From Candidatus Acidiferrales bacterium (GTDB lineage: Bacteria > Bacteroidota > Ignavibacteria > Kryptoniales > JAKASW01): 64,000 nt of DNA. The stretch covers positions 150,532 through 214,531 of the forward strand of contig DATJAY010000012.1 in NCBI GenBank assembly GCA_035515795.1. Reading direction: 5' to 3'. The notes below the pieces were generated by a model, which made no database searches, was not told where the DNA came from, and saw only the letters and a list, made by a program, of their open reading frames with translations. Position 1 is the first letter of the stretch. Each line of letters begins with the position of its first letter. The translations under genes were made by a program, and so were the position numbers. Positions 1 through 64,000 of the stretch are shown here, piece after piece.

Positions 1-332
1 GGTACCGCGCGAAGCGATTTCAAAAAGTAAGATTTGACGAGCTCGCCCATCTTACCGGGTGTGACGGACATAGAAAGAGAGGAGATGAATATCCCGAAGC
101 TCTGTGAGCGCGGTACCTTGATTTCGAGAACCCGGAGATAGTATTCCCATCTTGCGAATCTGAAAAGATAGTTGACCGAAGCGCAGGCGGCCGCGAGAGG
201 AATGAATTCATAATTGAAGGCCGAGAACGCAGCTTTCAGCTGGGAGAAGTCGGCGTAAAAAGAAAAAGCGACGCCGATGAGTGCTGCGATCGCGATTGAA
301 ATGAAAAGCTTACTGCGGAGTTTTTTCAGCAT
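1..332 (-). CDS. flippase-like membrane protein (UPF0104/LPG synthase TM family), N-terminal fragment
   Basis: The start codon is at 332 on the minus strand and the gene runs off the left edge, so only about 110 residues are visible. They show a hydrophobic N-terminal helix, a second membrane segment, an arginine-rich RFARWEYYLR stretch and then SVTPGKMGELVKSYFL. That glycine-lysine-glycine-glutamate pattern is typical of the lysylphosphatidylglycerol synthase transmembrane / YbhN-AglD2 family, which is tied to lipid or polyprenol-linked substrate movement across the inner membrane. The start overlaps the 3' end of maf by 23 bases, so the two are probably translationally coupled. The substrate cannot be inferred from the fragment. 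Confidence 0.75.
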   Translation of the reverse strand, partial: MLKKLRSKLFISIAIAALIGVAFSFYADFSQLKAAFSAFNYEFIPLAAACASVNYLFRFARWEYYLRVLEIKVPRSQSFGIFISSLSMSVTPGKMGELVKSYFLKSLRAV

Positions 333-903
333 TTGTAAAATTTTTCAATGCGAGATAAAATTTCGGCAGCGGCAGCCCGACGACATTGTAGAAATCTCCG
401 TTTATTTTTTCCACGAATAGAGCGCTCAGATCGTCCTGGATTCCATAAGCGCCAGCCTTGTCGAACGGCGCGCCTGAACGGACGTATTCGTCAATCTCAT
501 CGCTTTCCAGCTTTCGGAATGTTACATCGGTAACTTCACATTGCTGTACCATCTTATATCCCGGGGTCTGAAGCAATGTAAATCCGGTAAAGACCTGATG
601 TGTCCTTCCGCTAAGAAGGTTCAGCATCCTTTCGGCATCTTCGGCATCTTTCGGCTTATTGAGCACCTGACCGCCCAGATAGACGATCGTGTCTGCCGTG
701 GCCACAATGCCTTTCGCGATCTTCGTCGACGCAGCTCTTGCCTTTTTCTCCGAAAGGGTGATGACATATTCGCGGGGATTGTCAACAAAGTGGTTATCCT
801 CATCGACCTCTACGTCAAGGAGCGTGAATTTTATTCCAACCATTTCGAGTATCTGTCTTCGCCTCGGCGACCTCGACGCCAGATAAATATGTGGAAGGTT
901 CAT
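310..903 (-). CDS. maf: Maf-like nucleoside triphosphate pyrophosphatase
   Basis: A 197-residue protein of the usual Maf length. It opens with the family signature LASRSPRRRQIL near residue 8 and carries DTIVYLGGQVLNKPKD around residue 70, the region holding the catalytic aspartate and lysine, followed by SGRTHQVFTGF. Maf proteins hydrolyse non-canonical or modified nucleoside triphosphates (dTTP/UTP or methylated pyrimidines) to monophosphates in the cytoplasm. The gene ends 23 bases inside the next minus-strand gene, a flippase-like membrane protein, so the two probably share a transcript. Substrate class (YhdE or YceF type) was not determined. Confidence 0.93.
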   Translation of the reverse strand: MNLPHIYLASRSPRRRQILEMVGIKFTLLDVEVDEDNHFVDNPREYVITLSEKKARAASTKIAKGIVATADTIVYLGGQVLNKPKDAEDAERMLNLLSGRTHQVFTGFTLLQTPGYKMVQQCEVTDVTFRKLESDEIDEYVRSGAPFDKAGAYGIQDDLSALFVEKINGDFYNVVGLPLPKFYLALKNFTNAEKTPQ

Positions 904-904
904 C

Positions 905-986
905 TTCAGTAATTTTGGATCTTAAGTAATGAATTTTGAATTGCCATATCGAATTTATAATTCAACATCTGGAATTTGAAATCTTC
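905..986. repeat. AT-rich intergenic stretch made of GAATTT-like phrases
   Basis: The short gap between maf and the spoIID-like gene is built of near-repeats of GAATTTTGAATT, CGAATTTATAATTCAA and TGGAATTTGAAATCTT. The same kind of phrase recurs around the tRNA genes at 56.1-56.4 kb. No reading frame is seen. It looks like a decayed dispersed repeat, not a regulatory site. Confidence 0.4.
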
Positions 987-2321
987 TTAATAGACTTTCT
1001 TCACTTCAGTGCCGGGGAAATAATGCGACAGAATTTGCAGATAGTTGTATCCCAGCCGCGACATTCCGATTGCTCCCCACTGGCACATGCCGACGCCATG
1101 GCCGATTCCTTCGCCTGTGACAGTGATTTTCCCAAGCCTTCCGCTGCCGTCTTTCGAGACAATAATTCTGAAAAGACTGCTGCTCAATAGTGTGCCATCA
1201 TTATTTCGCAGAAGATATCTCGTTCTGTCTCCCCGGACATAATAAACGTTCCCGTTCTTCGTTTTGATCCTGAGCGAGTCGACTCGATACGATTCGAAGC
1301 GGTCGAGTATTTTTATGTCGGTGATGTCGCTTCTAATAATTCGGTCAACATAAGTCGGATTGGCCACTGCCAGGTTATCTCGTATCATTTTGTTGATCTG
1401 GTAATGTGAATAAGTGTTGGTCCAATAAAATTGAGGCGAATAGATGCAATACGGATCACCCGTTGCCGAGTCGATGTCCGAGACGCCCGCCAAATATGGG
1501 AGTGCAGGCTGTCCTTGCCATATGTTCTGCACGCTTTCGGTGTGTCCGCCGCACGTCGAATGGAAAAAACATCTTGCGGGCTGACCATCATATTCGACGA
1601 TCATCCCGGAAGTAAGTTTGATTGCACTGTCGGCAAGCGGCTTGTACTTTTCTATTCCCGAATACACCTGTCCTCTTGTATCCGAATAAACATCGAAGTC
1701 TGCCGTATCCTGATTGTCCATCTTATAAAGAGCGAAATTCCTTGCAGCAATCGCCTGTGCCATGCAAGCCTGGAATTCGTCCGGGGTCAGCTTGTTGACG
1801 AGCTCGTTCGGAACAACGCCGCGCAAATATGTTTCAACCCGAACAAAATTTATCACGCGAAAAGTGCCGTTGTTCTCCGGTATTATTTCCACTGAGCCCG
1901 GGAAGGTTTGGAGATGGAATTTTATTCCGCTCGCAAAATTTGAGGAAACTTCTTCAGGAATTTTTACAGTCGAATCCGTCCGTGTTTTATGAGTGTCTGT
2001 TTCCGCCGGTTCCAATTTTATCGGATAAGAAAATTTAATCTCTTGATTGGGAAGCCGGACTATTGGTGTTCCGTCGTGGGAAAATGCGAATGAAATTGAA
2101 GCGTCCGTCACGGTGGCAATTTCAATTCCCTGGATGCTCAAAATGAATTTGCCGAGAACGCGAAGCCATGGATTCCATGCATTGTCGGCAAGGTTAATCC
2201 TTATGACTGGCTCACCGGATGATAGAGGAACTGGGCGAGATTGGGAAATTGAATTGGCAAGGAATACGGAAATGGATATTAAAAGAAGCCGCAGGTGGCG
2301 AGTTCTCTTCGGTAGAATCAC
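987..2321 (-). CDS. SpoIID/LytB domain protein
   Basis: A 444-residue protein with a hydrophobic N-terminus that reads as a signal peptide (residues 8-25). The SpoIID domain follows, with YLRGVVPNELVNKL, a conserved AQAIAARNFALYK segment near residue 190, FFHSTCGGHTESVQNIW in the middle and GHGVGMCQWGAIGMSRLG at the C-terminus. SpoIID enzymes are lytic transglycosylases acting on denuded glycan strands; LytB is the amidase enhancer of the same fold. In a non-sporulating Gram-negative cell a periplasmic cell-wall remodelling role is the most likely. It overlaps the end of the upstream small secreted protein by 4 bases (ATGA), indicating coupled translation. Confidence 0.88.
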   Translation of the reverse strand: MILPKRTRHLRLLLISISVFLANSISQSRPVPLSSGEPVIRINLADNAWNPWLRVLGKFILSIQGIEIATVTDASISFAFSHDGTPIVRLPNQEIKFSYPIKLEPAETDTHKTRTDSTVKIPEEVSSNFASGIKFHLQTFPGSVEIIPENNGTFRVINFVRVETYLRGVVPNELVNKLTPDEFQACMAQAIAARNFALYKMDNQDTADFDVYSDTRGQVYSGIEKYKPLADSAIKLTSGMIVEYDGQPARCFFHSTCGGHTESVQNIWQGQPALPYLAGVSDIDSATGDPYCIYSPQFYWTNTYSHYQINKMIRDNLAVANPTYVDRIIRSDITDIKILDRFESYRVDSLRIKTKNGNVYYVRGDRTRYLLRNNDGTLLSSSLFRIIVSKDGSGRLGKITVTGEGIGHGVGMCQWGAIGMSRLGYNYLQILSHYFPGTEVKKVY

Positions 2322-2746
2322 CTAAACATTGCTTTGATGCTGCCCCAGGTGCGCTTGGCTACGCCGGAGAGTCCGGGTGAAAAATCGTAAGGCTGCGTTA
2401 TCGTGGCCGAATATGAAACACTTCCGTCGTTGCCATCAGCCCTCACACGGTAAGCAAAGATGGTCGATGAGGTTGTTTTATAAAGATCTTTGTCGGTGAA
2501 TTGGTAAGTATTTCCAGCACCTTGTGCAGCGATCGTGCCGTCAAGTTGATAGAATTGCTGCGAGTTGAGCTGGGAAGCCTTCTCGACTGCGAAATCCTTT
2601 ATGCCATTTTCCTGAGAAGTAACCCAGGTGATTGTAATTCCATCCGTCCCCGACGACGCTCGCGGATAACCATCTGAAAAAGTAACAGAGGAAGTTGGAG
2701 AAAATGCAGCCAGCAATGCCGCGAGGGCAACTAGTAAGTATCTCAT
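2318..2746 (-). CDS. small secreted protein with a fibronectin type III-like domain
   Basis: A 142-residue protein starting with a signal peptide (about residues 1-20, cleavage after a Pro-Thr-Ser-rich stretch). The rest resembles one FnIII-like beta-sandwich: ITITWVTSQENGIKDFAVEKAS, later FTDKDLYKTTSSTIFAYRVRADG. The strand spacing and the tryptophan and tyrosine positions are what one expects in such a domain. No catalytic motif is seen. It is the first gene of a two-gene unit with the SpoIID-like enzyme (4-base overlap), so a substrate- or partner-binding role in the periplasm is plausible but unproven. The exact family is not recognised. Confidence 0.65.
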   Translation of the reverse strand: MRYLLVALAALLAAFSPTSSVTFSDGYPRASSGTDGITITWVTSQENGIKDFAVEKASQLNSQQFYQLDGTIAAQGAGNTYQFTDKDLYKTTSSTIFAYRVRADGNDGSVSYSATITQPYDFSPGLSGVAKRTWGSIKAMFR

Positions 2747-2891
2747 TGATAAGTAAATTTATCTTTACCCTTTATTTAAGTCAAGTCCGAACAAATGATT
2801 GTGTGAAGAAAACACATTTTCGCGGCTCAAATTGGATCGCGGGTTGCAAGCTGAAGTAAATTTCCATAAAAATTTGAACTGATTCAGCATG

Positions 2892-2916
2892 GGTGTTAGA
2901 TTTTATCAGAAACACC
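2892..2916 (+). promoter_or_regulatory. inverted repeat just upstream of the ZIP transporter gene
   Basis: GGTGTT at 2892-2897 is matched by AACACC at 2911-2916 with 13 bases between. The right arm ends a few bases before the AAGGAATT ribosome-binding region of the metal transporter gene. Position and symmetry fit a repressor operator for a metal-responsive regulator, but six-base arms can arise by chance. Confidence 0.3.
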
Positions 2917-2932
2917 TAAAAGGAATTACAAA

Positions 2933-3655
2933 ATGACCATTCTCTTTATTGGAATTGCGACTTCTTTGTCTACGCTTTTGGGAGGACTGTTTGCGCTCAG
3001 ATTTAAGGACAAACTTCACCTAATATTGGGATTCAGCGCCGGCGCGGTAATAGGCGTTGCGTTCTTCGACCTTCTTCCGGAAGCGGCAAATCTGAGAAGC
3101 ATTTCAAACGATATTTCATGGGTTTCACTTATGGTCGGAGTTGGATTCCTGGTGTATTTGACGCTTGACAGAATGGTGATTCTCCTCTCGCACGGCGATG
3201 AGGAACATGGAGTTTTGCAACACCGCGGAACGTTAGGTGCTGCCGGCCTCTCCGTCCACAGCTTTCTCGATGGTGCGATCATCGGTTTTGCATTTCAAGT
3301 GTCGCCTGCGGTTGGGGGCATAGTGACAGCCGCCATTCTCACTCACGATTTCTCTGACGGTATCAACACGGTCAGCCTCATCATAAAGGATAATGGCACA
3401 CGGAAGCGTGCTTCCTGGTGGTTATTTGCAGATGCTGCAGCTCCTCTTCTTGGAATTCTCTTCACTCGTTTCTTCACTCTGCCTAAAGCGGAATTAGGAA
3501 GCGTGCTGGCAATCTTCTGCGGATGTTTCATCTATATTGGAGCCAGTGAGCTTCTTCCCGAGAGTTATCATGCCCATCCTAAAATATTGACGACGATCAT
3601 GACATTGGTTGGGATTTCTCTTCTCTACCTTATCATACAGATTGCAAAAATCTAA
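2933..3655 (+). CDS. ZIP family divalent metal transporter
   Basis: A 240-residue, very hydrophobic protein with about eight membrane segments. HSFLDGAIIGFAF (near residue 108) and THDFSDGINT (near residue 137) are the paired His/Asp motifs of ZIP transmembrane helices 4 and 5, which form the binuclear metal site. A short His/Glu loop (HGDEEHGVLQH) lies just before them on the variable cytoplasmic side. ZIP proteins move zinc, iron or manganese into the cytoplasm. The start is supported by AAAGGAATTACAAAATG. It is a single-gene unit convergent with queC. Metal specificity cannot be read from the sequence. Confidence 0.88.
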   Translation: MTILFIGIATSLSTLLGGLFALRFKDKLHLILGFSAGAVIGVAFFDLLPEAANLRSISNDISWVSLMVGVGFLVYLTLDRMVILLSHGDEEHGVLQHRGTLGAAGLSVHSFLDGAIIGFAFQVSPAVGGIVTAAILTHDFSDGINTVSLIIKDNGTRKRASWWLFADAAAPLLGILFTRFFTLPKAELGSVLAIFCGCFIYIGASELLPESYHAHPKILTTIMTLVGISLLYLIIQIAKI

Positions 3656-3718
3656 AAATGAAGCGTGAATGGTGAAGAACGATTGACAATAAACTCTCAG
3701 CCATTCATTTCCCATTTT

Positions 3719-4375
3719 TCACTTCTGGTAGTTGGTGGGATCCGGGATGCCTGCCAGTTGAAAAGCTTCTTTCCGTTCCACGCACGTTCCGCATTTCCCG
3801 CAGTGCGTCTTGCCGCCTTTGTAACATGAATATGTGAGTTCAAATGGGACTCCCAATTCTGTCCCGAGGATGACGATTTCTTTTTTAGACATCTTGATGA
3901 ATGGGTCATTGATCTCAACCCCTAGGTATGTTCCATAACGTCCGGCTTCAGACATTGCTTTGAGAAAATCCGGACGACAGTCCGGGTAAATGGCGTGATC
4001 GCCTGAGTGCGCAGCGTAAAGGACCTTCTTAGCTTCGATCGATTCAGCATAGCCTACTGCGATCGAGAGAATGATCCCGTTCCTGAACGGGACGACCGTG
4101 CTTCGCATCGAGGAGTCCTCGTAATGCCCTTCGGGGATTTCGCCGCCGTCTTTCAGCAGACTTGATTTGAAAAATTCATTGACAAATGGGAGCTCAATGG
4201 TAGAATGTGGAATCTTAAGGAGGCGCGTGATTTTCTTTGCCGCTGCTTGCTCTTGTTGGTTGTGCTTTGAGCCGTAATCGAACGTGAGGGCGTGGACCTC
4301 ATGTCTTTTTGCAGCCCAATAAAGGAGAGTCGTTGAATCGAGACCTCCTGAAAATGTAACGACGGCTTTTTCCAT
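3719..4375 (-). CDS. queC: 7-cyano-7-deazaguanine synthase QueC
   Basis: I place the start at the methionine of MEKAVVTFSGGLDSTTLL (4375); the frame is open for 25 more codons upstream, but those do not look like QueC. This gives about 218 residues, normal for the family. SGGLDSTT is the PP-loop that binds ATP. The C-terminal CYKGGKTHCGKCGTCVERK holds the zinc-binding cysteines. QueC converts 7-carboxy-7-deazaguanine to preQ0 with ATP and ammonia for queuosine tRNA modification. No queD, queE or queF is in the window and I see no preQ1 riboswitch upstream, so the rest of the pathway must lie elsewhere. Confidence 0.95.
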   Translation of the reverse strand: MEKAVVTFSGGLDSTTLLYWAAKRHEVHALTFDYGSKHNQQEQAAAKKITRLLKIPHSTIELPFVNEFFKSSLLKDGGEIPEGHYEDSSMRSTVVPFRNGIILSIAVGYAESIEAKKVLYAAHSGDHAIYPDCRPDFLKAMSEAGRYGTYLGVEINDPFIKMSKKEIVILGTELGVPFELTYSCYKGGKTHCGKCGTCVERKEAFQLAGIPDPTNYQK

Positions 4376-4515
4376 TGCGCTTCGATTAAATTTACAAAGA
4401 TGAGCCTCACTAAGCCACGATAATTGCAAAAATGTGGATTGAATTTTCATCCCAAAATTTCAAACTTGAACTGTAATCAAAAAAAGAGAGAATTTACTCG
4501 GGGCAGATGAGATAA

Positions 4516-5613
4516 ATGGTTGAAAATTTTCCTAAATCGGCCGGCGATCTAAGACGCCGATTGTGGGGTGACTCGGGAACTGTCCGGCGAAAAATATTTG
4601 TAATATATTTGTTGCTGGGGGCAGTCAATGTGACTGTCTGGGTGATTGCGTTTCTGACGTTTCAAGGATTCCCTCTGCTTATAGGAACATCCGTTATCGC
4701 TTACAGTTTCGGATTGAGACACGCGGTGGACGCCGACCATATTGCAGCGATAGACAATGTAACACGGAAGCTCATGCAGGAAGGGAAGCGACCCGCGGGA
4801 GTCGGCTTTTTCTTTTCGCTCGGGCACTCAACCATCGTCATTCTGGCATCGGTTGTAATTGCGTTTGCCGCTACCGCGGTTCAGAAAAATTTTCCACAGT
4901 TCCGGCAAGTTGGCGGCATCATCGGCACTTCGGTTTCTGCCGGTTTTCTATTCGCGATAGCTATTGCCAACATGTTTGTCCTCCGAGATGTTTATAAGGC
5001 TTTTAGGGAAGTGAAGAAGGGCGGGACATACGGCAACCAATCATTGAATGAGTTGTTGAGCCAAAGCGGATTTGTCGGTAGAATCTTTCGTCCGTTCTTG
5101 AAGTTGATCCGCCGGAGCTGGCACATGTACCCGCTCGGCTTTCTCTTCGGTCTCGGCTTCGACACGGCAACAGAGATTGGCGTCCTCGGAATTACTGCTG
5201 CAGAAGCAACGAAAGGATTACCGGTATGGTCCATCTTAATATTTCCTGCTCTCTTCACCGCGGGAATGTCGCTCATCGACACTACGGATGGTGTTCTTAT
5301 GCTTGCTGCCTATGGGTGGGCTTACGTCAAACCATTGAGGAAACTGTTCTATAATGTGACGATAACTTTTATATCCGTGCTCGTGGCACTGTTAGTCGGA
5401 GGGATCGAAGCGTTCAGCGTCATTGGAGATAAATTCGAACTGAGAGGTTGGTTCTGGGATTTCGTCGGCAAGTTGAGCGGTGATTTTGGGACAATGGGTT
5501 ATTTCATAATTGGAATATTCGTCGTAAGCTGGATTGTCTCGACGATAATCTACAGGATTCAGAAGTACGATGAAGTGAAGGTAACAGGTGAGAAAGGCGG
5601 TTCCGGGTCGTAA
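4516..5613 (+). CDS. NiCoT family nickel/cobalt transporter
   Basis: A 365-residue membrane protein with about eight helices. RHAVDADHIAAIDNVTRK (near residue 73) is the HX4DH signature in helix 2 that binds Ni2+ or Co2+, and LGFDTATEIGVLG (near residue 215) is the second NiCoT signature. These are secondary transporters for trace nickel or cobalt, serving hydrogenase, urease or cobalamin. A PduO-type cobalamin adenosyltransferase lies at 38.5 kb, which is compatible with a cobalt role, but no hydrogenase or urease gene is in the window. No cobalamin riboswitch is visible in the short upstream gap. Single-gene unit, convergent with the arsenic operon. Confidence 0.92.
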   Translation: MVENFPKSAGDLRRRLWGDSGTVRRKIFVIYLLLGAVNVTVWVIAFLTFQGFPLLIGTSVIAYSFGLRHAVDADHIAAIDNVTRKLMQEGKRPAGVGFFFSLGHSTIVILASVVIAFAATAVQKNFPQFRQVGGIIGTSVSAGFLFAIAIANMFVLRDVYKAFREVKKGGTYGNQSLNELLSQSGFVGRIFRPFLKLIRRSWHMYPLGFLFGLGFDTATEIGVLGITAAEATKGLPVWSILIFPALFTAGMSLIDTTDGVLMLAAYGWAYVKPLRKLFYNVTITFISVLVALLVGGIEAFSVIGDKFELRGWFWDFVGKLSGDFGTMGYFIIGIFVVSWIVSTIIYRIQKYDEVKVTGEKGGSGS

Positions 5614-5654
5614 TATCGAAGAGTCTCTTTAAGGTTTCTTCTTCACGGTCTTAA

Positions 5655-6701
5655 TTATACGGGCCCGGTCACCATGAAATACTTCTTTTGGAATTGAAGT
5701 GAAACATTCACAAGACTGATCAGAACAGGTACCTCAACGAGCGGTCCAATCACGGCAGCGAAAGCTTCGCCAGAATTTATTCCAAAGACTGCAATTGCAA
5801 CGGCTATTGCCAGTTCGAAGTTGTTGCTCGCTGCAGTGAATGATAATGTTGCAGCTTTGCTATAATCCGCACCGGCTTTTTTTGACATCCAAAATGAAAC
5901 GAAGAACATTATCAGGAAATAGAGCAGGAGCGGAACCGCTATCCTGATTACATCCATCGGTATCTGGACAATTAATCTCCCTTTCAAAGAAAACATGACA
6001 AAGATCGTAAATAGCAATGCGACCAGCGTAATCGGGCTAATCTTCGGAATGAACTTATGATAATACCAATCTTTGCCTTTAGATTTCACAAGTAAATATC
6101 GAGTTGTGATTCCTGCAAGGAAGGGAATTCCCAGATAAACAATAACGCTTTCAGCGATCTGCACAATTGTCACATCCACTTTGAATGAACTCAAGCCCAT
6201 CCATTTAGGAACAATTGTCAGGAACACGTAGGCATAAAACGAATAGAACAGAATTTGGAATATCGAATTGAAAGCAACGAGGCCTGCAGCATACTCAGCA
6301 TTTCCATGTGCAAGATCATTCCAGACAATCACCATGGCAATGCAGCGAGCGAGTCCGATCATTATCAATCCTGCCATGTATTCGGGATAGTCGCGCAAGA
6401 AGATTGCCGCAAGGACGAACATTACGAGCGGACCGACCAACCAATTTTGCACCATCGATAGAGAAAGTATTCTGAAATTTCTAAAGACCTTTCCGAGTTC
6501 ATCGTATCTCACTTTTGCCAATGGGGGGTACATCATCAGCATTAAACCTACAGCGATCGGGATATTTGTCGTACCGCTTTGAAATTTATTCCAGAAACCG
6601 ATAATTAAAGGGAAAATATATCCAGCAGTGACACCAACCACCATCACAGCAAATATCCACAAAGTCAGGAATCGATCCAGGAAAGCGAGTCGAGATTTCA
6701 C
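5655..6701 (-). CDS. acr3: ACR3 family arsenite efflux permease
   Basis: A 348-residue protein with about ten membrane helices. [20 protein letters not shown] and [20 protein letters not shown] are characteristic blocks of the bacterial Acr3 family, which exports As(III) driven by the proton gradient. It is the last gene of the arsR-arsN2-arsM-arsC-acr3 unit and overlaps the end of arsC by 4 bases. No ArsA ATPase or ArsD chaperone is present, as expected for an Acr3-only efflux route. Confidence 0.94.
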
Positions 6702-7147
6702 CTTATACTTTCAGTCCCTTTGGACAACTCTCCGAGCCATTGCCGCACTTGTTTTTCTATTTCGTCTCTGACGGCGCGGGTGCCTGCAAGCTTATCCTCG
6801 TGACTTCCGGACAGTGCCGAAGGATCTTTGAAGCTCCAATGCAACGTCTCCTTCACACCGGGGAAGATCGGACATCTCTCGGCGTTTGATTCATCGCAGA
6901 CCGTAACTACGTACTGGTATTTCCTTCCTTGTTTGAAGAAATCGAAGACGCTCTTTGTTTGATTCGATGAAATGTCAATTCCGACTTCCTTCATCGCATC
7001 GACTACGATAGGATTCAACTTTCCAGGTTCGAGGCCTGCACTCTCTGCGATAAATCTGCCGTTGCCGTATTTGTTGAGAAACGCTTCAGCCATTTGGCTT
7101 CTCGCACTGTTGTGTACACAGATGAAAAGGACCTTAGTCTCGTTCAT
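6698..7147 (-). CDS. arsC: thioredoxin-coupled arsenate reductase
   Basis: A 149-residue protein of the low-molecular-weight tyrosine phosphatase fold. The P-loop [16 protein letters not shown] carries the nucleophilic Cys10, and [17 protein letters not shown] holds Cys84 and Cys92, the equivalents of the redox pair in thioredoxin-dependent ArsC. It reduces arsenate to arsenite for export by the overlapping Acr3 gene or methylation by the ArsM enzyme encoded 13 bases upstream. The start at 7147 is preceded by AAAGGATG on the coding strand. Confidence 0.95.
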
Positions 7148-7160
7148 GGATATTCATCCT

Positions 7161-7886
7161 TTATTTAGTTCCTGTAACGGTTATGGAGTAAAGTCCCGCG
7201 CCGCCTGAAAGTTGATGCTCGCCTTTCACTTCTGAAGTCACACTGATTTCTTTAAATCCCGCTTTCTCGATGATGGCAAGATAGTCTTTCTTTTCCAGTG
7301 CACCACTGACGCATCCGGCCCAAAGAGAAGCATCGCGTCGTTCCTCCTCACTGATCTTGCCATCAGTGACAATGTCAGAGACTGTAAACTTACCGCCGGG
7401 TTTGAGAACTCTGTGTATTTCGGAAAATGCTTTTTCCTTGTGGGGCACGAGATTGATGACGCAGTTGCTGATTACCCGATCGACTGTGCCACTATCGACC
7501 GGCAGAGATTCAATCTCACCCAGGCGGAAGTCTACATTCGGGATGTTCAGTTTATTCTTGTTTTCATTCGCCTTCTTTATCATCTCTTCGGTCATATCGA
7601 CGCCGATAACTTTTCCGCTTGCCCCGACATACTTTGCTGCGATGAAGCAGTCGATTCCGGCTCCGGATCCCAGATCGAGCACCGTCATCCCTTCTTTGAT
7701 GTTTGCGAACGCTGTTGGGGTTCCGCAACCGAGGCCGTAATCCGCATCCGGATTATATCCTTCAATCTGAGAATAATTCACTTCGAGAGTCGACTTGTTT
7801 CCGCAGCCGCAAGAATGCCGCGGCGTTTGAACGATGCCGGCGTACCTTTCTTTCACTTCTTCTTTGATTTCAATGTCGGTTTTCAT
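7161..7886 (-). CDS. arsM: arsenite S-adenosylmethionine methyltransferase
   Basis: A 241-residue class I methyltransferase. VLDLGSGAGIDCFIAAKYVG (residues 69-88) is the SAM-binding loop. Cys54 (in GLGCGTP), Cys142 (SNCVINLV) and Cys192 (WAGCVSGAL) sit where the three arsenite-binding cysteines of characterised ArsM enzymes lie; the 50-residue spacing between the last two agrees with the algal enzyme. An extra CGC pair is at residues 26-28. It methylates As(III) to methylarsenicals in the cytoplasm. It lies between the acetyltransferase and arsC in the ars operon, with an AAAGGAGC ribosome-binding site. Confidence 0.94.
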   Translation of the reverse strand: MKTDIEIKEEVKERYAGIVQTPRHSCGCGNKSTLEVNYSQIEGYNPDADYGLGCGTPTAFANIKEGMTVLDLGSGAGIDCFIAAKYVGASGKVIGVDMTEEMIKKANENKNKLNIPNVDFRLGEIESLPVDSGTVDRVISNCVINLVPHKEKAFSEIHRVLKPGGKFTVSDIVTDGKISEEERRDASLWAGCVSGALEKKDYLAIIEKAGFKEISVTSEVKGEHQLSGGAGLYSITVTGTK

Positions 7887-7947
7887 AACAGCTCCTTTTA
7901 AAAAATTCCTCTAGTGATTAGATGAAATTTGTTGGTAACTTCATGAC

Positions 7948-8388
7948 CTATTTCAACCGAATCCTCATGCACACCGCCATCTCGGGACAGGCATATGCGA
8001 ATTCTGAGGATTTCTTCATGCTTTCGTTGTCAATGGTGGAACGGTCCACAACTTCAAAACCTTTCTTCAAAAAGAAATCCTTTGCGGTTTCAGTCAGCAA
8101 GGCGACGTTTTGAACTTTTCTTTTTCTAGCTTCGTCAAGCATGAAATCGACGATCTGTGAACCCAAACCCCGACGCTGGATACCAGGCTGAACGGCAACC
8201 GAACGAAGAAGGGCATCTGAACCGTAGAACTCGAAGCCGGCAATTCCTGCAATCCGGTTGCTTTCCTCTGCCATATAAAAAGTTGTTGTATCTTTGTCTA
8301 GACTTTCGGCGGGGAGTTTGGTTGTTTGAAGGAAAGAACGAATCACTTCCTTGTCATCGCCGACGGATTTTCTGAATTGTAATTTCAT
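7948..8388 (-). CDS. arsN2: GNAT acetyltransferase, ArsN2-like
   Basis: The start is set at 8388, where ATG overlaps the arsR stop (ATGA) and AGAGGAG sits at the right distance; the frame continues eight codons upstream but those lie within arsR. This gives 146 residues. VAVQPGIQRRGLGSQIVDFML is the acetyl-CoA loop. The C-terminal ACPEMAVCMR matches the Cys-containing ending I associate with arsenic-operon acetyltransferases called ArsN2. The substrate of ArsN2 is not firmly established; the related ArsN1 acetylates arsinothricin. The assignment rests on that ending and the operon context. Confidence 0.82.
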   Translation of the reverse strand: MKLQFRKSVGDDKEVIRSFLQTTKLPAESLDKDTTTFYMAEESNRIAGIAGFEFYGSDALLRSVAVQPGIQRRGLGSQIVDFMLDEARKRKVQNVALLTETAKDFFLKKGFEVVDRSTIDNESMKKSSEFAYACPEMAVCMRIRLK

Positions 8389-8741
8389 GGACTCCTCTTT
8401 TTTGTCGAGCAATTGGCATCAGCGCAACCGGATCTCAGTTCGTTGAATAGCTTATCCAAATCATCTGCAAGTTCTTCGATCGCTTCTCCATTGAGGCAAT
8501 AACACGATGATGGCCCTTCCACGGTTCCTTTTATCAATCCGGCATCCTTCAATTCTTTGAGATGCTGGGAAACGGTCGCCTGCGCGAGAGGCATTATTTC
8601 TACAATTTCTCCGCAAATACAGGCGTTTCGTTCCGCAAGTGTGCGAAGTATCGCTACTCTTGCAGGATGAGAGAGAGCCTTTGCCCACCTGGAAAGTCGT
8701 ATCTCTTTCGTCTTGAATTCTTCGGTTTTTGTTATCGGCAT
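8385..8741 (-). CDS. arsR: ArsR family metalloregulatory repressor
   Basis: A 118-residue winged-helix protein. KALSHPARVAILRTLAERNACICGEI leads into the DNA-recognition helix QATVSQHLKELKDAGLI. Cys41 and Cys43 in the CICGE segment match the metal-binding CxC of classical ArsR; further cysteine pairs at 80/82 and 106/111 could complete an As(III)/Sb(III) site. It is the first gene of the ars operon and is expected to repress it through the inverted repeat at 8750-8773. Binding of arsenite should release the DNA. It overlaps the acetyltransferase start by 4 bases. Confidence 0.94.
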   Translation of the reverse strand: MPITKTEEFKTKEIRLSRWAKALSHPARVAILRTLAERNACICGEIVEIMPLAQATVSQHLKELKDAGLIKGTVEGPSSCYCLNGEAIEELADDLDKLFNELRSGCADANCSTKKRSP

Positions 8742-8749
8742 CTGAAATC

Positions 8750-8773
8750 CTTTATCGTAAAGATACGATAAAG
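8750..8773 (-). promoter_or_regulatory. probable ArsR operator (perfect 10-bp inverted repeat)
   Basis: CTTTATCGTA at 8750-8759 is an exact inverted copy of TACGATAAAG at 8764-8773, separated by four bases. It begins 8 bases upstream of the arsR start codon, overlaps the -10 hexamer of the predicted arsR promoter at its far end and reaches the AAAGGA ribosome-binding site at the near end. That is the expected site for autorepression. Confidence 0.8.
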
Positions 8774-8799
8774 ATAATAAGAAGTTTCATGCTTGTCAA
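8771..8799 (-). promoter_or_regulatory. sigma-70-type promoter of the ars operon
   Basis: On the minus strand TTGACA (8799-8794) is followed after 17 bases by TATCTT (8776-8771). The -35 box is a perfect consensus. The -10 box runs into the ArsR inverted repeat, so bound repressor would block RNA polymerase. Confidence 0.72.
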
Positions 8800-8840
8800 G
8801 AGGGTGCAATTGGTTTATCGGGCCAAAATTCATAATTTTT

Positions 8841-9794
8841 ATGACCATGGAACTTGAATTAGGAAAGCAGCTCGTTCTCGACGAACTTTTCGATCTTACT
8901 CTTTACAAGCGGCTGCGCAATACCGCTTCGGAAGATATGAAACCGATGTTCGACGAGCTCATTCCGACGGAAAGCAAACATTTCGCTTTCTGGCAGGATT
9001 TCTTTTCGACAAAGATCGAGAAGCTCAATTTCAGGAGACGACTGAAACTCGAAGCTCTCGTTTTCGTTACCAGGATATTGGGAAATCTCGGTGTGCATCT
9101 TGTCCTCGAAGCGATCGAGGTTTACGGCGTGAGAAAGTATATCAATGTCTGGAATCTGTACAAGGGGACACCGATGGGGGATGCGGTACACAAAATCTTA
9201 GAGGACGAGTTCAAACACGAAGACGAAATTGTAACCTCGTCGATTGAAAGAAGGATCCATCCCGAGCGTGTGAGGGATATTTTTCTGGGACTAAACGACG
9301 GGCTCGTTGAAATACTGGGTGCAGTTTCAGGTTTTTTCGCCGCTCTTTCGAATATTTCTGCCGTGATGGCTGCAAGCTTTGCGGTAGCAGTCGCCGGAGC
9401 AATCTCAATGGCGGCAGGTGCGTTCGGTGCGGTGAATTCCGAAAAGGAAGTTGAGATGATCGAATCGGCAAAAAAGGAATTTCTTAAAGAAGACGGGGAA
9501 GCAGACGCCGGTAATTCATCGAACGCATTTGAGTCGGCCGTCATAGTCGGCATTTCCTATTTCTTCGGTGCACTTGTCCCGATGCTTCCGATTATTCTAG
9601 GTGCGCGAAATATTTTCTGGCCGCTCGGGATCGCAATGGTGGTCATGGTCTTTATTTCAACCGTGATTGCTTTTCTATCCGGAATGAAAATGTCGAAGAG
9701 AATTGTCACTAATCTTGTGATACTTCTGATCGCTGTCGGGGTTACTTATGTCGTCGGCATTCTTGTAAGATCGATTTTCGGGATGAATATTTAG
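8841..9794 (+). CDS. membrane-bound ferritin-like protein with VIT1/CCC1 transporter domain
   Basis: The N-terminal half is a ferritin/rubrerythrin-like four-helix domain (LVLDELFDLTLYKRLRNTASED, then PTESKHFAFWQDFF). The C-terminal half, from about residue 140, is a VIT1/CCC1 iron/manganese transporter domain (IFLGLNDGLVEILGAVSGFF, then AISMAAGAFGAVNSEKEVEM) with about five helices. Proteins of this architecture (MbfA type) export or sequester iron. I take ATG 8841 as the start (8847 is also possible); a TTG at 8793 extends the frame but lies inside the arsR -35 box. It diverges from arsR and shares its 100-base control region. Confidence 0.85.
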   Translation: MTMELELGKQLVLDELFDLTLYKRLRNTASEDMKPMFDELIPTESKHFAFWQDFFSTKIEKLNFRRRLKLEALVFVTRILGNLGVHLVLEAIEVYGVRKYINVWNLYKGTPMGDAVHKILEDEFKHEDEIVTSSIERRIHPERVRDIFLGLNDGLVEILGAVSGFFAALSNISAVMAASFAVAVAGAISMAAGAFGAVNSEKEVEMIESAKKEFLKEDGEADAGNSSNAFESAVIVGISYFFGALVPMLPIILGARNIFWPLGIAMVVMVFISTVIAFLSGMKMSKRIVTNLVILLIAVGVTYVVGILVRSIFGMNI

Positions 9795-9883
9795 GCGGGC
9801 ACGATCTCATCGGAGCTTTTGTTAAAGAGCCCGGACAGGGATCGCCTTGTGTTCGAGTTTCACCTTATCTAACTTAAACGGCC

Positions 9884-10708
9884 ATGCTGCAATATTTTGT
9901 TGATTTTCTCAAGATTTCGCTGCCGATTCTTTATCTTTTCACCATTTTTCTCTACGGGCTGGCATTTTTCCTGGATGAGCAGTTCGGCATTCGAAACAGG
10001 ACAAGATTTCTCATCGGAACTCTTGTCGTCCATTTTATATATATAATTGGCCACACACTCCTCACGGAACATCCGCCGGTCACTTCGGTTTTCGAAATCA
10101 TGACGGTCGTCTCGTTTACCATAGGAGTAGCCTATGTCTATATAGAAACGAGGTCGCGGGTCAAAGACACGGGAATGTTTATACTTGCACTCGCGTTTTT
10201 ATTTGAAGTTGTGTCGGCGGCATTCATGAGAGATTATGTTCAATTGAAACCGGTTCTGAAATCGAGTGTCCTCGGTTTGCACGTTGCCAGCGCGATGTTA
10301 GGTTACAGCGCGCTCGCAATTTCTGCAGTCTACGGCGGATTATATCTGATGATGTACCATGAAATCAGGTCGAGTAAGTTTGGAATCATTTACAGGAAAC
10401 TTCCGGACCTGCAGACACTCGAGAAACTCAGTTACAGGTCGATATTTTTGGGATTCATTTTTCTTTCAATCGTCATCTTGATAGGGTACGTCTGGCTGCC
10501 GAAGACGATCGATGATTTTTCTTATTCCGACCCGAAATTGGTCATCACAGATTTTGTCTGGATAATTTATTTTGCCGCACTTCTCTTTCGCAGGGTGATG
10601 CGGTGGACCGGTCGCACGGTCATGATCGTGTCGATGGTGGGATTTGTGCTGACAGTCGCATCGCTGGTTGTGGTCAACGTGATGCATAGTTTTCACAATT
10701 TTAGATAG
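9884..10708 (+). CDS. hemX: HemX/CcsA-like membrane protein of the haem operon
   Basis: A 274-residue protein with about eight membrane helices, belonging to the cytochrome c assembly (CcsA/CcmC) superfamily. HVASAMLGYSALAISAVYGG in the middle holds a conserved histidine, but the tryptophan-rich WWD loop of true haem chaperones is not seen. It stands first in the haem operon, 6 bases ahead of hemA, the same arrangement as hemA-hemX units in other bacteria where HemX lowers glutamyl-tRNA reductase levels. Either regulation of HemA or haem handling is possible. Confidence 0.82.
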   Translation: MLQYFVDFLKISLPILYLFTIFLYGLAFFLDEQFGIRNRTRFLIGTLVVHFIYIIGHTLLTEHPPVTSVFEIMTVVSFTIGVAYVYIETRSRVKDTGMFILALAFLFEVVSAAFMRDYVQLKPVLKSSVLGLHVASAMLGYSALAISAVYGGLYLMMYHEIRSSKFGIIYRKLPDLQTLEKLSYRSIFLGFIFLSIVILIGYVWLPKTIDDFSYSDPKLVITDFVWIIYFAALLFRRVMRWTGRTVMIVSMVGFVLTVASLVVVNVMHSFHNFR

Positions 10709-10714
10709 AAAATA

Positions 10715-12007
10715 ATGTTGAAATTAACTGCGGTTTCGATAAACCATCGAACCGCAAATGTGGAAGCACGAGAAAAAATATTCTATTCTCCGGAAGAAAT
10801 AAGGGGAATCTCTGAAGAAATAAAATCCGTATCCCGCGAGTCGCTCATTGTCTCGACGTGCAATCGTACAGAGCTCTATCTTCTTCCTTCTGCTGAACCT
10901 CAAACTCACGTCGACCTGTACAGGTTCGTGCGGGCAGGGAAAAGACTTGGTGATGATGAGGTTCGAGCCGATTACGAAACATTCGAGGGATTCGAAGCGA
11001 TACGACATCTTTTCTCCGTCGCCAGCGGGATCGATTCACTTATGTTGGGTGACATCCAGATCCTGGGTCAAGTAAAAGAAGCGTATAACACCGGGGTCGA
11101 ACTAGGCATGGTCGGGACGATCATGCACCATGCGGCTCAAGCGGCGCTCAAGGCCGGGAAGCGAGCGAAGTCGGAAACGAAAGTTTCGGAGGGAGCGATT
11201 TCCGTAAGCTACGCGGCTGTCGAACTAGCCGAGAAAATATTTGGGAATTTAAAAGGCAGGACCGCGATGTTGATCGGTGCAGGCGAGACAGCCGAGCTTG
11301 CGGCAAAAGACCTGAAGCCGAAGGATATCGGAAAACTCTACATCGCAAACCGTACTATCGAACGTGCCAAGAATCTTACCGAGGAGATCGGTATTGGTGA
11401 GGCAATTCCCCTGGATGCCATTACACAAGAATTGGCCGAATGTGATATTGTCATTTCGAGTGTCGGAGGTTCGGAATATATAATGACACGCGAGATGGTC
11501 GCAGCAGCCATGAAAGGACGTGAAGACGATCCGCTTCTCGTGATCGATATCGGCGTGCCCCGCAACGTCGATCCGGCGGCAAGAAAAATCTCCAATGTTT
11601 TCCTGAACGACATAGATTCCCTCAATCTCATCGTCGAGAAGAATATGGAGATGCGTCGCTCGGAGATCCCCGCTGTGAGGAGAATCGTAGACGAGGAACT
11701 AAACGATTTCATAAAGTGGTACAATTCTCTCGAAGTCGGCCCGACAATAAAGAGACTTCGCGATAAGATTGAGCAGATCAGGATTGAGGAAATCAAGCGT
11801 TACAAGAACAAGATGACGGGACAGGAAGCCGAAATTGTAGAAGAAATAACCCGTTCCCTTGTGAATAAAATTCTGCATGAACCATTCACGAATTTGAAAA
11901 ATGCGGAGAACGGGATTTCGCTCGTCGACCGCGTGAAACTGATTAAGACTTTGTTCGGACTCGCTGAAGAAGCCCACAAGGATGAAAATGAAAACAGTTC
12001 ATCCTGA
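10715..12007 (+). CDS. hemA: glutamyl-tRNA reductase
   Basis: 430 residues, full length. VSTCNRTELYLL contains the catalytic Cys49; DIQILGQVKEAY and the NADPH-binding MLIGAGETAELAAKDL (near residue 185) are also present, followed by the C-terminal dimerisation domain. It reduces glutamyl-tRNA to glutamate-1-semialdehyde, the first step of C5 tetrapyrrole synthesis. The last codons (Asn-Ser-Ser-Ser-stop) fall inside a dispersed repeat that also forms the start of hemC, so the natural C-terminus may have been altered by that insertion. Confidence 0.97.
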   Translation: MLKLTAVSINHRTANVEAREKIFYSPEEIRGISEEIKSVSRESLIVSTCNRTELYLLPSAEPQTHVDLYRFVRAGKRLGDDEVRADYETFEGFEAIRHLFSVASGIDSLMLGDIQILGQVKEAYNTGVELGMVGTIMHHAAQAALKAGKRAKSETKVSEGAISVSYAAVELAEKIFGNLKGRTAMLIGAGETAELAAKDLKPKDIGKLYIANRTIERAKNLTEEIGIGEAIPLDAITQELAECDIVISSVGGSEYIMTREMVAAAMKGREDDPLLVIDIGVPRNVDPAARKISNVFLNDIDSLNLIVEKNMEMRRSEIPAVRRIVDEELNDFIKWYNSLEVGPTIKRLRDKIEQIRIEEIKRYKNKMTGQEAEIVEEITRSLVNKILHEPFTNLKNAENGISLVDRVKLIKTLFGLAEEAHKDENENSSS

Positions 12008-12935
12008 GCAGAGCCGAAGCATCAAAATCGGTACCCGCGGCAGTCAGCTCGCGCTTTATCAGGCAAATCTCGTCGCGGAGTTTTTGCGTAAGAGTCATCC
12101 GCAGACTGAGATTGAAATTGTTACGATCAAGACAACGGGAGACAAAATTCTCGATTCACCGCTGTCGAAGATCGGGGATAAAGGACTTTTCACGAGAGAG
12201 ATCGAGAAGGCGATTCTCGATAGCGAGATAGATTGTGCCGTACATAGTTTGAAAGATCTGCCGACGCAGTTGCCAGATGGCCTGAGGATGATTGCCTTCG
12301 GTGAACGCGAGGATGTCCGCGATGCACTCATTGCCCAGGACGGCATGAAGCTTCTCGAGCTTCCCAAAGGTTCGACGGTAGCTACGGGAAGCTTGAGACG
12401 CCGTTCGCAGCTTCTTCATTTGAGAAGCGACCTGAATCTTGTCGACATCCGCGGAAATCTGAACACCCGTCTCCGCAAGCTTGAGAGCGAAGGATTTGCA
12501 GGGATGTTCCTTGCATACGCGGGCGTCAAGAGACTTGGAATGACGGACAAGGTGACGGAGATTCTTGAACCTGAAATGTTCCTTCCTGCAGTCGGGCAGG
12601 GGATTATCGCCGTCGAAGCACGCGAGGATAATGAACATGTTCATGATTTCCTTTCCGCCTTCAACGACGCGAACTCCGAATTGTCCGCGGTAGCAGAGCG
12701 GGCATTCCTTCGACGTCTTGAGGGGGGCTGTCAGGTGCCGATTGGAGTATACACCTCCTTCGGGGAGAACAAATTGACCGGTATGGTTGCATCGCTCGAC
12801 GGTGAAAATTTAATTAAAGATCACGTCGGGTTTGACAAAAATCAGCCCGAAAAATGTGGAGTGGATCTCGCCGAAAGATTGATTTCTCTAGGCGCGGACA
12901 AAATATTGGATGAAATAAGAGCGTCGTCAAACTAA
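11982..12935 (+). CDS. hemC: porphobilinogen deaminase (hydroxymethylbilane synthase)
   Basis: 317 residues. IGTRGSQLALYQANLVAEFL opens the conserved protein, KGLFTREIEKAIL follows, and EGGCQVPIGVY near residue 247 holds the cysteine that carries the dipyrromethane cofactor. The enzyme joins four porphobilinogens. It overlaps hemA by 26 bases. The first 14 residues (including VHPEQSRS) are encoded by a dispersed repeat and have no counterpart in the family, so the functional protein effectively starts near SIKIGTRG. Confidence 0.96.
   Translation: MKMKTVHPEQSRSIKIGTRGSQLALYQANLVAEFLRKSHPQTEIEIVTIKTTGDKILDSPLSKIGDKGLFTREIEKAILDSEIDCAVHSLKDLPTQLPDGLRMIAFGEREDVRDALIAQDGMKLLELPKGSTVATGSLRRRSQLLHLRSDLNLVDIRGNLNTRLRKLESEGFAGMFLAYAGVKRLGMTDKVTEILEPEMFLPAVGQGIIAVEAREDNEHVHDFLSAFNDANSELSAVAERAFLRRLEGGCQVPIGVYTSFGENKLTGMVASLDGENLIKDHVGFDKNQPEKCGVDLAERLISLGADKILDEIRASSN
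11997..12023. repeat. dispersed-repeat half element at the hemA/hemC junction
   Basis: The bases at 11997-12023 (core TCATCCTGAGCAGAGCCGAA) match, from memory, a widespread bacterial intergenic repeat related to TCATCCTGAGCGAAGCGAAG. Only one arm is present. The hemA stop codon and codons 6-14 of hemC lie inside it. Confidence 0.55.
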
Positions 12936-12959
12936 TCGCGGAGAAATAATTTATTTGAT

Positions 12960-13730
12960 ATGGTGAAGCCGGAAGAATTGCCGCTTTTGAACAAACGGAT
13001 CGTGGTAACGCGCGCCGAGGATCAGTCCGAAGAGATCGTTGGGATGCTGAAGAAGGCAGGTGCAACAGTTATTCAAGTTCCGACGATAAAAATTGTCCCG
13101 GCTGATTTGTCCTCCGAGGATCAGTCATTCATTTCGTCGTTCTGCGAATATGATGCTATAATATTTCCCTCTGCGAACGCAGTGAGAAGTTTCTTTGCCA
13201 AAGTCAATCACAACCCGAGCTCGAAAGTCAAGCCGCACATCATCACGATCGGCAAAAAAACTGGCGAAGCAGTCAAAGAGTTTGGCATCACTCCCGACTT
13301 TATCCCGGGCAAATTTACGTCGCAAGATTTGATGAAGTCTCTGGCATATTTTAAATGGAAAGCAAAGAGGGTTTTGATACCTGTCGGAAATTTGTCCAAC
13401 AATGAGCTTGCTGATTTCATGAGGTCCAACGGCGCCTTCGTGGATCAAGTGGTCGTATATAATACTCTGCCAAACAATTCAATTGAGGATAAGATAAAAT
13501 CCGAGATTGGATCAGGGCAATTCGACCTGGTGGTCTTCTACAGCCCGTCGCAAGCAAAAAATTTTATCGACATATTCGGCATCGACATCTTGAAGAAAAA
13601 GCAAATCGCAACTATAGGTCCGACGACGAGAAAAGCTGTGGAGCACTACGGCCTCGAAGTCGCAATTATGCCTGATAATTCAACCACTGAAAACCTGGTC
13701 GCCAGCTTGTTAGAATATGAAAAAACTTGA
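12960..13730 (+). CDS. hemD: uroporphyrinogen-III synthase
   Basis: 256 residues with the two-lobed HemD pattern: IVVTRAEDQSEEIVGMLKKAGA at the start, YDAIIFPSANAVRSFF near residue 65, LVVFYSPSQAKNFIDIFG near residue 185 and IATIGPTTRKAVEHYGL near the end. The family is poorly conserved in sequence, but these blocks and the position between hemC and hemE are decisive. It closes hydroxymethylbilane with inversion of ring D. It overlaps hemE by 14 bases. Confidence 0.93.
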   Translation: MVKPEELPLLNKRIVVTRAEDQSEEIVGMLKKAGATVIQVPTIKIVPADLSSEDQSFISSFCEYDAIIFPSANAVRSFFAKVNHNPSSKVKPHIITIGKKTGEAVKEFGITPDFIPGKFTSQDLMKSLAYFKWKAKRVLIPVGNLSNNELADFMRSNGAFVDQVVVYNTLPNNSIEDKIKSEIGSGQFDLVVFYSPSQAKNFIDIFGIDILKKKQIATIGPTTRKAVEHYGLEVAIMPDNSTTENLVASLLEYEKT

Positions 13731-14745
13731 TAACGATTTAATCCTGAGAGTCCTTCGCGGCGAGCCGGTCGAACGAACTCCGATCTGGATCATGCGTCAG
13801 GCCGGCAGGTATTTACCGGAATATATGAGGGTTCGAGCGCACCATGATTTTCTAACCCTGTGCAAAACGCCTGAGCTTTCCGCGGAAGTGACGATTCAGC
13901 CTGTCGATATCATAGGCGTTGATGCTGCAATAATCTTCTCGGATATCCTTTTGCTTCCGGAGGCGATGGGAATGAATCTTATCGTCGAAGAGGGAAAGGG
14001 CGGGCCGCGATTCACGAACCCTATCAAAAGCAGGAATGAAATCTCAACGATTCACGATGTGGACTGTGTGAGCCAGATGAAGTTCCTTGCAGATGCAATC
14101 CAGATAACGGTTGCACGGCTTAACGGCAGAGTTCCACTCATCGGTTTCTGCGGTTCGCCCTGGACAATGCTTGCATACATGGTTGAAGGAAGAGGTGGAG
14201 AATTCGTTCACGCGCGGGCGATGCTTTACGACGACCCTTCGACGGCTCACCAGCTTCTTGAAATACTGACGAGGAATTGCATCTCATATTTGAGAATGCA
14301 GGTCGAAGCCGGTGCAAACCTGGCTCAAATCTTCGATACGTGGGCAGGAATATTGACGCCGCCGCTCTATGAGGAGTTCTCGCTTCGTTATATTCGCGAG
14401 ATTGTCGATGTACTCCGGAAAGAAATTCCCATTATCGTATTTTCAAAAGGAGCAAATCTGTCTCTCGAAAAAATCGGTGCGATGGAAGCGTCGGCCGTCG
14501 GTGTCGACTGGACGATACCTATAAACGAAGCAGGAAGGAAGATCAGAGGAGTCATTCAAGGAAATCTCGACCCTGCTGTTCTGTTTTCAAGTCCTGAAGT
14601 CATTGCGACTGAGGCTGAGAAAATACTGCGAAGCGTACCCAAAGCGAAGCATATTTTTAATCTCGGCCATGGAATATTGCCGAGCACCCCGATGGACAAT
14701 GTCAAGAGTCTTGTCGACTTTGTGAAATCTTGGAGAGTCGATTGA
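13717..14745 (+). CDS. hemE: uroporphyrinogen decarboxylase
   Basis: 342 residues. TPIWIMRQAGRYLPEYM near residue 22 is the first family signature, GFCGSPWTMLAYMVEG the second, and GNLDPAVL with FNLGHGILPSTP closes the barrel. It removes the four acetate carboxyls of uroporphyrinogen III to give coproporphyrinogen III in the cytoplasm. It starts inside hemD and its stop shares a base with the hemH start, so hemD-hemE-hemH are tightly coupled. Confidence 0.97.
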   Translation: MKKLDNDLILRVLRGEPVERTPIWIMRQAGRYLPEYMRVRAHHDFLTLCKTPELSAEVTIQPVDIIGVDAAIIFSDILLLPEAMGMNLIVEEGKGGPRFTNPIKSRNEISTIHDVDCVSQMKFLADAIQITVARLNGRVPLIGFCGSPWTMLAYMVEGRGGEFVHARAMLYDDPSTAHQLLEILTRNCISYLRMQVEAGANLAQIFDTWAGILTPPLYEEFSLRYIREIVDVLRKEIPIIVFSKGANLSLEKIGAMEASAVGVDWTIPINEAGRKIRGVIQGNLDPAVLFSSPEVIATEAEKILRSVPKAKHIFNLGHGILPSTPMDNVKSLVDFVKSWRVD

Positions 14746-15746
14746 TGGCAGAAAGAGTCGGTGTAGTTTTGTTCAATCTCGGTGGGCCGCTTTCCCTGGA
14801 TGATGTCGAAGAATTTCTTTTCAACCTCTTCATGGATCCGTACATAATTGAGATACCTCTGAGAGGTTTCTTGCGAAGAGGATTGGTCCGGTTTATCGCG
14901 AAAAGGCGTGCAGAAAAGACCGCTTATTATTATAAAATCATGGGAGGAAAATCTCCGCAGTATGAATTGACCATGAAGCAGGCCGCCGCACTCGAAAGGG
15001 TGCTGGGCGAGAAACTTAATGCGAAAGTGTATGTAGGGATGAGATATTTCAAACCGACAATCAGGGAGACTTATGAAGCGCTCTTGAAGGACGATATCGA
15101 GAATGTAATTTTGCTCCCTCTTTATCCACATTATTCACGCACGACGACTCTGTCGAGTTTTGCTGAATGGAATAAGGCCGCGAAGAATCTGAAGGGAAGA
15201 ATGAAAGTTCTTCAGATTGAAAGCTATCACGATTATCCTCTTTATATCGATGCCGTAGCTGATCGGATCAGCGAGGGTCTTTCAAGATTTCTGGGCGGCG
15301 TTCGGAAAACCGTGTATATTCTGTTCAGTGCCCATGGTGTTCCTGAAAGAATCATAAGACGGGGTGATCCGTATCAGCGCCAGATAATTGAGACTGTCGA
15401 TCTCGTTTCAACAAAATTTCCGAATCCGCATTCTCTAGCTTATCAAAGCCGTGTCGGACCTATCAAGTGGCTCGGACCTCCGACTCTCGACGAAATAAAA
15501 AGACTAGCAGCGAATGAAGTCAAGAATTTATTGGTTGTCCCGATAAGTTTTGTCAGCGAGCACTCAGAGACTCTATATGAGGTGAACCATCTTTTCCGGA
15601 ACGAGGCGAGGCAAGCAGGCATTGACCACTTTGAAATGATGCCTGCACTCAACGACTCCCCGAAATTCATCGAAGCTTTGTCTCGGCTTGTGGTCAACAG
15701 GGCTGGAGAATTCAACCTTCGAGAACAGAGCGTTCAGCGAAAATGA
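14745..15746 (+). CDS. hemH: ferrochelatase
   Basis: I take the ATG at 14745, which overlaps the hemE stop (TGATG) and has GGAGAG upstream; a TTG at 14730 would add five residues. VGVVLFNLGGPLSLDDVEEF is the N-terminal block, ILFSAHGVPERIIRRGDPY holds the catalytic histidine, and YQSRVGPIKWLGP the conserved C-terminal loop. It inserts Fe2+ into a porphyrin. Whether the substrate is protoporphyrin IX or coproporphyrin III cannot be told by eye; see the finding on pathway type. No predicted membrane anchor. Confidence 0.95.
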   Translation: MAERVGVVLFNLGGPLSLDDVEEFLFNLFMDPYIIEIPLRGFLRRGLVRFIAKRRAEKTAYYYKIMGGKSPQYELTMKQAAALERVLGEKLNAKVYVGMRYFKPTIRETYEALLKDDIENVILLPLYPHYSRTTTLSSFAEWNKAAKNLKGRMKVLQIESYHDYPLYIDAVADRISEGLSRFLGGVRKTVYILFSAHGVPERIIRRGDPYQRQIIETVDLVSTKFPNPHSLAYQSRVGPIKWLGPPTLDEIKRLAANEVKNLLVVPISFVSEHSETLYEVNHLFRNEARQAGIDHFEMMPALNDSPKFIEALSRLVVNRAGEFNLREQSVQRK

Positions 15747-17104
15747 AAGTTGCAGTCGTCGGAGCGGGAATTTCGGGACTCTCTACGGCCCATTTCCTGA
15801 GAAAGGGTGGAGCCGACGTGGTGATGTTGGAAAAAAATAACTATCCGGGCGGCACAATAGGATCGAGAGTCGTGGACGGCTACTTGGTTGAAAACGGACC
15901 AAATAGCACATCCGAGACAAATCTCATCATCGACGAATTGCTGAATGATCTGGGCATCCAAGATGAAAAAGTTTATGCGGATGAAAATGCCAGATATCGC
16001 TTCATCCTGCGCAATGGAAGGCTTCATGCGCTTCCTTCAGGAATCGGCTCATTCATCACGACCAAATTGTGGACTGTCGGTGGGAAGGTCAGGCTCTTCG
16101 GCGAACCGTTTGTCGGGCGTGCGAACCATGAAGAGTCTATAGCGGATTTTGTGACCCGACGTCTGGGCGCGGAGTTCCTCGACTATGCCATCAACCCGTT
16201 CGTGGCGGGAGTTTATGCCGGCAATCCATCGGAGCTGAGTGTGCGGGCGGCGTTTCCCAAATTGTACGCTCTCGAAGAAAAGTACGGCGGCTTGCTTAAA
16301 GGAACTATCAAAGGCGCGGGGGAAAGAAGAAGACGCTCCGAGAAAGCAAAAGTGTCGGCGAAACTCTTCGCATTCAAAAGCGGAATGGGGATTTTGCCGA
16401 CGACGATTGCACGTAAATTTGAGGGCGCGGTCTGTTATAACACGTCGGTGGTAGAAGCGAAATCGGAAGGCAGAAAATTCATCATACGTTTTTCGGCAGA
16501 TGGGAAGACGGATTCGGGAAATTTTGATTCGGTGGTGCTTTCCACGCCTTCGTTCGCTGCTGCCGAGATTGTGAAATCATGGCTGCCTGCCCTATCGGGT
16601 GAGCTGGCTAAAATAAAATATCCGCCGGTTGCAGTCGCGGTTCTTGGCTATGGAAAGGAACAGGTAAAAACTGATTTGCGCGGATTCGGTTTTCTTGTCC
16701 CTGAAATTGAGAATAGAAAGATTCTCGGAACAATCTGGAGCTCGAGCATTTTTCCAAACCGTGCACCGGACGGCTTCGTCGAGTTCACAACGTTTGTCGG
16801 TGGATCTCGCCAGCCGAAAGTGATAAGATCATCGCCGGAAGAAATCGCGAAGATCGCTCATGAGGAAAATTCCGCATTGATGAAAATCGAAGGCATGCCG
16901 GCATTTCAGTCGGTTTCTAAATGGGAGAAAGCCATTCCGCAATACAATATCGGCCACCTTTCTATCATGGATGCCGTAAGCCATGTTGAAAGCCTCCATA
17001 AAGGATTTTATATTTGCAGTAATTATAGGGACGGCATTTCGGTGGCCGACTGTATCGCAAATGGAAAGAAGACAGCCGAAGCAATTTTGGCAGGAGTGAA
17101 ATGA
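15743..17104 (+). CDS. hemY: FAD-dependent protoporphyrinogen/coproporphyrinogen oxidase
   Basis: 453 residues. [20 protein letters not shown] is the N-terminal dinucleotide-binding loop, followed by [17 protein letters not shown] and [11 protein letters not shown], typical of HemY. The C-terminal [17 protein letters not shown] closes the FAD site. It oxidises the porphyrinogen with oxygen or another acceptor. It overlaps hemH by 4 bases (ATGA). The hemE-hemH-hemY order is that of Firmicutes, where HemY acts on coproporphyrinogen. Confidence 0.93.
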
Positions 17105-17105
17105 G

Positions 17106-18125
17106 ATGATTACGATGGCCGAATATCAAAAGAAGACTGGATTCCCGACCGTAAGGATGCGCCGGTTGAGAATGACAGAAACAATGCGTGAAATGGTCCG
17201 CGAGACGGTGCTTCAACCTTCCGATTTTATTTATCCGATGTTCGTTATTCCCGGCAAAAAAGTCAGACACGAGATTTCTTCGATGCCGAACGTCTTCCAG
17301 CTTTCTGTCGACGAACTCGTACGCGAATGCGAGGGAGTTTTGAAATCGGGAGTGAAATCGGTGATACTCTTCGGAATTCCATCGCATAAGGATGAGTACG
17401 GCTCGGAAGCATACGACGAAAACGGAATTGTCCAGCAGGCAATTCGCGAATTGAAGAAAACACTGCCTGATCTGTTCATCATCACCGATGTCTGCTTGTG
17501 TGAGTACACATCGCATGGGCATTGCGGCATATTGAAGGAAATCGGACCGGGCCAGGTGGAGATATTGAATGACGAAACCCTCGAGCTTCTTGCGAAAGAA
17601 TCGTTGACACATGTGCAGGCAGGCGCCGACATGGTCGCTCCTAGCGACATGATGGACGGAAGAGTCGAGGCGATAAGGAATTTGCTCGACGAAAACGGTT
17701 TTCCTTCCACGCCGATAATGAGCTACGCAGCGAAGTACGCTTCGGGTTTCTACGGGCCTTTCCGTGAGGCTGCAGAATCGACGCCGAAGTTTGGAGACCG
17801 CAAGAGTCACCAGATGGATCCGGCGAATACGAACGAGGCGGTTCGCGAGGTTGCGCTCGATATTAATGAAGGTGCCGACATTGTCATGGTGAAACCTGCA
17901 CTGGCGTATCTTGATGTGATATATCGTGTCAAAAATGAATTCAAGATGCCAACCGCCGCTTACCAGGTCAGCGGTGAATACTCGATGATAAAAGCTGCGG
18001 CAAAAAACGGCTGGCTCGACGAGCAGAGAATCATGATAGAAACACTGACTGCCATCAAGCGGGCAGGCGCAGATTTGATACTGACCTACTACGCTGTTGA
18101 TGCGGCGAAACTGTTGAAGAAATAG
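17106..18125 (+). CDS. hemB: delta-aminolevulinic acid dehydratase (porphobilinogen synthase)
   Basis: 339 residues. [15 protein letters not shown] near residue 120 gives the three-cysteine zinc site of Zn-dependent HemB. The two active-site lysines lie in [15 protein letters not shown] and [14 protein letters not shown]. It condenses two aminolevulinates to porphobilinogen. It starts two bases after hemY ends; the start could be either ATG 17106 or ATG 17115. The position late in the operon, after the genes for later steps, is a matter of gene order only. Confidence 0.97.
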
Positions 18126-18173
18126 CCTCTTACGCCTTGCCCGGGTTTCAATCTTCCCAAGTTTTCTGACGAT

Positions 18174-19157
18174 ATGCAAAAAGTTTTCGTCACGGGTGCT
18201 AACGGGTTAATCGGCTCGAATCTTTGTCACAGGCTGACGGGGCTCGGATACGAAGTCGTTGCCTTGGTTCGTCGGGAATCGAACCTCCTTGGATTGAGAG
18301 ATTTTTCCGGGAAAACCGTATATGGAAGCATTCTCGATCAAGAGAGTCTCTCGAAGTCGATGGACGGAGCGGAGTTTGTATTTCACGCGGCCGGTCTGGT
18401 TACATTTGACAACAGGCGGCGCGAAGAATTATTTCGCGTGAATGTTGAAGGGACTCGGAATGTGATGAATGCTGCCCTTAAAGTTGGCGTAAAGAAAGTG
18501 GTACATACGAGTTCGGTCGCCGCCATCGGTGTTCCTTCTGCCGGTGATATCGCAGACGAGACGGTGATTTACAACAGGGAAAAATACAATGTCGCATACA
18601 GCGACAGCAAGCATTTTGGAGAAGTCGAGGTTGAAAAGGCGATCCAACGCGGATTGAATGCCGTCATCGTGAATCCGGCGTCTATCGTAGGACAACGCGA
18701 CGTTTATTCGCATTTCGGAATCCTCCTGCGAGTGTTGAAAGGAAAAAAGGTCGTCCCTTATGTGAGCGGCGGAATGTGTGTCGTTGGTATAGATGACGTT
18801 GTCGAGGGAGAGATCGCTGCTTTGAAATGCGGACGGATCGGAGAGAAGTACATTCTCGGAAGCGAAAATATTTCTTTCAAAGACCTCTTCGAGAAGATTG
18901 GAGAAGTTGTTGGCTCCGCCGAGCCGAACGTTCGACTTCCAATTTGGATGGCAAAAGCGGCCGCGTCGCTGCTCGAACTCTTATCGAGCGTGACGGGTAA
19001 ACCGCCGGTTCTGACGAAAGCTCATGTTGTCAGTGCCACTCTCCCGCATTATTTCTCGTCTGAAAATGCAAAACGAGAACTCGGCTTCCAGCCGCATCCC
19101 ATCATGGATGCGATTAAAAAGGCTTACGATTGGTACGTTGAAAATAATTTGATTTGA
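18174..19157 (+). CDS. extended SDR (NAD-dependent epimerase/dehydratase family)
   Basis: 327 residues. VFVTGANGLIGSNLCHRL is the glycine-rich NAD(P) loop and AYSDSKHFGE holds the catalytic Tyr-x3-Lys pair. The sequence is closest in style to dihydroflavonol-4-reductase / HpnA-like extended SDRs (FHAAGLVTFDNRRREELFRV, then NPASIVGQRD). The substrate is unknown. It lies within the haem operon between hemB and hemL, 48 bases from hemB, with no separate promoter recognised. No known haem step needs such an enzyme, so it may be a passenger or serve an unrecognised tetrapyrrole or lipid modification. Confidence 0.85.
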   Translation: MQKVFVTGANGLIGSNLCHRLTGLGYEVVALVRRESNLLGLRDFSGKTVYGSILDQESLSKSMDGAEFVFHAAGLVTFDNRRREELFRVNVEGTRNVMNAALKVGVKKVVHTSSVAAIGVPSAGDIADETVIYNREKYNVAYSDSKHFGEVEVEKAIQRGLNAVIVNPASIVGQRDVYSHFGILLRVLKGKKVVPYVSGGMCVVGIDDVVEGEIAALKCGRIGEKYILGSENISFKDLFEKIGEVVGSAEPNVRLPIWMAKAAASLLELLSSVTGKPPVLTKAHVVSATLPHYFSSENAKRELGFQPHPIMDAIKKAYDWYVENNLI

Positions 19158-19218
19158 TTCAAACTAGTCCCACTGAGATTTCAATTTTTTATGATGCTAA
19201 TTCCAATGTGAGGTTTTG

Positions 19219-20517
19219 ATGAAAAAATTGAATACCGCGAAAAGCGCAAAACTTTTTTCTGAGGCAAAAAAGTATTTGCCGGGCGGAGTGAACTCCCCCG
19301 TCAGAGCTTTCAAGTCCGTCGGGCGTGATCCGCTTTTCATCAGCAAAGCCAAGGGGCAATACGTTTATGATGTCGACGGAAATAAGTTCTTAGACTTTGT
19401 CGGCTCATGGGGGCCGATGATTTTAGGTCACGCCCATCCAAAGGTAGTCGCCGCGATCAAGAATGCCGCCGCAAACGGGACTAGTTTTGGGGCGCCGACG
19501 CTTTATGAAGTCGAGATGGCGAAACTCGTATGCAAGATGATGCCGTCCGTCGAAGTCGTAAGAATGGTAAACAGCGGTACCGAGGCCACGATGAGCGCTG
19601 TGAGGGTGGCGCGAGCTTTCACGAACCGCGACAAGATCATAAAGTTTGCCGGATGCTATCATGGGCACTTCGACAGCTTTCTAATCAAAGCCGGCTCGGG
19701 GGCAACAACATTCGGCATTCCTGACTCGCCGGGAGTTCCGAAAGAATTGGCTGCGGAGACTCTTGTCGCAGAGTTCAACGATATCACATCTGTCGTAAGG
19801 CTTTTCAACGACAACAGGAATGAGATCGCGGCTGTGATAGTGGAGCCGGTTGTTGGCAACATGGGTGTGGTGATCCCTGAAAACAACTTTTTGAATCAGC
19901 TCCTGGAGATAGCTCACACAAATGGCGCGCTTTTCATCCTCGATGAAGTGATGACAGGTTTTCGGCTTGCTCCAGGTGGTGCACAGGAGATTTACGGAGT
20001 CAAGCCGGACCTTACAACTTTCGGAAAAATTATCGGCGGTGGACTTCCGGTCGGAGCTTATGGTGGTCGGGAAGAAATTATGCGCATGATTTCGCCTGAC
20101 GGGCCGGTCTATCAGGCAGGAACACTTTCCGGAAATCCTCTTGCGATGGCGGCGGGGATTGCCCAGCTGAAGATTTTGAACGCGCAAAAGAGTCTATACA
20201 GGAAACTAGAGAAGATGGGAAAGTTTCTTGAGGATGGAATAAACGACAATCTGAAAAAGCTCGGACTGAATTACAGGTTTAACCGGGCGGGCTCAATGTT
20301 TACTCTGTTTTTTTCAACGGAAGAAGTCCGCAATTTTTCATCTGCACTGAAGAGCGATACGAAAAAATTTGCAGGTTATTTTAACGAGATGCTGAAGCGC
20401 GGGGTTTATCTTCCACCTTCACAGTTTGAAGCGGCGTTCATTTCGGCCGCGCACACTGATAAGGATATAGAAAAGACAATTGCGGCGAACCACGAGGCAC
20501 TGAAAGTAGTAGGATGA
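19219..20517 (+). CDS. hemL: glutamate-1-semialdehyde 2,1-aminomutase
   Basis: The ATG at 19219 has GTGAGG seven bases upstream and is preferred over a TTG three bases earlier. About 432 residues. PGGVNSPVRAFKSVGRDP near the N-terminus, NSGTEATMSAVRVARAFT, LDEVMTGFR and TFGKIIGGGLPVGAYGG (the PLP lysine) identify the aminomutase. It converts the HemA product to 5-aminolevulinate. It ends the haem operon and is convergent, 20 bases apart, with a small membrane protein gene; no clear hairpin terminator is seen between them. Confidence 0.97.
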   Translation: MKKLNTAKSAKLFSEAKKYLPGGVNSPVRAFKSVGRDPLFISKAKGQYVYDVDGNKFLDFVGSWGPMILGHAHPKVVAAIKNAAANGTSFGAPTLYEVEMAKLVCKMMPSVEVVRMVNSGTEATMSAVRVARAFTNRDKIIKFAGCYHGHFDSFLIKAGSGATTFGIPDSPGVPKELAAETLVAEFNDITSVVRLFNDNRNEIAAVIVEPVVGNMGVVIPENNFLNQLLEIAHTNGALFILDEVMTGFRLAPGGAQEIYGVKPDLTTFGKIIGGGLPVGAYGGREEIMRMISPDGPVYQAGTLSGNPLAMAAGIAQLKILNAQKSLYRKLEKMGKFLEDGINDNLKKLGLNYRFNRAGSMFTLFFSTEEVRNFSSALKSDTKKFAGYFNEMLKRGVYLPPSQFEAAFISAAHTDKDIEKTIAANHEALKVVG

Positions 20518-20537
20518 ATTTTTTTCCTGAGATGGAC

Positions 20538-20846
20538 TTACTTCGCAGGAATCTGATCTTGGTTCTGCTGAGCTCCGCTTGGAGTTGTCTGGGTTTTCTT
20601 CCGCCTGTACAGGATCCCAAACGGAACTATGATGAGATATCCGATACAAAGAAGAATCGGTACTAAGTTGAGCGGGATGAATCCGTAGACGGTATTATTG
20701 TTGGCAAGGATTACGTATGACAAGATGATCAAAAGTGCGCCGCCGACGATGATTTTGTAGTTGATGGGTTTCAGCGGCATCTCTGCAGGAGTTTTTGCCT
20801 TCCGCTGTTTATCGACTCGTTTTGTCCTCGTTATTGCTCTTGCCAT
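20538..20846 (-). CDS. small two-helix membrane protein, function unknown
   Basis: A 102-residue protein with a basic N-terminus rich in Lys/Arg (about residues 1-28), two hydrophobic helices (about 31-48 and 58-77) joined by a short loop, then an arginine/lysine cluster and a polar Gln-rich tail. I do not recognise the family. The composition and layout suggest a real inner-membrane protein with both ends in the cytoplasm. It faces the haem operon tail-to-tail, with no neighbours on its strand within 3 kb downstream. Confidence 0.6.
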   Translation of the reverse strand: MARAITRTKRVDKQRKAKTPAEMPLKPINYKIIVGGALLIILSYVILANNNTVYGFIPLNLVPILLCIGYLIIVPFGILYRRKKTQTTPSGAQQNQDQIPAK

Positions 20847-21092
20847 CTTCAGTTCTTTCCTTTTTGTCGTATTAATATAAAATCAAAATGGGGTTTAATT
20901 CAACTGCCGCGCTCGGCCTGATTGTGAACCGAATGGGCCGTGACCTTCCGAGATGGATTGAAACTCTGAAAGTTCGTTTTTACTATAATGGAGTCGGTGC
21001 CTGAGCTTTTTACCTCCCGAGCGGTATGCAAATAATTTTGAATGCTTATTAGGATTTAAGCTAAATAGCGCCGATGAATTTTATGTGATGCA

Positions 21093-22700
21093 ATGCTAAA
21101 GCACCTGTCCCAACAAATTATTATCTCGCTTACGATCATCGTTATGGTTGTCTCCGGTATCTCGGGATACGTGAGCCTCAGGAATCGCGAGAGAGAAATT
21201 CTACAGACGATGATCTCAGGTGTCGACCAGCTTTCAAAGGGAATTACGAGTGCTGTGTGGCACGCGATGCTCGCCGATGATCGGGCAGCCGCGTATGAAG
21301 TCATGAAAACCGTTGCTTCGAAGCAGGGGATCAGCCGAATCAGGATTTTCAACAAAGAAGGCACCGTGATGTTCTCGACAAAAGTCGAAGACGCAAGTCA
21401 AGTGGATAAAAATGCCGAGGCTTGTGTAATGTGCCACTCGCCCATGCGGCAGCCTCTCGTCAATATAGATGCTTCCTCGCGCTCACGCGTTTTCACTTTG
21501 CCGGACGGTAGCCGCCAGCTTGCGATGATCACGCCGATTTACAACGAGCCGTCTTGCAGCGACGCGGATTGCCACGCTCATCCTCGATCGACCAACGTTC
21601 TCGGCGTACTTGACGTCGCCCTCGATTTGAAACTGCTCGACCATGAACTTCAGTCGGCAAAAAACGAGGTGTATGTCGTAACGGGAATTCAAATTTTGCT
21701 GATCGGACTTTTCATCATTTTCTTCACGCGGCGATTTGTAGATAGACCAATTCGCAAGTTAATTGCCGGGACGAAAGCAGTGAGTCGGATGCAGCTCGAC
21801 CACGTAGTCGAGATAAATTCGAGCCAGGAACTGGGAGAGCTCGCTCATGCGTTCAATTTGATGAGTGAGAGGCTCGACAAGGCGATGGCAGAATTGAATC
21901 AAGCCGCGCAGGATCTCGAGATAAAGGTGAAGGAGCGAACGAAGCAGCTTGAGGCGGCACACCAGAAACTTCTCCAGAGCGATCGCCTCGCTTCCCTGGG
22001 TCAACTTTCGGCCACCGTGGCACATGAAATCAATAATCCTCTTTTCGGGGTGCTGAACCTGGCTGCACTTTTGGAGAGAATCGTGAAGGAGGATGGAATT
22101 CCGTTAGAGCGAGTGCCTGAGTTCAAAAAGTATTTGGGGCAAATCATAAACGAGACGAGTCGCGTCGGGAGAATAGTTTCGGACTTGCTTGCCTTCTCGA
22201 GAAGATCAAAGCCGCAAACCGCCTATGTCGATCTGAACGCAGTGATAAGCACGACGCTCATGATTCTGAGTCACAGACTCAAGCTTGGAAACGTGGAGTT
22301 GAAGCTTCAATTGCAGGATGATCTGCCAAGGATCGAGTGCGACGGCTCCCAGATGCAGCAGGTCGTAATAAATCTTGTCATGAACGGAGCGGAGGCGTGT
22401 CAGAACAAGGGACAAGGAACAGTCGCAATCACCACTGCTCAGGAGAAGGACTTCATTGTCTTGGAGATTTCCGATGATGGCGACGGGATTCCATCCGAAA
22501 TCATGTCGAAAATTTTCGACCCTTTTTTCACGACAAAGGGAGAAGGAAAAGGAGTCGGACTCGGATTGTCGGTCGTGTATGGGATCGTTGATGCGCATGG
22601 TGGAGATATTGCTGTTGACAGTAAAGTCGGAGAAGGAACGACGTTCAAGGTAACCCTGCCAATAAAGAAGACAGATGTCGCAGCAAAACAAAAAGTTTAG
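21093..22700 (+). CDS. sensor histidine kinase with periplasmic c-type haem-binding motifs
   Basis: 535 residues: membrane helix at about 8-28, periplasmic domain 30-193, second helix 194-212, HAMP about 213-265, a coiled coil, then HisKA with ATVAHEINNPLFGV (phospho-accepting His311) and a HATPase domain ending in GVGLGLSVVYGIVDAHGG. The periplasmic part carries CVMCH at 111-115 and CSDADCH (C-x4-CH) at 155-161, so it could bind one or two covalent haems and sense redox state, oxygen or NO. The partner regulator follows 56 bases later. It sits between the haem operon and the multihaem complex operon. Confidence 0.88.
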   Translation: MLKHLSQQIIISLTIIVMVVSGISGYVSLRNREREILQTMISGVDQLSKGITSAVWHAMLADDRAAAYEVMKTVASKQGISRIRIFNKEGTVMFSTKVEDASQVDKNAEACVMCHSPMRQPLVNIDASSRSRVFTLPDGSRQLAMITPIYNEPSCSDADCHAHPRSTNVLGVLDVALDLKLLDHELQSAKNEVYVVTGIQILLIGLFIIFFTRRFVDRPIRKLIAGTKAVSRMQLDHVVEINSSQELGELAHAFNLMSERLDKAMAELNQAAQDLEIKVKERTKQLEAAHQKLLQSDRLASLGQLSATVAHEINNPLFGVLNLAALLERIVKEDGIPLERVPEFKKYLGQIINETSRVGRIVSDLLAFSRRSKPQTAYVDLNAVISTTLMILSHRLKLGNVELKLQLQDDLPRIECDGSQMQQVVINLVMNGAEACQNKGQGTVAITTAQEKDFIVLEISDDGDGIPSEIMSKIFDPFFTTKGEGKGVGLGLSVVYGIVDAHGGDIAVDSKVGEGTTFKVTLPIKKTDVAAKQKV

Positions 22701-22756
22701 AAGGATACAGATGGAATGTGGACGGTGATGGCAAAAGAAGTCTCTTGGAGTCACAA

Positions 22757-24115
22757 ATGAAGATGAAGTGGGAAATACTGGTCGTCGACGATGAAGAAAT
22801 AATGAGGGAATCTCTCATGGCATGGCTTCGCGAAGACGGCTACGCGGTTGACTCTGCCGCCTCCGGGAAAATTGCCCTGGAGAAATCGAAGGAAAAAGAC
22901 TACGCAATTTATTTCATAGATTTGAAAATGCCCGGCGGAATGGACGGCATCGAAACGATGATGGAGGTAAAAAAGATTCATCCGGATGCGCCGATAATCA
23001 TCATTACTGCCTATGCGACGGTGGACACGGCGATCACCGCCATGAAAGAAGGCGCGCAGGAATACATCGTTAAGCCGTGTAATCCTAAAGAGATCTCGAT
23101 TCTTGTCGAGCGGATCATAAAGGTGAAGAACCTGCAGCGCGAGAACATGATCCTGAGGAAGAAGCTGACGAAAGAGTACAATTTTCATGACATCATCAGC
23201 AAGAACCAAAAGATGCAGGACATCTTCCAGCTCATACGGGAAGTTGCGAGCCTGAAAAGCACTGTCCTTATCCAGGGAGAAAGCGGTACCGGCAAAGAAC
23301 TAATCGCTCGCGCAATTCATTATTCTGGTGAGCGTGCGTCGAAACCATTCGTTTGCGTCTCGTGCGCGGCGCTTGCCGAGACTCTGCTCGAATCTGAATT
23401 GTTCGGACATGAGAAAGGTGCATTCACCGGTGCAGTTTCGCAGAAAAAGGGAAAATTTGAGCTGGCGGGCGGCGGCACGATCTTCCTCGATGAGATCGGA
23501 GACATTTCGCAGAAACTGCAGATGGATCTGCTGCGGGTGCTGCAGGAGAAAACCTTTTACCGTGTCGGCGGGACGGACGAGCTGAGCGTCGACGTGCGGG
23601 TGATCGCTGCCACGAACCGCAACCTCGACGAGTCGGTGAAGTCGGAAAAATTCCGCGACGATTTGTTCTATCGTCTGAACGTGATCAACATCCGCATACC
23701 TCCGCTTCGCGAGCGGCGGGAAGACATTCCGCTTCTCGTGAAGAGCTTTATCGAACGGCTGTCACACGAGCTTGGGAAAGAGATTGAGGACATTGCCGAG
23801 TCCGGTTTGAAGCTTCTCATGGATTACGATTGGGCGGGAAATGTCCGCGAATTGGAAAACGCCGTCGAGCGTGCCATGGTAACATGCAAGAACAAAGTCC
23901 TGACGGAAGAAGATTTCGGCTTCATTGAGCTCAACGGCTGGCGCAGGAAGAATTGGAGCATGCCGGACAACATGGCGCTTGACGATGTCGAAAAGCAGGT
24001 GATAGAGGCAACGATAAAGAGAACTGATGGAAACATAAAGGAAGCGGCATCGATCCTGGGAATTGACAGGTCGACGCTTTATGAGAAGATCAAGAAATAT
24101 CAGATAGAGCGGTGA
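22757..24115 (+). CDS. NtrC-type sigma-54-dependent response regulator
   Basis: ATG 22757 has GGAG six bases upstream; a GTG start 39 bases earlier is less likely. About 452 residues. The receiver domain holds ILVVDDEE and the phosphorylated aspartate in YFIDLKMPG. The AAA+ domain has GESGTGKELIARAIHYSG (Walker A), GAFTGA (sigma-54 contact) and FLDEIGDISQKLQ. A Fis-type helix-turn-helix (IKEAASILGIDRSTLYEKIK) ends the protein. Partner of the haem-binding kinase just upstream. Its targets are not evident, as I found no convincing -24/-12 promoter in the window. Confidence 0.94.
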   Translation: MKMKWEILVVDDEEIMRESLMAWLREDGYAVDSAASGKIALEKSKEKDYAIYFIDLKMPGGMDGIETMMEVKKIHPDAPIIIITAYATVDTAITAMKEGAQEYIVKPCNPKEISILVERIIKVKNLQRENMILRKKLTKEYNFHDIISKNQKMQDIFQLIREVASLKSTVLIQGESGTGKELIARAIHYSGERASKPFVCVSCAALAETLLESELFGHEKGAFTGAVSQKKGKFELAGGGTIFLDEIGDISQKLQMDLLRVLQEKTFYRVGGTDELSVDVRVIAATNRNLDESVKSEKFRDDLFYRLNVINIRIPPLRERREDIPLLVKSFIERLSHELGKEIEDIAESGLKLLMDYDWAGNVRELENAVERAMVTCKNKVLTEEDFGFIELNGWRRKNWSMPDNMALDDVEKQVIEATIKRTDGNIKEAASILGIDRSTLYEKIKKYQIER

Positions 24116-24140
24116 CGACGATGTCCCGAGCGATTTCTTT

Positions 24141-24602
24141 CTAGTAAATTGAGGCCTTAATTACCGCTTTCTTAACGGATTCATCTTTGAGAACACGAAG
24201 ACCGGGCTTGTGGGCATCCTCCGGGAAAAACAAACAAAAATAATTTTTGGGGACAAATAGCCTGCTGTGCTCCCACGAGTCGTCTTCATAAAATGTTATG
24301 TCCTTTTCCTCGTTGTATCCATCTTTGGACTTGAGAGAAGGAGCGGGTGAATAGCCCATGATCTCCTGCCCGTCCAGGACAATCTGGATATCGATATACT
24401 TCCTATGCGACTCCCATTTTTTCTCGGCATCCGCCTTAGTCAGGTATTCCTGGATGAGTATGAAAGCGGAGTCCCCTGCGATCGGGTATTTGCCGACGGC
24501 CAAAGAAAAAATATTTGTGGTGTTGAGGTAATCGCATATTTCTTTTGAGTGCGGAATGATCTGCTGATACTTATTCAAGTTTTCTAGAGAGTCGGAAATC
24601 AT
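24141..24602 (-). CDS. YhcH/YjgK/YiaL family protein
   Basis: 153 residues. WESHRKYIDIQIVLDGQEIMGY is the family core with the conserved His and Glu that bind a metal in this cupin-like fold, and FFPEDAHKPGL supplies the other ligands near the C-terminus. Members (EbgC, NanQ) act as anomerases or help in sugar or sialic acid use. No sugar genes are nearby, so the substrate is open. AAGGA precedes the start. Convergent with the response regulator gene. Confidence 0.88.
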   Translation of the reverse strand: MISDSLENLNKYQQIIPHSKEICDYLNTTNIFSLAVGKYPIAGDSAFILIQEYLTKADAEKKWESHRKYIDIQIVLDGQEIMGYSPAPSLKSKDGYNEEKDITFYEDDSWEHSRLFVPKNYFCLFFPEDAHKPGLRVLKDESVKKAVIKASIY

Positions 24603-24701
24603 TTTCTATTTTCCTTGTTAAAACAATTTATGACAAAGCGAAGCGCCATTTTTTCCGCGATTAGCTGCGTGCGGCATTACCTATTTATGATTGTATAATC
24701 T

Positions 24702-26120
24702 CTATTTATCCGCGACCACAGCTGCTGGAGGTCCGGTGAGAACATCTGCGACAATCAAGGTCAGGTCATCATCAAGATATCGCGTTCCTGACCTGCCGGA
24801 CCATTTGATAACCTGCTCCACGATTTGGCCGGCACAGCATTCCGGCGAATCATTGGAATGCGCTTTTATGACGGCCTCCATGCGGTCGTCTCCGTAGAAT
24901 TCACCGTTTTTGCTTTTCGTTTCAATGATACCATCGGTATAAAGGACTAACCGATCTCCCTTCGCAAGAGTCAACTCTTCATTTTCGTACACAAAATTCT
25001 GAAACGGACCTAAGACCGTGCCCGCGCGAGTGAGCCTGATAATTTCATGGTTCGACCTTCTCTGCAAGAATGGAGGCGGATGCCCCGCGGTGGAATAACG
25101 TAGTATTTCATTCCTGAAATCAATGAATAACGAACAAGCTGTAACAAAGGAGGTTTCAATTTTTCCTTGAAGAATACGGTTTATCTCCGTCAATACATGC
25201 GCCGGGTCGGAAATGTATTGGACCTGCGATGCAAAACAAATCTTCAGCATCGAACCGATCAACGCAGCGCCGACACCATGGCCTGATACGTCGGCAATCA
25301 GTATACCAGCACCGGTTTCATCTTTTGTCTGGACGTCATAAAAATCTCCTGCGACCATGGACATCGGCACATATCTAGCTGCAATATCGATGCCTCTTGG
25401 GAAATCTATGCGTGCCGGAAGGTTTGACTCCTGGATCCTCCGGGCAATCTCAATTTCCTGCTCAATGGAGTGCAGCTTTCGTTCGTTGACAAGGAAATGA
25501 TGTACTGCGACAAATCCCAATCCGACAAAGAGCACGGCGAAACCGGGCTGCTCCAGCCGAAATCCCCATGATAAAATGCCCATGCTGAGAAGCTGATCGA
25601 TGAGCATAAAAAAGAGAGTGGTCAGAAATACGACTTGTAAAATCCGCAGCTCGGTATCACGCCGCCTCCGGGAAAGGAGAACATTCGCAATCCATACGGC
25701 CGCCCAGCCAACAGCAAGGGGCCGGTAGATCGCGACGTCCGTCAGCGGCCCGGGCAGAAAAAGGTCGTATGCAACGGCGGCGACGGCATAGACGATCGTT
25801 GAGCGGAATACCCAGGTCATCGAGTTGTAAATTCCGCGCCCGAATACGTTGACCAGAAAGGCCGATAACGGGATCACGAGTGCATAGGTGAGCAGCCCGT
25901 GGAAATACGGGAATGTGAAGGGAGAACCGACCAGCGATCTCATAGTGGATGTCTCGACCATCCTTCGCAACCCGTATAAAAATGTGAAGAGCCCGAAGTT
26001 CAGGAGGGTGAAGTCCCTGTTCTTCAGCCGGAAGATTGAAATCACGGACGCGAGCGCCCCGGCGGCGCAAACAAGGAGCCCGGTTGAGATATCGACAAAT
26101 TCAGACTGCAGAGTATTCAC
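24702..26120 (-). CDS. membrane-anchored PP2C-type (SpoIIE/RsbU-like) phosphatase
   Basis: 472 residues starting with GTG. About six to seven hydrophobic helices fill residues 1-215, then a short helical linker (EQEIEIARRIQESNLPARI) leads to the SpoIIE domain. VAGDFYDV, ADVSGHGVGAALIGSML and YTDGIIETKS supply the metal-binding aspartates. Such proteins dephosphorylate anti-anti-sigma (STAS) proteins in partner-switching pathways. No STAS or anti-sigma kinase gene is adjacent, so its partner lies elsewhere. It is a monocistronic unit downstream of the multihaem complex operon. Confidence 0.9.
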   Translation of the reverse strand: MNTLQSEFVDISTGLLVCAAGALASVISIFRLKNRDFTLLNFGLFTFLYGLRRMVETSTMRSLVGSPFTFPYFHGLLTYALVIPLSAFLVNVFGRGIYNSMTWVFRSTIVYAVAAVAYDLFLPGPLTDVAIYRPLAVGWAAVWIANVLLSRRRRDTELRILQVVFLTTLFFMLIDQLLSMGILSWGFRLEQPGFAVLFVGLGFVAVHHFLVNERKLHSIEQEIEIARRIQESNLPARIDFPRGIDIAARYVPMSMVAGDFYDVQTKDETGAGILIADVSGHGVGAALIGSMLKICFASQVQYISDPAHVLTEINRILQGKIETSFVTACSLFIDFRNEILRYSTAGHPPPFLQRRSNHEIIRLTRAGTVLGPFQNFVYENEELTLAKGDRLVLYTDGIIETKSKNGEFYGDDRMEAVIKAHSNDSPECCAGQIVEQVIKWSGRSGTRYLDDDLTLIVADVLTGPPAAVVADK

Positions 26121-26355
26121 TGTTTTGGCCCATGCTTGCGAGGAGATAAGTAAGTTGCATGTTTGCAGCCAGCAACTTTAGAAATGAATTTTTTCCCATC
26201 TGCAGCATGTCGTACGCAATATTGTTTCTTTATCCTTTGTCTGCAGTGCATATTTAACTCCCCAAATTATTTCCATCCTTCATGAAAAACAAACGGGATT
26301 TGCCTTCGGTTAAAACTCAGCAACACTCCGATCTGATCTTGACGGGGCGGCCTGC

Positions 26356-27195
26356 CTATGATTCGAGAAACATTTCCCCCAGCACCTTGTCCCAATCGGC
26401 TTCGAGATAATTTTTCGACAAGTCATTCTCCAATTCACCGCCGTCGGCGAAGATGATTCCGACTTTCTCTATTGTGAGCAACGTTTCAAGCCGTTCCACT
26501 TCGTGCATGATCCACGGACCGATCTCCGAACCTTTGAGGAGGTGTCGCAGGTCTATTCCGTTTTGCGGTTTCACTCCAATGTAGAAACCGTTTTCTCCAT
26601 TTCCAGTCGATATTACTTTTCCTTCTACCGGCGACAGAACCCGAACCCTTGTGCCGCCCTTCTCGAAGAACCACCCGGTTCCGTTCACTTCGAGTTTGGT
26701 TCCGACTTTTGGGAACTCGATAATGTCCGGCGTGCCGATAATTTTGCTTGCGAAATCGTCAAGCCCGACTGTCAGTGTGCCATCATGCTCTTTTTTTACC
26801 CATGTGTGTCCGCGATGATACAGTCGGTCCGCCGGCATGTTCAGTCCCAAAATGGAGCTGTTCCTGATTTCTCTCTTGTGTCCGTTTGGAATGGCCTTTT
26901 CCAAAAGAAGCCCTGGGTGCAACTCGCAGACTCGGCAGTCAAATGCATTCGGGCAAATTCGTTTCTCCAGTTCTCCACTTATGACATGGCGGCAGACTTT
27001 CGCAGGCGCAGGTAGCTCGGAGAAGTCCTCGTACCATGATATAGACGCAAAGTCCCGGCTCCCTCCGATATTTTTTATCGCGCGTCTTGCGGCGATTATG
27101 AGCGTCGAGAATATGACGGTGACGACCGAATAAAATATTCCGAGAAAAATCAAGTTCCCGGTCTGCCATTTGAATCCGAAAACCCAAGGAAACAT
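26356..27195 (-). CDS. membrane-anchored GcvH-like protein with Cys motif, no lipoyl lysine
   Basis: 279 residues; GGAGG lies 8 bases before the ATG. A membrane helix (about 14-36) is followed by cysteines 68, 81, 87 and 90 (C-x12-C-x5-C-x2-C, CPNAFDCRVC), a spacing I have seen in lipoyl-type proteins of anaerobes. A GcvH fold follows from about residue 124 (LYHRGHTWVKKEHDGTLTVG, then VLSPVEGKVIST). In GcvH the lipoylated lysine lies ten residues before that loop in ESVKA; here the place is held by FFEKGG with glycine at the aligned position. So it is probably structural or metal-binding and not a lipoyl carrier. Last gene of the complex operon. Confidence 0.78.
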   Translation of the reverse strand: MFPWVFGFKWQTGNLIFLGIFYSVVTVIFSTLIIAARRAIKNIGGSRDFASISWYEDFSELPAPAKVCRHVISGELEKRICPNAFDCRVCELHPGLLLEKAIPNGHKREIRNSSILGLNMPADRLYHRGHTWVKKEHDGTLTVGLDDFASKIIGTPDIIEFPKVGTKLEVNGTGWFFEKGGTRVRVLSPVEGKVISTGNGENGFYIGVKPQNGIDLRHLLKGSEIGPWIMHEVERLETLLTIEKVGIIFADGGELENDLSKNYLEADWDKVLGEMFLES

Positions 27196-27224
27196 TTTTC
27201 AAACCTCCACAAAAAGGAAATTGA

Positions 27225-27271
27225 CTGTCATTGCTGAGACTGCCCTTTGGCATCGCTCCTCGCAATGACGG
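27225..27271. repeat. palindromic dispersed repeat between two operon genes
   Basis: GTCATTGC at 27227-27234 pairs exactly with GCAATGAC at 27262-27269 around a 27-base centre containing GGCATCGCTCCTC. The sequence resembles the common bacterial intergenic repeat beginning GTCATTGCGAGGAGCGA. It lies between the nrfD-like gene and the GcvH-like gene of the same transcript and could form a stem in the mRNA. Confidence 0.65.
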
Positions 27272-27289
27272 TCCGATTCTGATAATTTT

Positions 27290-28522
27290 TTATTCGTAGC
27301 TCGTCTCCCTCTCTTGCGGAAATAGCTTCAGGTATCTGAACGAGAACGAGTAAGTTAAAACTCCGTATGCAATAACAAAAAGAAACGTCGCTATTTCCTG
27401 CCAGCTTGGTGTGTAGAGCATGAACTTGTCGAAAGGCAGCGTCGGCACGGCGAGAGTCTGTATCGTCATGACAAACCTGTTGAGAAGAATCCCGCAGCAG
27501 ACCGAGCCTGCGTTCAGAACGAGCCAGCCGGGATTCAATTTCTTGTTCCCGAAAATAAAAACAAGTGCGGGTATCAAACCGAAAACAATTATCTCTGCAA
27601 ACAAGACCCATATGCTGAACGGTTCATGAAGGTAATAGCTCATGGCTGATAGCCTGTGGGACGGAACGGTTCTGTCCATCCAATTCATGGTATCGATGCT
27701 TTTGAGTAGTACGTAGAAAATCAGAAGTGAGCCTGATATTTTTGCGAGAAGTCTGAAGACTTCGTCTTTCACGAGCCGCTTCCTGCTTAGTTTGGATACA
27801 AGCCACGTCGTCAGGATTATGAAGCTCGGCCCGGAAGCTGCCGCGGAGATTATGAAAAGGAAGAATGTCGACGGCCAAATCGCGATCCCTTCACGAAATG
27901 CAAATGGTCGCCCTTGAAGAACTCCGTATAATCCGCCGAGTGAACCCTGATGGAAGAATGAGAGAAATGTCCCGACCCCTGCAAATATTGGTATGACTTT
28001 GTGTAACTGAAATTCGAAAACCAGAAACGACGGAATTTCTCTCAGCTTTCTGTTTTTGAAGATCAGCGGAATATATTCGATCGCGAGAACGGTGAGGTAG
28101 CACGTTATGCAGAACGTTACCTCCGTCAACATCGAGTGGACATTGGGGTGCCAGAACGTAAACCATGCTCTCAGCGGCTGACCGACATCAACCATCAGGA
28201 TGAGAATCGCGCCGCTGTAGCATATGAACCCGATCACCACCGCGCTGCTTATTACCGACTTGAGTTCGTGCTTCTTCAAAATGTAAAGAAGAAATCCGGT
28301 GAAGAATGCGCCTGCGCCGAGCGCGATGACCGACAGGTCGAGAAATATCCAGAGCCCGAAAGAAAAACGGTTGTCCATGTTTGTTTGATTCAAACCTTTG
28401 AGTAGCACAAGGAATATCGCATACATCCCGACGAGCAGCACGGCCGCCCAAGGTATAATCCATGCCAAGAATTTTTTGAATGGCGCTCGATCAAGACCCC
28501 GTGCGATGAGATGACTATCCAT
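27290..28522 (-). CDS. NrfD/PsrC-like quinone-interacting membrane subunit
   Basis: 410 residues when started at the second ATG (28522), which is seven bases from GGGAG; the first ATG is at 28528. Around ten membrane helices are visible. It belongs to the NrfD/PsrC/QrcD/ActC group, which bind menaquinone or menaquinol and pass electrons to an Fe-S partner. The start overlaps the end of the ferredoxin-like gene by 8 bases. Expected to be the membrane core of the complex encoded here. Confidence 0.87.
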   Translation of the reverse strand: MDSHLIARGLDRAPFKKFLAWIIPWAAVLLVGMYAIFLVLLKGLNQTNMDNRFSFGLWIFLDLSVIALGAGAFFTGFLLYILKKHELKSVISSAVVIGFICYSGAILILMVDVGQPLRAWFTFWHPNVHSMLTEVTFCITCYLTVLAIEYIPLIFKNRKLREIPSFLVFEFQLHKVIPIFAGVGTFLSFFHQGSLGGLYGVLQGRPFAFREGIAIWPSTFFLFIISAAASGPSFIILTTWLVSKLSRKRLVKDEVFRLLAKISGSLLIFYVLLKSIDTMNWMDRTVPSHRLSAMSYYLHEPFSIWVLFAEIIVFGLIPALVFIFGNKKLNPGWLVLNAGSVCCGILLNRFVMTIQTLAVPTLPFDKFMLYTPSWQEIATFLFVIAYGVLTYSFSFRYLKLFPQERETSYE

Positions 28523-29339
28523 TGGCATTCTCCCTTTCCGCCGGTTCGTTTTCTGCGAACGTCGTCTTTGACTCGATAAGTCTCCTCACCCATTCTTGCT
28601 CCGAATGAAAGTAAACTTTCGGTTCTGTACCGAGGTTCTCTAGCAAACGGAAACTGTTTTTGTCTCTCGAAAACCTGGAGGCTTTGCTATCGGAATCGAG
28701 CAGATCGCCGAAAGCCATTGCCCGAGTCGGACAACACTCGACACATGCCGGAACATATTCGGCGGGGTCAATGTCTTTTTTCCCCTCAACCGCTGCTTTC
28801 GATCTGGCCGCTTGAAGGCGGTGGAAACAGAAATTGCATTTCTCGACGACGCCTCTCATGCGCGGCGAAACATCCGGGTTCAACGTTTTCTCCATCCCAT
28901 TCGGCCAAGCCGGATCCCACCAGTTGAAATATCTTGCGTGATACGGACATGCCACCATGCAGTAGCGACAACCAAAGCATCTGACAGGAATCTGGCCGAC
29001 TATTCCTGTGCTCTGATCCAGTTCGACCGCGTTCTGAGGGCAGACTGACACGCACGGGGTATGATGCTCGCATTGCTGGCACGAAATCGGGAAGAAGACC
29101 GACTTATTGTTGGGAAATGGAAGGCCATTGTCGACTTCGTAGACTCGCATCGGTGTGATTCCCGTCCTGTCGGTTGCAGTTGACGGAGCAGGTGGAACGT
29201 TGTTCTCGACCGCGCATGCCACCATGCACGCGCCGCAGCCGGTGCACCTGTCGACGTCGATGACCATTCCGTATTTTGCCTTGCGATAATTAATCACTTT
29301 ATCTACGCCGGAAGAATTTCCGCTTTCGTAATTCGCCAT
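28515..29339 (-). CDS. four-cluster ferredoxin-like electron transfer subunit
   Basis: 274 residues with the DmsB/NrfC/PsrB arrangement: CTGCGACMVAC, CQQCEHHTPCVSVCP, CFGCRYCMVACPYHARYF, and CNFCFHRL paired with CVECCPTRAM. These cysteines fit four cubane clusters. There is no signal peptide of its own, so it probably reaches the periplasmic side with the molybdopterin-family partner, which has a Tat-like leader. The start lies 37 bases inside the end of that partner gene, and the end overlaps the nrfD-like start, consistent with a fixed complex. Confidence 0.9.
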   Translation of the reverse strand: MANYESGNSSGVDKVINYRKAKYGMVIDVDRCTGCGACMVACAVENNVPPAPSTATDRTGITPMRVYEVDNGLPFPNNKSVFFPISCQQCEHHTPCVSVCPQNAVELDQSTGIVGQIPVRCFGCRYCMVACPYHARYFNWWDPAWPNGMEKTLNPDVSPRMRGVVEKCNFCFHRLQAARSKAAVEGKKDIDPAEYVPACVECCPTRAMAFGDLLDSDSKASRFSRDKNSFRLLENLGTEPKVYFHSEQEWVRRLIESKTTFAENEPAERENANG

Positions 29340-31420
29340 GTTGAATCATTCTCTATTTTACAGATTTCTAAAATGTTCGTTTCATCTGATCCGACCGTCG
29401 CTTGGATTATGCCGGGCATGACCGCTTTGTCCAACTTTACTTTTATGTCCGTGATGCCGATTTCTGTCTTGAGTGTTGCTCTATTGCCATCGCTCAGACT
29501 AAACCTGCTTGCAGTTTCAGGATTGATTGAAGCGGTATTGCCTGATTCGCGCAGATCGGATTCTCTGTCGAGTTTTTCCATGAGTTGATGAGGCTGGGCA
29601 ACGGTCGCCGCGTACGGCAGAAGAACGAGCCCCGGGCCATCTGAATTGCGGGTAGTCGCCGCCGATAACTTTTCAAATCCATGATCGTCTCCTCCAAGGA
29701 ATTGGAAGCGTGTCGGGATCTCTTTTGACCTTGACATCACTTTGTCTTCGTACCAGCATCCGCCGTGTGACAAAATTTGCGTTAACTGCTCAGCGGAGGA
29801 GATGTCCGATAATCTCGCTGTCTTGCCGGATGTAGCATCGAAGACAAATCCTTTTCGTTCCCTGAAGATCTTTGTGACGCGGCTCTTCAGGAGCGTCTCA
29901 AGTTGTGGAAACTCATTATCGGTATCCCTCGCAATTCTTCTTATGACATCGAGTGGTTCCACGACTTCGTTCGGCGTCACGAGGATCGGTCTGGAAATGG
30001 AGTACGATGCCATGGAAACGGTTGGCGGCGTCGGGGAATCGCCGTAAGATTCAAGGTATGTGGGGGAGGGAATCAAATAGTCTGCATATCTTGCGATTCC
30101 GGTGAAATACGGTGAAAGACTGACGACCATCGGATCATTCGTGACGAGTTTTTGTTCAAGCATCTGCCAGGGAAAGGCACTGCCAGATTCCGCGCCGTCC
30201 AGAATCAAAACTCTGATTGAATGATCAGGCACATCGATTAGTGAAGTTTCTTCTGCAAGCTTTTCTTCAAGCGGGGCGGGTAATCCGGTTCGCGGAATCA
30301 AGCCTCCTTTTGTGTTGACGGCGCCGAGTAAAATGTTTAAATCCATGAAAGCAATCTGCTCGTCTCTACTGAAAGAAGAGCCGTCGAATACCACGAGTGA
30401 GGGTTTCCTTGAAGCCAGGTCACGCGCGATCTCGCGGATCCTTTCCGCGGGAATTCCCATCTGCCCTGAAACATTTGCCGATGAAAATTTCTTCACTAAT
30501 TCGGTGAAAGAAACGCTGGAATTGTTGTCGAAGTCTTTTGAATGTGCCTTAAGTTTTTGTATGTCGCAGAGTCTTTCTTCTATCATTACATCTGCGATCG
30601 CAAGCACAAATGCGGCCTCGGTGCCGGGTTTAACCGGAACCCATTCGTCGGCAAGTTGAGCGGTCCTCGAATGAATCGATTCAACCTGAATTATCTTGAC
30701 GTGATCTTTTCCGCTGCGATTTTTGACAACTCTTGAAAATTGTCCGAGCGTTCCCCATCCGTCAAGTACCGGAGCTCCGAAGCTCAGGATTGTTCGGGCG
30801 TTCTCTATATCAAATCCAAATGAAGTTTCTTTTTCACCAATGACGTTTTTAATAAGCTCTGTCGAAACGCCATGTGTCGTTGGAGGAATGACGTAGAGCC
30901 CATCGGCTAATCCCGCCAGAAATTTCCTATAAGCAAAAGATATTGTTCTTTTGGGTTGTCCATCAAGGATTGCGACGGATCCTTGTCTTGATGACGAGAT
31001 CGCACCGATAATCGCGGAGATCGATTCCTCCGAGGAGACCGGGACACTATTCGTGCCGTTGCTGTTATGCAGAACTTTATACGGCTGGAGGAGCCGGGAT
31101 GGGTGATATGGAAGCAGGTGTCCACCGAGTCCGATTGAACATAATCCGCCGCCGCTAATCGGGTGATCCGGAATTCCCGTCAGGCTGACCGGCTGGTTGT
31201 CGACGCATCTTGTGCGGACGCCGCACGCCATGGGGCATAAAGTGCAGGTCGTATTCCTGAAATTTATCTTCCCATTTCGTGGTACGGGGATCCACGACCA
31301 ATTCTGTGACCACTTTGCGGTCTCGTCGAGAATTTTCCAGGGGATCGGAGTGATCATCAAGCCGACCGCAGAGCCTCCGACGAGTTTTATCCAGTTTCGA
31401 CGTGTAATCCGCTTGCTCAT
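29303..31420 (-). CDS. molybdopterin oxidoreductase-family subunit (QrcB/ActB-like)
   Basis: 705 residues. RRNWIKLVGGSAVGLM at the N-terminus is a Tat-type leader. CTLCPMACGVRTRC near residue 58 and a later cysteine in GGLCSIGLGG form a C-x2-C-x3-C...C site for a 4Fe-4S cluster, as in the DMSO reductase superfamily. QrcB of sulfate reducers and ActB of alternative complex III belong to this superfamily yet lack the metal cofactor; whether this one binds molybdenum is not visible by eye. AGGA lies six bases before the start. The pentahaem gene is just upstream and the ferredoxin gene overlaps the 3' end. Confidence 0.88.
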   Translation of the reverse strand: MSKRITRRNWIKLVGGSAVGLMITPIPWKILDETAKWSQNWSWIPVPRNGKINFRNTTCTLCPMACGVRTRCVDNQPVSLTGIPDHPISGGGLCSIGLGGHLLPYHPSRLLQPYKVLHNSNGTNSVPVSSEESISAIIGAISSSRQGSVAILDGQPKRTISFAYRKFLAGLADGLYVIPPTTHGVSTELIKNVIGEKETSFGFDIENARTILSFGAPVLDGWGTLGQFSRVVKNRSGKDHVKIIQVESIHSRTAQLADEWVPVKPGTEAAFVLAIADVMIEERLCDIQKLKAHSKDFDNNSSVSFTELVKKFSSANVSGQMGIPAERIREIARDLASRKPSLVVFDGSSFSRDEQIAFMDLNILLGAVNTKGGLIPRTGLPAPLEEKLAEETSLIDVPDHSIRVLILDGAESGSAFPWQMLEQKLVTNDPMVVSLSPYFTGIARYADYLIPSPTYLESYGDSPTPPTVSMASYSISRPILVTPNEVVEPLDVIRRIARDTDNEFPQLETLLKSRVTKIFRERKGFVFDATSGKTARLSDISSAEQLTQILSHGGCWYEDKVMSRSKEIPTRFQFLGGDDHGFEKLSAATTRNSDGPGLVLLPYAATVAQPHQLMEKLDRESDLRESGNTASINPETASRFSLSDGNRATLKTEIGITDIKVKLDKAVMPGIIQATVGSDETNILEICKIENDSTWRITKAEILPA

Positions 31421-31428
31421 TTTGAATC

Positions 31429-32016
31429 CTATTTATGACAATCGATGCAGCTTTCCTGCACGCCGCGTTCATGGTGACAGTTAGAACAATCGTCCATCCT
31501 CATTCCACGCGATGGAGTTGAGGGAAAGTTGAGCAGATCCTTGCCGAAGACATCGAGGCCATATCCGCTGATACGGCTGAAATATGCCGGCCGGAGTTTC
31601 CGCGTATACGCCTGTCCGAAGTGGCATGTTTGGCAATCCATTCCCGCGAGTTTCACATGAGTCGAGTGTGAGAAGAACACACTTTGCGGCTGCATGGAAT
31701 AGATGATCCATGGAATCTCTCGTCCCGGCATCACGTATTCATTTACCAGCCGCGCTTCGTCTTTGGAAATTCCCATCGGCTTCGAATGACAGCTTCTGCA
31801 TTTTTCTATGGTGGGAATTCCGTTGAACCGTCCATCCTTATCGAAAGTGTGGCAGCTGCCGCACTTCAATCCCACGTTGTCACCCGTGTGAGCGAAATGG
31901 CTGAATTGTATCGGTTGATTGACAGGTCTGTAGATAACGTATGGAAAAGTGATCCAGCCAAACAGAAGTATGACCGTTATCCCGGTGAGAAACATTAATT
32001 TACCATGGTCCTTCAC
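31429..32016 (-). CDS. membrane-anchored pentahaem c-type cytochrome
   Basis: The GTG at 32016 has AAGGAGA seven bases upstream; an earlier GTG at 32046 overlaps the previous gene. About 195 residues with one N-terminal membrane helix (FLTGITVILLFGWITFPYVI) and five CxxCH motifs: CGSCH, CRSCH, CQTCH, CSNCH and CIDCH. Class III/c7-like cytochromes of this type are the electron exit of Qrc (QrcA) and alternative complex III (ActA). It lies between the second GcvH-like gene and the molybdopterin-family gene. Electrons would pass from here to a periplasmic carrier or outer-membrane conduit. Confidence 0.9.
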   Translation of the reverse strand: MKDHGKLMFLTGITVILLFGWITFPYVIYRPVNQPIQFSHFAHTGDNVGLKCGSCHTFDKDGRFNGIPTIEKCRSCHSKPMGISKDEARLVNEYVMPGREIPWIIYSMQPQSVFFSHSTHVKLAGMDCQTCHFGQAYTRKLRPAYFSRISGYGLDVFGKDLLNFPSTPSRGMRMDDCSNCHHERGVQESCIDCHK

Positions 32017-32042
32017 AATCAATTCTCCTTCTTTATCCCTGT

Positions 32043-32996
32043 TCACCGCCGGGATGAGAAGAACTCGTTGTATAGAATTACTAATTCTTCTTTGTTCAAA
32101 TTTCTGGATAGTTCGCTGCTGAATATTCCGCCGTCGGCGGCGAGCCGAGCCTCGTTTCCGGCTGCGTCAACAAGTTTTTCGCGCAGAAGCTCCGATAGTT
32201 TTGTCGCTTCATTTTTCATCCACGTCCGAGCATCACTGCCGCGAATCAATCCATGTCGTATATCGGTTTCTCCTTGCATCCTGGCCGCGACGCCCTCAAA
32301 GAGCCATCCGAACGTGTACGGATCGCTAATGATTTTATCGGGCTTCGTTCTCAGGAGCGAATTTGTTGCTTTGACATCGATGTGATTCGGAAAAACCATC
32401 GGGAGATCGGCTCCATTAACCGTTATTACTGCGCCTGCAAGATGTTTACCGGAAGTCGGAGCGAAAGCGAGTTTTTCTACTTTGCCGACGACCCTGGTGA
32501 AGAAAGGATCGACACCTATGTGGCATGTTCCTTCCTCGTCAATTTCAGCCCACATATGATTCGCGGAATAGAAATGCCAGCCGGTCGTTTGAATGCCTTC
32601 AACAGACCATGGACCGTCATCTTCTGAATTGAGATCTGGTGTGGCAGCTTGATGTAATTTCCGCAGGTCGAGATGGGAAATGTTCAAAAACGATTCGCAA
32701 TAACGATGGCTGGACGTTCCGCAGCGTGAAAGATTCGGCTCACTGTACGGAATGTACTTCACGACCGATTCGCCCGAGCAGTATTGTGCCAGAGATTCCT
32801 GCAAGAATGGGCAGCGGGATTGACTGGGAGATTCCTCGTGAAGCTGTTTCATCCAGGGACAAGAAGTGTACCCGATCGATGAGCATCGCTCATCCGTTTC
32901 ATTCTCTGATTTGATTGGATTCTGCGCGATCATTTTCTTGAACTCGCATGCGCCGCAGGACTTTACTTGGGCCTCGCGCAAGAAGGAACATCTCAT
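32043..32996 (-). CDS. soluble cysteine-rich GcvH-like protein with duplicated Cys motif
   Basis: 317 residues, no signal peptide or membrane helix. Nine cysteines lie in residues 1-100 in two copies of one pattern: RCSFLREAQVKSC then RCSSIGYTSCPWM, and RCPFLQESLAQYC then RCGTSSHRYCESF. A GcvH-like domain follows (TGWHFYSANHMWAEIDEEG, HIGVDPFFTRVVGKVEKL, later ISDPYTFGWLFEG, which matches the NSEPYAGGWIF-type end of GcvH). The lipoyl lysine motif is absent; the aligned place reads NGADLPM. It could bind Fe-S or zinc and act in assembly or regulation of the complex. TAATG junction with the preceding gene and a 4-base coupling zone before the cytochrome gene. Confidence 0.78.
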   Translation of the reverse strand: MRCSFLREAQVKSCGACEFKKMIAQNPIKSENETDERCSSIGYTSCPWMKQLHEESPSQSRCPFLQESLAQYCSGESVVKYIPYSEPNLSRCGTSSHRYCESFLNISHLDLRKLHQAATPDLNSEDDGPWSVEGIQTTGWHFYSANHMWAEIDEEGTCHIGVDPFFTRVVGKVEKLAFAPTSGKHLAGAVITVNGADLPMVFPNHIDVKATNSLLRTKPDKIISDPYTFGWLFEGVAARMQGETDIRHGLIRGSDARTWMKNEATKLSELLREKLVDAAGNEARLAADGGIFSSELSRNLNKEELVILYNEFFSSRR

Positions 32997-33286
32997 TAGA
33001 TTCGCGATTTGCGATTTTTGTTTTTTGCTTTGATCGTCTCGATGCCGTCTTCGGAAACGACAAGCATATCGTCGTCATCTTTTTTCTTACGGCCGTCTGA
33101 CATGGTAACACCGAGTCCTGTAACGATGAACGCATGATCGCCTATTTTGCTTTGTTTTCTTGATTTAGCCCGTTGTCTGATCTCCCGGATTGTCGCGTAG
33201 CCGATTACCAGAACACAGGCCAGCGTTACCAAGCCGAGCACGATGTTTGTTACAGTCAGCCAGAATACCTGGTCATAATTTATCAT
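32996..33286 (-). CDS. small single-helix membrane protein, first gene of the complex operon
   Basis: The start at 33286 has AAAGGAGA seven bases upstream; the open frame extends further but without such a site. About 96 residues: one N-terminal membrane helix (about residues 6-28, FWLTVTNIVLGLVTLACVLV) followed by a basic, Lys/Arg/Asp-rich cytoplasmic tail. No family is recognised. The stop shares a base with the start of the GcvH-like gene (TAATG). The position suggests an accessory or assembly subunit of the NrfD-type complex. Confidence 0.7.
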   Translation of the reverse strand: MINYDQVFWLTVTNIVLGLVTLACVLVIGYATIREIRQRAKSRKQSKIGDHAFIVTGLGVTMSDGRKKKDDDDMLVVSEDGIETIKAKNKNRKSRI

Positions 33287-33639
33287 GGTGAATCTCCTTT
33301 TGCCTTGAGTGTCAACCTCACCAGGATTCACAACCCTGATGAGCTTCCTTATTTTTTCACAAGCAATGTGCCGGGCCGTACGAATCTCATAAGTTGGATC
33401 TGTAAATCATTGTGATGTGAGAAGATAAAAATCTTCACGACCTCACGGCGAGAATCAGACTGGTTGTAACTGTGTTGGCTAAGCCTACATGTCGGTTGGC
33501 AAATCCGGCACACAAAGACGAGGCCGTCGCTTGAATTACTCGGAGTCCTGAATGATTTTGCCTGTACGCGAGAGAATTCGGAACAAACCAATCGGTCGCG
33601 TTTTTGTTCCTTGTCTGAATTTTCATAGAGGAGAGAAAT
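33287..33639. other. divergent control region of the complex operon and a secreted protein gene
   Basis: A 353-base gene-free stretch between the minus-strand complex operon and a plus-strand secreted protein gene. Open frames on the minus strand here look like chance frames. It should hold both promoters; I find no confident sigma-70 or sigma-54 pair. The clearest structure is the palindrome at 33421-33436. Confidence 0.55.
33421..33436. promoter_or_regulatory. palindrome GAAGAT-AAAA-ATCTTC in the divergent region
   Basis: GAAGAT at 33421-33426 and ATCTTC at 33431-33436 form a perfect inverted repeat with four A between, flanked by imperfectly matching GTGA and CAC. It could be an operator or a short hairpin. 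It lies 135 bases upstream of the complex operon start and about 200 bases upstream of the secreted protein. Confidence 0.35.
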
Positions 33640-34239
33640 ATGGTCAAGAAGATTTTCCTGGCTTGTACCATGATATTCGCATATCAAAATAGCTTTTCTC
33701 AGGTGCCGGATGCTACGGTTATTGTGAATCAGAGTACACTCAATGGATTTCTGAATGCCGTTGGCCCAATCAGCGGGAAAGACCAGTACAATGTCCTTGG
33801 TGCAAAAGGTGATTACACATGGACGCTAGCGAACGCACGTATCGAGCTCATGCCCGACAAGGCACACTTCGTTGCCGATGCGACTGTGAAGACCGGTCCG
33901 TTTTCGTACGGTTCGGTCGCAAATGGCGACGTCGAGGTGAAATACAATCAGGAAACGAATAGGATTTCCGTCAGGGTATTGAATGCCGAATTTGAAGTCT
34001 ACACGAAAATTTTCGGCAAGAAAATTCATATCACCAATATTGATGCGGCGAAATATTACAAGCCGGAATTTGAATTTGCGGGACCGCAGCCGGTTCAGCC
34101 GAGCGTGGCTGTCAATCTTCCGGATGGGACATCAAAAACCATTTATATTATGCCCGTTTCGCAGAACATGAAAATTGTCCGGGAACAAATCGTCGTTGCA
34201 TCGCAGTTGAAATTTTCGGACCAGCCGATACAGCATTAA
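33640..34239 (+). CDS. secreted protein of unknown function
   Basis: 199 residues with a signal peptide (about 1-20, ending NSFSQ). The mature part alternates short hydrophobic and polar stretches in the way of a beta-rich lipid- or ligand-binding protein: TVIVNQSTLNGFLNAVG, ARIELMPDKAHFVADATV, then VEVKYNQETNRISVRVLNAEFEV. The overall style recalls DUF1439/SMP-like periplasmic proteins, but I do not recognise a family with confidence. It diverges from the multihaem complex operon. An AGGAGAG site lies before the ATG. Confidence 0.65.
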   Translation: MVKKIFLACTMIFAYQNSFSQVPDATVIVNQSTLNGFLNAVGPISGKDQYNVLGAKGDYTWTLANARIELMPDKAHFVADATVKTGPFSYGSVANGDVEVKYNQETNRISVRVLNAEFEVYTKIFGKKIHITNIDAAKYYKPEFEFAGPQPVQPSVAVNLPDGTSKTIYIMPVSQNMKIVREQIVVASQLKFSDQPIQH

Positions 34240-34321
34240 TACTGGTTACGGCTTATCTGTCCTTCCATTGATTCGGGATTTCCAGAGTAATATATTCGTT
34301 TAGTTGGTAGAGGAGTTATAG

Positions 34322-35434
34322 ATGTCCGAGAGTAGATGGGCAGAGCTGCATAGAAAGCTCGGCGCCACGTTGGTTCATGTTGACGGCACTGATGTGCCCG
34401 AAAAATACACGTCTGTCGAAGAAGAGTATTCAGCAGCCAGGCGGCACGGAGCATTCTTCGATATTTCCCATTTTGGTAAGTTAAGGCTCACTGGCAGGGA
34501 TTCTCTTGATCTGCTCAATAGAATCTCAACAAACGATTTAAGCGGAATGCGTCCCGGGATGGGTAAGCAGACTTTCCTTGCTACCGAAAAGGGTCGGGTA
34601 GTCGATTTGTGCACGGTATATACGCAACAGGAGAGCCTTCTATTGCGAACAAGCCCCACGAATTCCGGAAATGTAAAGAGATGGATTGAAAAGTTTATCG
34701 TCTCTGAAGATGTGAAGGTGGAGGATGTCACCGGAAATTTTCCGATGATTTTCGTTACCGGCCCATCCGCTCCGGATTTCCTGAAACTGATCACCCGTTC
34801 GAGCCACAAAACACTTTTAGACCTGAGCAAGATGCCGTTATATAACTTCATCGGGACTTTCTTGGGTTCACATGAGGTTTTCTTGTCGAGAACGAGATTG
34901 GCACTTGAGGCAGGTTACGTAATTCTCGTCAATGGAGATGATATGGAATTCGTATGGAACTTGCTTCTCGACAACTCCAGGACTCACGGCGTTGTGCCGG
35001 CCGGGTTGGGAACATTCGAGATTCTCCGCATTGAAGCAGGAACTCCGCTATATCCGAGCGAACTTAATGAGAATGTGAATCCCCTGGAAGTGAATAACCT
35101 TGAAGCTGTGAGTTTCACAAAGGGCTGCTATGTCGGGCAGGAAGTTGTCGCGAGACTTCAAACTTATGACAAGGTGAGAAGGCGGCTTGTGGGTCTCATA
35201 ACAACATCAAAAGTTCATGCCGGGTCAAAAGTGATTGATGCAAAGAGTTCTTCTTCCGGCGTGGAATCTGAGGTAGGATTCGTAACAAGTTCCATTAGAT
35301 CTCCGGGGCTCGGTAAAGAGATTTCGCTGGCGTATGTCTCTATGCAGCAGGTCGTTCCCGGCTCAAAGTATTTCGTAAAAGTCGGAGGAAAAAACATAGA
35401 GGCCGAGTTATCGACTCTACCCTTTATGGTTTAA
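34322..35434 (+). CDS. folate-binding YgfZ/GcvT-family protein
   Basis: 370 residues of the GcvT fold. FFDISHFGKLRLTGRDSLDLL opens the folate-binding part and FTKGCYVGQEVVARLQTYDKV carries the KGCxxGQE signature of YgfZ/IbaA proteins, not the catalytic Asp of aminomethyltransferase. YgfZ-type proteins support assembly or repair of certain Fe-S enzymes under oxidative stress, using tetrahydrofolate. True GcvT is about the same length, but the cysteine signature favours YgfZ. Eight bases separate it from the methionine sulfoxide reductase gene; a shared transcript for oxidative damage repair is likely. Confidence 0.88.
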   Translation: MSESRWAELHRKLGATLVHVDGTDVPEKYTSVEEEYSAARRHGAFFDISHFGKLRLTGRDSLDLLNRISTNDLSGMRPGMGKQTFLATEKGRVVDLCTVYTQQESLLLRTSPTNSGNVKRWIEKFIVSEDVKVEDVTGNFPMIFVTGPSAPDFLKLITRSSHKTLLDLSKMPLYNFIGTFLGSHEVFLSRTRLALEAGYVILVNGDDMEFVWNLLLDNSRTHGVVPAGLGTFEILRIEAGTPLYPSELNENVNPLEVNNLEAVSFTKGCYVGQEVVARLQTYDKVRRRLVGLITTSKVHAGSKVIDAKSSSSGVESEVGFVTSSIRSPGLGKEISLAYVSMQQVVPGSKYFVKVGGKNIEAELSTLPFMV

Positions 35435-35441
35435 GATATCT

Positions 35442-35945
35442 ATGGAAGAGATAAGAGTTTCGTCGGTTGATGACCGGGCGGCTATTTACAGGGAACTCAT
35501 CCCTCAGTTGAAATCCGTCATCGAGGGCGAAGCTGATCATGTCGCAAACCTGGCGAACATTTCCGCGGCATTGAAACAGGTTTTGCCGGGTGTATCATGG
35601 GTCGGTTTCTATTTGCTGAAGAATAGTGAGCTTGTCGTGGGCCCGTTCCAGGGGAAAGTCGCATGCACTAGAATAAAAATCGGAAGGGGGGTATGCGGCA
35701 AGGCAGCAGAGCAACGGAAGAGTGTAATAGTCCCGAATGTTTATGAGTTCCCCGGTCATATTTTTTGTGACCAGGAATCAAAGAGCGAAATTGTCGTACC
35801 GATTTTGAACGGGGAGAAACTGTTCGGCGTTCTTGACCTGGACAGCTCGGAGTACAATTCGTTTGATGAAGCCGATGCTGAGGGCTTAGAACGTGTTTGC
35901 GAAATGGTATCTGAAATGTTTGTCAAAAAAAACATTCTTGAATGA
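35442..35945 (+). CDS. msrC: GAF-domain free methionine-(R)-sulfoxide reductase
   Basis: 167 residues, one GAF domain. VSWVGFYLLKNSELVVGPFQG, then ACTRIKIGRGVCGKAAEQ and HIFCDQESKSEIVVPIL give the three conserved cysteines (about residues 77, 87 and 112) that define the fRMsr group. It reduces free methionine-R-sulfoxide with thioredoxin. It overlaps the next SDR gene by 4 bases and follows the YgfZ-like gene by 7 bases. Confidence 0.92.
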   Translation: MEEIRVSSVDDRAAIYRELIPQLKSVIEGEADHVANLANISAALKQVLPGVSWVGFYLLKNSELVVGPFQGKVACTRIKIGRGVCGKAAEQRKSVIVPNVYEFPGHIFCDQESKSEIVVPILNGEKLFGVLDLDSSEYNSFDEADAEGLERVCEMVSEMFVKKNILE

Positions 35946-36691
35946 GTTCTAAGTCGAAAATGCCGGGGGGAAGAAAAGTCGCTCTGATAACGGGCAGCGG
36001 ACGGAGATTGGGTAGAAAATCGGCGCTGGCCCTTGCAGAAGACGGATGGGATATTATCATCAATTATTCCAAGTCGGCCAAGGAAGCCGCTGCAACGGTC
36101 AAAGACATTGCGAAGCTTGACATCGAAGCCATCTTGATCAAGGCTGATATCAGAAACTCGAAACAAGTCGATAGGATGTTTCGGCAGGCATTGGATCATT
36201 TTGGAAGGCTTGATCTTTTGGTGAATAACGCCGCAATATTTCCGCCGCGGAGGACAATTACTGATATGTCGGATGAACTGTGGAACGATGTCATTTCAAC
36301 GAATCTTACCGGCCAATTCTACTGTGCCCGCGCGGCGGCGAAGATCATGGCACAGCGCGGCGGTAAAATAATCAACTTCGCTTCCCTTGGAGGCATGCAA
36401 GCATGGCAGGAGCATATTGCCTACAATGTCTCGAAAGCCGGGGTCATCATGCTGACTAAAGCATTATCGAAGGTGCTTGCTCCGAAGATAACAGTTAATG
36501 CGATTGCGCCGGGAACCATCATAATACCCGGTGAGGAATCAAAGAATATCAGACACATAGATGAAAGCAAGATTCCTCTCAAGCGGTATGGCAGAGCGGA
36601 AGACATCACCATGGCACTCCTCTATCTCGCCCACGCGGATTATGTGACCGGACAAATCCTTGTCGTCGATGGCGGACGTGCCGTACTGTGA
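35942..36691 (+). CDS. short-chain dehydrogenase/reductase, possible pteridine reductase
   Basis: 249 residues of the classical SDR fold. ALITGSGRRLGRKSALALAE has an arginine-containing TGxxxRxG loop, the variant seen in pteridine/dihydrofolate reductases (PTR1, FolM), rather than TGxxxGxG. NNAAIFPPRR and the catalytic YNVSKAG are present, with GTIIIPGEE after the active site. With the folate-dependent YgfZ-like gene two genes upstream, a pterin or folate reductase role is attractive but unproven. ATGA overlap with the upstream msrC. Confidence 0.82.
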   Translation: MSSKSKMPGGRKVALITGSGRRLGRKSALALAEDGWDIIINYSKSAKEAAATVKDIAKLDIEAILIKADIRNSKQVDRMFRQALDHFGRLDLLVNNAAIFPPRRTITDMSDELWNDVISTNLTGQFYCARAAAKIMAQRGGKIINFASLGGMQAWQEHIAYNVSKAGVIMLTKALSKVLAPKITVNAIAPGTIIIPGEESKNIRHIDESKIPLKRYGRAEDITMALLYLAHADYVTGQILVVDGGRAVL

Positions 36692-36740
36692 AAACGCTTT
36701 ACAGGGTAAATCGGATAGAATGAACATGAATAGGAACTAG

Positions 36741-37613
36741 ATGCCAAGGAGAAAATCTACTACCTCTGGGATTAAAGTGTCTGAAAAGGCGTACAAGGAT
36801 ACTAAGTTTCTCAATAGCCCGGACGCTCGCATCGTCCGCATCATTGCCGAATATCTGGAACCCCTTGCACGATTTCGCCATCTCAGGATCAAGGATACAA
36901 TCGTATTCTTCGGCTCGGCACGCAACATATCGATGAAGGAGGCAAAGAGGAGATTAATAGAAGCGCAGTCAAATCTCCAAAGGGCATTGAAGCGCAAGTC
37001 GGATTCCCGCCGACTCGTGAGACTCCGTGATGAATTGAAAAAGGCGCAAGCTGAAAGAGAAATGGCTAGGTATTATGAAGACGCGATGAAGCTGAGCGGA
37101 ATGCTGACGAGGTGGTCGATCAAGTTGAGCAACGGTAATGGACAGCGATTCATAGTTTGCTCGGGCGGTGGACCCGGTATCATGCAGGCGGCGAACAAGG
37201 GAGCCATCCGTGCGGGCGGCCTTTCGATAGGGCTGAATATCAGTCTGCCGCATGAGCAGTTCCCCAATCCGTACATTTCTCCCGAACTCAATTTTGAATT
37301 TCATTATTTCTTCATGAGGAAATTCTGGTTTGTTTATATGTCAAAGGCGCTCGTCATTTTTCCCGGAGGTTTCGGGACGCTCGACGAGCTGATGGAAGTT
37401 CTGACTTTGCTTCAAACGGGAAAAATCAAGAAGAAGATGACCGTCCTGATATACGGTTCGGAATACTGGAAGAAGATATTAAACTTTAATGCGCTTGTAG
37501 AGGCTGGAGCGATAAACCGGTCCGACCTAAAATTGTTTTCATTTGCAGACGATCCTGAAACCGCCTTCAAGGTATTGACGTCAGGGCTCAAGAAAAATTA
37601 TGATTTGGGATGA
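36741..37613 (+). CDS. LOG-family / TIGR00730-like Rossmann protein
   Basis: 290 residues. CSGGGPGIMQAANKGAIRAG near residue 140 and FPGGFGTLDELMEVLTLLQTG near residue 208 are the two signatures of the LOG (cytokinin riboside monophosphate phosphoribohydrolase) superfamily. The N-terminal 120 residues form a helical extension (REKRRLIEAQSNLQRA-like, charged, possibly coiled coil) longer than in plain LOG. Bacterial members can act as nucleotide 5'-monophosphate nucleosidases. The actual substrate is not known here. Confidence 0.88.
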   Translation: MPRRKSTTSGIKVSEKAYKDTKFLNSPDARIVRIIAEYLEPLARFRHLRIKDTIVFFGSARNISMKEAKRRLIEAQSNLQRALKRKSDSRRLVRLRDELKKAQAEREMARYYEDAMKLSGMLTRWSIKLSNGNGQRFIVCSGGGPGIMQAANKGAIRAGGLSIGLNISLPHEQFPNPYISPELNFEFHYFFMRKFWFVYMSKALVIFPGGFGTLDELMEVLTLLQTGKIKKKMTVLIYGSEYWKKILNFNALVEAGAINRSDLKLFSFADDPETAFKVLTSGLKKNYDLG

Positions 37614-37686
37614 TGAGGTGCCGCCGCAACCCAAAAGCATCGCTTTACGGCAGAGGCAGAACTCTCTCCCTCAAAAGGGATCTTGA

Positions 37687-38547
37687 ATGACAGAGGAACT
37701 TGAGTCCAAAGTCCGAGCACTGATGAAACTGCTGGATGACGACGATCCGCAAGTCTCTGCCGCGGTTGAAAGAGAGATCATCAACAGCGGGGAAAAAATT
37801 GTACGTCTTCTTGAAAAGGAGAAAACGAATCTCGAGCCGAACATAAAGAAGAAAATCGAAAGTTTTATCTCGAGGATATACTTAGACAAGCTTCAAAGAG
37901 ACTACGATTCTCTTTTGGATTTTGTGTCGCATCGAGATTTTTCTCTTGAACGTGCTTTGTTTTTAATTGCGAAGCCCCTGTACCCGGAAGTGGATTTTAA
38001 TGCCATCGAAAGCCAGCTCAATGAGCTTGCAAACGAACTGAGAAAGAGAATCGCTGCAGTGGAAGATCCTTACGAAATCGTCCATCTTGTCAATGAATTC
38101 TTTCTGAATGAAATGGGATTCGCCGGCAATGCAAAAGACTATTACAATCCGGACAACAGCATCCTCCATCGCGTTCTTGAAACCCGCCGCGGGATTCCAA
38201 TTTCACTCGGCGTCATTTACTTGCTTGTCGGCAGAAGGCTAAATCTGCCCGTCTTTGGCGTGGGTGCGCCTGCACATTTTTTGGTGAAATTTGTCCTTGA
38301 GGGAAAAGAAATTTTTGTGGACGTTTTCAATGGCGGCAGGGTGATGTCGAGAAAGGATGCCGAAGAATTCATAAGTGATATGGGCTTTTCTTTCGAACCG
38401 CGCTTCTTGAAAGATTCATCCGATATTGAAATGTTGGCACGGACTTGTCGTAACATGGCGCGCGCATTTGCTGCTGCGGATGAGCAGCCCAGGGCAAATG
38501 TGCTTATGGAACTCTCGATCGAGCTTGAAAGGTTAGTCGCACTTTGA
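37687..38547 (+). CDS. SirB1/transglutaminase-like protein
   Basis: 286 residues. The first 70 form a charged helical lead. The core holds YYNPDNSILHRVLETRRGIP, then ISLGVIYLLVGRRLNLPVFG and GAPAHFLVKFV, the blocks of the SirB1 N-terminal transglutaminase-like family. The usual transglutaminase cysteine is replaced by serine in ISLGVIY, and the His of APAHFLVKF is kept. Function of the family is unclear. It overlaps the cobalamin adenosyltransferase gene by four bases. Confidence 0.85.
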   Translation: MTEELESKVRALMKLLDDDDPQVSAAVEREIINSGEKIVRLLEKEKTNLEPNIKKKIESFISRIYLDKLQRDYDSLLDFVSHRDFSLERALFLIAKPLYPEVDFNAIESQLNELANELRKRIAAVEDPYEIVHLVNEFFLNEMGFAGNAKDYYNPDNSILHRVLETRRGIPISLGVIYLLVGRRLNLPVFGVGAPAHFLVKFVLEGKEIFVDVFNGGRVMSRKDAEEFISDMGFSFEPRFLKDSSDIEMLARTCRNMARAFAAADEQPRANVLMELSIELERLVAL

Positions 38548-39110
38548 AAATCTACACTAAAAAAGGTGACAAGGGCGAGACCAGCCTTTTCGGCGGCAAG
38601 CGTGTTTCCAAAGACGATCTTCGAATAGAAGCGTACGGAACCGTAGACGAATTAAATTCGGTCATCGGAACGGCGCGCTCGTTCAATGACAACAAGATAT
38701 TAGATTCGATTCTCGGAGGAATCCAAAATCAGCTTTTCGTCCTCGGTGCCGATCTCGCGACGCCGTCAGATGTAAAAACCCCCGCCGCTAAGCGAATCAC
38801 GGCAAGAGATTATACCTCACTAGAAGGAATCATCGACGATTTCGAATCAAAATTGAGACCTTTAAAATCGTTCATCCTTCCCGGGGGAACGAAGGGAGCA
38901 TCGTTTCTCCATGGCGCGCGAACGGTCTGCCGCCGCGCCGAGAGACTGGTCGTCGCGTTGAGAAAGAAGGAAGAAGTTTCAGACAAGGCTGTTGTTTTCC
39001 TCAATCGTCTGTCCGACCTGTTGTTTGTGCTAGCGAGGTATGCTAACGAAATCTCGGGTGTAGAAGACATTCCCTGGAAACCACGCATCGATTCGGATCA
39101 AAAGGAATGA
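38544..39110 (+). CDS. PduO-type cob(I)alamin adenosyltransferase
   Basis: 188 residues starting with TTG, overlapping the previous stop (TTGA). IYTKKGDKGETSLFGGKRVSK is the ATP-binding N-terminus, and GGTKGASFLHGARTVCRRAERLV the conserved C-terminal block (with the Arg-rich helix). It adenosylates cobalamin. It implies B12 use; the nickel/cobalt transporter at 4.5 kb may supply cobalt. It overlaps the BatA-like gene by four bases (ATGA). Confidence 0.94.
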   Translation: MKIYTKKGDKGETSLFGGKRVSKDDLRIEAYGTVDELNSVIGTARSFNDNKILDSILGGIQNQLFVLGADLATPSDVKTPAAKRITARDYTSLEGIIDDFESKLRPLKSFILPGGTKGASFLHGARTVCRRAERLVVALRKKEEVSDKAVVFLNRLSDLLFVLARYANEISGVEDIPWKPRIDSDQKE

Positions 39111-41221
39111 CCTTCCTCAATCCATTCGTTCTCTTCGGCCTCATAGCCTCGGGAATCCCGATCCTCATACATCTTCTGCAGCTGAAGAAACTTCGAACGG
39201 TAGGATTTTCCTCGATAAAATTCCTGAAAGAAATCCAGCACGCTTCTGTTCGCCGTGTAAAATTGAGAGATTATCTCCTTTTGCTTCTTCGTTCACTTGC
39301 GATAGCGTCTCTCGTTGTTGCGTTTGCCAGACCCGCACTTAAAGGAATCGGCAGGGGTGATTCCAAAGGAGCGGCCGTGGTGATCCTGGACGATTCTCCA
39401 TCGACGTCGGCAAGAAACGAATACGGCGAGATATTTTCTCAGTTGAAAAGCACGGCTTTGAATCTGATAAACAGGTTTAATGTCGGGGACAACGTGGATT
39501 TGGTTTTTATGTCCCATCTCACCCGATCACATCGCGACGACCGGATTTTTTCGTCGATCAACCCGCGGTCTCTTTTGCCGCTGATATCCAGAGCTGATCC
39601 ATCGAACGTGAGAGTAGCATATGAGCCTGCAATCGAAGCGGCCGTCAACAGTCTGAGATCCTCAAACTATGCGGACAAAGAAATTTATCTGCTTGGCGAT
39701 CTCCAGCGGACTGAGTTCGAAACGCAAAAGGAAAACAAAAACATCAATATTTTTTTATCTGGCAGAGGGAACACGATGCTTTTTTTCCTTCAGACGAATG
39801 AAGCCTTGGATGACAATTTATCGATCTCGAATGTAAAGCTCTCGGACCCGGTCGTGGAGGTGAACGCGTCGTCGGAAGTTGAAGCGACCGTGGCTAACAA
39901 TGGGGGTGCGGAGAAAAAAGGAATCGTTGTCAGTTTATATTTGGACGGTCGCAAAGCGGCTCAAGGAATCGTGGACCTGCCCGCCGGAAGTTCGCGGAGC
40001 GTTCGGCTCGCGTTCAGCGTGCAGGACGGAGGATTCCATAAAGGAATAATTGAACTTGGAGACAATTCCATCCAGAGGGACAACAAATATTATTTTTCTT
40101 TTTATGCCATCAAAGAGTTGAACATCGTAATCGTGACTTCGAAACGAGAGAATGATTTTGTTCTCAGCGCCGTCAATTCTGTCATGGATACTTCGACGAG
40201 TATTTTTACAAGAATTGTAACTCCAGATCAATTGGCTTATACCGATTTGTCGGGTACCGATGTCATCGTGATGGAAGGATATTCGGCAAACCGGAATTTT
40301 GAAGGAAAGTTGATTCAATTTGTACGGGGAGGAGGCGGGATCTTGCTCTTTTCGCCTCGGTCGTCTCAAATCAATTTCTTCGACGAATTGCTCGGCGCGA
40401 TAAATGTTGGCAGGGCGCTGAGTTTTTTCTCGAGCAGCGGCGGAAATTTTTTGAACATTGAGAGAATTGATGCCGGGGATGATTTTTTTTCCGGCTTGTT
40501 TTCCTCCAAGGAAAGTGCGGATCAAATCAAAAGTCGGATGGTAACAAGGATTTCCAACATGGCGCGCATTGATCCAAACCCATTCTCGCATGTCCTCATG
40601 AGCACTGCTTCCGGACCTTTTCTGATCGGCAGAGAAGTGGGGAGAGGCTTTGTTTTTGTTGTGGCTTCGCCCGCAGACAGTTCATCATCGAATTTCCCGA
40701 TGTCGCCGTTTTTCCCGGTGGTGGTACAGCGCGCCATGTTTTATTCTGCCGCAGTCAAATACAAGCCGATTCAGATTTATGCCGGAGAGGAAGCTGACTA
40801 CGCGTATTCATTAGGGGGAATCAGTAGCGCAACGTTGATTGCCCCTGACGAGGGCAAATCTGAAGTGGTCCCGAATTACGTCGGCGGCACTGCGAAGTTC
40901 CTGCTTAACGGTTTCGACGCCCCGGGGATCTATTCCTTGGCGAGCGGGTCAACTCTCTGCGAAGTCTCGGTAAATGTCGACCCGCGTGAGTCTGATCTTT
41001 CGAAAGCTTCCCGAGCCGAGGTGTCTGACTTCGCGAAACGCCTCGGTTTCGATGAGAGAAATGTATTTTTACTAAATGCAGATAAGAATTCTGCAGCTAA
41101 TATTGACAGACTGTACCGGGGTCGAGACCTGTCCTCTTTCTTTGCAGGCACGGCTTTGATGTTTTTACTGCTGGAGATCTTTGTTTCGAGAATGAGAACC
41201 GTTCCGTCGGCGGGACGTTAG
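39107..41221 (+). CDS. BatA-like membrane protein with VWA-type domain
   Basis: 704 residues. FLNPFVLFGLIASGIPILIHL followed by LRSLAIASLVVAFARPAL is the BatA aerotolerance N-terminal domain with two membrane helices. VVILDDSPSTSARNE carries a DxSxS metal-ion-dependent adhesion motif of a von Willebrand factor A domain. A long periplasmic part and a C-terminal helix (FFAGTALMFLLLEIFVSRM) complete it. Similar large proteins occur in Bacteroidota and relatives near MoxR/Bat clusters, but no MoxR ATPase is adjacent here. Function is unknown beyond membrane anchoring. Confidence 0.85.
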   Translation: MTFLNPFVLFGLIASGIPILIHLLQLKKLRTVGFSSIKFLKEIQHASVRRVKLRDYLLLLLRSLAIASLVVAFARPALKGIGRGDSKGAAVVILDDSPSTSARNEYGEIFSQLKSTALNLINRFNVGDNVDLVFMSHLTRSHRDDRIFSSINPRSLLPLISRADPSNVRVAYEPAIEAAVNSLRSSNYADKEIYLLGDLQRTEFETQKENKNINIFLSGRGNTMLFFLQTNEALDDNLSISNVKLSDPVVEVNASSEVEATVANNGGAEKKGIVVSLYLDGRKAAQGIVDLPAGSSRSVRLAFSVQDGGFHKGIIELGDNSIQRDNKYYFSFYAIKELNIVIVTSKRENDFVLSAVNSVMDTSTSIFTRIVTPDQLAYTDLSGTDVIVMEGYSANRNFEGKLIQFVRGGGGILLFSPRSSQINFFDELLGAINVGRALSFFSSSGGNFLNIERIDAGDDFFSGLFSSKESADQIKSRMVTRISNMARIDPNPFSHVLMSTASGPFLIGREVGRGFVFVVASPADSSSSNFPMSPFFPVVVQRAMFYSAAVKYKPIQIYAGEEADYAYSLGGISSATLIAPDEGKSEVVPNYVGGTAKFLLNGFDAPGIYSLASGSTLCEVSVNVDPRESDLSKASRAEVSDFAKRLGFDERNVFLLNADKNSAANIDRLYRGRDLSSFFAGTALMFLLLEIFVSRMRTVPSAGR

Positions 41222-41317
41222 CGGAGCCGAGCGTCGCTACACATCATTGGATCGGCTTGATGGAACTGCTTATATTGTTTTGTGTTGTAACAAAAAAACG
41301 AGGTGTGACAAACAGAA

Positions 41318-42601
41318 TTGATTTCGACGAATAATAATCAGGAACGAGCGCTTGTCGTCGGGGTTGAGTTTAAGTCAAGGGCCTCATTTGCAGAGAACGG
41401 CGAGCATGGGCGGGTTGAAGAATTTCTCGATGAGCTGATTCTTCTGGCGGACACAGCCGGCGCTAAAGTTGTGGGGAAAATCCGTCAGGAAAGACAGTCC
41501 CCGGACCCGGCATACTTTATCGGAAAAGGGAAGGCGGAAGAGATAAGGGCTATTTGCGAAAGCGATGATGTAAGCCTTGTCATTTTTGACGAGGATCTCT
41601 CGGGAGTTCAAATCAGAAATTTAGAGAACATAATTGATAGACGGGTTCTGGATCGAAGCGGACTTATCTTAGATATTTTCGCTTTGCGTGCGAGAACACG
41701 TGAAGCCAAATTGCAGGTCGAGATGGCACAACTTAAATACAACATGTCACGGCTTGCAGGACAATGGCAGCATTTCTCCAAACAGTACGGCGCCATCGGC
41801 ACAAGAGGGCCCGGCGAGAAACAGATCGAAGTTGACAGGCGCGTGGCGAAGAAACGGATCTCAGTTTTGCGCGAGAAGTTGGAGGCTATCTCAAGCCAGC
41901 GAGAGCTGCGCCGTGCCCGGCGGAGTGATGTCCCAAAGTTTGCACTTGTCGGTTACACTAACGCAGGGAAATCCACTCTGATGAAGGCGCTTAGCGGCGC
42001 CGAGACATTTGCGGAGAACAAACTTTTCGCGACACTCGACGCATTCACGCGCAAGGCTTTTCTTTCTCCATCGATTCCGTGTCTTCTCGTCGACACGGTC
42101 GGATTTATTCGCAAGCTTCCTCCCGATTTAGTCGCATCGTTCAAATCGACGCTTGAAGAAGTTGCTTTTGCCGATTACATCATACACGTTGTCGATATTT
42201 CCGCCCCGACTTTCCGCGAGCAGATCGACATTGTCAAAGAGACTCTCTCCCAGCTCGGATGCAATACAAAACCGGCCGTGTTAGTGTTCAACAAGGTGGA
42301 TCGTATTGCAGATTTTGGCGTCGTCAGGAGAGTCCTGAAGGAATATGACGGAAATTCTGTCGCGATCTCCGCGGAGCGGCACATAAACCTTAACCAGCTG
42401 AAAGATAAGATGCTCGCCTTGATGAGTTCGGATATTGTCGAGAAATCGTTTCGCATAAAACCTGCTCAGTCGGAAAAGCTGGCGAAAATATTGTCGGTAG
42501 CAGAATTCGTCCAGGAGGACGAGCGCCCCGGCAGTCTCCATTTGAAGGTGCGTATGAGAAAAAAAGATTGGGAAAAACTCAAGCGCGAAATTTATGCGTG
42601 A
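41318..42601 (+). CDS. hflX: ribosome-associated GTPase HflX
   Basis: 427 residues. No ATG is in frame near the expected start, so a TTG at 41318 is the likely start; a GAGGTG sequence lies about 13 bases upstream. GTRGPGEKQIEVDRR in the HflX domain, then FALVGYTNAGKSTLMKALSG (G1), LVDTVGFIRKLPPDL (G3) and VFNKVDRI (G4) define the GTPase. HflX splits stalled ribosomes under stress. Confidence 0.94.
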   Translation: MISTNNNQERALVVGVEFKSRASFAENGEHGRVEEFLDELILLADTAGAKVVGKIRQERQSPDPAYFIGKGKAEEIRAICESDDVSLVIFDEDLSGVQIRNLENIIDRRVLDRSGLILDIFALRARTREAKLQVEMAQLKYNMSRLAGQWQHFSKQYGAIGTRGPGEKQIEVDRRVAKKRISVLREKLEAISSQRELRRARRSDVPKFALVGYTNAGKSTLMKALSGAETFAENKLFATLDAFTRKAFLSPSIPCLLVDTVGFIRKLPPDLVASFKSTLEEVAFADYIIHVVDISAPTFREQIDIVKETLSQLGCNTKPAVLVFNKVDRIADFGVVRRVLKEYDGNSVAISAERHINLNQLKDKMLALMSSDIVEKSFRIKPAQSEKLAKILSVAEFVQEDERPGSLHLKVRMRKKDWEKLKREIYA

Positions 42602-42643
42602 ATACATGCGGGCTGACTTGTTCGGAAGGGACCTATTAAAGCG

Positions 42644-43051
42644 ATGAATATTATTGATAAAACTCTTTATCACCAGATTCATCCTTTTAAATTGACGACG
42701 GACGTCATCGCCACATTTGCCGCCGTTTACTTGCTCTGGGTTCATCTAATTATCGAAGGTCTCATCGTAGCGTTTGTTCCATCGCTGATTATTTCCCTTT
42801 TCATGCTCAGGCTTATGGATTTCGAAAAACAGAAACAGTCCCGCCTGGGCAAGTATCTGAAAAAGTACATGGGGCGCGGGGCGGACACCGTGCGCTCTGT
42901 CGGCTTTGTTGCGATGCTTGTTGGTGGCGGGTTCCACTTTCCCTGGCTGATCGCGTTGGGCTTCCTGTCTGTCCTTCTCTCGTGGTTGAACGGCTTGATT
43001 TTCACAAGACAAGCACCAGGTCAGGTTACTCCACGAAAATCCGGGAAATAA
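42644..43051 (+). CDS. membrane protein of unknown function
   Basis: 135 residues with about four hydrophobic segments and a basic loop (FEKQKQSRLGKYLKKYMGRG) after the second. No family is recognised. It starts 42 bases after hflX. The layout and codon use look like a real protein. A 174-base gap separates it from the decarboxylase gene. Confidence 0.65.
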   Translation: MNIIDKTLYHQIHPFKLTTDVIATFAAVYLLWVHLIIEGLIVAFVPSLIISLFMLRLMDFEKQKQSRLGKYLKKYMGRGADTVRSVGFVAMLVGGGFHFPWLIALGFLSVLLSWLNGLIFTRQAPGQVTPRKSGK

Positions 43052-43225
43052 TTCCATTACTCGGAAATTTATTCTCATCTTAAACTCAACGTCACTTTAG
43101 CTCAATGCTGAAATTTTAGTACCTCCACGAAACCAGACCAACCAAGCCACAGTTCAAAGCAGGCGGCGCCTTTTTGCAAATATCGCCACCATTGGTTTAG
43201 TTTCTCCCCGCGACTTAAATTATTC

Positions 43226-44725
43226 TTGGAAGAGGAAAACCGATTGACGATAAAAAAATCAGGAAATAAGAAAATAGGAAAGTCGGAAGTCGAGAAATCT
43301 AAAAACGGAGGCAGGAAGAACATTCGAAAAAATAGTGTTCCGGTTTCGCACGTTTTTGAGAAGGATTCGCTGGCTGTTTTCCGTTCGGCCCTGGATGAAT
43401 TGGAAAAAGGTTTTTTCAAACTTCCTTCGGCCACGACTTCGATTAAGAACAAGGGCGAGTTCGAGAAGACGATTCTCAAGGTGGCTGAGCGACTCGCGGA
43501 TAACTACCCTTACTTTCATCCGCTGTACGCGGGTCAGATGTTGAAGCCGCCGCATCCAATCGCCCGCGTCGCATATATGCTGGCGATGTGGATCAACCCG
43601 AACAACCACGCCCTCGACGGTGGACGCGCAAGTTCTGCGATGGAAAAGGAAGCAGTCGCAGAAATTGCAAAAATGTTTGGATGGGAAGGACATGTCGGTC
43701 ACCTCACCGGCGGCGGAACGATGGCAAACCTCGAAGCATTGTGGATTGCGGATCAATTAAATCCAGGCAAGAAAGTTGTCGCCTCGGAACAGGCCCACTA
43801 TACCCATTCGCGGATCAGTAATACTCTTGGTCTGAAGTTCGAATCTATTCCATGCGATACTGAGGGAAGGATGGATATCAAGTCTTTGAAAAACATTTTA
43901 GAAGACGGCGACGTAAAGACTGTCGTTGTTACGATCGGCACGACTGCAACCGGGGCTGTTGATCCGCTATCTCAAATCCTCGAACTCCGCGAGCGATATG
44001 ACTTCCGGATTCATGCGGACGCAGCTTACGGCGGATATTTTATTTTGGCTGATAACTTGAGTCGTGAAACAAGAGAATCTTTCGACAGGTTGTCCGAAGT
44101 TGATTCCATAGTCGTCGATCCCCACAAACACGGCCTTCAACCATACGGATGCGGGTGTGTAATATTCCGAGATCCGGCCGTAGCAAGATTCTATAAGCAT
44201 GATTCGCCCTATACATATTTCACTTCAACCGAACTTCATCTTGGTGAGATAAGTCTGGAATGCTCGCGTGCCGGAGCATCGGCGGTTGCTCTTTGGGCTA
44301 CTCAAGAATTCTTGCCGCTTATCAGCGGCGGTGAGTTTGCCAAGTCTCTCGGTGCCGGAAGGGAAGCAGCTCTGGAGTTGCATCGAAGGCTCGAGGCGGA
44401 TCATAGATTTCTTACTACCTCTCGACCGGAGCTTGATATTATTGTGTGGGCACCAAAAGCAGAAGCTGTCAGCAAAGCTTCCGAGCGATCTAAAAATATT
44501 TTTAAGGAAGCTGCTAAACGAAATCTTCACCTTGCCCTTGCTGAACTGCCGACAAAATTTTTTGATTTGTCCTCTGCAGGGATGGAGCCAGATCGTGAAT
44601 CGATAGGATGCCTTCGTTCTGTTTTGATGAAGCCCGAACATTTGGCGTGGATAGACGATATTTGGAGAATCCTGGATGAAGCGACTAATGCCATTTTGAA
44701 TGATGAACGGAAGATCCAAGGATAG
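43226..44725 (+). CDS. group II PLP-dependent amino acid decarboxylase
   Basis: 499 residues as the open frame runs; the true start is uncertain (TTG codons at 43226 and 43244, no clear ribosome-binding site). HLTGGGTMANLEALWIA, HADAAYGGYF and VVDPHKHGLQPYGCGCV (the PLP lysine) identify the glutamate/aromatic amino acid decarboxylase family. The first 35 residues (KKSGNKKIGKSEVEKSKNGG) are Lys-rich and look like translated intergenic repeat. With agmatine-to-putrescine genes 1-4 kb downstream, arginine or another polyamine precursor might be the substrate, but the motifs do not decide. Confidence 0.85.
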   Translation: MEEENRLTIKKSGNKKIGKSEVEKSKNGGRKNIRKNSVPVSHVFEKDSLAVFRSALDELEKGFFKLPSATTSIKNKGEFEKTILKVAERLADNYPYFHPLYAGQMLKPPHPIARVAYMLAMWINPNNHALDGGRASSAMEKEAVAEIAKMFGWEGHVGHLTGGGTMANLEALWIADQLNPGKKVVASEQAHYTHSRISNTLGLKFESIPCDTEGRMDIKSLKNILEDGDVKTVVVTIGTTATGAVDPLSQILELRERYDFRIHADAAYGGYFILADNLSRETRESFDRLSEVDSIVVDPHKHGLQPYGCGCVIFRDPAVARFYKHDSPYTYFTSTELHLGEISLECSRAGASAVALWATQEFLPLISGGEFAKSLGAGREAALELHRRLEADHRFLTTSRPELDIIVWAPKAEAVSKASERSKNIFKEAAKRNLHLALAELPTKFFDLSSAGMEPDRESIGCLRSVLMKPEHLAWIDDIWRILDEATNAILNDERKIQG

Positions 44726-44775
44726 AATGGATATTTAAGAGACCGAAAATTTGTTGATAGGGATGATACTGTTGT

Positions 44776-45405
44776 ATGAGAACATTAAAACATTTATTTG
44801 AAAACAATAAGAGGTGGGCTGAAAGATTGAAGGCAAATGATCCTGAATTTTTCTCCAGGCTGGCAAATCAGCAGTCGCCGAAATATCTCTGGATCGGGTG
44901 TTCGGATAGCCGCGTTCCCGCAACGGAGGTTGTGGATCTTCTTCCAGGCGAAATATTCGTACATAGAAATATCGCCAACCTTGTTGTGCACACGGATTTC
45001 AACTGTCTTTCGGTCATTCAATTTGCGGTCGAGATACTGAAGGTGAAGGACATAATTGTCTGCGGACACTACGGTTGCGGCGGAGTCAAAGCCGCGATGG
45101 AAAATTCGGAACAGGGCCTCCTGAGCAATTGGCTTCAGCATATCAGGGATTTATACATTCAACACGGGATAGAATTGGAGTCGCGGTTTGACGAGAAGCT
45201 CCGCCATAACCTTCTCTGTGAGCTCAACGTCATGGAGCAGGTTTGGAATGTCTCTCAGACAACATTTGTCCAGAACGCATGGAAAGACAAAGAGGAATTG
45301 AACGTGCATGGCTGGATATACGGTTTAAGCGACGGGATACTGAAAGATCTGGATATCACCGTTACAAACGGGGAAGAAGCGTTGCTCATCAGAAAACAAA
45401 TGTAA
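44776..45405 (+). CDS. beta-class carbonic anhydrase
   Basis: 209 residues. CSDSRVPA (Cys42, Asp44, Arg46) and CGHYGCGGV (His98, Cys101) supply the zinc ligands and catalytic Asp-Arg pair. It interconverts CO2 and bicarbonate in the cytoplasm. It lies between the decarboxylase gene and the carbamoylputrescine amidase gene, both of which release CO2, so local CO2 handling is a possible reason for the linkage. Confidence 0.94.
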   Translation: MRTLKHLFENNKRWAERLKANDPEFFSRLANQQSPKYLWIGCSDSRVPATEVVDLLPGEIFVHRNIANLVVHTDFNCLSVIQFAVEILKVKDIIVCGHYGCGGVKAAMENSEQGLLSNWLQHIRDLYIQHGIELESRFDEKLRHNLLCELNVMEQVWNVSQTTFVQNAWKDKEELNVHGWIYGLSDGILKDLDITVTNGEEALLIRKQM

Positions 45406-45464
45406 AAAGACCGCCATGATTTTCTTAAAGATTTTTGAGCGATATTTATTATTTTATTCCTAGT

Positions 45465-46400
45465 ATGATGGATGCACGCTCGTTGATGAAACAAAAGAAT
45501 AAACATCTTAAGATTCCCAAAAAGTTTACCGTGAGCCTTTTGCAGATGGCGATCGGGAAGAACCCGGATGACAACCTGAAGAAAGCGGTTTCATGGATCG
45601 AGAAAGCAGCCAAGAACGGTGCCCAGGTTATTTGCCTGCCTGAATTGTTCAGATCGCTTTACTTTTGTCAGACGGAAGACATGACGAACTTTAACTTGGC
45701 GGAAACAATTCCCGGTTCATCCACGGAGACTATTTCGAAAGTCGCAAAGAAGAACAAAGTCGTCGTCATCGTTCCGGTTTTCGAGAAGAGAGCCATCGGT
45801 GTCTATCACAACTCCGCCGTGATCATAGACGCTGACGGCCATATCGCGGGCGTTTACAGGAAGATGCATATCCCCGACGACCCTGCGTTTTACGAAAAGT
45901 ACTATTTCGCTCCGGGCGATTTAGGATTTGATTCTTTCAAAACAAAATATGGAGACATCGGTACCCTCATCTGCTGGGATCAATGGTATCCTGAAGCTGC
46001 GCGGCTCACAGCTCTCAAGGGCGCCAGCATCTTGTTTTATCCAACCGCGATCGGCTGGCATCCTCACGAGAAGGCCGAACATGGCAAGGCGCAATTTGAG
46101 TCGTGGAGGACCATTCAACGGGGACACGCGATTGCGAACGGAATTTATGTGGCGGCCGTGAATCGAGTCGGGTTGGAAAAACAAGATGAAAAGAGTGCAG
46201 GGATAGAATTCTGGGGGCAATCTTTCGTCGCCGATCCTCAAGGTGTGATAATCGCCCAGGCATCGGCCGACAAAGAAGAAATTCTTTTTGCCGAGATTAG
46301 ATTGGAGAGGATCGAGTACATCAGACAGAACTGGCCGTTCCTGAGAGATAGGAGAATTGATGCTTATGGTGGAATCAAGGAGAGGTTCTCCGGCAGTTAA
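45465..46400 (+). CDS. aguB: carbon-nitrogen hydrolase, probable N-carbamoylputrescine amidase
   Basis: The start is set at ATG 45465; ATG 45468 or 45486 are equally possible, as no clear ribosome-binding site is seen. About 311 residues. VICLPELFRSLYF supplies the catalytic Glu, YRKMHIPDDPAFYEKYYF the Lys, and LICWDQWYPEAARL the Cys. The HIPDDPAFYEKYYF block is typical of AguB. It hydrolyses N-carbamoylputrescine to putrescine, ammonia and CO2, taking the product of the agmatine deiminase encoded 0.5 kb downstream. Confidence 0.9.
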   Translation: MMDARSLMKQKNKHLKIPKKFTVSLLQMAIGKNPDDNLKKAVSWIEKAAKNGAQVICLPELFRSLYFCQTEDMTNFNLAETIPGSSTETISKVAKKNKVVVIVPVFEKRAIGVYHNSAVIIDADGHIAGVYRKMHIPDDPAFYEKYYFAPGDLGFDSFKTKYGDIGTLICWDQWYPEAARLTALKGASILFYPTAIGWHPHEKAEHGKAQFESWRTIQRGHAIANGIYVAAVNRVGLEKQDEKSAGIEFWGQSFVADPQGVIIAQASADKEEILFAEIRLERIEYIRQNWPFLRDRRIDAYGGIKERFSGS

Positions 46401-46497
46401 GCCAAGTTCAAGAGTTGGAATTCAGAAGGGGGATTTTGTTCATCGATCACTTGTTAGTTGAGGCATTAGATCCGCAAAACTTTTGGAGGAATGAGAC

Positions 46498-46866
46498 GTG
46501 ATTAGCGAGTATGACAAAGCAAAGATTGAGAGAATTATCCGGGATCGGAAGGAAGCCCATGGTAAATTTTTAGACAATCATTCGAAAGTTTTTCGGGCTT
46601 TCTTGGAGTTGGAAAAGGAGGCATTTTCTTCTGGCGAGCTTGCTAAAATGCACAAGGAGCTTATCGCGGTGGGGATATCCGTCGTTATCAACTGTGAATC
46701 GTGTATGGAGTGGCACATTCATCAAGCCATGCTCGCCGGCGCCACGGAACAACAACTTATGGAAGCCATCGAAGTGGGCATAGAAATGGGAGGAGGACCC
46801 GTGACGGTTTCATCGCGATTCGCATTGAAGGTCCTCGATTACTATTCTTCCACCGTGAATAAATAA
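46498..46866 (+). CDS. carboxymuconolactone decarboxylase/AhpD-like protein
   Basis: 122 residues starting with GTG, 10 bases after GGAGG; the overlapping ATG four bases from GGAGG is out of frame. NCESCMEWHIHQA gives Cys66, Cys69 and His73 of the AhpD thiol-disulfide site, in a helical fold of the usual CMD length. Members act as alkylhydroperoxidases or, near other enzymes, as unknown partners. Here it sits between aguB and aguA, so it may belong to the same transcript. Confidence 0.9.
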   Translation: MISEYDKAKIERIIRDRKEAHGKFLDNHSKVFRAFLELEKEAFSSGELAKMHKELIAVGISVVINCESCMEWHIHQAMLAGATEQQLMEAIEVGIEMGGGPVTVSSRFALKVLDYYSSTVNK

Positions 46867-46952
46867 TTAGAATGAATTCTCCTCAAATGGTTTTGATTAT
46901 TTCCGGCTTCGAAGGAAAGGTATTAAATCTTGGATTTTGACTTATTGATGAT

Positions 46953-48023
46953 ATGCCAATACAGAACCTGAACATTTATCCGTCCCAGCTCGCTTATCGC
47001 CTTCCCGCAGAATGGGAAAAACACGAGGCGACGTGGCTCGGATGGCCTCACAATAAATCTGACTGGCCGGGAAAATTTGCGCCGGTACCGTGGGTCTATG
47101 CTGAAATCGTAAAAAGAATTTCCCGGGGGGAGAAAGCAAGGGTAATTGTCGAATGTAAAGACCATGAAAAGCAGGCACTAGATGTCTTAAGGTCTGCAAA
47201 CGTAGATCTGACCAACGTCGAAATTTTCACATTCAAAACGAACCGTGGGTGGACACGTGATTCAGGACCGCTGTTTGTGAAAAATGAGGATGGGATTGCT
47301 CAAGTCAATTTCAAGTTCAATGGCTGGGCTAAGTACCATGATTATAAAAAAGACCAAAAACTTTCCGGATTTATTTCAAAGAAGTTCGGTTTGACAAATT
47401 TCATCCCGGAATATGATGGAGCACACGTGGTACTCGAAGGAGGGGCAATCGATACGAACGGTCTCGGAACACTTGTTACGACAGAAGAGTGTTTGCTGAA
47501 CGAGAAGGTTCAAGCGAGAAATCCCGGTTTTACTAAAACGGATTATGAAGAAGTTTTCAAAAATTATCTTGGAATTGTGAATGTCCTCTGGCTCGGGAAA
47601 GGAATCGCGGGCGACGACACTCACGGACATGTTGACGATCTATGCAGGTTTGTAAACGCAAACACTCTTTTGCTCGTCCGTGAAGAAAATACCAGCGACG
47701 ACAATTTTGGAGATCTCCAGGAGAATAAAGAGCGACTGCAAGACTTCAAACTCGAAGACGGCTCGAAACCGGAGATTATTTTTCTGCCAATGCCTGATCC
47801 GGTAATCTTCAAAGGGCAAAGACTTCCCGCGAGTTATGCGAACTTCTATATATCTAACGCCGCAGTTCTCGTACCGACCTTTGACGATCCGCACGACAAA
47901 GAAGCGCTCGGAATTATTGGTGAGTTAATCAGTGATCGGCCCGTCATCGGCATTCACGCGCTCGATCTGGCTTGGGGATTAGGTACGCTTCATTGCTTGA
48001 CTCACGAACATCCGGCAGTTTGA
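46953..48023 (+). CDS. aguA: agmatine deiminase
   Basis: 356 residues. NRGWTRDSGPLFV, GGAIDTNGLGTLVTTEECLL and GDDTHGHVDDLCRFV are the guanidino-binding blocks, and LGTLHCLTHEHPAV carries the catalytic cysteine near the C-terminus. It converts agmatine to N-carbamoylputrescine, which AguB (encoded upstream) hydrolyses. Together they form the plant/bacterial agmatine route to putrescine. Confidence 0.95.
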   Translation: MPIQNLNIYPSQLAYRLPAEWEKHEATWLGWPHNKSDWPGKFAPVPWVYAEIVKRISRGEKARVIVECKDHEKQALDVLRSANVDLTNVEIFTFKTNRGWTRDSGPLFVKNEDGIAQVNFKFNGWAKYHDYKKDQKLSGFISKKFGLTNFIPEYDGAHVVLEGGAIDTNGLGTLVTTEECLLNEKVQARNPGFTKTDYEEVFKNYLGIVNVLWLGKGIAGDDTHGHVDDLCRFVNANTLLLVREENTSDDNFGDLQENKERLQDFKLEDGSKPEIIFLPMPDPVIFKGQRLPASYANFYISNAAVLVPTFDDPHDKEALGIIGELISDRPVIGIHALDLAWGLGTLHCLTHEHPAV

Positions 48024-48303
48024 CCGCAAGATACTCTGCGGATGACACTGGTCACATGAAGTTCATCAATTTATTTTTATTCTTAAATGTGTGGGCAGGT
48101 GGTAACCGCGTCATCTCATTCTGCTTGAAGTTGACGGAACCTCATAGAGAAAACTCCGTAGAATTAGCCATTGCCGCGTAGTCGCTGAGTGCCCGAGGGA
48201 GTTCCTCCGGAATAGAGGCTGCAAGGCCGTCTAAGATCAAGATGCAATTCCTTATCCAATTTAAGGACTAGTATCATTCAAAAATTCAAGGTATGCAAGC
48301 AAC
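48024..48303 (+). other. leader region upstream of the TonB receptor, possible RNA structure
   Basis: No gene is seen in these 280 bases. GGAACCTC near 48138 could pair, with a bulge, with GAGGGAGTTCC near 48198, and the small hairpin GAGG-GAGTT-CCTC lies within the second. No match to a known riboswitch such as cobalamin or TPP is evident. It may be an untranslated leader of the receptor mRNA. Confidence 0.3.
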
Positions 48304-50814
48304 ATGACAAAGAATTTGACAACAGCATTGTCCGTGTTCTTCCTTTTTGCTGCAAATGCTTTTTCACAGACTCAGCAGGCAGAATCGCCGACCGGCACAA
48401 TTACGGGTTACGTTACCGATGCAAAGACCGGCCAGCCATTGGTTGGCGTGACGGTGCTGATAAATGAACTAAAAAATGTCGGGGCAGCAACCGACGAAGA
48501 CGGCCGATTCAAGATATGGGCGCCCGTCGGGAGCTATTCGCTGAGAGCGAGCCTTATCGGTTATCAGGCGGTGATAAAAACCGATATCATCGTCACCACG
48601 GGCGGTGAAACTCATGTCGCAATCAAAATGTCCGAAACCGCACTGGAACTCAATCAGGTAACCGTTACTCCCGATTATTTCGATAAGGCCGCGAGTGAGA
48701 ATCCTATGAGCACGGTCTCTCTCGGGTCGGAAGAAATCAGGAGATCGCCCGGCTCAGATATGGATTACCAAAGAATACTTCAAGCAATGCCTGGCGTATC
48801 CTTTTCGACCGATCAAACAAACGAACTATTGGTCAGGGGCGGCGCACCCGACGAGAACCTTACGGTCTTCGACCATATGGAGATTCAGTCGACAAACCAT
48901 TATCCGAATGAATACAACTCCGGCGGACCGATAAACATGGTCAACGTCGATCTGATCCAGGATGTGCAATTTTCAACCGGTGGTTTCATTTCCAAATATG
49001 GAGACAAATCATCGTCGGTCATAAACATCACGACAAGGGAAGGGACTCGCGATAAACTTCTTACCGGAAATGCAAACCTGTCTATGGCTGGATATGGAAC
49101 GGTCCTTGAGGGAAGCATAAACGGAGGCCAAGGGTCGTGGATCCTTTCGGCGAGGAACAGTTTCCTGGATCTGATCGCCGGCGCGGTCGGGCTCACGGCA
49201 GTTCCGAGATATTACGACCTGCAGTCAAAAGTAGTGTACGATCTTTCGGAGACTCACAAACTTTCTTTCTCCGGTATCTATGGCAACGACAGGATAGATA
49301 TTGCGGGCGAGCCGCAAATCACTGATCTCGCGCTTGCCGGGAGCAGCGACTCCGTCGACGTATATAACGTCAACGTAAGGCAGCACCAGTATGCGGCGGG
49401 TTTGACGCTCAACAGCAAGTGGTCCGAGAAATTTGTTTCGATCATTACAATCTCAAAAAACGATTATAACAATGATAATTTGGTGACTTCCGATTTTACG
49501 CAAAGAAGATACGGCACCGACGGAAAGGTATTTGCCACGAACATTTTGACCAGCAGGAAAATATACGGCGACAACAATGATGAGGGCGAAACGACTCTGA
49601 ATGCAGAATTTATTTTGAATGCGAACAAAGTAAACGAGCTTAATTTCGGCGGTGCGGCGAAATTCATTTACTTCAGGGCGATCGAGTCAGCAGATGGGGA
49701 TACGGCAAGGTACAACTTCGGCGCCTTCGATACCACGGTTGTGGTCCCGGCTGCGAATATAAACTATGATTTTCGCTTTCCACAATATTACAAAGCGTAC
49801 GGATATTTTAATGACAGGATAAGTCTGTTTGACGAGCGGCTCGTTTTCAATATAGGAGTGAGGTATGACTATTTTTCATACAGCGGGAACGGAAATATGA
49901 GTCCGCGCTTCTCCGCGTCCTACTCGATCGTTCCGAACGTCACTACTGTTAACCTGGCCGTGGGAAAATATTATCAGACGCCTCCGCTTCCTGATTTTGG
50001 CGACAGGTATCAATCAGGTGTGAACCGCTATCTCTCATGCAGCCTGGCGGACCATTACGTTCTGGGCATCGAGGACATATTAGCCGAGGGGCTGAAATTC
50101 GACATTGAAGGTTATTACAAGAAATATTCCGGATTACCAACCTCGGAAGATTTTATACATTTCAGCGATCAAACATTCAGATCGGAACAAATTGTGAACG
50201 TCGGCAGAGAAGACGTTTACGGCATCGACCTCCTTGTTCAACAGAAGCTGGTACAAGATATCTACGGCACGATATGTTTTTCGAGAATGTTTTCCAAATA
50301 TTATGATCCGCGGTTAGGCATGGAAGGGAAGACTTTTCCGTCGTGGTATGACACTCCATACGTCCTTACCGTTATCGCAGGGAAAAGGTTTGCAAACTTG
50401 CGATCGGATTTGGATGCGATGCCTTTCTACATCAAATACCCGAGTTATGTCCTTCCATTTTCCAACGACATGGAGATGAGTGCCCGATGGCGGTATTCGA
50501 GCGGGATGCCTTATACTCCGCAGATCTATGTCGCTTCCGAGCAGCATAGAGAAGGCGGAATCACCTGGACCAGGGGATGGTGGGAGGCAACGAACGACAT
50601 AAACTCCGCAAGATATCCCGATTACCACCGGCTTGACTTAGAGCTTTCGAGCAGGTTTAATTTTCGCACCTGGAATCTCGTCATTCTATTCTCCGTGCAG
50701 AATATCTATAACAGGAAGAACATTGCCTACTACCAATACAACTCTGACGGCTCAAGAGAAAACGTATACCAGTTTGCTTTGCTTCCTGTGGTTGGGATAG
50801 AAGCGGAATTCTAA
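48304..50814 (+). CDS. TonB-dependent outer membrane receptor with carboxypeptidase-like domain
   Basis: 836 residues. A signal peptide (1-21), then a CarboxypepD_reg-like beta domain (GTITGYVTDAKTGQPLVGVT to about residue 110), a plug domain (VRGGAPDENLTVFDHMEI near residue 178) and a long beta-barrel ending in phenylalanine (VGIEAEF). This architecture is frequent in Bacteroidota and relatives. No SusD partner or iron gene is adjacent, so the substrate is open. An upstream 280-base leader may regulate it. Confidence 0.9.
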   Translation: MTKNLTTALSVFFLFAANAFSQTQQAESPTGTITGYVTDAKTGQPLVGVTVLINELKNVGAATDEDGRFKIWAPVGSYSLRASLIGYQAVIKTDIIVTTGGETHVAIKMSETALELNQVTVTPDYFDKAASENPMSTVSLGSEEIRRSPGSDMDYQRILQAMPGVSFSTDQTNELLVRGGAPDENLTVFDHMEIQSTNHYPNEYNSGGPINMVNVDLIQDVQFSTGGFISKYGDKSSSVINITTREGTRDKLLTGNANLSMAGYGTVLEGSINGGQGSWILSARNSFLDLIAGAVGLTAVPRYYDLQSKVVYDLSETHKLSFSGIYGNDRIDIAGEPQITDLALAGSSDSVDVYNVNVRQHQYAAGLTLNSKWSEKFVSIITISKNDYNNDNLVTSDFTQRRYGTDGKVFATNILTSRKIYGDNNDEGETTLNAEFILNANKVNELNFGGAAKFIYFRAIESADGDTARYNFGAFDTTVVVPAANINYDFRFPQYYKAYGYFNDRISLFDERLVFNIGVRYDYFSYSGNGNMSPRFSASYSIVPNVTTVNLAVGKYYQTPPLPDFGDRYQSGVNRYLSCSLADHYVLGIEDILAEGLKFDIEGYYKKYSGLPTSEDFIHFSDQTFRSEQIVNVGREDVYGIDLLVQQKLVQDIYGTICFSRMFSKYYDPRLGMEGKTFPSWYDTPYVLTVIAGKRFANLRSDLDAMPFYIKYPSYVLPFSNDMEMSARWRYSSGMPYTPQIYVASEQHREGGITWTRGWWEATNDINSARYPDYHRLDLELSSRFNFRTWNLVILFSVQNIYNRKNIAYYQYNSDGSRENVYQFALLPVVGIEAEF

Positions 50815-50911
50815 TTCGAAAATATTCAACGCCGAATTGCTGATGGAACTGCAATTTTCTTGATACTTTTCTCTTTCAATTCTAAATTTGTGAAAGATTA
50901 GCGAGAGTCAT

Positions 50912-51085
50912 ATGAGAATTACCGGTTTTTCGTTCCTTGGAGTTTGCGTGGTGCTCGCAATTCTTCTTCTGACTAAAGTCATAAGCATCATAACCAGCGG
51001 CGCGATCTTTGCCGTTGCATTGGTCACTTTCGGATTACTCTCGCACGGTTCTGGTAAGCAGGATCGCGGTTCTATCAATCCATGA
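50912..51085 (+). CDS. 57-residue small membrane protein
   Basis: A short open frame with a GAGAG sequence before its ATG. It encodes two hydrophobic stretches (about residues 5-21 and 25-43) separated by a Thr-Lys pair, then a polar tail ending in Ser-Ile-Asn-Pro. The codon use is like neighbouring genes, and the hydrophobic pattern is unlikely by chance. No family recognised. It precedes the hemerythrin gene by 76 bases. Confidence 0.5.
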   Translation: MRITGFSFLGVCVVLAILLLTKVISIITSGAIFAVALVTFGLLSHGSGKQDRGSINP

Positions 51086-51161
51086 ACGTCGTGAGACTGA
51101 AGAGTCTGAGTTGCTCTTTCTTCGATGAATAGAATAATCACACCGTCTCTGTAAACTCACT

Positions 51162-51656
51162 ATGGGAATGCTGTACGAATATCTGGCGCGTGATCATGAG
51201 AGGCTCGATGATTTGTTGGAACGCTCAGTCACAGAACAGGGGAAAATCGACATGAAAGCTTATGCGGACTTTCGTCAAGGGCTGCTTAAACATATTGGCA
51301 TAGAAGAAAAGATAATCTTGCCGGCTATCGCACGGCTTCAAAACGGAAAGCAGGCAGAGGTTGCTGCTCGGCTTCGCCTGGATCATGGGGCACTCGTTGC
51401 TCTTATGGTCCCTTCTCCGACGACGCAGATCGTTGCGACAATCCGCTCGATTCTGCGAGTCCATAACGCGCTCGAGGAAAAAGAAGGCGGACTGTACCAG
51501 CTTATCGAACAGCTTGCCGGCAGTGAAGCTGATGATCTTCTCAAGAAGGTAAGAAACTATCCTGAAGTGCCAGTGAACCCATACAACGATCGGCCGGTAG
51601 TCTTCGATGCTGCCCGTCGTGCGGTCGAGAGGGCGGGTTATAAAGCCATGTTCTGA
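51162..51656 (+). CDS. hemerythrin HHE-domain protein
   Basis: 164 residues. The iron-binding pattern is visible: HERLDDLLERS near the start, LLKHIGIEEKIILPAI, RLDHGALVALM and RVHNALEEKEGGLYQLIEQL. The fold binds a non-haem diiron centre and senses or carries oxygen, or repairs NO-damaged Fe-S (RIC-like). It is a single small-domain protein. Followed by a long gene-free stretch. Confidence 0.88.
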   Translation: MGMLYEYLARDHERLDDLLERSVTEQGKIDMKAYADFRQGLLKHIGIEEKIILPAIARLQNGKQAEVAARLRLDHGALVALMVPSPTTQIVATIRSILRVHNALEEKEGGLYQLIEQLAGSEADDLLKKVRNYPEVPVNPYNDRPVVFDAARRAVERAGYKAMF

Positions 51657-52326
51657 CCTTGTGAAAGTTTTGAGAACTTTGCAGGGCTGGTGCAGCATCC
51701 GGCACGCCTGTGATTTGCCGGGCTGATCCGTTGGTTGCAGCGGATATTGCGTCTCCATTTCTACACATCATGTTACCATCTTGTACCATCGTGCTTCTCA
51801 TGTGCGGCTTGAGGCGTCATTATATAACGGGTTCCCCGTGGACTCGTGGTACAAATTTTGCTCCTTATACTGTAATTTACTGACCTGATCCCCCGGCAAA
51901 TTATGTTTGCGTCGGTGACTTCGTGTTTGGTGGTTTCGGCCGGTCTCAGGCAATATCTGCTCAAACATTCGCATGTGGTCAAGACATGAGCACTCGAGAA
52001 TTTTCAATTTGATCCGATATATGTGATTAGTTGAGCCAGGTTGTTATGGCAGTAGTTGGTTGAGTGCTGAAACAGTCATTATGGTACAGGTGTGAACGGC
52101 ACTCGTTCATTCTTACATGATAAACCCGGTCTGATCTTATGTTTGCCTTTTATCTTTTCTAAACGTTTATTCGCGTTGTGTTCAGAACAACGTCAAATGG
52201 TAAAGAACATATAGGTCCCTGAGTGTGGCTCATGGAAACTGCATATCACGAAAGAGTTTGCGTCAAGGTATTGACGGCTCCCAATCGATTACAACCACAA
52301 ACAGACAATGAACAAGGAGAAACGCT
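51657..52326. other. 670-base stretch without a recognisable gene
   Basis: All frames here are short and lack gene-like features. It contains small palindromes: ACGGG-TTC-CCCGT near 51830, CGTTGT...ACAACG at 52174-52192 and the clear CGTCAA/TTGACG repeat at 52261-52276. It probably includes the hemerythrin 3' region and a long promoter region for the porin operon. A decayed gene or small RNA cannot be excluded. Confidence 0.5.
52261..52276 (+). promoter_or_regulatory. inverted repeat CGTCAA-N4-TTGACG upstream of the porin gene
   Basis: CGTCAA at 52261-52266 and TTGACG at 52271-52276 form a perfect 6-4-6 repeat 50 bases before the porin start. CGTCAA also occurs at 52191-52196. The spacing fits a dimeric regulator site. 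No regulator gene is adjacent, so its identity is unknown. Confidence 0.45.
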
Positions 52327-53514
52327 ATGAAAACCAAACGGAGCATTTTCGCTCTCATCATGCTATTGTCGTTTTCCACGGCAGCATTCTGTCAATCTGA
52401 TGATCTGAGAATATTCGGGTATTTCCAAAACAATTTCATGCATGAGACTGTTGATATCAGCTATCCTCAATCTCCTGTACCAAGTTTATTCCAGTCGTTC
52501 AAACCAAATTCATTCTTGATGCAGCAGATGAATGTTTTTCTTCAGAAGGACTTTGGCACACAGGTTAGCTCATTCGTCAATTTGCAGTTCACTAATTCCT
52601 TTTCGTCAAGCGACGACATAGGTGCATTGAACATAGAGGAAGCCTGGCTGAAGTATTCACCCTCCGAGGAGCTAAGTGTGAAATTCGGCCTGCTCGTCCC
52701 GCGATTCAATAATTTCAATGAAATCAAAGATCGCACTGTTCTTCTGCCATATATTTTTAGGCCGATCGCGTACGAAACTGCCTTCAGCAATCTTTTTAAT
52801 ACCCAGGATTTCGTGCCGCTTCAGGCATATTTGCAGATTTATGGTTATCTTCCGATCAGTGGCGGTTTACGCGTCAACTATGCTGCCTTTATGGGCAATC
52901 TCTCAACGGATAACCTGGTGAAGAATAATGGCAGTTTCGGTCAAATAGGTAACGACACAACGAAGTTTAAAATGTTTGGCGGCAGGTTCGGTGTTGATTG
53001 TGGTAATTTGTCTCTCGGAGTTTCGGGCACTTACGATAGAGCCAATCTCTGGGCTTACGGGATTGGTTATGTCCCGCGAACACGATTCGGTGCATATCTG
53101 AATTATTCGGTTGCGGGATTCGAGCTTGAAGGTGAATATATCAAGGTGCATCATATTCTTTCGGACGCCAATAAAGCAACGCTTCTCGCAGAGTTCATGG
53201 CAGAGCTGGCACAACTGCCAACTAATCCGACCATACTTTTGACACCTCAAAGCTTTGAGAAAAAATACGAACACATAAATCTCCTGTACAACTTCACCGA
53301 CAAGATATTTGCTTACACAGGGTATGATTTTCTGACAACTGATGATCAGGAGCTTTCTATGGGCGGCGTCCATGTGGTTACCGTCGGTGGCGGATATAAA
53401 TTTGGCGATGATATTGTTGTCAAAGCGCAATATCTCAACTGCAAATCGAAAATAAGTAATGCCATCCCGGTAACAACAAACGCTTATCTTTTAGCAACCA
53501 GCGTATACTTTTGA
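52327..53514 (+). CDS. outer-membrane porin-like protein
   Basis: 395 residues with a signal peptide ending AAFCQ (about residue 22). The mature protein begins with LRIFGYFQNNFMHE, holds NIEEAWLKYSPSEELSVKFGLLVPRFN (a typical porin/OprP-like strand pair) and ends in aromatic YLLATSVYF, the outer-membrane signal. A 16-strand barrel is likely. AAGGAGAAACGCT lies just before the ATG. It heads the operon with the small phosphate-binding-like protein and the chemoreceptor. Confidence 0.8.
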   Translation: MKTKRSIFALIMLLSFSTAAFCQSDDLRIFGYFQNNFMHETVDISYPQSPVPSLFQSFKPNSFLMQQMNVFLQKDFGTQVSSFVNLQFTNSFSSSDDIGALNIEEAWLKYSPSEELSVKFGLLVPRFNNFNEIKDRTVLLPYIFRPIAYETAFSNLFNTQDFVPLQAYLQIYGYLPISGGLRVNYAAFMGNLSTDNLVKNNGSFGQIGNDTTKFKMFGGRFGVDCGNLSLGVSGTYDRANLWAYGIGYVPRTRFGAYLNYSVAGFELEGEYIKVHHILSDANKATLLAEFMAELAQLPTNPTILLTPQSFEKKYEHINLLYNFTDKIFAYTGYDFLTTDDQELSMGGVHVVTVGGGYKFGDDIVVKAQYLNCKSKISNAIPVTTNAYLLATSVYF

Positions 53515-53547
53515 ATGATGCTAATTAATAAAGAATGGAGTATGAAA

Positions 53548-53967
53548 ATGAAACTCTACAAGTTTTTCCTGGTGGCTTTGGTTGTGCTGGCTGCTGCGGG
53601 TGCCCAGGCCCAAGTCGCGGTCATCGCCAATAAATCGGTTCCCGAAGAATCCATACAGATCAGCAAGTTGAACGACATTTATTCTTTGAGGCAAAAAACA
53701 TGGAGCAACGGCAGCATTATTATACCGGTGACTCTCAAATCAGATAATGAGGTGTCTAGGAAATTCTTCGATGCGTTCGGCATGTCTTCAATGGAAATGA
53801 AGAAGCTGTGGATGAGGGCACAACTTACCGGTGAAGGCCAGCCGCCCGAGGGGATGAATTCTACCGATGAAATTCTCGACAAGGTGGCATCTACGCCGGG
53901 CGCTATCGGCTATGTTGAAGCCGACAAAGTGAATGCAAAAGTCAAGGTACTCTTGACAATAGAATGA
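53548..53967 (+). CDS. small periplasmic phosphate-binding-like (PBP) protein
   Basis: ATG 53548 is seven bases from GGAG; ATGs at 53542 and 53515 are alternatives. About 139 residues: signal peptide ending AGAQAQ, then VAVIANKSVPEESIQISKLNDIY, a typical start of the PstS-like substrate-binding fold, and GAIGYVEADKVNAKVKVLL at the end. It has only the first lobe of a normal PstS, a form often found next to porins and sensors. It may feed a ligand signal to the chemoreceptor downstream. No ABC transporter genes are present. Confidence 0.82.
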   Translation: MKLYKFFLVALVVLAAAGAQAQVAVIANKSVPEESIQISKLNDIYSLRQKTWSNGSIIIPVTLKSDNEVSRKFFDAFGMSSMEMKKLWMRAQLTGEGQPPEGMNSTDEILDKVASTPGAIGYVEADKVNAKVKVLLTIE

Positions 53968-53984
53968 TAGCATGGCTTGTACTT

Positions 53985-54016
53985 GCAGAACCAGCCTCTC
54001 GCGGGGCTGGCTCTGC
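53985..54016 (+). terminator. stem-loop between the PBP-like and chemoreceptor genes
   Basis: GCAGAACCAGCC at 53985-53996 pairs with GGCTGGCTCTGC at 54005-54016 (11 of 12 pairs) around an 8-base loop. A mildly T-rich run follows. It ends 36 bases before the chemoreceptor ATG, so it could attenuate read-through or protect the upstream mRNA; it is not a canonical terminator. Confidence 0.5.
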
Positions 54017-54051
54017 AGTCCTTGTTCTTCAATGAGAATGGAGGTGTGAAC

Positions 54052-55917
54052 ATGAAGTTACTGGAGTCAGTTAAGAAGTCGATACGCTCACAGATTGTTG
54101 CGTCGGTGGCCCTGATACTGGCCATGATTGTTGTCTTTGTTGCTCTGTATTATCCGATAAGGCAAAGATTGGACAGCAAGAGGACAGTGGAATCGCAGGT
54201 CACGACGCTTAGCGAAATGCTTTCATTCTCGGTCGGGATGGGGTTGGGCGAAAGCAATTTCAATCTGGTTCAGATCGCATTTAAATGGGCACAGAAGGAC
54301 AAAAATGTAATATATATATCCATCCAAGACGATAAGGACCTCGAGATCGTTACATATAACCCTACCAACATCAAGGTAAATTCGGTAACGATGCAGGACC
54401 CGGATCAGGTGACGGAGACCAGCAACGGCTTGATGGCATGCTCGACCGTGAAATATAAGGATGCTCCTCTCGGAAAAATTATTTTGGTTTATTCTCTGCA
54501 TGAAGTAAACAACGCTATCTTGATGAACTCGGGACTGTCCGTGGTGGTAATCTTGTCAATATTTGTGGGAGGTATTTTCGCGATTCTTTGGCTTACGAAA
54601 ATCATAACACGGCAGATAGATAAACTCAACAGTGCGGTGAAGCAGGTGGCTGACGGCAACCTGGAAGTGGATTTGGAGATCGAGAGTAATGATGAAATCG
54701 GGATACTGGCAGCTTCTTTCAAAAGAATGACTGAGAGTATAAAAGATGTGAACGATATGTTAAAAAGGGAAAAGGACAGTATTTCTCTGAGAGTGGAAGA
54801 GGCCATAAAAGATTCGGAAGAACAAAAGAAATATCTGTCGGAATCGGTCGCAAGAATTCTTCAGGAGATGGAAAGGTTTGCCGATGGTGACTTGACCGTC
54901 TGTCTCGACGTCGAAAATGACGACGAGATAGGGAGACTTTACAATGGATTTAACAAGGCTATAGTAAATATCAGATCGATGCTAGTCAAGGTGTCTGAGG
55001 CCGCAGCTGCAACAGCAAGCGCAAGTCATGAAATATCTTCCAGCACTGAAGAGATGGCAACGGGTGCCCAGGAGCAAAGCTCGCAAGCCTCCGAGGTAGC
55101 GAATGGGGTCGAAGAGATGACTAAGACAATACTTGAGACGACGAAAAACGCATCGATCGCCGCGGAATCAGCAAGGAATGCTGGTAGCATTGCACAGGAA
55201 GGCGGCAAAGATGTAGCTGAGTCTATCGATGGGATGAACCGGATTGCAGGTAGAGTCAAGAAATCAGCAGAGATGGTCCAAGCCTTGGGGCGAAGTAGCG
55301 ACGAGATAGGCAAGATCATACAAGTAATTGATGACATAGCCAACCAGACCAATTTGCTTGCGTTGAATGCTGCCATAGAAGCTGCTAGGGCAGGAGATTA
55401 CGGAAGGGGATTCGCAGTAGTCGCTGATGAAGTGAGGAATTTGGCGGAACGAACGACGAGTGCAACGAAAGAAATAACGTCCATGATCAAACAGATTCAA
55501 AGAGATACAGCTGAGGCAGTGAACTCAATGGAAAGTGGCACAAAGGAAGTAGACAAAGGAAAGGATTTGACAGATAAAGCGGGGAAATCCTTGCAGCGTA
55601 TCATTACGGCCGCGCGCGAAGTCGTGGATGTAATCACACAGGTGGCGGCGGCAAGCGAAGAGCAATCAGCGTCAGCGGAACAGATCACCAAGAATATTGA
55701 TGCAATAAGTAATGTGACACTGGAAAACGCGAACGTTGTTGGGCAAATTGCCCGTTCTTCGGAGGATCTCAGTAAGTTGACTTTGAACCTGCAGGATTTA
55801 GTTTCAAGATTCAGGGTTGAGGGTTCATCCGGGACACTTCCCAATGAAAAGAAAGCAGGAGACGCAAAAGGCAATTACGTCGTTCGCTCAAATGGTAAGA
55901 TAGTGAAATCCAAATAA
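54052..55917 (+). CDS. methyl-accepting chemotaxis protein
   Basis: ATG 54052 follows GGAGGTG; the open frame from a TTG 75 bases upstream is rejected. About 621 residues: helix 14-36, a periplasmic sensor of roughly 120 residues without a recognised Cache signature, helix near 155-180, HAMP ([20 protein letters not shown]), a second HAMP-like stretch ([20 protein letters not shown]) and the MCP signalling tip [20 protein letters not shown]. It probably senses the ligand handled by the porin and PBP-like protein. No che genes are nearby. Confidence 0.93.
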
Positions 55918-55919
55918 AG

Positions 55920-55939
55920 GGAGAGGCATACGCCTCTCC
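55920..55939 (+). terminator. hairpin just after the chemoreceptor gene
   Basis: GGAGAGGC at 55920-55927 and GCCTCTCC at 55932-55939 form an 8-bp GC-rich stem with a four-base loop, three bases after the stop codon. There is no U tract, so it may be an mRNA-end stabiliser or a weak terminator. Confidence 0.55.
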
Positions 55940-56034
55940 TGCATGATTGCCTGTTCCGAAAGCTCTTGGGAAATTAACCCACAAGAATTAAATTTTAGTA
56001 ATGAAAGCCGCGGGCTTCGCCTAAATTCAATCAT

Positions 56035-56107
56035 TGCCCGGTGGTGTAATTGGCAACACGTCTGACTCTGGATCAGAAAAGTCTAGGTTCGAGCCCTAGC
56101 CGGGCAG
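56035..56107 (+). tRNA. tRNA-Gln (anticodon CTG)
   Basis: The acceptor TGCCCGG (56035-56041) pairs with CCGGGCA (56100-56106), with discriminator G at 56107. The anticodon stem TCTGA/TCAGA encloses the loop CTCTGGA, giving anticodon CTG (56068-56070). The T arm is CTAGG-TTCGAGC-CCTAG. CCA is not encoded. Length 73. Confidence 0.93.
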
Positions 56108-56190
56108 CTTTCTTCAAATTCTAGATTTTGAATTATATCGAGCAGTTTCCGAATCCAGTACTCAGAATTTACCATCTAGAATTTTCTTAC
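56108..56190. repeat. GAATTT-phrase repeat between the two tRNAs
   Basis: The spacer consists of phrases such as AAATTCTAGATTTTGAATTA and CAGAATTTACCATCTAGAATTTTC. It is the same style as the stretch at 905-986 and the one after the second tRNA. No gene or tRNA processing signal is seen in it. Confidence 0.4.
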
Positions 56191-56263
56191 GGCGCTATCG
56201 TCTAGTGGCCCAGGACGTCGCCCTCTCAAGGCGAAAACACGGGTTCAACTCCCGTTAGCGCTA
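56191..56263 (+). tRNA. tRNA-Glu (anticodon CTC)
   Basis: Acceptor GGCGCTA (56191-56197) pairs with TAGCGCT (56256-56262), the first pair being G-T. The anticodon stem TCGCC/GGCGA encloses CTCTCAA, giving anticodon CTC (56223-56225). The T arm is ACGGG-TTCAACT-CCCGT. The D-arm segment TCGTCTAGTGGCCCAGGAC is close to that of E. coli tRNA-Glu. CCA is not encoded. Confidence 0.93.
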
Positions 56264-56273
56264 CTGCGCTTTG

Positions 56274-56400
56274 GAAAGTCCGAAATCTGAAATTCCAAGT
56301 TCTAAACGAATTTCAAATCCCAATTGTCCGACAGCAATAAAAGCATATTCAAATTTGGAATTTGGCAGTTGGATTTTATTTGGGGCCCGGGGTATGAAAG
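56274..56400. repeat. GAATTT/TTCCAA-phrase repeat after tRNA-Glu
   Basis: The spacer reads as a chain of near-repeats: CCGAAATCTGAAATTCCAAG, CGAATTTCAAATCCCAATTG and CAAATTTGGAATTTGGCAG. It resembles decayed intergenic repeat arrays found in several bacterial groups. It separates the tRNA pair from the TlpA gene that ends on the minus strand. Confidence 0.45.
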
Positions 56401-56417
56401 TTCGAGCTTCTTAACTT

Positions 56418-56993
56418 TCAGTCCAGATATTTCTTCGCTGTAGACTCAAGGAACTCTTTGTCTCTCATCCCGATCCACTTGTCGACGATCTTTCCGTTCT
56501 TGTCGACGAGAAACGAAGTCGGGATTGCGTTTACGTTGCCGTACGCATCGGCGACATCGTCGTTGTCGATGACAATTTGATAAGTGAGTCCGTTTCGGGA
56601 AGCGAAATCGGATACATCCGAAAGAAGACTACCGCCTTTGTCAACGGATACTCCGATGACGACGAGTCCTCTGGAGGCATAGGTTTTACTCAAGGACTCG
56701 ATGTCAGGAAGTTCGGCTTTGCACGGCCCGCACCACGTTGCCCAAAAGTTTATCAGAACCGTTTTACCCTTCAGACCGCTCAGAGAGATCTTTTTCCCAT
56801 TCGAGTCGTACCAGTAAAAGTCTGAAGCGTTTTTTCCTGAAGAGGGCGTCGCACCCGCAGAGAGAGAAACATTCCCTTTGAAATTGTTTTTACCGACATT
56901 GCTGGTGGAAGATGAGGTCTGTGGGGCCCGCTGTTTACTGCACGAGTCGAAAAGAAACAGTGTTACAAGCAAAAGAGTCAAATATCTAATCAT
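56418..56993 (-). CDS. TlpA/ResA-like thiol-disulfide lipoprotein
   Basis: 191 residues. The N-terminal LLLVTLFLFDSC is a lipobox-type signal, so the protein is likely a membrane-tethered lipoprotein. The thioredoxin domain carries NFWATWCGPCKAELPDI (CGPC active site near residue 91) and IPTSFLVDKNGKIVDKWIG with the cis-proline. Such proteins reduce haem-binding CxxCH sites during cytochrome c maturation, which fits the multihaem proteins here. It overlaps the anti-sigma gene by 4 bases. Confidence 0.92.
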   Translation of the reverse strand: MIRYLTLLLVTLFLFDSCSKQRAPQTSSSTSNVGKNNFKGNVSLSAGATPSSGKNASDFYWYDSNGKKISLSGLKGKTVLINFWATWCGPCKAELPDIESLSKTYASRGLVVIGVSVDKGGSLLSDVSDFASRNGLTYQIVIDNDDVADAYGNVNAIPTSFLVDKNGKIVDKWIGMRDKEFLESTAKKYLD

Positions 56994-57862
56994 GGCTTTG
57001 TCGTCGGGTTACCGCCATTCACGGAGAAATTTAGATATGCAACCAGTTCGTTCTTTTCAAGATTTGAAGTTGCAATACATACGTGATCGTCGCTGCTCCA
57101 TGCGGCTTGGGTGTCGCCGTTTGAATCCTGCCCCCAGAACCATCCAGCAGCTTCCATCGCTTTGGTGCAATCCGATGGAAATACAATCTTCTTGGAATTG
57201 ACGACGCTTTTAGCGAAGCTGCAGATGTAGATATACTCCTCGCCTATTTTATAAACTACCTGTACCATCTTGTTGCCGCCATAGTCTGAAACCATTCCGC
57301 CGACCCAGTCGGCGGTCGCCACCGAAGGGAGCTGAACAGAATAACCCGCGTTCCGATCTATGAATGATGCGACGTCGGACGATGCTACTGCAGTCACCTG
57401 TGGTGTGAATTTGCCGCTGAGGATATTCTGAAAATTCGTCTCGGCGAGCGAGAAAGCATCTTGTTGAGCGGCCTGTACTGTTTCTGTCGATCCTTTTAAG
57501 GTCGGTAGTATGACATTCGGTTTATTTGCGAAGAACAAAATGATGCCTATGACGGCTACTATGCCGACTGCGAGGAACGGCTGGAACATACCGTTGCCGA
57601 ATAACTTCGAAAAAAATCCCAGCTTTCGTTCCTGCCGAGCTTCAATTGAAAATTGTGCCACGATCGCCCTTTCCAGGTCATATGGAACTTCTACGAAAGT
57701 AATCTTCCGTTTTATGTACGCCTTTGTGAGTTTTTCAAGTTCGTACTCGTCGCGACAGCTTCCGCATATTTCTATGTGATCATAAAAATTCCTAGAATCT
57801 TCCCGGAGGAGTCGGTTATCAACAGCCCCGCTCATTAACTCACGTGATTCTCTGCAATCCAC
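56990..57862 (-). CDS. zinc-finger anti-sigma factor with periplasmic domain
   Basis: 290 residues. DHIEICGSCRDEYELEK (His29, Cys33, Cys36) is the ZAS zinc motif of ECF anti-sigma factors; a membrane helix lies at about residues 95-116 (FLAVGIVAVIGIILFFANKP). The periplasmic part ends in a region (VVYKIGEEYIYICSFAKSVV) of unknown fold. It should hold the sigma factor encoded 34 bases upstream inactive until a periplasmic signal arrives. Confidence 0.85.
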   Translation of the reverse strand: MDCRESRELMSGAVDNRLLREDSRNFYDHIEICGSCRDEYELEKLTKAYIKRKITFVEVPYDLERAIVAQFSIEARQERKLGFFSKLFGNGMFQPFLAVGIVAVIGIILFFANKPNVILPTLKGSTETVQAAQQDAFSLAETNFQNILSGKFTPQVTAVASSDVASFIDRNAGYSVQLPSVATADWVGGMVSDYGGNKMVQVVYKIGEEYIYICSFAKSVVNSKKIVFPSDCTKAMEAAGWFWGQDSNGDTQAAWSSDDHVCIATSNLEKNELVAYLNFSVNGGNPTTKP

Positions 57863-57896
57863 TATTTCTTCTCCCTAAGCTCTTGCTCAGCATCGC

Positions 57897-58466
57897 TCAA
57901 TCCTCAACGTCTTTGAACCCGCGTGTCAGTGCATAATCTCTCAACATGGAACGCAGCATTTTCCGGCCTCGATGGAGACGGGACCTGACCGTCCCGATCG
58001 GGATCTCGATGAAGTCTGCAATTTCTTCGTAGGTGTACCCCTCAATGTCGCAGAGGATGACCACGGTTCTGAAATCCTCCGGAAGATCTTGTAGTGCCTT
58101 GGCAATTTCGTCTTCAAATAAGTTACCGAAAATCTTTTCCTGTAAGTCATTGGTATCGACCGCTGAGTCCTTAACCGTTGCGTAAAAATCCTTAATCTCA
58201 TCGTAATCAATCTTGTCCGGCTCTTTTGACTCTTTCCGATAACGGTTGATGTACGAGTTTTTCATTATTCGGAACAACCATGCCTTTGCATTCGTTCCCT
58301 GAGAGTACTTGTCAAAAAACCTGTACGCCTTCATGTAAGTTTCCTGAACGAGGTCCTTGGCATCGTCGGGGTCGCCTGTCATGCGGAGCGCGAAATTATA
58401 TAACGCCACCATGTGAGGCAGCATCTCCGTCTCGAAGTTTTTTTGCTTGGGCTGTGTTTGTTCCAT
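57897..58466 (-). CDS. ECF-type RNA polymerase sigma factor
   Basis: 189 residues. Region 2 is LYNFALRMTGDPDDAKDLVQETYMKAY, and region 4 is LQDLPEDFRTVVILCDIEGYTYEEIADFIEIPIGTVRSRLHRGRKML. It is an RpoE/SigW-style extracytoplasmic function sigma factor paired with the anti-sigma factor and TlpA lipoprotein encoded downstream, a module for envelope or thiol stress. Its promoter is well placed at 58502-58530. Confidence 0.95.
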   Translation of the reverse strand: MEQTQPKQKNFETEMLPHMVALYNFALRMTGDPDDAKDLVQETYMKAYRFFDKYSQGTNAKAWLFRIMKNSYINRYRKESKEPDKIDYDEIKDFYATVKDSAVDTNDLQEKIFGNLFEDEIAKALQDLPEDFRTVVILCDIEGYTYEEIADFIEIPIGTVRSRLHRGRKMLRSMLRDYALTRGFKDVED

Positions 58467-58853
58467 TATTGCAAGCTTAGAGGGCTCTCTGTAATTTTTT
58501 TAGTATAATACACATTGAAGCCTAAGGCAAGGAAGAACCATTAGAAATTTGCACCGGTTGATCGTAATCATAGCTGCGGATTCTTTTAATACCTTGATCG
58601 TCCTTTGATATGACTTTCGCTTTAGACTAAATTAAATGGAGTAAGTTTCATTTTCATTAACAATTTGACCCTTGACAATTTGTCATTGTCATAGTGAGAA
58701 TTTTTCTATTTATGTCCGAATCCTTCTGCGAATTGTCCAGCGACCATCGCAGGGATAATTTGATGACCGCCTTTCTCTTGTTTTTTGCATGTCAACCGAC
58801 GGCACACGACTTGAAGCGTATTCACTCCGAGAACAAAGAAAGGAGAAATGATT
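58467..58853. other. divergent region between the sigma-factor operon and hsp20, with an inverted repeat
   Basis: About 390 bases without a convincing gene. It holds the sigma operon promoter at 58502-58530 (minus) and, nearer hsp20, TGACAAT (58673-58679) and ATTGTCA (58685-58691), a perfect 7-5-7 repeat that overlaps a TTGACA hexamer at 58672. The repeat may be the operator or a promoter element of hsp20. The CIRCE element TTAGCACTC is not present. Confidence 0.5.
58502..58530 (-). promoter_or_regulatory. sigma-70-type promoter of the ECF sigma operon
   Basis: On the minus strand TTGCCT (58530-58525) is followed by a 17-base spacer and TATACT (58507-58502), 36 bases before the sigma factor ATG. 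Both boxes are near consensus. Autoregulation by the ECF factor itself is common but no such site was identified. Confidence 0.65.
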
Positions 58854-59324
58854 ATGGCACTCATAAGATTTAGACCCGAAAAAGAAATTTCCACATGGTC
58901 ACCATTCAGAGATTTGGTAAACATGCAGCGAGAAGTCGGCCGTTTATTTGACGGTCTCTTCAGCGACGTCGATGGGAACGGAAATTCCGTGACATCATGG
59001 TCGCCGCGCGCAGATGTGAGCGAGAATAATGAAGCTTACGTTGTGAAAGCCGAGCTTCCAGGCGTCAACAAAAATGATGTCAAGATCACTCTTCGCGAGA
59101 ATGTCCTGACGATAAAGGGTGAAAAGAAGCAGGAGAACGAGGAGAAAGATCATAACTTCCATCGCATCGAGCGCTCGTATGGCAGCTTCGAACGGTCGTT
59201 CATGCTCCCCAATAGCGTGAAGGGCGACAAGATTGACGCGGCTTACAAAGACGGCGTGCTGACTATAACACTGCCCAAAGTCGAAGAAGCGAAGCCAAAG
59301 GAAATTGAAGTGAAAGTCGCTTAA
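58854..59324 (+). CDS. Hsp20/alpha-crystallin small heat shock protein
   Basis: ATG 58854 lies eight bases from AGGAG; the ATG at 58848 is too close. About 156 residues. The alpha-crystallin domain runs from about residue 45 (SPRADVSENNEAYVVKAELPGV) to AAYKDGVLTITLPKVEEAKP, the usual end of the family. It is an ATP-independent holdase. The following genes encode an unknown helical protein and Lon, so the block looks like a protein-quality-control group. Confidence 0.94.
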   Translation: MALIRFRPEKEISTWSPFRDLVNMQREVGRLFDGLFSDVDGNGNSVTSWSPRADVSENNEAYVVKAELPGVNKNDVKITLRENVLTIKGEKKQENEEKDHNFHRIERSYGSFERSFMLPNSVKGDKIDAAYKDGVLTITLPKVEEAKPKEIEVKVA

Positions 59325-59340
59325 AAGTAATTTTTCACCG

Positions 59341-59408
59341 AACCCTGCGAAGGTTGTCGGACTCCGGCTGGTCTTCCGGACGGGTCAAGTCTAAACCCCC
59401 GCAGGGTT
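59341..59408 (+). ncRNA. structured RNA element after hsp20
   Basis: AACCCTGCG (59341-59349) pairs exactly with CGCAGGGTT (59400-59408) as a 9-bp closing stem. Inside are a hairpin TCCGG/CCGGA (59363-59380) and a GGTT/AACC pair (59352-59355 with 59394-59397). A T-rich run (TTGTCCTTGTTGTTTT) follows, so it could be the hsp20 terminator. The branched layout is richer than a simple terminator, and it sits in the leader of the next gene. Confidence 0.45.
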
Positions 59409-59438
59409 TGTCCTTGTTGTTTTAAAAGAAAGAATATC

Positions 59439-59966
59439 ATGGTACAAGAATCGTCGGTTCGGAAAGCCGGGAGGGGTTTTGGATTCTTAGAAAGTCTGTT
59501 TGAAGATGCCAACAGGTCAGAGTCTAAGAAGGACCTTGAGTTTCTGAGGAAGGACTATGTTGATCTTATTGCGCTTTCTGCCAGCCTGTCTTCACATTCC
59601 AAGTGGATCCCCTATCTTTTTCTGATTGAACGCATAAAGAAAACAGCAGATGAGCTAAGAGGTATTTCGGAACTCTTGCGCGGAAAGATCCTAGAGCTTG
59701 GTGGGCAAGTCCCGACGGACGCGTCCGGGATGCTGTCACCGCATGACAACAGTCTCAATGATGGCTCTGCAGCGAACTATTTGTCGCGGCAGAACGTCAA
59801 ACGATTGGTGAAGGACATGGAGGTGCACTCCAGCTGCTGCGAAGCTCTCCAACGCCAAAGAAATCTTATCAGGGATGGCGGCGTCGCTAGATTGCTGACC
59901 GTGGTAATAGCAGATATGCAAAGACAAAAAGCCGAACTATTAGATGTCGTCATGAAAATATCCTAA
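59439..59966 (+). CDS. helical protein of unknown function between hsp20 and lon
   Basis: 175 residues, almost entirely predicted helix: FLRKDYVDLIALSASLSSHS, YLFLIERIKKTADELRGISE, LVKDMEVHSSCCEALQRQRN, then VVIADMQRQKAELLDVVMKI. The four-helix pattern vaguely recalls ferritin-like bundles, but the metal ligands are not seen. No family recognised. It starts 30 bases after the structured element and ends 10 bases before lon, so it is likely co-transcribed with lon. Confidence 0.65.
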   Translation: MVQESSVRKAGRGFGFLESLFEDANRSESKKDLEFLRKDYVDLIALSASLSSHSKWIPYLFLIERIKKTADELRGISELLRGKILELGGQVPTDASGMLSPHDNSLNDGSAANYLSRQNVKRLVKDMEVHSSCCEALQRQRNLIRDGGVARLLTVVIADMQRQKAELLDVVMKIS

Positions 59967-59976
59967 AGGAGAAAAA

Positions 59977-62412
59977 ATGTCCAAAGACGAAAAATCACTG
60001 CAGGGAAATGAGTTTGAGAAAGATGAGCAGATAGTCATGGAAGATCCCGGGAAATTATATAATCAGGAAATACTTCCAATAATGCCGCTGCGCAATTCCG
60101 TTTTCTTTCCGAGACAAATGATGCCGCTCTCGGTCGGCAGAAAAAGTACGATCCAATTGGTCGACGAAGCCTTCCGGGATGATCTACCGATTCTTATCGT
60201 GGCACAAAAGGACGCAAGCACCGAGCGTCCAACCCCGGATGATATTCACAAGTTCGGCACGATAGCCAGAATCCTGAAGGTTTATAATCTACCTGACGGA
60301 TCGAAGAGTGTATTCGTTCAGGGATTATACCGGGCGCAAATCTTTAATCTCGTCCAGCAGGAGCCATATATGAAGGGTTTCGTGCAGAGAGTCGATGAGC
60401 AGAAAGTTGAAAGCATAGAAATCGAGGCCCTGATTGGAACAATAAAAAGCGGTTTCAAAAAGGCTGTCGATCTTGCGCCGGATCTTACGCCTGAACACCT
60501 TAGTCTCATTCTCAATACCGACGATCCAAGCCAGGTTGCGGACATGGCGATGTGGTTGATAAATATCCCGGTCAAAGAAAAGCAGGACGTTCTCGAAGAG
60601 TTGAACGTTCATGAGCGCCTGAAAAAAGCGAATCTTTACTTGAGCAAACTGGTACAACGCCTTGAGCTTGGCAACAAAATTCAGACCGAAGTCCAGGACG
60701 AGATTAACAAGAGCCAGCGCGATTACTTCCTGCGTGAGCAGATGAAAGCGATCAAACATGAGCTCGGCGAAGATGAGGACAATGTCGAAGTAAACGAATT
60801 GAAAAAACGGATCAGCGAAGGCAACTATCCGGAAGAAATCAAAAAGACCGCCGAGAAAGAGCTTGACAGACTGCAGCGGATGCATCCATCGAGTGCGGAG
60901 TACACCGTTGCCAGAACCTATCTTGACTGGCTTCTTGACCTTCCGTGGAATGTTTCGACCGAAGACAATCTTGACATAAAGGCTGCGGAGAAATCTTTGG
61001 AGAAAGACCACTATGGCCTCGACAAAGTGAAAAAGAGAATATTAGAGTACCTGGCCGTTCGAAAACTGAAAAATGATATGCGCGGACCGATTTTATGTTT
61101 TGTCGGACCTCCCGGCGTCGGAAAGACGAGCCTGGGCAGATCGATAGCGAATGCACTTGGAAGAAAATTTGTCCGGATGTCTCTCGGAGGAGTCCATGAC
61201 GAGGCAGAGATTCGAGGGCATAGAAGGACATATATCGGCGCATTGCCCGGAAGGATAATACAGGGAATCAAGAAAGCCGGATCGAATAACCCGGTGTTCA
61301 TGTTGGATGAGGTCGATAAGATTGGGATGGATTTTAGAGGCGACCCATCGAGCGCTCTGCTTGAAGTACTGGATCCCGAACAAAATTTTTCCTTCAGCGA
61401 TCATTACATCGAGCTCCCTTTCGATCTTTCGAAGGTCATGTTTATCGCGACTGCAAACATCATGGAGCCAATTCCGCCTGCGCTCCGGGATCGAATGGAA
61501 ATAATTGAGATTCCGAGTTACGTGGAAGATGAGAAGCTTCACATTGCGAAAAACTTCCTGGTGCCTAAACAGCAAAAAGAGCATGGGCTGAAGGAAAATC
61601 AAATTAAGTTCAAAGATGAAGCGATCCACCAAATTATTTCGGGCCACACCAGAGAGGCCGGCGTTAGGAACTTAGAGAGGAAAATCGCAGATATCTGCCG
61701 TGGCGTTGCAAGGGAGGTTGCCGGAGGCGCAAAGAAACAATTCGTAATTGATGCTGAAATGGTTGTGAAATTTCTAGGCCATCAGAAATTCTATCCTGAA
61801 GTTTCCGAAAGAATAAACAGACCTGGTATTGCAACGGGTTTGGCATGGACTCCCGTCGGTGGGGACATACTCTTCATCGAGGCAACTAAGATGAAAGGCA
61901 AGGGAAATTTAATTCTAACCGGCCAGCTCGGCGACGTGATGAAGGAATCGGCTCAGGCGGCCTTGAGCTTCATAGGTTCAAACGCAGATACACTCGGTAT
62001 AGAACCCGACTTCAGAGAAAAGTACGATATACACGTACACGTTCCTGCCGGAGCGGTACCGAAAGACGGTCCATCGGCGGGGGTGACGATGTTGACTGCC
62101 CTCGTCTCGTTGCTGAAGGGTCGACTGGTTAGGAATGACCTCGCAATGACCGGCGAAATTACTCTGCGCGGGGCAGTCTTACCAATCGGAGGAGTGAAAG
62201 AGAAAGTAATCGCGGCAGTCCGGTCCGGTATCAAGACGATAATACTGCCGAGGAAAAACGAATTCGATCTAGAAGAGGTACCTGCCCACGTCCGCGAACA
62301 GGTGAAGTTCAAATTTGTTGACGAGATGCAGGAAGTATTGAGTACTGCGCTGCGGCCGTTGAAAAAAGAAGAAAAAACTTCTGCGAGAGCGGAACCTGCC
62401 ATAGCAAACTAA
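59977..62412 (+). CDS. lon: ATP-dependent protease Lon
   Basis: 811 residues. N-terminal substrate domain, AAA+ module with LCFVGPPGVGKTSLGRSIAN (Walker A) and VFMLDEVDKIGMDF, and a C-terminal protease domain with GPSAGVTM holding Ser700 and GGVKEKV holding Lys743, the Ser-Lys dyad with the same 43-residue spacing as E. coli Lon. It degrades misfolded and regulatory proteins. AAAGGAG lies before the ATG. A clean hairpin terminator follows at 62467. Confidence 0.97.
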   Translation: MSKDEKSLQGNEFEKDEQIVMEDPGKLYNQEILPIMPLRNSVFFPRQMMPLSVGRKSTIQLVDEAFRDDLPILIVAQKDASTERPTPDDIHKFGTIARILKVYNLPDGSKSVFVQGLYRAQIFNLVQQEPYMKGFVQRVDEQKVESIEIEALIGTIKSGFKKAVDLAPDLTPEHLSLILNTDDPSQVADMAMWLINIPVKEKQDVLEELNVHERLKKANLYLSKLVQRLELGNKIQTEVQDEINKSQRDYFLREQMKAIKHELGEDEDNVEVNELKKRISEGNYPEEIKKTAEKELDRLQRMHPSSAEYTVARTYLDWLLDLPWNVSTEDNLDIKAAEKSLEKDHYGLDKVKKRILEYLAVRKLKNDMRGPILCFVGPPGVGKTSLGRSIANALGRKFVRMSLGGVHDEAEIRGHRRTYIGALPGRIIQGIKKAGSNNPVFMLDEVDKIGMDFRGDPSSALLEVLDPEQNFSFSDHYIELPFDLSKVMFIATANIMEPIPPALRDRMEIIEIPSYVEDEKLHIAKNFLVPKQQKEHGLKENQIKFKDEAIHQIISGHTREAGVRNLERKIADICRGVAREVAGGAKKQFVIDAEMVVKFLGHQKFYPEVSERINRPGIATGLAWTPVGGDILFIEATKMKGKGNLILTGQLGDVMKESAQAALSFIGSNADTLGIEPDFREKYDIHVHVPAGAVPKDGPSAGVTMLTALVSLLKGRLVRNDLAMTGEITLRGAVLPIGGVKEKVIAAVRSGIKTIILPRKNEFDLEEVPAHVREQVKFKFVDEMQEVLSTALRPLKKEEKTSARAEPAIAN

Positions 62413-62466
62413 TCAGACAAGTCGGATTCGATCTTGCCTGAAGTAAGAAATGATTCCAGGTTAAGT

Positions 62467-62494
62467 AACGGCAGTCATCGGCTGCCGTTTTTTT
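62467..62494 (+). terminator. Rho-independent terminator of lon
   Basis: AACGGCAG (62467-62474) and CTGCCGTT (62482-62489) form a perfect 8-bp stem with a seven-base loop, followed by a run of T. It lies 55 bases after the lon stop and separates lon from purF. Confidence 0.9.
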
Positions 62495-62665
62495 ATATGA
62501 ATTTCTCAATCACCACCCGAAGGTTTGTTTTACGTCGACTACTTTCTTAATTTGAATCTGGTGAGGATTTTCAAACGAATATTTTGTGTTTAGTAATTGG
62601 CTGTTCATGATTTCTGGCCGATAATTGCCAGCGGCTAATATTTTTCTACTCGGAGTCTTTCGATA

Positions 62666-64000
62666 ATGAATGAAGTAAGTTTAAGGATAGAAAAACCGAA
62701 AACGTTCTGTGGCATTGTCGGAGTCTATGGCGCAAAGAACGCTTCAAGTTATATTTATTACGGATTGAATGCTCTCCAGCATCGCGGTCAGGAAGCGGCA
62801 GGAATTGTTACACGTGCAAGATCCGCGGGAAAGACTTTCTTCAATGTTCATAAAAACACCGGACTCGTCGCGGATGTATTTAAAGGCGACAAGATTCTTA
62901 ATGACGTTCTGAAAGGCGATGCCGGTATCGGTCACAACAGGTATTCCACCACGGGTTCTGCCGACAGCCGGAAAAATGTTCAGCCTATTGTAGTCAATTA
63001 CCGGAAGGGAAATCTTGCGATCGCTCATAATGGCAACCTGACCAACAGTCACAGGCTGCGGGATGAATTGACGGAAGCCGGCACACTTTTTCAGACAACT
63101 ACAGACACCGAAATAATACTCCACCTTATCGCACGCAGTCAGGAAGAAACGGTGATTGATCAGATCTATGAAGCATTGCAAACAGTACGCGGAGCGTTCT
63201 CACTGGTCATTCTCACCGATGATCAGCTTATCGTGGCGCGCGATCCCTATGGGTTCCGTCCGCTCGCACTCGGAAAGGTAGGAGATGCATTCATCGCTTC
63301 GTCGGAGACTTGTGCCTTCGATGTGATCGGCGCGGAGTATCTGCGTGATGTCGAACCGGGCGAGGTCGTCGTGATCGATGACGAATCGATTCAAACACAA
63401 AAAGTACGCTCGATTTTCTTGCCCGATTTACCGAAAGAGCCGCGTCACTGTATCTTTGAATATATTTATTTCTCGCGTCCGGACAGCAAAATTTACGGTG
63501 AGAGTGTTGATAAGGTTAGAAGAAAGATCGGCAAGGGCTTGGCCGAAGAATCTCCCGTTGAGAATGACGAGGACGAGAAGCTGGTAGTGATCAGCGTCCC
63601 GGATTCGTCGAATACCGCAACTCTCGGCTATGTTTCGCAGAGCGTGAAGATGGGAATAAAGGCAAAGTTCGAGATCGGATTGATACGAAGTCACTATATT
63701 GGCAGAACTTTTATTCAGCCGGGCCAGAATATGCGCGACTTGAAAGTGAAAATGAAATTCAATACGGTCAGAGGAGTATTGAAGGGACGAAAAGTTGTAA
63801 TAGTCGATGACTCTATCGTCCGCGGCACGACGAGCAAGCAGCTTGTTAAATTGATCCGCGAAGCGGAGCCGTCTGAAGTTCACTTCAGGGTAAGCTCGCC
63901 GCCGATCATGCATCCGTGTTTCTACGGGATGGATTTTCCTTCGGAACAGGAGTTGTTTGCTAACCAGTTCGACGGGGACATCGGCCGCATGACTAAGGAG
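62666..64000 (+). CDS. purF: amidophosphoribosyltransferase PurF, 3' end beyond the window
   Basis: The frame is open to the right edge, giving 445 residues. After a 14-residue propeptide the mature protein starts at Cys15 (FCGIVGVYG), the glutamine-amidotransferase nucleophile. GLNALQHRGQEAAG, GHNRYSTTG and the PRPP loop VVIVDDSIVRGTTSKQL are present. Cysteines in EPRHCIFEYIYF and MHPCFYGMDF match two ligands of the 4Fe-4S cluster of Bacillus-type PurF. It makes 5-phosphoribosylamine, the first purine step. GGAG lies ten bases before the ATG. Confidence 0.96.
   Translation, partial: MNEVSLRIEKPKTFCGIVGVYGAKNASSYIYYGLNALQHRGQEAAGIVTRARSAGKTFFNVHKNTGLVADVFKGDKILNDVLKGDAGIGHNRYSTTGSADSRKNVQPIVVNYRKGNLAIAHNGNLTNSHRLRDELTEAGTLFQTTTDTEIILHLIARSQEETVIDQIYEALQTVRGAFSLVILTDDQLIVARDPYGFRPLALGKVGDAFIASSETCAFDVIGAEYLRDVEPGEVVVIDDESIQTQKVRSIFLPDLPKEPRHCIFEYIYFSRPDSKIYGESVDKVRRKIGKGLAEESPVENDEDEKLVVISVPDSSNTATLGYVSQSVKMGIKAKFEIGLIRSHYIGRTFIQPGQNMRDLKVKMKFNTVRGVLKGRKVVIVDDSIVRGTTSKQLVKLIREAEPSEVHFRVSSPPIMHPCFYGMDFPSEQELFANQFDGDIGRMTKE

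Follow-up and report, generated by a model that had tools for sequence, protein, structure and literature searches.

A Qrc-type operon extended by two lipoate-free GcvH-like proteins in Bacteroidota and other phyla

The Qrc complex is known from sulfate reducers, where it has four subunits. In the 64,000-nucleotide stretch of DNA analysed here (the window), which stems from Candidatus Acidiferrales bacterium, a member of the Bacteroidota according to GTDB, four genes of this kind are accompanied by a gene for a small membrane protein (SP) and by two genes for GcvH-like proteins, GH1 and GH2. This raises the question of whether these additional proteins belong to the complex and, if so, what they contribute to it; in the open-access PMC literature, no publication was found that connects GcvH-like proteins with NrfD complexes. 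All seven genes lie on the minus strand in the order sp-gh1-qrcABCD-gh2, exactly where an earlier note on this DNA had placed them (Table 1).

Table 1. Features of the operon and of the neighbouring regulatory genes, in positions of the window.
Feature	Position	Strand	Description
sensor histidine kinase	21093..22700	+	periplasmic CxxCH and Cx4CH haem motifs, HAMP, HisKA, HATPase
NtrC-family response regulator	22718..24115	+	GAFTGA loop (sigma-54 activator)
gh2	26356..27195	-	279 aa; membrane anchor at N-terminus (1-44); GcvH-like domain about 113-210; ADGG box at C-terminus
qrcD	27290..28528	-	412-aa NrfD-type membrane subunit; NCBIfam 570 bits (cut-off 570)
qrcC	28515..29339	-	274-aa four-cluster Fe-S protein; NCBIfam 359.6 bits (cut-off 400)
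qrcB	29303..31420	-	705-aa molybdopterin-family protein, Tat-type (twin-arginine) leader; NCBIfam 296.6 bits (cut-off 440)
qrcA	31429..32046	-	205-aa pentahaem cytochrome c, membrane anchor, five CxxCH; NCBIfam 191.8 bits (cut-off 180)
gh1	32043..32996	-	317 aa; GcvH-like domain about 130-240; DGG box at C-terminus
sp	32996..33286	-	96-aa single-helix membrane protein
candidate sigma-54 (-24/-12) promoter cGGCACattgcTTGTg	33358..33373	-	87 nt before sp start

When scored against the NCBIfam equivalogs, QrcA exceeds its cut-off, QrcD equals it, and QrcC and QrcB reach 90% and 67% of theirs; the QrcD proteins of relatives score 566-599 bits. As in the QrcABCD menaquinone reductase of Desulfobacterota, a multihaem cytochrome, a CISM-like protein, a four-cluster Fe-S protein and an NrfD subunit are encoded contiguously in the order A-B-C-D, which is kept in the relatives. 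The operon had been described as Qrc/ACIII-like; the Qrc part of this description is supported, whereas membership in alternative complex III was rejected. In that complex the CISM and Fe-S domains are fused (ActB) and ActD, ActE and ActF are added, whereas here QrcB and QrcC are encoded separately, there is only one NrfD subunit and the operon holds no ActE- or ActF-like gene.

The operon of the window also differs from the Qrc of Desulfobacterota. It has three more conserved genes (sp, gh1 and gh2), whose absence there is taken from the published papers. QrcA carries five CxxCH motifs here and in 48 of 49 relatives, whereas six haems are listed for Qrc (PMC8076601). The QrcB of D. vulgaris has no redox cofactor (PMC13059093), whereas QrcB of the window keeps the Fe-S motif C-x2-C-x3-C-x27-C, and the Fe-S cysteines are found in 45 of 53 relatives; no cysteine of QrcB aligned as Mo ligand, C173 of PsrA standing opposite a gap. 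In addition, this type of Qrc is not limited to the Deltaproteobacteria, the only group in which a 2021 survey had placed QrcD (PMC8076601).

The same gene order recurs in Bacteroidota, Acidobacteriota, KSB1, Eisenbacteria, Krumholzibacteriota and Myxococcota, and the arrangement is therefore not due to chance. By a scripted count GH2 directly follows qrcD in 65 of 67 testable loci from several phyla; both exceptions look technical, one resembling an artefact of ORF calling and the other a contig that is cut short. Counted by phylum, qrcD is followed by GH2 in 10/10 cases in Bacteroidota, 2/2 in further Acidobacteriota and 4/4 in Myxococcota. These relatives were detected by an alignment-based scan, GH2 as a single-sequence query having given no match against the genome contigs. 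Among 296 genomes of the phylum Bacteroidota, 10 have QrcD, and these 10, with no others, have full-length GH1. Two operons (L086 and L094) lack GH1, so that some lineages can do without it. The view of the earlier note that both GcvH-like genes belong with the operon thus holds across phyla.

The GcvH-like character of both proteins was supported by their predicted structures. The Pfam family GCV_H (PF01597) is matched by GH2 with 38.1 bits (cut-off 22.2) and by GH1 with 21.1 bits, slightly under the cut-off. The AlphaFold models have pLDDT values of 87 (GH1) and 91 (GH2), and a Foldseek search matched both to the H-protein, the best E-value being 8e-8 for one and 2e-8 for the other, so that the GcvH fold is confirmed at the level of the models. 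Fold and the conserved H-x-W segment are shared with GcvH, whereas a conserved lipoyl lysine is missing and cysteine domains, a C-terminal DGG box and a membrane anchor are added. The cysteines form tandem 4-Cys repeats at the N-terminus of GH1 (C3, C14, C38, C46 and C62, C73, C92, C100), in which no signal peptide or membrane helix was seen, and a single 4-Cys motif in GH2 (C68, C81, C87, C90). In the alignments these eight and four cysteines are near-invariant, being kept in 47-49 of 49 GH1 and in 76/76 GH2 sequences. However, the myxococcal GH2 of one locus (L208) has no Cys domain, so that metal binding cannot be a general requirement.

The loss of the lipoyl lysine, already proposed in the earlier note, is evident in both families, since the alignments recovered no conserved lysine: the canonical position is mostly occupied by G, N, D or R in GH2, with K in only 6/72, and by L, F, I or V in GH1. 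The proteins might nevertheless be ordinary carriers, like LbpA of the sHdr pathway, whose lipoyl group sits on a shifted lysine close to the hairpin, as the GcvH hairpin is present and a lysine stands two residues before the expected position in 41/72 GH2. At this displaced position, however, 23/72 have arginine and 8/72 other residues. LbpA of the sulfur-oxidising Hdr-like system is likewise GcvH-like and gene-linked to one redox complex, but it is defined by a lipoylated, strictly conserved lysine, kept in all 95 LbpA, together with linkage to hdr-like genes (PMC6067878); GH1 and GH2 show neither and are not expected to be lipoylated. The residue counts per position rule out the displaced lysine, and to judge from the sequences the carrier reading is largely refuted, so that we give it hardly any credence. 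The same genome has a separate canonical GcvH gene directly before a glycine-dehydrogenase-like gene. The operon would give the GcvH fold a use that is independent of lipoate.

The earlier note had regarded both GcvH-like proteins as possible subunits, assembly factors or thiol/redox relays. For GH2 the role of a subunit is supported by two observations: in Abyssobacteria an anchor-only gene of about 70 aa follows 5/5 complete qrcD genes, suggesting a Qrc subunit, and in the sister genome G009 GH2 decays together with Qrc, qrcABC being gone and qrcD and gh2 being pseudogenes. For GH1 this role fared less well. In G009 the genes for SP, GH1, the histidine kinase (HK), an M54 peptidase and the response regulator (RR) are intact, and a second sister genome, G001, has kept the same set although it has neither Qrc nor GH2. 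As SP and GH1 persist without Qrc, GH1 is not simply a subunit. The dN/dS of GH1 in G009 is 0.135, compared with 0.105 in an intact pair; GH1 may, however, have outlived Qrc in G001 and G009 for a short time only and might yet be lost.

The haem histidine kinase, the sigma-54 activator, the M54 peptidase and the candidate sigma-54 promoter had not been part of the first description. The site in front of sp is imperfect, with TTGT instead of TTGC, but a -24/-12 site is found at the corresponding place in 29/42 relatives, compared with a mean of 1.35 and a maximum of 7 in shuffles. Of 27 loci for which about 9 kb could be viewed to either side, 6 had no kinase and regulator in this range, so that the regulatory circuit is not always adjacent. 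The sp gene directly precedes GH1 in 41/43 loci, and SP ends with an LGxTMADGG box in 42/42 relatives, the window having the changed version VTMSDGR; a PHROGs search was uninformative apart from a weak holin-like match for this small protein.

Taken together, we consider it an even bet that the locus is an extended Qrc-type operon in which GH2 is a membrane-anchored accessory subunit and SP and GH1 form a regulatory arm tied to the kinase and regulator. The operon, encoding a putative cytochrome c:menaquinone oxidoreductase, would probably be transcribed from the sigma-54 promoter under the control of the haem-sensing kinase and the NtrC-type regulator encoded nearby. The helix of GH2 may pack against QrcD and hold its GcvH-fold head, with cysteines that might bind Fe-S or Zn, on the cytoplasmic side of the membrane, from which QrcD takes up protons. 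The lipoate-free fold would then act as a protein-docking and sensing module which either links the regulatory circuit to the state of the quinone complex or serves as a gate of that complex. Beyond the four known subunits, the Qrc branch of Bacteroidota, Acidobacteriota, Myxococcota and others carries two GcvH-fold proteins without lipoate, together with a small membrane protein and candidate sigma-54 control of its own; a connection of electron flow with two-component signalling could be tested on it. Should GH2 be a subunit, current models would lack a cytoplasmic domain of the complex where protons enter, and other lineages may have a small anchor subunit that has escaped notice.

The strict operon linkage, the lock-step presence with QrcD, the conserved anchor that is also found alone and the Cys-rich domains would equally suit assembly or maturation factors, serving for example in Fe-S insertion or QrcC-QrcD docking, or purely structural subunits without any signalling. 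We take this explanation seriously but regard it as the less probable one. Against it stand the two sister genomes in which SP and GH1 are intact although Qrc is gone, and the fusion of related domains to receivers. Moreover, the known complex has QrcC in the periplasm (PMC6303296), whereas the GH heads are predicted to be cytoplasmic, and the characterised Qrc of D. vulgaris was made and purified from four genes alone (PMC13059093). The thiol/redox relay of the earlier note, in the form of clusters or cysteines that pass electrons between the quinone complex and cytoplasmic carriers and so open Qrc to donors or acceptors in the cytoplasm, would explain the invariant cysteine sets. It appears improbable: the redox centres of Qrc are periplasmic, and since QrcD has no cofactors and a quinone pocket at the periplasmic side (PMC6303296, PMC13059093), there is no evident electron path across the membrane to the predicted cytoplasmic heads. 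The relay reading draws further support from lipoyl-less GcvH-like relatives which adjoin NuoF-like and HdrA2-like proteins, and from one GcvH domain fused to a NuoG-like Fe-S protein; however, the conserved cysteines are absent from GHa-type members.

Specificity of the GcvH-like pair for Qrc was ruled out, as related lipoyl-less pairs are also found at Hmc-like, 13-haem and NuoF loci. The earlier note had mentioned neither the second GcvH-like pair of the window's genome, which flanks an Hmc-like FeS-NrfD module together with HK and RR, nor two receiver-GcvH fusions that adjoin a haem HK and FeS-NrfD-13-haem genes. The Hmc/Hyb-type FeS-NrfD and 13-haem/NrfD loci share with the Qrc operon the accessory pair, the haem HK and NtrC-type or receiver-GcvH regulators, but they have a different class of NrfD and their pairs are of the GHa/GHb type or receiver-fused. 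Somewhat more tentatively than for the operon itself, we propose a widespread lipoate-free GcvH-fold family whose members, taken up in pairs, would serve quinone-linked (NrfD) and some NADH-linked redox complexes as regulatory or sensing modules in the cytoplasm, with a dedicated circuit of haem kinase, sigma-54 regulator and M54 peptidase and one receiver-fused branch. Qrc would in this way gain the GH2 anchor, if not more, as a subunit that had gone unrecognised. Direct coupling of a GH protein to a kinase was seen only as a fusion, in another sub-family.

The earlier note had placed seven minus-strand genes between 26356 and 33286 of the window, which comes from an uncultured member of the Bacteroidota with a genome of 4.08 Mb, and all seven were confirmed there. 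In order, they encode SP (a small single-helix membrane protein), the GcvH-like protein GH1, four proteins to which NCBIfam gives the names QrcA, QrcB, QrcC and QrcD, and a second GcvH-like protein, GH2. QrcA scored above its cut-off and QrcD at it, QrcC and QrcB under theirs. Judged from sequence, the complex belongs to the Qrc (menaquinone reductase) branch, because of these names and because the Mo-family and Fe-S proteins are encoded by separate genes, a single NrfD subunit is present and ActE and ActF are missing; alternative complex III (ACIII), the other candidate, was rejected on this gene content. The SP and GH1 genes are in one-base contact and the pairs GH1/QrcA, QrcB/QrcC and QrcC/QrcD overlap, while QrcD and GH2 are spaced by 94 nt in the window and by a median of 3 nt in relatives. 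A palindromic repeat-like element lies in this gap (Table).

Both GH1 and GH2 match GCV_H, and in profile searches of the PDB H-proteins were the sole convincing matches. AlphaFold models built from 38 (GH1) and 61 (GH2) natural sequences reached pLDDT values of 86.7 and 90.6, respectively, and for both Foldseek ranked the E. coli H-protein top. The lipoyl lysine, which a hand alignment in the earlier note gave as absent, is not conserved: the corresponding GH1 column is L, F, I or V in 49/49 sequences, and the GH2 position eight residues before the hairpin proline is mostly G, N, D or R, with K in 6 of 72. GH2 retains the cysteines C68, C81, C87 and C90 throughout (76/76) and GH1 has eight cysteines, each kept in 47 to 49 of 49, in two similar C-x10-C...C-x7-C repeats. 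As the internal repeat score merely equals the best of 300 shuffles, the repeat is called from this motif and the matching predicted secondary structure. Most GcvH-like family members carry a DGG box in their C-terminal part, and a related box terminates SP in 42/42 relatives; the window copy deviates from it (Table).

A GH2 profile scan of 84,980 species genomes yielded 75 loci. GH2 lies directly 3' of qrcD in 65 of the 67 loci with enough sequence; of the other two, one seems to be due to overlapping ORF calls and one to the contig breaking off. GH1 lies directly 5' of qrcA in 42/47 loci by script and in 45/47 once inspected, with genuine absences at L086 and L094, and is directly preceded by SP in 41/43. 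Among 296 genomes of the phylum, QrcD was found at E<=1e-100 in ten; GH2 adjoins it in all ten, and full-length GH1 is confined to exactly these genomes. The qrcD-GH2 rule also held for further matches in Acidobacteriota (2/2) and Myxococcota (4/4).

GH2 looks like a Qrc subunit. In Abyssobacteria a stand-alone gene of about 70 aa follows qrcD in 5/5 complete qrcD loci, and its product matches only the GH2 anchor (MxPxxFEFxWDxGHMIFFGVFYxV); a myxococcal GH2 (L208) has anchor and GcvH domain without the Cys domain, and one family (L049-L051) encodes, in tandem, an additional GH2 that lacks the anchor. Beside QrcD, these variants indicate, the anchor is the constant part and the heads are the variable part. 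The positive residues AARRAIK after the GH2 helix predict a cytoplasmic head by the positive-inside rule, and in L062-type relatives a receiver domain lies between anchor and GcvH domain, so that both domains must lie where the kinase acts. Work on characterised Qrc places its redox subunits in the periplasm and has QrcD taking up cytoplasmic protons (PMC6303296, PMC13059093). A cytoplasmic head would therefore be located at the proton-entry face, off the electron path. This argues against an electron relay through the GcvH-like proteins, a role that the earlier note had considered.

Convergent to the operon, the window encodes a histidine kinase (HK) that carries the motifs CxxCH and Cx4CH, and a response regulator (RR) of the NtrC family with GAFTGA. 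A gene for an archaemetzincin-like metallopeptidase (M54) separates HK and RR in 40/41 of the L040-L179 loci; the window pair has none there, but the genome does encode M54 in its C5 cassette (Table). A -24/-12 site within a common 60-nt interval 5' of sp was found in 29/42 relatives, against 1.35 in shuffles (maximum 7) and 2 on the reverse strand.

Gene loss can be followed in two sister genomes from the genus to which the window belongs. In G009 (L046) qrcABC is lost, qrcD and gh2 are broken by stops and frameshifts, and two of the four GH2 cysteines are gone; SP, GH1, HK and RR are all intact, and a 200-aa frame occupies the position held by M54 in relatives. Between G009 and G012, dN/dS was 0.287 for GH2 (intact pair 0.132), but for GH1 it was 0.135, close to the 0.105 of an intact pair. 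In G001 the genomic position is unchanged (L179): SP and GH1 are oriented towards HK-M54-RR, and none of the eight cysteines has been lost; qrcABCD and gh2 are absent from this locus and no strong QrcD was found elsewhere in the genome. GH2 therefore goes with Qrc and SP-GH1 can remain with the two-component system; SP-GH1 is probably also part of a regulatory arm.

The computations show the order of the genes, the fold, the conserved residues, the promoter and the series of losses. The mechanism proposed here we consider, as a whole, about as likely to be right as wrong. The haem kinase would sense the periplasmic redox state and drive the operon through the sigma-54 activator; Qrc would pass electrons from cytochromes to menaquinone; the GH2 helix would bind QrcD within the complex; and SP and GH1 would contact the GH2 head, coupling the complex to the circuit as sensor or gate, with metal binding presumed. 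A 2021 survey found QrcD restricted to 35 deltaproteobacterial species (PMC8076601), and in open-access papers we found none tying GcvH-like proteins to NrfD complexes. The nearest functional parallel is LbpA, which, unlike GH1 and GH2, retains the lysine (PMC6067878). New here is a Qrc-kind complex with a repurposed GcvH fold.

Table. Positions of features in the window and in related loci
Feature	Location	Strand	Remark
sp	33000-33286	-	LGxTMADGG box of relatives reads VTMSDGR
Candidate sigma-54 (-24/-12) site cGGCACattgcTTGTg	33373-33358	-	one base from -12 consensus
Palindromic repeat-like element GTCATTGCGAGGAGC...GCAATGAC	27205-27269		one copy within window
HK-RR interval without M54	22700-22718		
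M54 between HK and RR	L179:7814-8395		
M54 of C5 cassette	L008:14553-15197		
Tandem response-regulator receiver-GcvH fusions	L062:7477-8271 and 8300-9451		also in L058, L061, L067
Fe-S protein-GcvH-like fusion	L165:1489-2766		Planctomycetota

At the core that recurs, a redox complex is accompanied by a pair of lipoyl-less GcvH-like domains and by a kinase circuit. In the window's genome a second such pair, GHa and GHb, flanks an Hmc/Hyb-like pair of FeS and NrfD genes, followed by HK, RR and M54, and this type of order (GHa-FeS-NrfD-GHb-HK-RR-M54) recurs in many families. In genomes of one Ignavibacteriales family (G033, G042; L054-L057) there are several orphan tandem GHa pairs, near which neither NrfD nor kinase genes are seen; some of these contigs are short. 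In a third arrangement FeS-NrfD, a 13-haem cytochrome and a haem kinase are followed by two receiver-GcvH fusions. GcvH-like pairs accompany NuoF, HK, RR and M54 in Zixibacteria, and HK, RR and an HdrA2-like protein at L141. In Planctomycetota a Fer2/NuoG-like Fe-S protein is fused to a GcvH-like domain and adjoins a NuoF-like gene and HK.
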